24,379 nt of DNA, taken from a virus. Position numbers and translations under genes: made by a program. Shown here piece by piece: positions 1-24,379 of the stretch. The notes below the pieces were generated by a model. That model made no database searches. It saw nothing but the letters and a program-made list of their open reading frames with translations, and had not been told where the DNA came from. Positions within the stretch are counted from its first letter, which is position 1. Each line of letters opens with the position of its first letter. The stretch lies in the IMG/VR virus record IMGVR_UViG_3300025450_000118, positions 1 to 24,379 of that record; one strand, 5' to 3'.

Positions 1-1018
1 CGTCTGCGCCCTTCCACTTGTCAGGGATGAGGTCTTCGCGGCCTAGAGCCTTAGCGCGTGTCTTGATGTGAGCCTTGACCTTTGCTGGGTCTTTGGCACG
101 ACCAAATGCCTGGATAGCGTTCTTTAGATCGCCAATAGTCTTGATTGGGTATGAGCCGTCTGGGAGTGCTTCGCCCTTGTCACCGGCAAGCTCACGCTCT
201 GCCTGTGTGTAGTCCTTCTTTTCAACTTCTGGCTCAGTAACTTCTGCGTCGTCTGCGTCGGCAGCCTTCATCTCACGGTTAGCGGTTACGTTGTCCATGT
301 TCTGAGGAATGGTTGGTGAGTTCTGCAATTGGTCGTCTACTAAACCTTCTGGCTGTTCACCAGTTCCGTTGCATACTTCGCAAGGAGTGTCAAACTCTTC
401 GCTTGCTGTGTTGGTCTTTTTACCAGTTCCAGCGCAAGCGGTGCAGGCTTGAATAGCCTCGTACAACTCTGTTGGAGCGCCTTCTGGCTCTGTCATGATT
501 GCCTCGGTGTCGATGGCATCCTTTTCAATGTCTGCCATAGCAGTACCTTTCACTAATTTGCCCTTAACGGACTTTGCAAGTTCAATAACGCATGAAGGGT
601 TTGCTGGTCGGTCAACAAGCGAAACCTCTACGATTTTTCCTGAGCGGATCATTCCACCAGGGGCATCGGCTGACTTCTCAACGCGAGCGCCCTTGATACC
701 TACTGAGAAACCTGTGTAGATTCCTTCTTCAACTAGGCGAGCTGCTTCTGAGTCAACAATCTTGGCTTCAACGATGTAACCAGTTCCCGACTGCTCCATC
801 TCCATTGCCTTACCGATTGCCTTTGACTGGTGCATTTCGCGAATGTTGCCAATAGCAAACCACTCTGGCATGGCAGTCTTAAGCCACTCTGGGTCGCATA
901 TTTGCTCATCGAGGTCTAGGGTTGCGTCTGTTGCAAGACCCTTTACTCTGATGTAGCCATCTTCGCCACGCTTTGCAGTTAGTCCGCCGAAGTAGGCGTA
1001 GGTAATGTCTTGGGCCAT
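1..1018 (-). CDS. Prohead protease, HK97/XkdF-like (C-terminus runs off the window)
   Basis: Capsid maturation protease that should cleave scaffold and capsid protein inside the prohead. 339 residues are visible from the ATG at 1018, which follows a good AGGAG ribosome site; the stop is beyond position 1. The protease core shows EMHQ with H63, GFSVG with S105 and EVSLVDRPANPS at 131-142, the usual HK97 protease pattern. Unusually, residues 192-220 carry two CxxCxGxG units (CTACAGTG, CEVCNGTG), as in the DnaJ zinc centre. The tail after 270 (ALPDGSYPIK, AFGRAKDP, HIKTRAKALG) resembles a domain common at the end of phage head proteins. It directly follows the portal gene, and capsid is expected next. 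The family call is firm; the zinc role is inference. Confidence 0.88.
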   Translation of the reverse strand, partial: MAQDITYAYFGGLTAKRGEDGYIRVKGLATDATLDLDEQICDPEWLKTAMPEWFAIGNIREMHQSKAIGKAMEMEQSGTGYIVEAKIVDSEAARLVEEGIYTGFSVGIKGARVEKSADAPGGMIRSGKIVEVSLVDRPANPSCVIELAKSVKGKLVKGTAMADIEKDAIDTEAIMTEPEGAPTELYEAIQACTACAGTGKKTNTASEEFDTPCEVCNGTGEQPEGLVDDQLQNSPTIPQNMDNVTANREMKAADADDAEVTEPEVEKKDYTQAERELAGDKGEALPDGSYPIKTIGDLKNAIQAFGRAKDPAKVKAHIKTRAKALGREDLIPDKWKGAD

Positions 1019-1022
1019 TGGA

Positions 1023-3776
1023 TTATTCTCCTGTTGAAATTGTTGGTTCGGGTACTGTGCATTGACAATTTGGGTGAGCCGGTGGGTAGGCATCTCCGAT
1101 TGTGTGTTCGCCTTCTTGTGATAAACAAATATCACAGGCTCCTTCATACGTCACCCAAGTCCAGGTAGTTATACCTGCGGCTTGGTATGAGTCAATGACG
1201 GATGCGTTGTACGCTCGGTTTGTTTCGGTAACAGCAATCATGTCTGCGCGAGCAGGGTCGTTGATAAGGCTGTTAATTGAAGCGCTTATTTCTGTTTGTG
1301 AAGCATTTGAAGCCATACCGTTAGTAATAGCATCAACAATTCTGCTTAATGTAGTTCCTTGAATTGCTTGCGCGTCAGCGTCAGCCTGATCAAGAATACT
1401 TTGCAGTTTTTGTCCTACTTGAATAGGGGGAAGATTTAAGGCATTAGCAGCAGTTGTTAATCCAAATGTTGCTGCTTCGGATTGCATTGCTCCAATAGTA
1501 TTAGCAAGTTCGCTAGATGAAATTGTTACGTTGTGTTGTATTGCTTGTTGAGCAATTATTCTAAGAGCGGAAATGTCAGCACCCATTTTAGGCATTGACT
1601 CAAGTGCTTGTTTAATAGCCTTGTCAACGCCAACAACGCCAGCTGCAAGTGCGGCTAAAATTAAATTACGATACTTATTTTCAATTTGTGACTTTCCCTG
1701 TTTTCCGGGAAGGTCATTTACTGAGCCTCTTTTAGTAAGTGAACCTTTTGGGGTATCAGTTATCTCACTGTTCACGATGTTAGAAGCCCATTCGTAGATG
1801 TTCTCAGGCATTGGTGTAGCGCCCTTGACAATGAAGTACGCCTGTTCGTTAAGGTTGTCAGCGAGTTCTGCGTTGAATGTGGTGAAGTCAAATGCTCGCC
1901 AGTTGCCGCGCTTGTGGCGTGATTTGACGAAGCGACCAAAGTCTTTTAACTCTTCGGTCATTGCTGACTTCTGATCCGCAGGTGCGCCAACAGCAGGGAT
2001 GTCTTTCCCTACACCACCCTTTGGCGCTTGGCTTTCACCGACACCTTCTTGTGATGTATTTTGATTGACTTTGCCTTGTGCTTCTTGGCCTTGTGAATTT
2101 TCTTGGTCACTTGGTTGTCCTGTCTGTCCTATTGTTTCACCAGCAGCGTTAACATTTAACATTCCTCTAAGGAAAAGAACTGTATTTCCGGCAACGATGA
2201 ATGGTTCATCGGCTTCTGGCATATCGTAAAGGTTTTGTCCAAGTTCGCCCTGTACGTCGTTAAGAGTTTTCTGACCTGAGAAAAGTGAAGTCTGTAGCGC
2301 TTGTGCGCGGTTGCGCTCGTCAAGAGAAGATTTAATGTCGTTAAGTACAAATGTTACGTTTTTGCTTGCTCCGAGGTAACGACGTGAAAGAGAGTTAATG
2401 CAAGAAATAATGTAATCAGCCATTGGCTTTGTTGAAACAGTTTCAACGTTTTCTTGCTCACCTTCAAGTTGACCCTTACCACCACCGAGTCCGGCGCGAG
2501 CCACGACTCCAAGAGCTGATGGAGATACACCGAAGATAGATGCAATGCGCTTGATGATGTATTCGTCGTAGTCTGACTTGAATCGGTCAGCCATCTCTGG
2601 CATTGCAACAGGGTCGAAACCTTCAGGCAGAACCTTGATGCGGTGACGCTCTGCGGTGTTGCCTGTTAAACGTCCGTTGAGAATACGCTCAAACTCTGCT
2701 AGTTTGTGAATGTCCAACTCCTGAGAGTTAGTTTTCATAAACGTCATTGGCATTGAGCCGTTTTGGTATTCAGAGTTCATCCACACTTGACGGTTCAGGT
2801 ACAGAGAAGCGGCTGGGATTGCCTCTTCTACCGGACTGTAACCGTATGGACTCCATGTGCGACGGTTCTTAACAAAGACTGATAGTTGGTCGGTAAGGAA
2901 CTCTTTGTCTCGACCTGTTCCTGCGTAGAACTCGCCGTCTGCATCTGGTGAAGCAATGAATTCGCCGCGCGGAAAACCCCATAAGACTTGTTGGTAGGCA
3001 GGTTGTGGTGGGTGAGGAATGTCGCCTCGGTTGTCAAGAAGAATTTTAATAGTCGGTGCGTCAATAACGTCAAAACCTAAAACATTGCCCTTGAAGTTGT
3101 AACGAGGGTAGACACACCATTGGTCGTAAGTAAAAATTTGCCAGAGTGACTCGGTAATCCATTCAGAAAACGTGCGGTCAGAAGCAACGTAAGGGTTTTC
3201 CCAGAATTCGTTAAGTCGGTTAATTTCATCGCCGTACTTCTCACGACCAATTAACGCAGCTTTGGCGTGTGAGCAATTCTCTTCTTCCATAATGTCTGAG
3301 ATTGCTTGATCTGAAAGAGTCCACGATGGCTGTTGTTTAACAATGTCACCAACGCGAATTTCAATGGCGCGGTGAATAATGTCACACTGCTCAGCAAGTG
3401 AGTTAAGAACTTGAAACGGAACCTCGGTCTGCGTGAGGTTGAGGTTGATTGCAGTCTGGTATTCGTACTTACGAGGTAGAGCGCGACCTGAGTCGTCAAG
3501 TACAACGTCGATTGGTGCAGGAAGTAGTGGTGCAGCTGGGCCGAGCATGGCTCCGAAACCACCGCCACCTTCTACGAACCCAGGGCGAGGCATTGGAACT
3601 GCTTGTCCGACTGTCGTTACAATACCCTGACCTGCGGTTGACATTTCGTTAGCAGCGTAGGCAGAGTTGTATCCGCCAGCATTTCCCAGTGGGGAATTAG
3701 CCATCCCTGCTTTTTGTAATTCAGCAACAATTTCCGCTGCGAGCGTAGTCTTGTTCTTTCGCTTGAATAGAGCCAC
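1023..3776 (-). CDS. Portal protein fused to MuF-like head protein
   Basis: Residues 1 to about 560 are a phage portal (dodecameric DNA gateway at the capsid vertex): an upstream QTEVPFQVLNSLAEQCDIIHRAIEIRVG segment (given here as context) and SPYGYSPVEEAI are portal-like. A Gln/Gly/Asn-rich linker follows at about 570-640. The C-terminus holds a MuF-type domain: MIAVTETNRAYN and the closing cysteine/histidine pattern CDIC...HPNCQC. At 917 residues it is about twice a normal portal. The start is GTG at 3776, immediately after the terL stop with no spacer; a GAGG at the end of terL probably serves as ribosome site. MuF domains normally form separate minor head proteins, so the fusion is a single-chain version of two neighbours. 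Confidence 0.88.
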   Translation of the reverse strand: MALFKRKNKTTLAAEIVAELQKAGMANSPLGNAGGYNSAYAANEMSTAGQGIVTTVGQAVPMPRPGFVEGGGGFGAMLGPAAPLLPAPIDVVLDDSGRALPRKYEYQTAINLNLTQTEVPFQVLNSLAEQCDIIHRAIEIRVGDIVKQQPSWTLSDQAISDIMEEENCSHAKAALIGREKYGDEINRLNEFWENPYVASDRTFSEWITESLWQIFTYDQWCVYPRYNFKGNVLGFDVIDAPTIKILLDNRGDIPHPPQPAYQQVLWGFPRGEFIASPDADGEFYAGTGRDKEFLTDQLSVFVKNRRTWSPYGYSPVEEAIPAASLYLNRQVWMNSEYQNGSMPMTFMKTNSQELDIHKLAEFERILNGRLTGNTAERHRIKVLPEGFDPVAMPEMADRFKSDYDEYIIKRIASIFGVSPSALGVVARAGLGGGKGQLEGEQENVETVSTKPMADYIISCINSLSRRYLGASKNVTFVLNDIKSSLDERNRAQALQTSLFSGQKTLNDVQGELGQNLYDMPEADEPFIVAGNTVLFLRGMLNVNAAGETIGQTGQPSDQENSQGQEAQGKVNQNTSQEGVGESQAPKGGVGKDIPAVGAPADQKSAMTEELKDFGRFVKSRHKRGNWRAFDFTTFNAELADNLNEQAYFIVKGATPMPENIYEWASNIVNSEITDTPKGSLTKRGSVNDLPGKQGKSQIENKYRNLILAALAAGVVGVDKAIKQALESMPKMGADISALRIIAQQAIQHNVTISSSELANTIGAMQSEAATFGLTTAANALNLPPIQVGQKLQSILDQADADAQAIQGTTLSRIVDAITNGMASNASQTEISASINSLINDPARADMIAVTETNRAYNASVIDSYQAAGITTWTWVTYEGACDICLSQEGEHTIGDAYPPAHPNCQCTVPEPTISTGE

Positions 3777-5219
3777 TTATTGTCCTCGGTGAGATGGGTT
3801 GATGCCTGATGAGTATAACTGCGTTGTTGGTTCTCTCAATAGAACACCACAACCTCTGCAATTAAATGCTTCAACGGCGTTTGGATGTCCACACGCGCCA
3901 CACGACGGTGCGAGTTGTGCAAAAAATCTATCAGCCGAAGAACCGGTAGCGAGTTTCAACTCCGCTAAGGCGTGAACTAAAGCGTCAAGTCGGTCTGGTG
4001 AGTATCCACTATCAGGAAGCCAGCCGGTCATTTGGTCTTCTAATACTGCAAATTCTCCGACGTGCGATACGCGGCCTTGCTCATAGAGCGCAGCTATCGG
4101 TTCGGCGCGGAGTCTTTTACCTAGTTTCGCAACAATTCCTGAGTAAGGAATGGTCGGGTCAACTGATCTAAGCGTTAATTCGACCATGTCGCCACCTTGA
4201 TTCTTTTCGGCAACAATTCGGTCAGCGTTAAATTCGTTAAAGGCTTTTATGGCCCGGTTAGCCCACCCAGAAGGAGTATCACGGCAACTGCGGTCAGCAA
4301 GAACATACGCGCGTCCGTCTTCTCCTTTAGCAACGACGACTATTCCAGTCTCGTCAGCATTTTCACCTGATGTGGTGGCTGGGTCAACTGCAACTACAAT
4401 CCTGACCAACTCTGGGGCTTCTTTCACCCTTGTAGAGTCAATCATCTCCAATGTCCATAGGGCATCGGGGTTGTCAGTTAACAATTCACCGTAAAGTTCC
4501 TGTCGTCCGATACGAGTTCCCTCATAACGGTTTCGCAATTCAGCGAGCGCAGCCTCAGACAGGTTAGCTGCATTATCAAACGTACTACCTCTTGTGACGA
4601 CTACGGAACCGTCTGTGCGGTTTACAAACTCTTTAATAAGTTTCGTCGGGCGAGGTGTCGTCGTGATAACGACTTGTGGGTTTCCAATTCGAAGCGCCGG
4701 TGCTAAACCAGCAGTCCATGTTTCTTCATAGCGCCATGCAGCGAATTCGTCCAACCATGCGCCAGACAAGTTAAGTCCACGCGCTCGGTCTGGTTCATCT
4801 GCGGAAATCATGTGAATTTTAGAGCCGTTAGACAAAGTGACTTGTCCGTTGGTCTTGTTGTAGTGGCGAAGTTGTCCGGGTTGTAGCGATTTAATAATTC
4901 CCGAAGGGCCTTCTATGCAAGTACGGCGTACGTCGGTGAAGGTCGGCGCTACTACTGCCCATTCGGTGTTTTCTTGCAGTAGTGCTTGTTCGAGTAGCCA
5001 GCCAGAGCCGGTGAAGGTCTTTCCCCAGCCTCGTCCGCTAATCACTAGCCAAATACGCCAGTCGCCTTCGGGTGGGAGTTGTTCGGGTCGTGCGCTCTGG
5101 CGATACCTAGAGTTCGTGACCGCTTTCTTCGCTTGCTCCGCTTCCAGTTGTTGCTTCAATAGCTCTAACTGTTCCAGTTTCCTGAGTTCCGCTAAGCGTT
5201 GCTCCGCTATCGTCGCCAT
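3777..5219 (-). CDS. terL: Terminase large subunit with C-terminal zinc ribbon
   Basis: DNA-packaging motor and headful or site nuclease. An N-terminal charged coiled coil (residues 5-33) precedes the ATPase: Walker A GRGWGKT at 62-68, Walker B WLDEF at 155-159 and the coupling motif TTTPRP at 186-191. The nuclease domain begins with VVAVDPATT, whose D279 is the first metal ligand. Near the C-terminus C440, C443, C454 and C457 form a CxxC-N10-CxxC zinc ribbon, an extra not needed by the family. The proposed ATG at 5219 overlaps terS by 113 bp; the coiled coil in this frame argues that the overlap is real, but a later start cannot be excluded. Confidence 0.93.
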   Translation of the reverse strand: MATIAEQRLAELRKLEQLELLKQQLEAEQAKKAVTNSRYRQSARPEQLPPEGDWRIWLVISGRGWGKTFTGSGWLLEQALLQENTEWAVVAPTFTDVRRTCIEGPSGIIKSLQPGQLRHYNKTNGQVTLSNGSKIHMISADEPDRARGLNLSGAWLDEFAAWRYEETWTAGLAPALRIGNPQVVITTTPRPTKLIKEFVNRTDGSVVVTRGSTFDNAANLSEAALAELRNRYEGTRIGRQELYGELLTDNPDALWTLEMIDSTRVKEAPELVRIVVAVDPATTSGENADETGIVVVAKGEDGRAYVLADRSCRDTPSGWANRAIKAFNEFNADRIVAEKNQGGDMVELTLRSVDPTIPYSGIVAKLGKRLRAEPIAALYEQGRVSHVGEFAVLEDQMTGWLPDSGYSPDRLDALVHALAELKLATGSSADRFFAQLAPSCGACGHPNAVEAFNCRGCGVLLREPTTQLYSSGINPSHRGQ

Positions 5220-5646
5220 CTTCTACCCCTAGTTGATTTTGTAGGCGAATAATCTCGCTTTGTATGTAGTCAAGTGTGATTACTTCGTGTCGGATTGGTG
5301 CGTCTAGTCCGAGTAGTTTTGTGCGTCGGTCTTGGATCGCCAGCACTCGGTCAATAGCGAATAGCGCTCCGCCTTTTGCGTCGGGGTCTAGTGCTTTTTT
5401 CATGGCGACTTCTAGGAGTGCGTCTAGGCGCTCATTCTCTAATCTTCGGTATTCATCTACCGCCTCGGCTGGAATTGCTGCAAGGGCGTTCTGCACTCGG
5501 TAGTAGGCGTGAGACTTGGAGATTCCTAGCGCCTCTGCGATTCGGCTATACGTCATGCCGCTAGATCTAAGGCGTAGCGCCTCGGTATCTTTCATAGCTG
5601 ATTCAGCAGTTTTAACGAAACCGCCGCGAGAATTTACACTAGGCAT
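5107..5646 (-). CDS. terS: Terminase small subunit
   Basis: DNA-recognition subunit of the packaging motor. Residues about 20-55 form a helix-turn-helix (MTYSRIAEALGISKSHAYYR) typical of TerS and of resolvase-like HTH proteins. A helical middle (ENERLDALLEVAMKKALD, residues about 69-86) fits the oligomerisation region, and the C-terminal 45 residues are a low-complexity Gly/Ser/Thr/Glu tail that would contact TerL. AAGGGA lies 5 nt before the ATG. It sits directly upstream of terL, as usual. The tail is encoded by the same DNA as the terL N-terminus (113-bp overlap). The call depends mainly on the HTH and on position. Confidence 0.8.
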   Translation of the reverse strand: MPSVNSRGGFVKTAESAMKDTEALRLRSSGMTYSRIAEALGISKSHAYYRVQNALAAIPAEAVDEYRRLENERLDALLEVAMKKALDPDAKGGALFAIDRVLAIQDRRTKLLGLDAPIRHEVITLDYIQSEIIRLQNQLGVEDGDDSGATLSGTQETGTVRAIEATTGSGASEESGHEL

Positions 5647-5739
5647 TGTATCCCTTAGCTTGTGGACGCTATGCGCGCATAATACCTATAAAGAATAGCA
5701 CAATGGTAACAAGCGCGCTCTATAAGGCGATTCTGACGG
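5647..5739 (-). promoter_or_regulatory. Possible terS promoter in a 93-bp gap
   Basis: The gap between the Ntn hydrolase gene and terS contains, on the minus strand, a TATTAT hexamer preceded by GG (at about 5681-5686), 31 nt before the terS start codon. No good -35 hexamer is seen at 16-18 nt, so this is a weak candidate. No terminator hairpin with a U-run is visible here. Confidence 0.3.
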
Positions 5740-6249
5740 TTACAAGGTTAGAATGGTGAATGGGCTACGGACGCTAGTAATATGCTCTTCAGCGGCCTCT
5801 AGGGCGCGTATTAGGCTACTCTCATCCGGTCTCTCACTTGTCGCAACGTATAAAGCGCCTAGAGCTACCGCCGCGCCACTACCTATCGCGCCATAGGATA
5901 CGCCATCCGCATTAGGTCTAGCCGCTATCGCTCCTCTATCCGAGTTGATTTCATAGATCACGCCGCGCTCTATTGCAAGTAGAGACCAGTCGTCTTTAAG
6001 AGCGTCCTCTAGTTTCACTACGTCTAGTAACTGATTCAAGCTAGGGGAATAGGCGCTACTAGCGGCCTTGTGCCATAAGTACCCGGCGCGCCACGATCCG
6101 GCGAAACCTAGCAGCAGGTCACCATAGCGGCCTATCTTAGGCGTAGAGCTACGAGACGCCAGCCCGGTATCGTCACTACTTAAACAGTCGCTACCGATCC
6201 ACGCGCCGCCATCCTTACCCGGTACGATTAGGCCGGCTACTACCGTCAT
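5740..6249 (-). CDS. Proteasome/HslV-like Ntn-hydrolase
   Basis: 169 residues, close to HslV (about 175) and shorter than actinobacterial proteasome beta subunits. It starts MTVVAGLI, so removal of Met would expose the catalytic Thr1. The expected partners are placed as in the family: Asp20 in WIGSD (D17 in HslV, with three extra residues before it), Lys37 in STPKIG (K33), and the GSG of YGAIGSGAAVALGAL. PKIGRYGDLLLGFAGSW matches the strand pair after the lysine. No propeptide is present, which resembles HslV rather than PrcB. The product may be a self-compartmentalising protease or an amidohydrolase of the same fold. It stands between the clamp operon and terS. No alpha subunit or ATPase partner is in the window. 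The ribosome site is weak. Confidence 0.75.
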   Translation of the reverse strand: MTVVAGLIVPGKDGGAWIGSDCLSSDDTGLASRSSTPKIGRYGDLLLGFAGSWRAGYLWHKAASSAYSPSLNQLLDVVKLEDALKDDWSLLAIERGVIYEINSDRGAIAARPNADGVSYGAIGSGAAVALGALYVATSERPDESSLIRALEAAEEHITSVRSPFTILTL

Positions 6250-6320
6250 AGAGTTGCTTCAATTAGGGGCGCATAAGTCATTAGACCAGTTTAGGCCATG
6301 AGACTAGGCCGCGCTCCGAT

Positions 6321-6551
6321 TCATTCGCTCCCGTCATCCTTAAGCCTACGCCGCCACCGGTAGCCATTCTTTAGGTATAAAGGGACGTAGGCCAGCGCTG
6401 CAAGGGTAAAACCGTACTGGCCAGTATTCAGGCCATAGATAGACCAGGCCACGCTATTAGCCGCCAGTAGTAGCCATGCTAGCCAATAACGCCGCCCGGC
6501 TAGATACGCTCCCACCATCCCTACAAGCTCCAAGACGAATGACCAGATCAC
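6321..6551 (-). CDS. Small three-helix membrane protein, PnuC-like half
   Basis: 76 residues with three hydrophobic segments (about 3-20, 22-38 and 46-61) and a basic tail (NGYRWRRRLKDD). The pattern of Trp, Tyr, Asn and GQYGF recalls one half of the PnuC vitamin-transporter fold; small proteins of this kind are common in actinobacterial phages, where they are often left as membrane proteins or suspected holins. The start is GTG at 6551; the first internal ATG would remove the first helix, so GTG is preferred. Its role is not known. Confidence 0.65.
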   Translation of the reverse strand: MIWSFVLELVGMVGAYLAGRRYWLAWLLLAANSVAWSIYGLNTGQYGFTLAALAYVPLYLKNGYRWRRRLKDDGSE

Positions 6552-7086
6552 CTAACAAGCCTAGACCATGAGACCGGGAGCGCTGCCACTAGGAGCGCTT
6601 TAGGTGATAACTAAGGCGCGACACTACTAAAGGCCAATAAATACGATCGAAGACTAAAAGCCGCCACCTTACGCGCCACCTTATGGCAATAGAGACCGGC
6701 AGAACTAAGGCCGCTCCAATAGGCCACCGGGAGCAATAAGACCGCTCCAATAGAAGACCGGGAGCGCTGCCACCAGTCGAAGACCGGCAGAATAGGCCAC
6801 CGGCAGAATAGACCGATTCAATAAAGCTACTAAGACTAGACCGGGATAAGACCTAGAGACCATAGGACGCGATTAGAGGCCATGAGACGCGACAAGGCTA
6901 AACAAGGTAAGACCGGGCTAAACAAGGCTAAGACGGGCGATCTAGGAGCATTAGGTAAGAGCTGGCGTTCTAACGCTTAGACGGATGACGACCCTAAGAA
7001 TTAGACCATCCATCCAATTAGTCCACTAAAGACGAATAGCCTACCCGGTTAAGGGTAGACCATCCATCCTAGTTAGGTTAGTTCAG
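6552..7086. repeat. Gene-free 535-bp stretch of degenerate short direct repeats
   Basis: All six frames are full of stops. The DNA consists of loosely repeated purine-rich words built on GACCGG, GGCC and CAATAG. Exact repeats include AGACCGGGAGCGCTGCCAC at 6571-6589 and 6755-6773, CCGCTCCAATAG at 6711 and 6742, ACCGGCAGAATAG at 6783 and 6799 (16-bp step), GGCTAAACAAGG at 6896 and 6916 (20-bp step), and TAGACCATCCATCC near 7002 and 7066. The layout suggests an old, diverged tandem array with a step of about 15-20 bp. No tRNA, CRISPR unit or clear terminator is seen. A function as a protein-binding array or RNA is open. Confidence 0.7.
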
Positions 7087-7251
7087 CTATTCCGCGCTAG
7101 TTAGTTTCCTACACTCTAAGCACAATAGGACTACCATAGTTACCTTGTTTAGGGTTAGCATCCCTCCATAGGTTTTAGTACTACCGCATCCCTCGCATAT
7201 AAGCCTAGATTCTTTTACTATTGTTTTATCGGCCCTAATTTTAGTAGTCAT
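7087..7251 (-). CDS. Zinc-ribbon micro-protein, 54 aa
   Basis: Short reading frame starting MTTKIRADKTIVKE and ending KLTSAE. It has two cysteine pairs, CEGC and CLEC, about 26 residues apart, the pattern of a small zinc ribbon. Its ATG overlaps the stop of the gene before it (TAATG, one shared base), which fits the coupled arrangement of the whole clamp operon and supports it as a real gene. It is the last gene before the gene-free repeat stretch. Function unknown. Confidence 0.7.
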   Translation of the reverse strand: MTTKIRADKTIVKESRLICEGCGSTKTYGGMLTLNKVTMVVLLCLECRKLTSAE

Positions 7252-7454
7252 TAGTCACCATCCCTAGACGCAATAGCGTCATTCAGTCCACGAAGACTTA
7301 AAGCGTCACAAGCTGCCCTAAGGCTATCCAAGATAGTTATAAAGTTAAATGATTCACTAGCCTTTTGATTAGTCAGACCGTCCTCGTTAATCTCGCGTAA
7401 TTCTGCTACTAGATCACTTAGCCGGTCTCCTATCATTCCGTAAGTTAGCGCCAT
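7251..7454 (-). CDS. Hypothetical protein, 67 aa
   Basis: Helical, acidic small protein (MALTYGMIGDRLSDLVAEL at the start) with no motif I recognise. A strong GGAGG lies 8 nt before the ATG, inside the end of the upstream gene, with a 10-bp overlap. Gene spacing and ribosome site support translation. Confidence 0.65.
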   Translation of the reverse strand: MALTYGMIGDRLSDLVAELREINEDGLTNQKASESFNFITILDSLRAACDALSLRGLNDAIASRDGD

Positions 7455-7606
7455 GACTTAACCTCCTCTACTATTGCGGCGAATTCGTACGCCGGCATTG
7501 TCTCTAATTCCTTTTTAAATGCTTTATAGCCTTTATCTTCAGCGCTTTGCTCATCTTCAGCGTTTATAGTGTAAGTGTAGCTATAGGTAACGTAGAATTC
7601 ACTCAT
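7445..7606 (-). CDS. Hypothetical protein, 53 aa
   Basis: Begins MSEFYVTYSYTYTINAEDEQ and ends EEVKSWR. A beta strand-like start rich in Tyr/Thr is followed by an acidic helix; the first half looks like a single strand of a small alpha/beta domain. It shares ATGA with the upstream membrane-protein gene and overlaps the downstream gene by 10 bp, so it fills an otherwise odd gap in the operon. Function unknown. Confidence 0.6.
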   Translation of the reverse strand: MSEFYVTYSYTYTINAEDEQSAEDKGYKAFKKELETMPAYEFAAIVEEVKSWR

Positions 7607-7890
7607 GACTTACCATCCTTAGCATTACGCCGGGCTAATTCATTCCAAGCCGCTAGGGTCTTATCCTTATGGTCTCCCGGCGCTAACTTATGTAGGCGAT
7701 TCGTTACCCATATCAGGGCCACGCTAAATAGAACCCATAACGTAGCCATCACTACGCCATTGGATTCGATCACGCGCCAATTTAGTAGCCATCCGTGTAG
7801 TTCACAAGTACGAGCTGCCAGATACCCTAGCGCCACGTCTATAAACCTCGCGGCCACGTGTAACCGGTGCATTTTTTTAGTGTTAGACAT
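7603..7890 (-). CDS. Small membrane protein, 95 aa
   Basis: One clear transmembrane helix at about residues 46-62 (VVMATLWVLFSVALIWV) and a weaker hydrophobic stretch at about 16-26; basic N-terminus and a charged C-terminal tail (GDHKDKTLAAWNELARR). It overlaps the upstream gene by 8 bp and shares ATGA with the downstream one. No family recognised. The presence of a membrane protein inside a clamp operon is unexplained. Confidence 0.65.
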   Translation of the reverse strand: MSNTKKMHRLHVAARFIDVALGYLAARTCELHGWLLNWRVIESNGVVMATLWVLFSVALIWVTNRLHKLAPGDHKDKTLAAWNELARRNAKDGKS

Positions 7891-8212
7891 TCTCCACCTC
7901 GTAACATTCTGCCAATTCGCTAAGGTAAGCGGCTACTTCCGGCGCGTATGAAGTAGTTTCATAAGTGTCATCCCACCAGTTCACCTTAATAGTTAGGTAA
8001 TCGCTACCAATTCGGCTAATTACCCTAGTAGATGGGCCGCCATAACTGACTAACAATTCTACGCCGCTAGGATCAGGATTATCTTGATTCCCTAATGACT
8101 GACGGAATAGTACTACTACCTCTAAACATTCGCTAACGTAGTTATCTATCGCGTCACCGGTTAGGTCTTCTAATTCGCGCGCTAGGTCTTCTGCTATCGC
8201 CTTAGATTCCAT
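7883..8212 (-). CDS. Hypothetical acidic protein, 109 aa
   Basis: Begins MESKAIAEDLARELEDLTG; the middle has strand-like segments (GVELLVSYGG, YLTIKVNWWDDTYE) and the end is a helix. It is strongly acidic. Its ATG shares one base with the dnaN-like stop (TAATG), so the two are probably co-translated and could be functionally linked, but I recognise no domain. Confidence 0.65.
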   Translation of the reverse strand: MESKAIAEDLARELEDLTGDAIDNYVSECLEVVVLFRQSLGNQDNPDPSGVELLVSYGGPSTRVISRIGSDYLTIKVNWWDDTYETTSYAPEVAAYLSELAECYEVENV

Positions 8213-8871
8213 TAGGCCACCGTCCTTACTGGCATAAGAACTACGCGGGTAAGGCCGCTAGCGTCTTCAAATAACGCCGGCTTGTTAGCGTCAGTAATTG
8301 AAACTATGCGAATAGCTCCAATACCTGATCCGGTTTCCTTGTTATTAAATGGAGCAATCTTAGCAATATCCGCTAGGAATACCGGGTCAAAGGCAATTAG
8401 GCTAGTTTCGCTAATTCCCTTAGCCGGTATCAATTGCTCCACGCTTGGATACTGACCCGATACTAGGCGAATGTTACTAACTGTCATATCCTGGCAAGTG
8501 ATAGTCACTAGATCGTCTTCGATTCGTAGCTCCACTTGGATAGAAGACTTATAGCCGCTAGCCTTGTAATTCTTAATAGCGCTCCTAAACTGTTTAGCGG
8601 CGTTAAGTAGTGATTCTGCCGGTATCAGTAAGTCGCTGCCGCTAAGAATTCCGTCCACGTCTACGAAACAAGACCGCTCCACAATGGCGAGACGGTAGCT
8701 ATCGGTAGCGGTGGCCTTAATCGTGGCATTCAGACCGTTAGCGTCTTCCACCTTGTCTAGGATGTTTAACTTAATAGCCGCTAGTAGTGGCCTATTGTCT
8801 TTAGCCTTAGTAGCGTAATTGCCTACCGTCACTAGATCTACGTAATTTTCGAGGGTTAGTGTAATCAACAT
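8212..8871 (-). CDS. DnaN-like sliding clamp, short form
   Basis: DNA polymerase processivity clamp related to the bacterial beta subunit. RPLLAAIKLNI with ATDSYRLAI (residues 55-63), then GQYPSVEQLIP, match domain 2 of beta; the C-terminal VVLMPVR matches the end of domain 3. At 219 residues it is far shorter than beta (about 370): I see domain 2 complete and only about half of domain 3, with no domain 1. I chose the ATG at 8871 rather than an upstream one because it forms a TAATG overlap with the previous gene and has AGGTG 8 nt before it. It would presumably load on DNA for host DNA polymerase III, since no phage polymerase is visible here. It lies next to DnaA boxes. Confidence 0.85.
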   Translation of the reverse strand: MLITLTLENYVDLVTVGNYATKAKDNRPLLAAIKLNILDKVEDANGLNATIKATATDSYRLAIVERSCFVDVDGILSGSDLLIPAESLLNAAKQFRSAIKNYKASGYKSSIQVELRIEDDLVTITCQDMTVSNIRLVSGQYPSVEQLIPAKGISETSLIAFDPVFLADIAKIAPFNNKETGSGIGAIRIVSITDANKPALFEDASGLTRVVLMPVRTVA

Positions 8872-9068
8872 TATGGCAACACCTCGCCACAATTGAAGCA
8901 ATCGCCATCGTTGCCAGAACTAATTAGTTCATTCACGCGATCGCCTAGCGCTACCGCTTCCACCGCTGTTAGGCGCTCATTAAAACAAGCTAGGCAATAA
9001 AGAATAGTCGAGGTATAGGTAGGATCCCATATCGCCATTCCGGTTACTTTTTTTAGTGTTTCATTCAT
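8871..9068 (-). CDS. Zinc-ribbon small protein, 65 aa
   Basis: First gene of the clamp operon. Two cysteine pairs, CLAC (near residue 25) and CFNC (near residue 58), with a helical middle (ERLTAVEAVALGDRVNELI). The stop shares a base with the dnaN-like start. It follows the promoter at about 9124-9153. Likely a small metal-binding accessory protein; role unknown. Confidence 0.7.
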   Translation of the reverse strand: MNETLKKVTGMAIWDPTYTSTILYCLACFNERLTAVEAVALGDRVNELISSGNDGDCFNCGEVLP

Positions 9069-9096
9069 AATTAGGTAGCTCCCACTACTGCGCTAA

Positions 9097-9111
9097 TGGA
9101 TAACGCATCCA
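9097..9111. repeat. Inverted repeat TGGAT-N5-ATCCA in the clamp leader
   Basis: TGGATAACGCATCCA is a perfect dyad with 5-bp arms, just downstream of the predicted start of the clamp transcript. The arms use the same bases as the TCCA-N5-TGGA operator but in the opposite order. It could be an operator or a small leader hairpin. Confidence 0.45.
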
Positions 9112-9123
9112 CTAACACTAGAG

Positions 9124-9153
9124 ACACTACATCCATTAAATGGACGCTGTCAA
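9124..9153 (-). promoter_or_regulatory. Promoter of clamp operon with TCCA-N5-TGGA dyad
   Basis: Minus strand: perfect -35 TTGACA (9148-9153), an 18-bp spacer and TAGTGT as -10 (9124-9129), about 55 nt before the first gene of the clamp operon. The spacer contains TCCATTTAATGGA (9132-9144). The same dyad is found at 15143 and 19901 beside other promoters, so a shared repressor or activator is likely. The -10 is the weaker part of the call. Confidence 0.6.
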
Positions 9154-9213
9154 GTACCCTAGCGACTTTTTTTAGAATTCTTTTAGAGTTACCCGGAACG
9201 GCCTAGATCGATT

Positions 9214-9299
9214 CCGGCGGCGTTAGATCCCGGCGGCGTTAGATCCCGGCAATAGCTACCGGCGCGGCGTCTTTATTTATTAGCGGCGATCCCGGCAAT
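9214..9299. repeat. GC-rich tandem and direct repeats (iteron-like)
   Basis: CCGGCGGCGTTAGATC occurs at 9214-9229 and 9230-9245, with a third partial copy starting at 9246. GATCCCGGCAAT then recurs at 9242-9253 and 9288-9299. Such repeats beside DnaA boxes resemble iterons that bind an initiator protein, although no phage initiator gene is seen in the window. Confidence 0.55.
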
Positions 9300-9345
9300 T
9301 ATCCCTACCGGGTTAGGGTTAAGTTACTGACAAGTAAGGCACAAG

Positions 9346-9354
9346 TTATCCACA
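9346..9354 (+). promoter_or_regulatory. DnaA box (perfect)
   Basis: TTATCCACA, an exact match to the bacterial DnaA box TTATNCACA, two bases from the first LexA box. With the box at 9617 and the AT-rich DNA between them it suggests host DnaA takes part in phage replication. Confidence 0.6.
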
Positions 9355-9356
9355 AT

Positions 9357-9400
9357 CGAACAAATGTTCGGTTACTGGCCGGTAAACGAACAAGTGTTCG
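9357..9400. promoter_or_regulatory. Twin LexA (SOS) boxes
   Basis: CGAACAAATGTTCG (9357-9370) and CGAACAAGTGTTCG (9387-9400) both match CGAAC-N4-GTTCG perfectly, the LexA operator of actinobacteria and Bacillus. Their centres are exactly 30 bp apart, about three helical turns, and the DNA between is itself a near-dyad (GTTACTGGCCGGTAAAC). They are about 240 bp from the clamp promoter, so they may govern an undetected promoter or the origin rather than that promoter directly. No lexA or repressor gene is in the window. Confidence 0.8.
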
Positions 9401-9798
9401 CCCTGCCTTCAAAACCCCATTTTGGGAGAAAGGTGTGACTAAAAATTTTTTTTTATTTTTTAAAAACTTGAACTGGAATTTTTTTTAACAACTTTTTTTT
9501 TGCAATTTTTACCAACATTCCAACAAATTTTCAGCAAAACTCCTGATAAATGCCGGTAAATGTTTTGGAAGATTTGTATGACAATTTATACAACATTTTT
9601 TAGCTTTATACACCAGTTATACACACACAATGCACACACATTTTTAAGAGTTTTTCAAAACAATTTGCCTAAAGATCCGTAAAAAATCCCAGAAACTTTT
9701 TTGCAAAGTTTTCAAAAATGCTCAGGAAAAATGCTTAATTATTTTTGGGCAAATTAAATTGTAAAAGGTACTACTCCAGGTACTACCGAGGGTATGAC

Positions 9799-9972
9799 TC
9801 AGTCAACCTCTCCGCAGTTCAGGCAGGGTCGTGAGTAATCAGGTCTGTACCCATGACAGGTTCGACAGTAGTTGCGCTCGTTTGCACCCTGAAAAATGTC
9901 GTCTATCTTTTTTCGCAGCTCTTTGTTTTCGTTAAAACCGTCTAAGAACTCAGCAAATTCTTCTTCGCTCAT
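9799..9972 (-). CDS. Zinc-finger micro-protein, 57 aa
   Basis: Starts MSEEEFAEFLDGFNENKELR and ends with CRTCHGY...CLNCGEVD: an acidic helix followed by a CxxC...CxxC ribbon. It shares ATGA with the upstream gene. It is the last gene before the AT-rich origin-like region, and no terminator hairpin is evident after it. Function unknown. Confidence 0.68.
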   Translation of the reverse strand: MSEEEFAEFLDGFNENKELRKKIDDIFQGANERNYCRTCHGYRPDYSRPCLNCGEVD

Positions 9973-10220
9973 GCTCTGTTACCTAATAGATTCCAAATGC
10001 GAACAACTGCGCTAATAGGTTCTTGGTCGTAAGTGTGAATAATCTCAAGAATGTCAGTGTCTTGTTTGTCGTAAGAGTCAAGTACTTTTATTACGTCGCA
10101 AGGGTACTGTTTGCGGCTTAACGATTCGCCGTCAAAACCTACTACGGCGCAGGCAGCGCAGTAAAGTTCGGGAGTCTCGGCGTGTTTGTTTCGTAATGCT
10201 TGGCGTTCAGCTTCAGTCAT
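9969..10220 (-). CDS. Hypothetical Cys-containing protein, 83 aa
   Basis: A CAAC pair near residue 18 and a further Cys in YPCDVIKVLDSYD; the rest is a mixed alpha/beta acidic sequence. ATGA overlaps join it to both neighbours, so it belongs to a run of six coupled small genes. No family recognised. Confidence 0.65.
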   Translation of the reverse strand: MTEAERQALRNKHAETPELYCAACAVVGFDGESLSRKQYPCDVIKVLDSYDKQDTDILEIIHTYDQEPISAVVRIWNLLGNRA

Positions 10221-10372
10221 CGACGATACTTACTTACTATTTCTAGTGCGTCGGTCATACCCTGGGCATACCCATTGTCATACTCGTTAGATCCGTGAGC
10301 TAATGACTTGTTAAGTGCTTCTGCAACTCTGGCAAGAATTGTCTCTTGTGCTGATTCTATTTTTTTTCCCAT
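10217..10372 (-). CDS. Hypothetical protein, 51 aa
   Basis: MGKKIESAQETILARVAEAL opens a helical protein; GYAQGMTDALEIVSKYRR closes it. The segment YDNGYAQGMTDALEIV resembles a motif common in small phage proteins (a G-x-x-x-G-x-x-x-A-L helix). ATGA overlap with the next gene. Unknown function. Confidence 0.6.
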   Translation of the reverse strand: MGKKIESAQETILARVAEALNKSLAHGSNEYDNGYAQGMTDALEIVSKYRR

Positions 10373-10380
10373 AATTATCC

Positions 10381-10572
10381 TTAAAGTTTGAATGGTCTCG
10401 ACTCGTAGGTGTCCTCAATGCGTTCGCCGCAGTCAGGGCAGAAGATTGAAATGTATCTCTTAAAAACTAATTCGTCTGCGGACGTGCTGCCAAACCATTT
10501 AGTTCCGCCACCCTCTACTGGTTCTTGCCGGTAAGGTTTGCTCCAATGTCCGTGTTCGCAGTCTTCAGTCAT
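10381..10572 (-). CDS. Zinc-binding small protein, 63 aa
   Basis: MTEDCEHGHW at the start, a Gly-rich turn, and CPDCGERIEDTYESRPF near the end. C5, H7 or H9 and the CPDC pair could bind one zinc ion. It shares ATGA with the upstream gene. Function unknown. Confidence 0.65.
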   Translation of the reverse strand: MTEDCEHGHWSKPYRQEPVEGGGTKWFGSTSADELVFKRYISIFCPDCGERIEDTYESRPFKL

Positions 10573-10748
10573 GGTGCTGTGCCTCCGTTGTTAAATGGAT
10601 CCACTTCAGCGTAGAAATCTCTAAGTGTTTTAGAACTTGCATAATTCATTGCTTCGTCAATCTTTTCTTGCGAAACTCCCGACAAAACAAGACCGTCTAT
10701 TAGTTGTTGTGTTTGCCACCCAATTAAAGCAAGTTGCCTGCTATCCAT
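10569..10748 (-). CDS. Hypothetical protein, 59 aa
   Basis: MDSRQLALIGWQTQQLIDGL followed by SQEKIDEAMNYASSKTLRDF; mainly helical. A strong AGGGGG lies before the ATG and an ATGA overlap joins it to the next gene. No family recognised. Confidence 0.6.
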   Translation of the reverse strand: MDSRQLALIGWQTQQLIDGLVLSGVSQEKIDEAMNYASSKTLRDFYAEVDPFNNGGTAP

Positions 10749-10765
10749 TATTCCCCCTTAATTAT

Positions 10766-11203
10766 TTATATTTTATTTTTTGCCAACAAATCCATAGTTT
10801 CTTGAAAACCCGAAACTTTTGCAAGAGATGTTAAGCCGCCTGGGTAATTTCTTACGCCCTGCTCAATTAGTCTTTGAAATATTGTACGGTTTTTGAACCA
10901 CAAAAAATACTCATCACCATTTATGTATTCGGATGATTCGTGACAATTTATACAAAGAACGTGAATGTTTGACACATCATTTGACCCTCCGTCACATAGG
11001 GCTAGAATATGCGCCCTGTGTAAAGGAATAGGTTTTTGTTCTGTTCCTGAAAGAAAACCACAAGCAAAACAATATTCAGCTTCCATTACCTCTGAAACAC
11101 TGTCAAATTTTTGTTGTTCTACTAGCCATTCCGCCCAATACTCGCGAATTTTTTTCCTTAATGGCATACCTTTGCGAACTTCAATTTGAGATTTTGTTGA
11201 CAT
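10766..11203 (-). CDS. HNH endonuclease
   Basis: HNH nuclease of the zinc-supported type: CFACG (about residues 46-50), LHRAHI with the first catalytic His, GGSNDVSNIHVLCINCH with Asn and the second cysteine pair. An N-terminal basic helix may bind DNA. Two ATG codons stand in tandem at 11206 and 11203; GGGAG lies 4 nt before the second, which forms TGATG with the exonuclease stop, so I prefer 11203. It may be a free-standing nuclease acting in recombination or a homing-type gene between exo and the small genes. Confidence 0.85.
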   Translation of the reverse strand: MSTKSQIEVRKGMPLRKKIREYWAEWLVEQQKFDSVSEVMEAEYCFACGFLSGTEQKPIPLHRAHILALCDGGSNDVSNIHVLCINCHESSEYINGDEYFLWFKNRTIFQRLIEQGVRNYPGGLTSLAKVSGFQETMDLLAKNKI

Positions 11204-12204
11204 CATTCTCCCTTAATTCTTAGCGTTCGGTAGCCCAGCTTAATCTTACTAAACTGCTGATAAATCTCTGGCATTGACTCTTTCAACGCCTTAAAGTCTA
11301 GCGTTTCGCCGTCTTTGGTTGATTTGTAGGTGTAAAGAATGTCGCCGTCGTAAGTGACTGCTTCTGCGTCACCGACCAAACGTAGTAGCTGCGCCCTAAT
11401 TGAGTCAACGTCAGCCTGAGCCTCGTCTAGGGTCTGTTTGGCAATTCTGTATTCCTCAATCAGATCCTTAACGAACTCGTCGCCCTCTATAGTCACTCCG
11501 CCTTCTGACGATGGGTAAATTGCTTTTAGAGTATCAAAATCCGATTCGTGACCAATCACTTCCGGCTCTTCCTCGGCTTGAACCTTTGCCCAAAATGCTT
11601 TCTCGGCGGTGTAAAGACCAATAAGGTCTGAGTCGCTGTATTCGCGTTCCCTGATAATCAGCCCAGCACCACCCATTAGACAGGCGAAAACGACCTTCTG
11701 GGTCACTCTCGTAGTCAAGCAGTAGTGCATCCCTTGATACAGGTAAGTAATTGGTACTCTTCCGTCGTTCCACTCTTGGCTTGCCTTGCCTGTGATGCCA
11801 GTGGTCTTGATCTCCAAGATGGCGTTAATCTGAATTGGCTCTATCGTAACGTCGGTTACTTTCCCTGCTTCTGCAAACTCACTCGGCTCAACGATAAAGA
11901 AGTCCACGTTGCTGAGTTGCCACTCTTCGTCGCCCTGAAGCATGACAGGCCATGACACCACCGCGTCTCCGGTCTGCTCTGCGTAGGCTTCTGCAACTGC
12001 TCGCTCAAGTCGGTTGCCCCACTTAGCTGCGTCTCCGGCTACTGAGTCTTCGGTAAGTCCGCGCTTGTTAGCCCACAGGCTGTACGGTGACTGCCACTTG
12101 CTAACTCCCATAATGACTCCGGCATCACTTCCACCGATTCCCTTCTTGCGAAGTTCTAGCCATTCACTGCGACTTAAATCATCTAAATACGCCAATACTT
12201 TCAT
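11203..12204 (-). CDS. YqaJ-type recombination exonuclease
   Basis: Lambda-exonuclease-like PD-(D/E)XK enzyme that makes single-stranded ends for recombination. GIGGSDAGVIMGVSKWQSPY (residues 22-41) is the family signature; D101 in SNVDFF and E131/K133 in ILEIKT supply the metal site. At 333 residues it has the usual length, with a helical C-terminus (residues about 245-290). Partners are the ERF annealing protein and SSB encoded further upstream. GAGGAGG precedes the ATG and a promoter is seen at 12227-12255. Confidence 0.92.
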   Translation of the reverse strand: MKVLAYLDDLSRSEWLELRKKGIGGSDAGVIMGVSKWQSPYSLWANKRGLTEDSVAGDAAKWGNRLERAVAEAYAEQTGDAVVSWPVMLQGDEEWQLSNVDFFIVEPSEFAEAGKVTDVTIEPIQINAILEIKTTGITGKASQEWNDGRVPITYLYQGMHYCLTTRVTQKVVFACLMGGAGLIIREREYSDSDLIGLYTAEKAFWAKVQAEEEPEVIGHESDFDTLKAIYPSSEGGVTIEGDEFVKDLIEEYRIAKQTLDEAQADVDSIRAQLLRLVGDAEAVTYDGDILYTYKSTKDGETLDFKALKESMPEIYQQFSKIKLGYRTLRIKGE

Positions 12205-12226
12205 GTGTCCTCCTCAGAACAATTTA

Positions 12227-12255
12227 ACCTTACTGTGTGACATTAGCTTTGTCAA
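12227..12255 (-). promoter_or_regulatory. Promoter for the exonuclease gene
   Basis: Minus strand TTGACA (12250-12255), 17-bp spacer, TAAGGT (12227-12232), ending 23 nt before the exonuclease ATG. It is inside the end of the adenine methyltransferase gene and, unlike the other two TTGACA promoters, lacks the TCCA-N5-TGGA dyad. Confidence 0.55.
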
Positions 12256-12717
12256 CCAATCCCATAATTACTATTGCTGAAGCAAACGGAGCTGATTGTT
12301 TACCGCCGCCAAATTTCAAACGCCCTTTAATAAACCTTATTTCGTGATGCATACAATGATCCCACCACCAAGCCGTGTCGGTTCGAGATGGTAAAAGACA
12401 AACCACTAAGCCCCCCCCCGCGATTCCATGTCTGCTTTTGCCATCCAAATTTTCATGTCTCTGCCATATGGAGGGTTAAGAAAAATTGCTTTTCCTCCAG
12501 AATCTTCAACCCAATTACGAGTTAAAGCGTTGCGCCTAGATTCGTCAGGGTGATTAGGCCCATACCAATTTTTGCATAATGCAGAATTAGACAATGCTGC
12601 GGCGTCAAGATTAAAATTAAATTCGGCGTTTAATTGATTAAAAAGATTTTTTGGAGTTGTCCATTTATCGTTTTCAGAAGTTAATGCCGCGCCATCTGCA
12701 ACAAAGAAATTACCCAC
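12230..12717 (-). pseudogene. Phage DNA N-6-adenine methyltransferase, frameshifted at a G9 tract
   Basis: The two frames together make a full phage Dam-type enzyme of about 160 residues. Frame one (12406-12717) has KWTTPKNLFNQL, FNLDAAA and motif IV NPPYGRD (81-87). It stops just after a run of nine G (12411-12419). Reading one base back restores LVVCLLPSRTDTAWW, EIRFIKGRLKF and APFASAIV, the normal end of the family, up to 12230. One more G would make a single open frame. Causes to weigh: sequencing error in a homopolymer, a true loss mutation, slipped-strand phase variation, or -1 slippage by the ribosome. The start is GTG at 12717, overlapping the upstream gene by 8 bp. Confidence 0.85.
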
Positions 12718-13084
12718 CTGCGGATCTATACCCTGCTGCCAATGATCGCCATGCGTCCAGTCGAGACTGTGCAGCTCTGAGAGCCTCGCGAGTAGTTGTC
12801 AGTTTATTTTCGGCAATTAGAAAGGCAAGGTGTTCTTTCTCCAATTCGCTGTCAACTTCCATCTCGATGTCAGGTATGGACTTCTTGGTTACTGCGTTAG
12901 CCACGACCATAAGACGCTTCTGAGCGTAAAGAGCCTTGTATGTAGCCTCTGTTATTGCAGCTTTTTGCCCTGCTTCGTTCATCTCATCTACAAGATTTTC
13001 AATAATTTCAATCTCGGTCAAGATTCCCTTTTGGCACATAGCCGGTAGGTGTTCGTGAGCCGCATTGTTATACCATTTCGTCAA
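12710..13084 (-). CDS. Hypothetical coiled-coil protein, 124 aa
   Basis: Almost wholly helical: ILTEIEIIENLVDEMNEAG, YKALYAQKRLMVVANAV and a heptad-like C-terminal half from about residue 75. The first codon available is TTG at 13084, inside the end of the cytosine methyltransferase; the first in-frame ATG is 15 codons later with no ribosome site, so the start is uncertain. It sits between the two methyltransferase genes. No family recognised. Confidence 0.6.
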   Translation of the reverse strand: MTKWYNNAAHEHLPAMCQKGILTEIEIIENLVDEMNEAGQKAAITEATYKALYAQKRLMVVANAVTKKSIPDIEMEVDSELEKEHLAFLIAENKLTTTREALRAAQSRLDAWRSLAAGYRSAGG

Positions 13085-13589
13085 AATGCACCAGCCTTTC
13101 CATAATCCACTCTACGACAGGTACTGCCACTGCATTGCCTATTTGTCTGTAACGGACTGAATCTGACTGTCCGTCTGTCCACCCATCAGGGAAACCCTGT
13201 AAGCGCTCACATTCAGTAGGAGTTAGTCTTCTGACTTTTGCCGGTGAAGCGATTGCATGACGGTCGGTGGTGTTAAGAGTAAACATAACTCCATCATCTT
13301 CACCATGACCATTTCCTTGCGGCCCATTTTTATCTGTTCTGCCAATTTGACTGCCTTGAATTGGAAATACATACGGCACTCTTGCCCCTCCTGTTCCCCA
13401 ATACGTTGCCACCGTTGGAGAATTATCTTCATAAATTCGCACGTCATTTACCCTGGTCGCCTCAAAAATTAAAACAGTTGCTCTTACGTCTCCACCATCA
13501 AATTGATTTAACGTAGGCACAAGACCACCTTCAACCCAGGTTTCGTAATCTGTTTCACTCTGCGCTCTCCGACTCTTCACCCACCACAT
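13068..13589 (-). CDS. C5-cytosine methyltransferase, C-terminal part
   Basis: Target-recognition region plus motifs IX and X of a Dcm enzyme: FEATRVNDVRIYEDNSPTV and GTGGARVPYVF are typical of phage Dcm recognition domains; RRLTPTECERLQGFPD is motif IX and QIGNAVAVPVVEW motif X. It lacks motifs I to VIII, which are in the preceding frame; the two parts add up to 383 residues, a normal Dcm length. Its ATG overlaps the stop of the first part (TAATG). Either the gene is split into two coupled chains that reassemble, or a frameshift has broken one gene. Confidence 0.82.
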   Translation of the reverse strand: MWWVKSRRAQSETDYETWVEGGLVPTLNQFDGGDVRATVLIFEATRVNDVRIYEDNSPTVATYWGTGGARVPYVFPIQGSQIGRTDKNGPQGNGHGEDDGVMFTLNTTDRHAIASPAKVRRLTPTECERLQGFPDGWTDGQSDSVRYRQIGNAVAVPVVEWIMERLVHFDEMV

Positions 13590-14043
13590 TACGCAACGCT
13601 TCCTCTAGCTGCGGTGGCAGATTCTTCCCTCGTCCGCTTGACCTTCTTAATATCCCCTGACAGGCTTTCTGAGAAAGCAAGTATTTCTCCGGCACGTTTT
13701 CCATCATCAAGACATCCGACAATGAAGACTCGACGACGACGTTGGGGTACTCCGAAATATTGAGCATCAAGCACACGCCAGCTGACACCATACCCCCTGA
13801 CTGAAAGCGCCCCGATAACGGTTCCCATATCTCTTCCTCCGTTAGATGACAAAAGACCGGGTACGTTTTCGAGGACAAGGTAGGCAGGTGAAAGTTCGTC
13901 CACAAGTCTAATAATTTCCCAATATAAACCGGAGCGTTTTCCGGCAAGACCGGCACGTTTGCCAGCCACCGAGAGGTCTTGGCAGGGGAAACCACCGGTA
14001 ATAATTCCTCGCTCGGGAATAAAGCCTGCTGCTTTAAGTTCAT
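13555..14043 (-). CDS. Overlapping frame inside dcm, resembling a known small phage protein
   Basis: This 162-residue frame lies on the same strand and same DNA as the dcm catalytic part. From about residue 75 it reads SGRFQSGGMVSAGVCLMLN, then SSLSDVLMMENVPEKYLLS, KACQGILRR and LPPQLEEALRNVV. From memory, stand-alone phage proteins share this order of motifs (SLSDVLE, KYFLS, ACAGILRRAEKRGK.LP). The first 70 residues look unconstrained, so the true start may be later or the segment may be joined by frameshift. It ends 35 bp inside the dcm C-terminal part. It could be an overprinted gene or a by-product of dcm codon choice. Confidence 0.4.
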   Translation of the reverse strand: MNLKQQALFPSEELLPVVSPAKTSRWLANVPVLPENAPVYIGKLLDLWTNFHLPTLSSKTYPVFCHLTEEEIWEPLSGRFQSGGMVSAGVCLMLNISEYPNVVVESSLSDVLMMENVPEKYLLSQKACQGILRRSSGRGKNLPPQLEEALRNVVGEESESAE

Positions 14044-14221
14044 CGCCTGTCACCTTTGTAACGTCTGTAAAGTGCGTTGCGTCAGGGAACCGACGTTCTA
14101 AAACTCCCCTAGCGTTTTTATCTATTTCTACTGTTGCTACTGTTTTAATTCCACTACGTTGCATGGCAAGGTCAAAACCTCCTACACCAGCAAACAAACT
14201 AACTGCCGTTAAGTCCGTCAT
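13589..14221 (-). CDS. C5-cytosine methyltransferase, N-terminal catalytic part
   Basis: Carries motif I FAGVGGFDLA (10-19), motif IV GGFPCQDLS with the catalytic C80, motif VI ENVPG (118-122) and motif VIII QRRRRVFIVG (160-169), all intact. Ends at a TAA that overlaps the ATG of the C-terminal part. It would methylate cytosine in phage DNA, perhaps to escape host restriction. AAGGGG precedes the ATG. A second, differently framed sequence with family-like features is encoded within its last 450 bp (see 13555-14043). Confidence 0.88.
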   Translation of the reverse strand: MTDLTAVSLFAGVGGFDLAMQRSGIKTVATVEIDKNARGVLERRFPDATHFTDVTKVTGDELKAAGFIPERGIITGGFPCQDLSVAGKRAGLAGKRSGLYWEIIRLVDELSPAYLVLENVPGLLSSNGGRDMGTVIGALSVRGYGVSWRVLDAQYFGVPQRRRRVFIVGCLDDGKRAGEILAFSESLSGDIKKVKRTREESATAARGSVA

Positions 14222-14230
14222 TCATTCCCC

Positions 14231-14650
14231 TTACCATCCTCGTTCGCAGCCGTTTTGGTGCGGTACATAACCGGCGTATCCGTTTAGTGCTTGAATCTTT
14301 ATTGCTATTGACACTTGCTCGGCTGGTGTAGCTGCGTACTCCGCACCGTAAATCCAACCGCCGTATGCCATCCAGTTTACTTCTGTGATACCTAAGCCAC
14401 CAGAATAGATTGGCCCTCGAACGTGCCAGTTGCCACCCTGTTCGCATTGCGCAACCTTCTGCCACTTAGCCATAATCGCTGGCGGTATGACTGGCTCTGG
14501 CGGTGCTTGCCTAGCCTTCACGACTTGTACAGTTGTCGGTACTGGCTTCTGTACATTTGCGTCGGCTGGTATAGCGCACACAACTGTCAAGGCTAAGGCG
14601 AGGGCAACGAGGTATCTCAAAGGTTTCCAATGTTCGGAGTTACCGCCCAT
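14231..14650 (-). CDS. Secreted Rpf/transglycosylase-like protein
   Basis: Likely exported muralytic enzyme. A signal peptide is clear: basic start, hydrophobic core (YLVALALALTVVCAI, 13-27) and a cut after ADA at about residue 31. A Pro-rich linker leads to the domain WQKVAQCEQGGNW, with E70 as the catalytic Glu, GGLGITEVNW, AYGG and ATPAEQVSIA. C69 and C135 match the disulfide of resuscitation-promoting factors. At about 80 residues the domain is complete. It is placed in the early block next to dcm, far from the holin and peptidase, so entry, superinfection or host resuscitation are as likely as lysis. It overlaps the upstream gene by 34 bp. Confidence 0.82.
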   Translation of the reverse strand: MGGNSEHWKPLRYLVALALALTVVCAIPADANVQKPVPTTVQVVKARQAPPEPVIPPAIMAKWQKVAQCEQGGNWHVRGPIYSGGLGITEVNWMAYGGWIYGAEYAATPAEQVSIAIKIQALNGYAGYVPHQNGCERGW

Positions 14651-14922
14651 ACGGTTGCACTTCTACCGCTTGCGGTTGGTCGTTTCCCAATTTCTACAAT
14701 GCGACCAGCTCTAACAAGTTCTACTCGTCGTGGTCGGCAGGTGTTGGGTGCAAGATCCAAAGCGACTGACAGTTCTTCGTCGGTCATTGGCTTGCTTCTT
14801 AGTGCGTCGAATACAAGTTCGCGCAGGTTCTTGGTTTTACCACTCATAGAAATTGCAGCGTCAAGGCTGGTCTCAGAGTGCGCCTGATACGGCGGTACAT
14901 CCCAAAGCGTTAATTCTGTCAT
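14617..14922 (-). CDS. Winged helix-turn-helix DNA-binding protein, 101 aa
   Basis: Residues about 30-90 form a winged HTH: LRELVFDALRSKPMTDEEL, NTCRPRRVELVRAGRIVEIG and a wing ending SATVWAV. This is a common small phage protein type, related in shape to MarR-like regulators, and could act on early promoters. GAGGAGG precedes the ATG at 14922. Confidence 0.75.
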   Translation of the reverse strand: MTELTLWDVPPYQAHSETSLDAAISMSGKTKNLRELVFDALRSKPMTDEELSVALDLAPNTCRPRRVELVRAGRIVEIGKRPTASGRSATVWAVTPNIGNL

Positions 14923-14952
14923 GCGAGCCTCCTCATTTGCTCTTTATCCAGT

Positions 14953-15117
14953 TTACAACGTTTTTATGCTTGGATCACATTCGCCTTCATTAGTGCGCTC
15001 ATGTACCCAATGGTACTTATGGCACTCACAATTAGGCTCTCCGCAGCGGTCAATGTTCTCAGCCATCTGCTCACCACACTTGGCGCACTTGGTTCCTAAA
15101 TCAAATATTCTTGTCAT
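14953..15117 (-). CDS. Zinc-ribbon small protein, 54 aa
   Basis: MTRIFDLGTKCAKCGEQM, then CGEPNCEC and a histidine pair (HKYHWVHE): cysteines for one or two zinc ions. The frame is open further upstream, but AAGGAGG stands 5 nt before the ATG at 15117, which fixes the start. Directly downstream of the strong promoter at 15135-15163. Function unknown. Confidence 0.75.
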   Translation of the reverse strand: MTRIFDLGTKCAKCGEQMAENIDRCGEPNCECHKYHWVHERTNEGECDPSIKTL

Positions 15118-15134
15118 AATTCCTCCTTGCTGAA

Positions 15135-15163
15135 ACCATAAGTCCATTTGGTGGACTTGTCAA
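15135..15163 (-). promoter_or_regulatory. Strong promoter whose spacer is an operator dyad
   Basis: Minus strand: perfect -35 TTGACA (15158-15163), exactly 17 bp, then TATGGT (15135-15140). The 17-bp spacer is AGTCCACCAAATGGACT, a dyad with 6-bp arms. A protein bound there would block RNA polymerase. The same TCCA-N5-TGGA core is found at 9132 and 19901. Drives the 54-residue zinc protein and probably the following genes. Confidence 0.75.
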
Positions 15164-15170
15164 GCATTGT

Positions 15171-15668
15171 TTATGCGGAATCTGAAACCCTGCGTGATAG
15201 TTCAAAAGTAAGGCGGTAGCCCATTCCTTCGCGATACCAGGCTTGGTAACAGGCTTGGCAGTAGCCAGAGCGTAGGCGGTCAGACTTGGTTCCAGCTACC
15301 TCTCGAAGACAGGCTTCACAGTGGATTACCTGCACGTCTTTGATACGAGATGTCGTATCAGTAATGAATCTGATCCGGTCATCAGCCTTTTGAGACAAGT
15401 CGGCAATGTTGGACAGAATGTGAGCGAGGTCTTTAACAGCGTCGAAGATTGGATCTTGTGGAGTTATCCCACTCATACTTCTCATCACAGCGTTAAGTGT
15501 GGGGTTAGAGACAGCGCCCTTTGTCCGAGGGCCGTCAGGCTTTGCGTCGCTCGTAGCTCTCGAAGATGCACGACGAACTAGGTCGTTGATAAGCGTTTCG
15601 TTTATTTTGTTTAGCGTGTTGAGCGCACGATTGCGGTCACGATTCATCTTGTCAGCGTTTCGAGACAT
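15171..15668 (-). CDS. Hypothetical protein with C-terminal zinc finger, 165 aa
   Basis: The N-terminal 60 residues are basic and helical (MSRNADKMNRDRNRALNTLN), the middle is a long helix (IFDAVKDLAHILSNIADLS), and the end has HCEACLREV...GYCQACYQAWYREG, a CxxC...CxxC finger. It overlaps the VRR-NUC gene by 17 bp. Possibly a nucleic-acid-binding accessory of the neighbouring nuclease; not recognised. Confidence 0.7.
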   Translation of the reverse strand: MSRNADKMNRDRNRALNTLNKINETLINDLVRRASSRATSDAKPDGPRTKGAVSNPTLNAVMRSMSGITPQDPIFDAVKDLAHILSNIADLSQKADDRIRFITDTTSRIKDVQVIHCEACLREVAGTKSDRLRSGYCQACYQAWYREGMGYRLTFELSRRVSDSA

Positions 15669-16002
15669 GACCCCCCTTTAAGAGTTCTAAAATTGTATCC
15701 CAATCTGAAGGTCGCCAGACGTACACCTCGACACCCAGGGTTTCTAATTCCGCAAGTACAACTTTCTGACTTTCTGACAGTTTGCCTTTCTCACGTTTTA
15801 ACTCAGCAAAGATAAGACGCTTTTGAGCGACGTGCCACATGGTCAGGTCAGGGTAGCCAGACAGACTCACACGCCTGCTGTCGGGTACGGAGTAGATTTT
15901 CCAGCCATACAAGCGACCTAGATGACAAACCCTTTCCTGAAAGTCTTTCTCTAGTTCAGTGTCTTTCCAGTTAGATTTGCCAAATAAAGGATCAGTCGTC
16001 AT
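15652..16002 (-). CDS. VRR-NUC domain nuclease
   Basis: Small PD-(D/E)XK nuclease, about 116 residues: FQERVCHLGRLYGWKIYSVP, the catalytic GYPDL, IFAELKREKGKLSESQK and a final VYVWRPSDWD, in the standard order of VRR-NUC proteins. These cut branched DNA such as Holliday junctions. I place the start at the ATG at 16002, which has GGAG 4 nt before it, instead of a TTG six codons upstream. Overlaps the HNH gene by 11 bp. With HNH, ERF and SSB it forms part of the recombination block. Confidence 0.88.
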   Translation of the reverse strand: MTTDPLFGKSNWKDTELEKDFQERVCHLGRLYGWKIYSVPDSRRVSLSGYPDLTMWHVAQKRLIFAELKREKGKLSESQKVVLAELETLGVEVYVWRPSDWDTILELLKGGHVSKR

Positions 16003-16369
16003 CCCACTCCACGTCGTCAAAAGTGTCGCCCACTAATCCATAAACAAAAGAATGTCTGGCTCTTTCCGCTGCAATCATGTCAGCCTCGGTAGCCCATGCG
16101 TGGACGGTAAATCCATTCTCCTGAGAGAAGGCTGGCTCAACGGTTATGAAGTGGTGGCAAGACCGACACAGCGCCAGGATGTTTTCTGGGTCTGTAATGC
16201 TTCCGCCCCTAGCTCTGGTCTTTATTTCGTGGCAATCAGTCGGAGTGAGCGTACAGCCCCTAATGCGAGCCTCACAGACCATTCGTTCAGCAAGGATCTT
16301 CTTTACAAAGGAACGACGGACAACGTTGAGCGCTTGTCTCTTTTTTGAGACCGGGTTAATCCTCGCCAT
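15992..16369 (-). CDS. HNH endonuclease
   Basis: HNH fold: CEARIRGCTLTPTDCHEIK holds the first cysteines and catalytic His; GGSITDPENILALCRSCHHF completes the motif. The frame is open further, but a GAGGAG before the ATG at 16369 sets the start (125 residues; MARINPVSKKRQ). The type is like the HNH proteins near packaging or recombination genes. Acidic C-terminus (DTFDDVEWDDD). Overlaps the previous gene by 14 bp. Confidence 0.87.
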   Translation of the reverse strand: MARINPVSKKRQALNVVRRSFVKKILAERMVCEARIRGCTLTPTDCHEIKTRARGGSITDPENILALCRSCHHFITVEPAFSQENGFTVHAWATEADMIAAERARHSFVYGLVGDTFDDVEWDDD

Positions 16370-16727
16370 GACCAAACTCCTCTTCATACCAAATAGGTTC
16401 AGGCCATACGCCCTTTTCCTCAAAAGTCTTTACCGCCCAAATAGAGCAGGTAGGGCAAAGATGTGGGTGAGCGCCCCAATACATTTCAGTTCGTTCCATG
16501 ACCCAGTGGTGACATGAATCACAGTTCCCAGGCAACCAATGAATAAGTTTGTTAAACCATTTCTGAATCCACTCAGCCAAGTTCTCGTCTGGTACTGGAT
16601 AGACCCTCAGTTCTTGTGTAGCTGCACTTAGATTTACTGAGGTTCCAGTTCGCCAGAGGAAGCAGAGAAGAAGAAGAAAGTCATCTGTTGGGCTTTCGTC
16701 TCTGTTGTCTTCCGTTGCGAGTTTCAT
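16356..16727 (-). CDS. Hypothetical zinc-binding protein, 123 aa
   Basis: Helical N-terminus and a CDSCHHWVMERTE...HLCPTCSIWAVKTF finger region at about 69-101. The rest is rich in Trp and acidic residues. No ribosome site is obvious before the ATG at 16727. A possible partner of the HNH gene it overlaps. Not recognised. Confidence 0.65.
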   Translation of the reverse strand: MKLATEDNRDESPTDDFLLLLCFLWRTGTSVNLSAATQELRVYPVPDENLAEWIQKWFNKLIHWLPGNCDSCHHWVMERTEMYWGAHPHLCPTCSIWAVKTFEEKGVWPEPIWYEEEFGHGED

Positions 16728-16904
16728 ACTTTAAGACTACCAAACTTTGAAACTCAATCCGTCCTCGTTCTTTGCTTTGAGACGGACGACTGCCGGTTTT
16801 GCTTTCTTTGAACTACAGGTCGTTCGTAACCGCCGGAGGCGACTTGTGAACTAGGTTTTTGGTTTTAGGTTCTATCACAGAATGGCTGTGCATAACAAGT
16901 CAAA
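16728..16904. other. 177-bp gap between WhiB-like gene and zinc protein
   Basis: No gene found. On the minus strand TTGAGT and TTAAAG are 17 bp apart, just before the 16727 start, but too close to it to be a convincing promoter. TCCGTC and GACGGA (about 16758-16788) could pair with a long loop. I see no U-run terminator. Confidence 0.4.
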
Positions 16905-17468
16905 CTATTTAATTTCTCCATTTGCCCTTCGTTCTCGCTTTCTGGCGTTTATTTTGTCTTTGTTTTCTAAGTAAAATTTCCGGGCGCGAGCCTTATCTTT
17001 TTCTTTGTATTCCGGGGTATTCCTGTATTCGTTGATACGTTGTTGTCTTTCAGGAGACACTTCTACGCTGTGTGAGTACTCGCTGTGCGCTTTGTAACAG
17101 GGTTCGCACTTGACTACTGGTTCGTTAGGAAACCTGGCTTGAATCCTTTTAAGGTTGATGTACCCAGCGTTCGATCCGCAACTTTTATGTTCGGGTGGAA
17201 GAACTTGTCTTTCCTCAAATTGCGTAAAATTTATACCAAGTTCTTTACGCATACGCATACGCTCGGTTTCGGTTTTGCCACCGTAAATACCGTATTGCTC
17301 ACGCCTCAGTCCGTAGTAAAGGCACTCTTCAATAACAGGACAACCCTTGCAGATGTTTAATGCCATAGATTCTGACTCTGCTTCTCTAGCTTCTGGGAAC
17401 CACCAAACAGCCGGTGAACCTTTGCACGCTGCGTCATCTCGCCAGTTGTAATCATTGTTTTTATTCAT
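16905..17468 (-). CDS. WhiB-family iron-sulfur regulator with long C-terminal extension
   Basis: Actinobacteria-specific regulator holding a 4Fe-4S cluster: C15 (DDAACKG), C40, C43 and C49 (CKGCPVIEEC) and the GIYGG turn at 60-64, followed by the basic ETERMRMRK that binds DNA. Cellular WhiB proteins are about 80-130 residues; this has 187. The extra part contains another cysteine set (KSCGSNAGY, KCEPC) and a highly charged helix (about 150-187) ending in RKRERRANGEIK. Phage WhiB proteins are known to alter host transcription. The gene is next to a strong terminator that isolates it from the SSB block, so it may have its own promoter; TATAAT lies one base before the ATG but no -35 is clear. 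Confidence 0.9.
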   Translation of the reverse strand: MNKNNDYNWRDDAACKGSPAVWWFPEAREAESESMALNICKGCPVIEECLYYGLRREQYGIYGGKTETERMRMRKELGINFTQFEERQVLPPEHKSCGSNAGYINLKRIQARFPNEPVVKCEPCYKAHSEYSHSVEVSPERQQRINEYRNTPEYKEKDKARARKFYLENKDKINARKRERRANGEIK

Positions 17469-17482
17469 AATTATAACCTAGC

Positions 17483-17529
17483 AAAAAAGGGAAAACCCCC
17501 CAGACTGGCGTTATCAGTCCGGGGGGTTT
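17483..17529 (-). terminator. Rho-independent terminator after the SSB block
   Basis: Arms 17493-17507 and 17515-17529 form a 15-bp stem (C6/G6 plus GACTG/CAGTC, one G-U pair in the minus-strand RNA) with a 7-nt loop, followed in the RNA by UUUUCCCUUUUUU. It ends the transcript of the genes at 17541-19884. Confidence 0.9.
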
Positions 17530-17540
17530 GGAATCAGAAA

Positions 17541-17822
17541 CTAACTTGGGAGAATTAGTTTCTTGTTTGCACGACGCTCCGCACGATTAGGTCTTACCTT
17601 TTGGATTTGCTCCAAAGCTGAGGCCAATTCGTTGATTGTTAAATGTGCGTGTATCAGAGCGTACTGAAGCAGCTGAGTGGTTGTCAAGTCTTTGACTGCG
17701 ACTTCTTTAGCGACACCACAAATCTCTTCGGCATTGTTTTTAGACAAAATGATTTCACCGTAGTTCTCCACAATGGAGTCCACAATAGCCATGCACGCAA
17801 CTGATAATTTAACCGGAGCCAT
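17541..17822 (-). CDS. Hypothetical helical protein, 93 aa
   Basis: Helical throughout (ILSKNNAEEICGVAKEVAV, LLQYALIHAHLTINELASAL), with a basic end NRAERRANKKL. Last gene before the terminator. Not recognised; the position after SSB suggests an early, DNA-related role. Confidence 0.65.
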   Translation of the reverse strand: MAPVKLSVACMAIVDSIVENYGEIILSKNNAEEICGVAKEVAVKDLTTTQLLQYALIHAHLTINELASALEQIQKVRPNRAERRANKKLILPS

Positions 17823-17831
17823 TCTGTAACC

Positions 17832-18065
17832 TTAGCCTAAATTCTCAGCCATTTCACGAACTGCTCGCAAACTTTCTACGAGCTGTTCGATCCTGACGTA
17901 ACTATCGCCAAAGAACATGACGTAAGCCTCTCCTTTAGTAACCCCTGCAACGGCGCTAAACATCTCTGCTGCGTCGCCCAAAGCCTTTACATACAAGAAA
18001 TTTAATTCTTTGACATAGTCAAGACCTTCGCTAATAATGATTGCTGTGGTCTGTGCGCTGTCCAT
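17832..18065 (-). CDS. Hypothetical protein, 77 aa
   Basis: Helical, with ALGDAAEMFSAVAGVTKGEA in the middle. Its ATG shares a base with the SSB stop (TGATG), so it is probably translated with SSB. Not recognised. Confidence 0.65.
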   Translation of the reverse strand: MDSAQTTAIIISEGLDYVKELNFLYVKALGDAAEMFSAVAGVTKGEAYVMFFGDSYVRIEQLVESLRAVREMAENLG

Positions 18066-18463
18066 CAGAAGGCTTCCTCTTGCATGACAATACGAGGCTG
18101 TGGCTTTGACTGAGGCTTGGCAATGTGATTCTCAATAGCCACAGTGTTAAATCGAAGATCAGGGCCTACTGCCTCAACTTCAATCTCTGTTGCTTCTCCC
18201 TTTGTGCCGTCTGGCTTATCCCAAGTTCGGTGACGTAGAGCGCCGTAAACAACCACTCGGTTGCCCTTGTGAAGGCTGTTAGCAATGTTGCTAGCAATGT
18301 CGCCAATAGCGTTGCAGTTGAAGAAACTAACAATGTCTGGCTTGTCCTGCCAACCCTTCTTAGTTACTGCTACGGAAAAGCGTACTGTTGCTAATCCTGA
18401 GTTAATAAACTTTAGCTCTGGGTCACGCGTTAGGTTTCCTACGATTGTTACTGGACTACTCAT
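18065..18463 (-). CDS. ssb: Single-stranded DNA-binding protein
   Basis: OB-fold SSB of 132 residues: TIVGNLTRDPELKFINSG, VRFSVAV, FFNCNAIGDIASNIANSL, KGNRVVVYGALRHRTW. The C-terminal peptide MQEEAF is an acidic tip with a final Phe, as needed to recruit partner proteins. It follows the ERF gene with an ATGA overlap, a pairing common in phage annealing systems. Confidence 0.94.
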   Translation of the reverse strand: MSSPVTIVGNLTRDPELKFINSGLATVRFSVAVTKKGWQDKPDIVSFFNCNAIGDIASNIANSLHKGNRVVVYGALRHRTWDKPDGTKGEATEIEVEAVGPDLRFNTVAIENHIAKPQSKPQPRIVMQEEAF

Positions 18464-19059
18464 TTCTTGGCCTCCTCTAAGGCTAATTGGTCATTGCATA
18501 GTTGTACTTCTTCTTCGGTCAAAGCAGAGATTCCAGCAATGTCGTGGAATACTACTGACTCAACCCAAGTCTTTCGCTCACTGGCTTCTTTGAACTTCTT
18601 AGCCAATGCGTTCTTCAATTTCTCCTGTGACGGAGTTAGTTCGGGGGCTTTCTTAATTACCTTTGCTGCCTGTGCTGCTAGGTTTCCGTCGTCGTCAACA
18701 TCCGCAACTAGACCCAAGCAAGCCATGTATGATCCTCTACGAGCGTACGTCACTGCCGATAATTGCGATTGTGGGTCGCCTTTAACAATGTGTAGTTTCA
18801 TTGAGTACGCAAGGTATTGACCTGACTTGTGAAGCAGGTAAGTCATAAGACAATCGTTTCCTGCTTCGTCATAAGTAATGTGCTGACTAATCGCTAGTCC
18901 ATGCTTTGCAAGAACTGGGCCGGCAGTCGCAACTACTTCTGGCAATGCTGCATACTTGCTCTTAAAAAATGGGTTCGTTGACCCCTTCGGTACTGCACTG
19001 AACTCGCTTTGTGCTGCAACTAAGGCAGCTGCTAGTTCGTTTATTTCTGGGCTATTCAT
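18460..19059 (-). CDS. ERF-family single-strand annealing protein
   Basis: Recombination annealase: NELAAALVAAQSEF, NPFFKSKYAALPEV, HGLAISQHITYDEAGND, then SAVTYARRGSYMACLGL and DVDDDG, the diagnostic ERF signatures. Length of 199 is normal. Works with the YqaJ exonuclease and SSB to join DNA ends and possibly to make concatemers. GAGGAG before ATG; ATGA overlap with ssb. Confidence 0.92.
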   Translation of the reverse strand: MNSPEINELAAALVAAQSEFSAVPKGSTNPFFKSKYAALPEVVATAGPVLAKHGLAISQHITYDEAGNDCLMTYLLHKSGQYLAYSMKLHIVKGDPQSQLSAVTYARRGSYMACLGLVADVDDDGNLAAQAAKVIKKAPELTPSQEKLKNALAKKFKEASERKTWVESVVFHDIAGISALTEEEVQLCNDQLALEEAKK

Positions 19060-19076
19060 GTTTCTCCTCGGTTAGG

Positions 19077-19277
19077 TTACTTCTTAGTTTTACTGCTGGG
19101 TGTGACATTAGTAATCCAATTATGGACTACTGACTTTGATACGGTGATGCCTGTTTCATCCTTTACGGCTTCGGCAATATCCCGACAAGATAATCCCTCA
19201 GCTTGCTGTTGATTAAGCCAACCTTTAAGCGACTTAACCTTAAGCCTGTCTTGAATAAGTATCATTAAGTTAGTCAT
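19077..19277 (-). CDS. Small helix-turn-helix protein, 66 aa
   Basis: GLSCRDIAEAVKDETGITVS and KSVVHNWI form an HTH (residues about 28-57). A possible regulator of the early block; it overlaps the previous gene by 8 bp. A second in-frame Met is four codons in. Confidence 0.7.
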   Translation of the reverse strand: MTNLMILIQDRLKVKSLKGWLNQQQAEGLSCRDIAEAVKDETGITVSKSVVHNWITNVTPSSKTKK

Positions 19278-19521
19278 TTTTACCAGTCCATTGCTTCAGT
19301 AGGGTTTCTACTGCTGAACAATACTTGCTAAATGTAACCCAGATTGGCTCATCATCAGGATCGTGGGGCATCAGGCAAATCTGCACATGACTCTCGTTGT
19401 TTGATTCATTGACAAATACGTTGCTTCGCAAATCAGAGCCATTGGCACGATAAGTATTACTAAATTCGCCCTCAGATTCCCTTACGAAATCTAGTTCGGT
19501 GAGTGTGTCAATTAGTTTCAC
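19270..19521 (-). CDS. Hypothetical protein, 83 aa
   Basis: Begins (GTG)KLIDTLTELDFVRESE; strands around NVFVNESNNESHVQICLMPH suggest a small alpha/beta fold. The frame is open upstream to 19602, but GGAGG lies 8 nt before the GTG at 19521 and the upstream residues are unconvincing. Not recognised. Confidence 0.62.
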   Translation of the reverse strand: MKLIDTLTELDFVRESEGEFSNTYRANGSDLRSNVFVNESNNESHVQICLMPHDPDDEPIWVTFSKYCSAVETLLKQWTGKND

Positions 19522-19738
19522 TTTTCTTTCCTCCCTTCTTTTTCTTTGCGGTAACGCGGTCTGGTGTGAAGTGACGGAATGACGAGTGGTGCATTGGGCC
19601 ACCTATTACGGTTATCCATTTGATAACTCCATGCTCATCAAGTGCAGCTGAACGAAACTTGTAGTATCCGCGCTCACCTTTGATTTTGAGGTCGTCGCCT
19701 GGCACAATGCCATTCCATTCTGTAATTGTGGTCTGCAC
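19508..19738 (-). CDS. Small beta-rich phage protein, 76 aa
   Basis: Starts GTG at 19738 after GGAGG. WNGIVPGDDLKIKGERGYYK, ITVIGGP and FRHFTPDRV resemble a SH3/KOW-like barrel seen in small proteins of actinobacterial phages; a Lys-rich tail follows (AKKKKGGKKSE). Probably nucleic-acid binding. Overlaps the next gene by 14 bp and the previous by 127 bp. Confidence 0.65.
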   Translation of the reverse strand: MQTTITEWNGIVPGDDLKIKGERGYYKFRSAALDEHGVIKWITVIGGPMHHSSFRHFTPDRVTAKKKKGGKKSETN

Positions 19739-19884
19739 AAATCCTCCGGTTGTGGATAAACATCTTTTACCATTGTTAATTCGTATTCATCCATGCAGTT
19801 AAAACACATGAATTCAAACGAGTTCTGCCACTTGCCTACTGCTGTCTTTCGACAAGCAAAACAAATGTGTGTTCCTTGTTTCAT
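19612..19884 (-). CDS. Zinc-finger protein, long overlap with next gene
   Basis: ATG at 19884 with GAGGAGG 4 nt before it. MKQGTHICFACRKTAVGKWQ and FMCFNCMDEYELTM form a CxxC...CxxC finger in the first 40 residues. From about residue 50 the sequence loses character and its DNA is also read as the 76-residue protein in another frame. Either a real 127-bp overlap or a missing stop through a small frameshift. Confidence 0.6.
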   Translation of the reverse strand: MKQGTHICFACRKTAVGKWQNSFEFMCFNCMDEYELTMVKDVYPQPEDLCRPQLQNGMALCQATTSKSKVSADTTSFVQLHLMSMELSNG

Positions 19885-19900
19885 AAGCCCTCCTCGGCTA

Positions 19901-19949
19901 TCCAATTGGTGGACTTATTAAGTGTATCGTGTCCAAGCGCTGGAAGCAA
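19901..19949 (-). promoter_or_regulatory. Promoter with downstream TCCA-N5-TGGA dyad
   Basis: Minus strand: TTGCTT (19944-19949), 17-bp spacer, TACACT (19921-19926), then TCCACCAATTGGA (19901-19913) close to the expected RNA start. The dyad and its flank (AAGTCCACCAA) match the site at 15143. It would start the transcript for the ERF-SSB block. The dyad is surer than the hexamers. Confidence 0.5.
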
Positions 19950-19954
19950 GGATT

Positions 19955-19998
19955 AAAGAAAAATCCCCCTGCCGGGAGATGAAACCAGCAGGGGGATT
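19955..19998 (-). terminator. Rho-independent terminator after the lysis genes
   Basis: Perfect 11-bp stem (AATCCCCCTGC at 19962-19972 with GCAGGGGGATT at 19988-19998), 15-nt loop, followed in minus-strand RNA by UUUUUCUUU. Ends the peptidase-holin transcript. Confidence 0.9.
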
Positions 19999-20044
19999 AT
20001 GAGCTTTCCGAGGAGGAATTGCCTACGGTTTAATGGTACAGCAT

Positions 20045-20560
20045 TTAGTAAATGTCTGCTAGTGCGTCAAAGAGTTGAGCCGGAGTGACACAGTAAAGGT
20101 CATCCCAATTTTGCAACCAGCCACCGTAGCGAAGTGCCTCGCCAGTTACGGCTGAGCAAATCCAAGTTCTAGGCATACGAACAGAGGGGAACCAGTCCGG
20201 TGAAATGATGTCAAAGACAATGCTCAAGATTGACAAGATGCCGTATTTAGATCCGACTTGCGCTTTGGTAAAGGCTAAGACCTTGTTGCGATTGACCCCA
20301 CGAGGCAACTCAATAATAACGTACTGTCCAACAGAATCCAGTCGAGCTTCTCGTACACCTTTGAGTTCAGCTTGGATAACGTAAACCGTACAGTCTTTGT
20401 CCACCCTAGAAACGACGCAAGCGTGGTTCCAATGACCACCCTTGCGCCATCTAAGCATTTCGCCGAAACGAATAGCGCGACCCATAAGGCCGTTGCTGTG
20501 AGCAAATACTATGTCTCCCGGCAATGGCTGGTGAGTGTCCGATTTAACGAACGCAGACAT
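20045..20560 (-). CDS. Papain-like peptidase/amidase of the lysis block (NlpC/P60-YiiX type)
   Basis: PGDIVFAHSNGLMGRAI and GGHWNHACVV (H46) open the domain; TWICSAVTGEAL (C135) is near the end. This order, His first and Cys later, is that of the circularly permuted NlpC/P60-YiiX enzymes, which cut cell-wall peptides or lipid-linked substrates. In context it is probably the endolysin or an accessory. I start at ATG 20560, which overlaps the holin stop (TAATG), not at the upstream ATG. No signal peptide is seen, so a holin is needed for exit; one is next door. Confidence 0.78.
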   Translation of the reverse strand: MSAFVKSDTHQPLPGDIVFAHSNGLMGRAIRFGEMLRWRKGGHWNHACVVSRVDKDCTVYVIQAELKGVREARLDSVGQYVIIELPRGVNRNKVLAFTKAQVGSKYGILSILSIVFDIISPDWFPSVRMPRTWICSAVTGEALRYGGWLQNWDDLYCVTPAQLFDALADIY

Positions 20561-20835
20561 TACGCCTTTGGAGGTGTGACTGTTCCCGTTGCCTGTACTG
20601 TTACTTCTGGTGCAGGTGCAGCCTTGACTGGCAAGCATCCAAGTAGCCATGAGGCTTTAGGAAACTTCTCTTCGGCAAGACGTACAGCTGTGTAGTACGC
20701 AGTGGTAGCAAGTGGTGTGAGGTACATCAAGTCGTTGGCAGGTAGTTTCGCCCATTCCTTTGTGACCCATGCCACGATTGCTCCGATGATTGCTGGTACT
20801 GCGGTACGGCAAATGTTTCTGTCCATGTTGTTCAT
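20560..20835 (-). CDS. Holin-like membrane protein, 91 aa
   Basis: Two hydrophobic segments: AVPAIIGAIVAWV (12-24) and YLTPLATTAYYTAV (38-51), then LAEEKFPKASWLLGCLP and a Pro/Thr/Ala tail. This matches small actinophage holins, and it lies just upstream of the peptidase. Two ATG codons are present (20835 and 20826), a possible dual start as in some holins. ATGA overlap with the upstream micro-protein. Confidence 0.75.
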   Translation of the reverse strand: MNNMDRNICRTAVPAIIGAIVAWVTKEWAKLPANDLMYLTPLATTAYYTAVRLAEEKFPKASWLLGCLPVKAAPAPEVTVQATGTVTPPKA

Positions 20836-20984
20836 GCGACTGCCTTTCGTTTGCTAATGCAATGGTGTTTTGTTTCGGCTTCTAAAAGCTTGTTTGGAAG
20901 TTTACCAAACACAATTCTGCTGAGGTCTCCTTTGTGGAGAATGACAATAGATTGACAATGAGAGCAGACGTAGTGGAGTTCCAT
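20832..20984 (-). CDS. Cys/His micro-protein, 50 aa
   Basis: MELHYVCSHCQSIVILHKGD, ending in HHCISKRKAVA. A CSHC pair and HHC could bind zinc. It overlaps the holin start by ATGA. Upstream lies the terminator at about 21010. Function unknown. Confidence 0.6.
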   Translation of the reverse strand: MELHYVCSHCQSIVILHKGDLSRIVFGKLPNKLLEAETKHHCISKRKAVA

Positions 20985-21004
20985 AGGGGTATCTATTCTA
21001 ACAT

Positions 21005-21044
21005 AGAGAAAACCCCTGACCTATCTCACGACAGTTCAGGGGCT
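21005..21044 (-). terminator. Terminator after the phosphoesterase gene
   Basis: CCCCTGA (21013-21019) pairs with TCAGGGG (21036-21042); the minus-strand RNA continues UUUUCUC. A 7-bp GC-rich stem with a 16-nt loop. Confidence 0.75.
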
Positions 21045-21080
21045 TTACAATGCAAGTTTCGAGTAAGAATGTTTGCGACA

Positions 21081-22277
21081 CTAGAGTATCAGCAGGTCAC
21101 TCCATCCACGAACCCCTACTTGCGATCCAACACATAATGTCACCATACCAGACTGTGAAGACTGACCTGATGAACCTGTAAACCATTTGCTTCCGCCGTC
21201 AAGCGCAGGTGATTGGATCACTGTGCGCCCTGTGGCTTCACTCATAACAAAGTGATGAAAGTGTCCAAAGCAAAGTATCTCTGCGTCACTGACACCTGTC
21301 CTGCCTAGAGCCTGACCCTTCCACCATCCCTCGGCTTTAGCCTGAGAGTTAGTGCCTGACCTAAATTGGTGTCCATGCGCAAAGGCAACTGGCACACCAC
21401 AGAGGTCAAGGGTCATTGTTAAATCGTCAGCGCATAATTCAAGCGGTACGGATACGTTTCCATAGCGCTCAGGGTTTGCAGCCATAATCTCTGCCACAGT
21501 CTCAAACACTGATACGTCTGAGTTGTCTGTAAAGTCGGTGTACGCCTTGCCATTCTTGCGGTTCTCGCCGTGATTGCCAGGCACGCCGGTAGCCACGACA
21601 GGTACGCCGAGGTCAACGAAAGCGTCAATGAAGCACAGGATAAGTCGTCTTGCTAAGCGTTCTTGCTCTCGACGGTTAAGGTCGGTCTGCCATTCCTGCA
21701 TAGCGTAGAACTCTGAGCAACCTTCTGACAGGTCGCCTAGTCCGATTAGATAAACAACGCTAGGTGCTTGACCAAGTTTGCTTAGGTCTTTGAACCTTTG
21801 CACAGCTTTGTCACAGGCGTTAATAATCCGTTGCGTAGTTGCTTCGGTTCCGCCATTCTCACCTTTACCGAGCTGCCAGTCTGAAAGCAATACGAGGAAG
21901 GCTCGCTTGGCTTCATTCTTAACTGGCTTAACTGGCTTGCGCTTCTCAACTAACTTGCATAGAGCGTCAATGTCTGCTCTATCCACAGTCAGTTCGCGTG
22001 GCTTAATCGTGGCTCGGTAGTACTTATGCCTACGAATTCCGCCTTCGCCGTCGCCTACATCCCATGCGCGGATCTGCAAGGAGCCATCCACAACCATTGT
22101 TCGGTGTGGGTCTAAACCCCAGTCTTCAATGAGTGTCGCCCATACCGCGTCATCAGGCTCGTTGTCAAGCTGTGCGGTAATCGTTCCCTTGCTACCATCC
22201 CATTGCAGAGAAGGTTCCCAACCAGTCGGGTGTTCTTTCTTGTGACGACGCTCAAACTCGTCAAGCATCTTTGCCAC
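21081..22277 (-). CDS. Calcineurin-like metallophosphoesterase
   Basis: 398 residues. The two-metal phosphoesterase motifs appear in order: SDWQLGKG (D133, with Gln in place of the usual His), GLGDLSEG (D182), GNHGE (234-238), AHGHQ (300-304) and GHFHH (338-342). The first 120 residues are a separate domain with Trp-rich strands. Such enzymes are common in actinobacterial phages; their substrates are not known. Start is GTG at 22277 or ATG at 22268. A Gln for His swap in motif I may change metal use. Confidence 0.87.
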   Translation of the reverse strand: MAKMLDEFERRHKKEHPTGWEPSLQWDGSKGTITAQLDNEPDDAVWATLIEDWGLDPHRTMVVDGSLQIRAWDVGDGEGGIRRHKYYRATIKPRELTVDRADIDALCKLVEKRKPVKPVKNEAKRAFLVLLSDWQLGKGENGGTEATTQRIINACDKAVQRFKDLSKLGQAPSVVYLIGLGDLSEGCSEFYAMQEWQTDLNRREQERLARRLILCFIDAFVDLGVPVVATGVPGNHGENRKNGKAYTDFTDNSDVSVFETVAEIMAANPERYGNVSVPLELCADDLTMTLDLCGVPVAFAHGHQFRSGTNSQAKAEGWWKGQALGRTGVSDAEILCFGHFHHFVMSEATGRTVIQSPALDGGSKWFTGSSGQSSQSGMVTLCVGSQVGVRGWSDLLIL

Positions 22278-22488
22278 AATTACACTCCCCTACTCGGTGT
22301 CGCCTAATTGAAGGCCAAGAAATACTGACACCACGACTTTGCATAAACTTTTCAATAGATGCAATCGTTATGTCTTTTTCAAGTAACGCCGCTTCAACTT
22401 TTTCTAAGTCATCTTTTTTTAGTTTTGTTGCTACCTTTGCAAACAAACATGACTTATTCTTTGGCTGATAAAACTCTGATAAATCCAT
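22261..22488 (-). CDS. Helix-turn-helix small protein, 75 aa
   Basis: Lys-rich helix (LKKDDLEKVEAALLEKD), then IASIEKFMQSRGVSISWPSI and RRHRVGECNCG, an HTH-like region ending in a C-x-C pair. Resembles small phage proteins with a final H-R-x-G-x-C. GAGGAGG precedes the ATG. Overlaps the phosphoesterase by 17 bp. Confidence 0.62.
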   Translation of the reverse strand: MDLSEFYQPKNKSCLFAKVATKLKKDDLEKVEAALLEKDITIASIEKFMQSRGVSISWPSIRRHRVGECNCGKDA

Positions 22489-22501
22489 TTACTGCCTCCT
22501 C

Positions 22502-22521
22502 GATAGGTTCCTCCACCTATC
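22502..22521 (-). promoter_or_regulatory. Leader hairpin with GGAGGA loop
   Basis: GATAGGT (22502-22508) and ACCTATC (22515-22521) form a perfect 7-bp stem; the loop on the minus-strand RNA is GGAGGA, a ribosome-binding sequence displayed in a loop. The real ribosome site of the HTH gene is a few bases downstream. No U-run, so not a terminator. May affect translation or RNA processing. Confidence 0.5.
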
Positions 22522-22531
22522 AGGAACTTTA

Positions 22532-22876
22532 CTACAGGTCTGAAGCAGATACAACGACCGTTCCCTGAGCTGCAACCTGTGTAGCCGTTGTGTCTGCGCC
22601 CGAAGATGGGTAGCCATACCATTGCCACGACCAAGTGCCAGGCTGTCCAACAGTTGAGATGTTGGCGTAGAAGTAACCAGTACCCTGTGAACCTTGCTTA
22701 ATCGTTCCAGTCGGATCGCCAGTCGGATTGACCCAAGTGTACGAAACCTCAGTCTGCCCCTGAATGGAGTAACTGAACTTTACGTTGTCTGGGTTCACCA
22801 CTGTTCCGCCAATAGACGTAAAAGGCTGTGAGGTGTAGAACTGGATAGTTGTATTTTCAATGATGTTGTATGACAT
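22532..22876 (-). CDS. Ig-like virion protein, 114 aa
   Basis: Beta-rich: GGTVVNPDNVKFSYSIQG, YTWVNPTGDPTGTI, YFYANISTVGQPGTWSWQWY and AAQGTVVVSA, the strand pattern of a small Ig-like/YtkA-like domain common in phage virions. It directly follows the repeat protein, with no ribosome site, so coupled translation is likely. Probably tail or capsid decoration. Confidence 0.65.
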   Translation of the reverse strand: MSYNIIENTTIQFYTSQPFTSIGGTVVNPDNVKFSYSIQGQTEVSYTWVNPTGDPTGTIKQGSQGTGYFYANISTVGQPGTWSWQWYGYPSSGADTTATQVAAQGTVVVSASDL

Positions 22877-23929
22877 TTAGTATGGGCTTTCTACGAGAAT
22901 CTTTACGTTGCCATGCAGACCGGCTGTTGTGAAGTCACCTTCAACACTTCCAGTTTTCCACTTTCCGCGAAGGCTTGCTGTGAGGAAGTCACCAGCCACT
23001 TCACCGGGAGCAGAATGGGTAAATACTTGACCGACACCGTTGGCTGAGAAGGTGGTGTAGATTGCCCCCTGTGCCGGCAGGAAGGCGTTTCCGACGGCTC
23101 TAAGTTGTGCGCTGGCAGATAGGTTGGCATTTCCAGGATGGACAATTACGCCAGTTGCCTGTGCCGAGAATGTAGAGGTCTGCGCACCAGTTCCAGGAAA
23201 GCTATTTACGCCTGTCGCCGAAGCAGAGTAGGTTCCAATTATTGAGCCGGTTCCAGTAAGTCGAGCTAATCCTGTGGCTGAACCGTTAAATGACCCTGAG
23301 AGGTTTCCGCTCGAAGGCAAAAAGGCTGATCCGTTAGCCGAAGCACTGAACGAGCCTGATACCGAAGCGATACCATACAGAGCTGCACTTCCAGTACCGC
23401 TTGCCGAAAAGGTAGAGGTCTGTGTGCCTCTTGCAGGAATGAACGTAGTCGCCGTTCCGCTTGCCGAGAATGAACTTGTAAGAGTTCCGAAAGCGGCTGG
23501 TACAACTAATCCAGTAGCACTAGCCGAGAATGTTCCGGCGAGTTGTCCGGTTCCAGGCTCAAAGGCAGAGCCGGTAGCCGAAGCATTGAAAGTCGAACTG
23601 AGTGCGCCCTGACTTGGCAGAAATGCTGAGCCAGTAGCAGAAGCCGAGAATGTTGAGTTGAGTGAGGCAGTGCCAGGAAGTTGTGCCGACCCTGTGGCGC
23701 TGGCTGAGAATGACGCTGTGAGAGCGCCGGTTGCGTACAAAGCAGCCGAGCCAGTACCGCTTGCGCTGAAACTAGTAGAAAGTGAACCAGTGCCACTTGT
23801 TACTACCGTTACGGTTCCAGTAGCACTTGCCGAGAAACTTTCCGACAATGCTCCTGTGCCGTTTGTTACTGTACTGCCAGCGTAACCCTGGGCAAGGTAA
23901 GCCTGTCCAATGTAGTTACCACCGAGCAT
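22877..23929 (-). CDS. Virion protein with about fourteen 20-residue repeats
   Basis: After MLGGNYIGQAYLAQGYAG the protein is a tandem array of 20-residue units, consensus about sAflPgtGaLsssFSASATG; the last copies (RAVG, ANGVG) decay, and the end is GEVAGDFLTASLRGKW and GDFTTAGLHGNV. Rigid periodicity with small residues suggests a beta-solenoid or fibrous tail or head decoration. The DNA has a matching 60-bp period, so copy number may change by recombination. No catalytic motif. Neighbours are tail-fibre genes. Confidence 0.75.
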   Translation of the reverse strand: MLGGNYIGQAYLAQGYAGSTVTNGTGALSESFSASATGTVTVVTSGTGSLSTSFSASGTGSAALYATGALTASFSASATGSAQLPGTASLNSTFSASATGSAFLPSQGALSSTFNASATGSAFEPGTGQLAGTFSASATGLVVPAAFGTLTSSFSASGTATTFIPARGTQTSTFSASGTGSAALYGIASVSGSFSASANGSAFLPSSGNLSGSFNGSATGLARLTGTGSIIGTYSASATGVNSFPGTGAQTSTFSAQATGVIVHPGNANLSASAQLRAVGNAFLPAQGAIYTTFSANGVGQVFTHSAPGEVAGDFLTASLRGKWKTGSVEGDFTTAGLHGNVKILVESPY

Positions 23930-23938
23930 GGGCGTTCC

Positions 23939-24055
23939 TTAGTTAGTAGGTGTAGCAAATGTTTGAGGGCAAGTCTTGTCAAATCCCTCAACGTTGTGGA
24001 ACCATTCCCCTTGTGATAATTCAATAATTGGTTGCGAGCAGTGAATACAAATCAT
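23939..24055 (-). CDS. Cysteine-bearing micro-protein, 38 aa
   Basis: MICIHCSQPIIELSQGEWFH, then KTCPQTFATPTN. The pattern C-x-x-C...G-x-W-x-H...C-P...A-T-P resembles a small zinc protein found often near phage tail genes. ATGA overlap with the gene upstream. Function unknown. Confidence 0.6.
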   Translation of the reverse strand: MICIHCSQPIIELSQGEWFHNVEGFDKTCPQTFATPTN

Positions 24056-24222
24056 TGTGGAGCTGCGAATGTTGATCCGTCAAATGTCCAGCCAATTCCA
24101 GCAGGATTAGCCTCGGTGTATTCCACGCAGGTTGCCCCTGTTGCGATTTGTGCATCTTCAATTGTGTCGGCGCTGACCACGTTAGAAACTGTGTTGCCAT
24201 TCATAACTGCAAATGTTGCCAT
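24052..24222 (-). CDS. Small tail-associated protein, 56 aa
   Basis: MATFAVMNGNTVSNVVSADT, then GIGWTFDGSTFAAPQ. The order AxFAVxxGxxVxNVxxA...IGWxxDGxxFxxP is common in tiny phage proteins beside tail fibres. Well-spaced ribosome site AAAGGAC before the ATG. ATGA overlap with the next gene. Confidence 0.7.
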   Translation of the reverse strand: MATFAVMNGNTVSNVVSADTIEDAQIATGATCVEYTEANPAGIGWTFDGSTFAAPQ

Positions 24223-24231
24223 TATTGTCCT

Positions 24232-24379
24232 TTAGTAAAAGAGGTAGACGACACCAGCTCCGCCAGTACCGCCTGTTCCTGAGTTAGAAGCTCCACCACC
24301 GCCACCGCCGTAGTTACCGCCGTTACCGCCGTTAATTCCTGAGCCGTTAGAACCGTTAGTTGCGTTGACTCCGAGGAAG
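24232..24379 (-). CDS. Glycine-rich tail-fibre-type protein, C-terminus only
   Basis: Partial: the 48 visible residues are Gly/Asn-rich (GGNGGNYGGGGGGASNSG) and end TGGAGVVYLFY. Glycine-rich C-terminal domains ending in a hydrophobic strand are typical of phage tail fibres that form Gly-rich sandwich tips. The start is outside the window. Confidence 0.7.
   Translation of the reverse strand, partial: FLGVNATNGSNGSGINGGNGGNYGGGGGGASNSGTGGTGGAGVVYLFY

Follow-up and report, generated by a model that had tools for sequence, protein, structure and literature searches.

An AAH-like proteasome/HslV-type threonine hydrolase with a shortened helix H2 on an apparent actinophage contig

The stretch of DNA analysed here (24,379 nt, hereafter the window; IMG/VR record IMGVR_UViG_3300025450_000118) encodes a protein that is almost certainly a proteasome-like Ntn hydrolase and that, judged from its sequence relationships, appears to be a group I, AAH-like member of this superfamily from a freshwater actinophage. 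The gene occupies positions 5740–6249 on the minus strand, exactly where the first-pass annotation had placed a 169-residue protein, and consists of 169 codons plus a stop; the product starts with MTVVAGLIVPGKDGGAWIGSDCLSSDD (MTVVAG...) and has Thr immediately after Met. Fuchs, Alva and Lupas defined 22 new proteasome homologues in 2021, of which PPH (about 140 aa, without helix H2) and AAH were both found in phages, and they found no actinophage with AAH (PMC8665760). The AAH-like gene in the window appears, on sequence grounds, to fill this gap. The novelty implied by the first-pass annotation was nevertheless overstated, as the 2021 paper already described phage-borne members and several actinophages carry annotated ones; the kind is already known, and the window protein is a new, divergent member of it.

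The fold assignment draws on profile searches and on structure prediction. The PHROG_1040 profile ('peptidase HslV family') matched residues 1–168 of the hydrolase, i.e., end to end, with an E-value of 2.4e-12. The same family also matches the CcrColossus, DSL-LC01, Pumpernickel and Hum25 proteins as well as control genomes, among them E. coli and archaea with proteasomes; it is a broad bin that takes in cellular HslV and archaeal proteasomes too, and says nothing on subfamily or function. A profile made without the window protein gave the hydrolase 72 bits (E 2e-18 for 1e6 sequences), whereas the best of 200 shuffled copies scored 7 bits. When a profile built from 14 phage homologues was compared with PDB, HslV (E to 2.7e-16), BPH (1.7e-13) and proteasome beta subunits were retrieved, with phage residue 2 aligned on the mature Thr1. 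Searches of Pfam, NCBIfam and PADLOC with the hydrolase gave nothing specific and no Pfam Proteasome match, and tblastn in phages gave only three marginal matches, which then served as bridges to the relatives. The AlphaFold2 model (pLDDT 90.8, pTM 0.88), calculated from a 63-sequence alignment of the window and viral-contig proteins, showed a four-layer Ntn fold with proteasome-type topology, as had been proposed from the letters alone. Its best Foldseek matches in PDB were BPH (E 1.5e-9, TM 0.75) and HslV, with proteasome beta subunits also at the top, while a viral library returned phage proteins, some of them named proteasome subunit beta or HslV.

The active-site residues are also conserved. 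Thr2 (codon 6244–6246), Asp21 (6187–6189) and Lys38 (6136–6138), all encoded on the minus strand, align with Thr1, Asp17 and Lys33 of E. coli HslV, and Thr2 is the predicted nucleophile that would become Thr1 after Met removal. An alignment of 82 proteins covered the window protein, E. coli HslV and 80 further non-redundant homologues; at residue 2, 81 of them have Thr and one has Ser, and both Asp21 and Lys38 are invariant (82/82 each). The predicted oxyanion-hole glycine, Gly48 (6106–6108, minus strand; HslV Gly45), is kept in at least 90% of the family alignment, so that the superfamily residues (N-terminal Thr/Ser, Asp17, Lys33 and oxyanion Gly) are all represented, as Thr2, Asp21, Lys38 and Gly48. 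Ser124 (5878–5880, minus strand) lies in a Gly-Ser-Gly motif equivalent to the GSG of HslV, with nearly invariant flanking glycines and Ser, Cys or Thr in the middle in 80 of the 82 proteins. The first-pass annotation had read Thr, Asp and Lys as in place and had named two outcomes that would speak against its reading, a fold other than Ntn and homologues without these residues; both were checked and neither came true.

The start of the protein can be fixed from the DNA. The in-frame codons preceding the ATG read TGA AGC AAC TCT, and the open frame is 172 aa; a stop thus lies four codons 5' of the ATG with no start codon between. With an in-frame stop so near, this ATG is the only possible start, and a propeptide is ruled out. 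The gene is also present on five other IMG/VR contigs with 99–100% identity. Compared with three non-identical contigs, the window gene showed dS of 0.15–0.24 and dN of 0.005–0.008, and dN/dS was 0.03–0.07 over all pairs of the four variants. The gene is under strong purifying selection, and the ORF is a real, selected protein.

For the subfamily placement, the phage-contig protein L030 was informative, since its relatives lie on plasmids of Rhizobium, Sinorhizobium, Mesorhizobium, Streptomyces, Paraburkholderia and Bacillus. This distribution fits that of AAH, for which reason the clade is called AAH-like here, a label that rests on distribution and profile scores and not on the published AAH alignment. 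The window protein scored 72 bits with the AAH-like clade and 68 bits with four sister viral contigs, versus 25 bits with the T5-like and freshwater clades (24.6 for the freshwater clade of DSL-LC01) and 6.6 bits with the PPH-sized CcrColossus protein, which was chosen as the PPH example on grounds of its length. By profile score, it clusters with alpha-proteobacterial and actinobacterial proteins, as is expected of AAH. In the tree, it groups with the four sisters L077, L028, L029 and L072 (99/99), and its long end branch leaves the finer placement unsure. Two scans of genome contigs found no chromosomal relative at the threshold used, so the bacterial AAH-like genes were reached only via plasmids.

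With AAH, the window protein shares the compact group I architecture, the MT start, the Asp and Lys in place and the occurrence in phages. It differs in its short H2, in insertions of 3 and 5 residues and in the lack of Cys3, and with 169 aa it is smaller than the members of the Rhizobium/Streptomyces/Bacillus-type AAH-like clade (about 175–195 aa). PPH is likewise phage-borne, starts with MT and has H2 missing or nearly so, but it is only about 140 aa long, the CcrColossus protein starting MTTIAYR; identity with PPH was rejected on the length of the window protein, the presence of a short H2 and the low score to the CcrColossus protein. HslV (ClpQ) has the same fold (E about 2.5e-9 to 2e-8) and equivalents of Thr1, Asp17, Lys33 and Gly45, yet shares only about 20% identity; H2 is shortened in the window protein, and no HslU partner gene came up in the 24-kb window or in complete phage relatives. 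BPH is the best PDB match at 22–23% identity; it has a long acidic pore loop, in contrast to the window protein, whose H1/H2 region is the shortest of its family. The HslV-like protein of DSL-LC01, a lake actinophage, and its freshwater clade have identical catalytic residues but form a separate group of mostly longer proteins (about 190–230 aa). An assignment as PrcB was also dropped, given the excluded propeptide, a Foldseek identity of 17–19% and the absence of a Pfam Proteasome match.

Homologues are widespread among phages, and PHROGs already contains a phage HslV family. Among isolated phages, they occur in about 130 Salmonella and Escherichia phages (T5-like, some jumbo), in Vibrio, Aeromonas, Moorella and Ochrobactrum phages, and in the actinophages DSL-LC01, Pumpernickel, Hum25 and Pitbull, the first three of which carry annotated family members. 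The member is gene 81 in the Arthrobacter phage Hum25 and gene 135 in the Microbacterium phage Pumpernickel. A single scan that started from the clade of DSL-LC01 led to 244 confirmed viral contigs. The locus and its relatives show that proteasome homologues are common in freshwater phages, actinophages included. Several features were noted among these relatives. Three homologues (L064, around 3998; L066; L067) start with MMQTSTCIVG, which places the presumed Thr nucleophile five residues inside and suggests a short propeptide that would need cleavage. The annotation of the homologue in Moorella phage MTATph1 (L007 4001–4042) seems 14 codons short, omitting the stretch with the catalytic Thr. 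In two Vibrio phages, a peptide deformylase gene lies shortly before the HslV-like gene (L009 2283–2771 and L012 133–630); only after deformylation can Met be removed and the catalytic Thr be exposed. A WhiB-like gene appears to follow the HslV-like gene directly on L010 (8631–8870) and on L083, L118, L121, L106, L037 and L084. In the freshwater clade, WhiB was directly downstream of the hydrolase in 7 of 32 cases by a loose motif scan (up to about 115 nt) and in 3 of 32 by a strict one, and in DSL-LC01 this arrangement was confirmed by Pfam; the adjacency in this clade is a suggestion only.

The most distinctive feature of the window protein is helix H2. AAH proteins have a full set of H1–H4; the window protein does have H2 (codons 71–77, 6019–6039, minus strand), but it spans only 7 residues in the model, compared with 22 in that of L030 (pLDDT 95.7), where two short strands follow. 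The stretch from G51 to G96 has a length of 45 residues, compared with 56 in the next shortest member and a median of 64 in the family, and no family member is shorter overall than the window protein. The shortening sits at the lowest model confidence (pLDDT 74–86). In HslV, the H1/H2 side faces the ATPase, and a reduced H2 would therefore fit an ATPase-free enzyme. H3 and H4, which form the main contact between beta rings (PMC8665760), are intact in the model.

Neither the window nor 11 records with homologues, of which eight are complete phages, gave a match to an AAA_2 (HslU/ClpX-type) ATPase, in agreement with the initial remark that no regulatory partner is seen. As a 24-kb fragment, the window could miss an ATPase encoded elsewhere in the phage genome, and the hydrolase could also be served by a host ATPase (ARC/Mpa, ClpX/ClpC). 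Fuchs et al. identified no co-occurring AAA+ interactors, and according to the same paper BPH is not under the control of an unfoldase (PMC8665760). With H2, and with it part of the H1/H2 pair, almost gone and no phage ATPase found, the hydrolase is most likely unfoldase-free.

On balance, we lean towards an ATP-independent threonine peptidase that is active during infection. Methionine aminopeptidase is expected to remove Met from a Met-Thr start. The host enzyme would thus take off Met1 and expose Thr2 as the nucleophile, which would be backed by Lys38, Asp21, the Gly48 oxyanion hole and the Gly-Ser-Gly loop. Subunits would probably pair via H3/H4 into an HslV/BPH-like assembly, which may need no unfoldase and, during infection, act on proteins that are unfolded or flexible, or on a specific target. 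In this scheme, we infer the ATP independence, the oligomer, the Met removal and the substrates from the comparisons above. The literature consulted contained no paper on the function of phage HslV-like proteins, and Fuchs et al. reported no clue to the function of phage proteasome homologues (PMC8665760). Being small, with an intact catalytic set and no phage ATPase seen, the enzyme allows a direct test of what viral proteasome homologues cut.

The leading alternative, which we nevertheless consider unlikely, is a specific processing enzyme or a connectase-like transpeptidase/ligase that modifies one defined host or phage protein without bulk degradation. As connectase illustrates, a small homologue of the proteasome can be both monomeric and specific (PMC8665760), and the near loss of H2 and the failure to find an ATPase partner would suit such an enzyme. 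The model, however, has no connectase-type helical insertion between S3 and S4, and it keeps the helices that pair the rings. A bolder and rather doubtful idea is that the window protein is a minimal viral proteasome homologue which, with most of H2 and any ATPase lost, would form a new type of assembly or would serve, in the infection of freshwater actinobacteria, as a small specific N-terminal-threonine protease or ligase for a defined host or phage protein.

It is quite unlikely that the hydrolase is instead the peptidase partner of a host AAA+ unfoldase, with an HslU-like use of ClpX/ClpC or ARC/Mpa that redirects host proteolysis. The eight complete phages with homologues, in which no phage ATPase was found, leave room for a host partner, and interaction with housekeeping genes was also raised by Fuchs et al. 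(PMC8665760). On the other hand, the H1/H2 side is reduced in the window protein, and homologues are found in phages whose hosts differ widely, which speaks against a single conserved host ATPase. The ATP-independent peptidase remains our preferred reading.

An actinobacterial host, as assumed in the first-pass annotation, is indicated by two genes of the window, a WhiB-family regulator (16905–17468, minus strand; PF02467, E 1e-15) and a protein with an Rpf-type transglycosylase-like domain (14231–14650, minus strand; PF06737, E 1.6e-12). WhiB, which serves as a standard marker of actinophages from fresh water (PMC6802176, PMC10202952), is also found on the sister contigs L077 and L028. Since this phylum often has a proteasome, and the fold is PrcB-like, interference with the host 20S proteasome by assembly poisoning or PrcB replacement was weighed as well; we regard it as very improbable. 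The sequence is nearer to HslV and BPH than to PrcB, and a decoy would not need an intact, conserved active site. Moreover, homologues are often carried by phages that infect Gammaproteobacteria (T5-like, Vibrio, Aeromonas), bacteria that are not known to have a 20S proteasome.

The named genes downstream, on the minus strand, follow the order hydrolase, small-terminase-like gene (5107–5646; an HTH protein directly before terL, named by homology and position), terminase large subunit (3777–5219), portal fused to a Mu F-like minor head domain (1023–3776) and head maturation (prohead) protease (2–1009; PHROG_80 at E 5e-13 and three more such families), the last of which runs off the contig end. 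A role in head assembly, raised by the place of the gene beside the packaging genes and directly before terS, terL and portal, is hardly credible and was dropped. A prohead protease of the phage's own, encoded after the portal gene, fills this role and makes a capsid function unlikely; the hydrolase matches no prohead protease family, and its homologues in other phages sit among metabolism genes (thymidylate synthase, MazG) and not head genes.

Upstream of the hydrolase and in the same orientation lies a gene for a 76-aa PnuC-like membrane protein (PHROG_2421; 6321–6551, minus strand); small membrane proteins are not enriched upstream of the hydrolase among 80 homologues (9/80 upstream versus 8/70 downstream). 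The hydrolase gene had been described as sitting between a replication operon and terS. It does lie immediately before terS, and genes for replication and recombination are found farther upstream, but it is separated from the sliding-clamp-like gene at 8212–8901 by some 2 kb that hold small ORFs and a non-coding stretch with repeats. This non-coding stretch (6555–7080), about 0.5 kb long, contains diverged direct repeats with units of 31 nt and 20 nt, a repeat pair of 22 nt at 6571 and 6755 that is 95% alike, and a strong jump in AT skew; lying just upstream of the hydrolase and the packaging genes, it is possibly an origin, a pac site or a regulatory region.

Some further observations concern other genes of the window. 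The prohead protease contains an apparent DnaJ-type CXXCXGXG zinc-finger stretch at residues 186–219 (PF00684, E 3e-4, under the curated cut-off), which looks unusual for a capsid protease. A 350-aa protein encoded at 22877–23929 (minus strand), with no PHROG match, consists of repeated Gly/Ser/Thr/Ala units (TGTGSLSTSFSASGTGSA-like). The minus-strand ORF at 12406–12717 encodes a fragment-like DNA methyltransferase of 103 aa with a partial match to PHROG_111 and may be a decayed or split gene. Finally, a C5-cytosine methyltransferase is distributed over two minus-strand ORFs with a 1-base overlap, the N-terminal motifs at 13589–14221 and the C-terminal part at 13068–13589, an arrangement that may reflect a frameshift, a programmed shift or a two-subunit enzyme.
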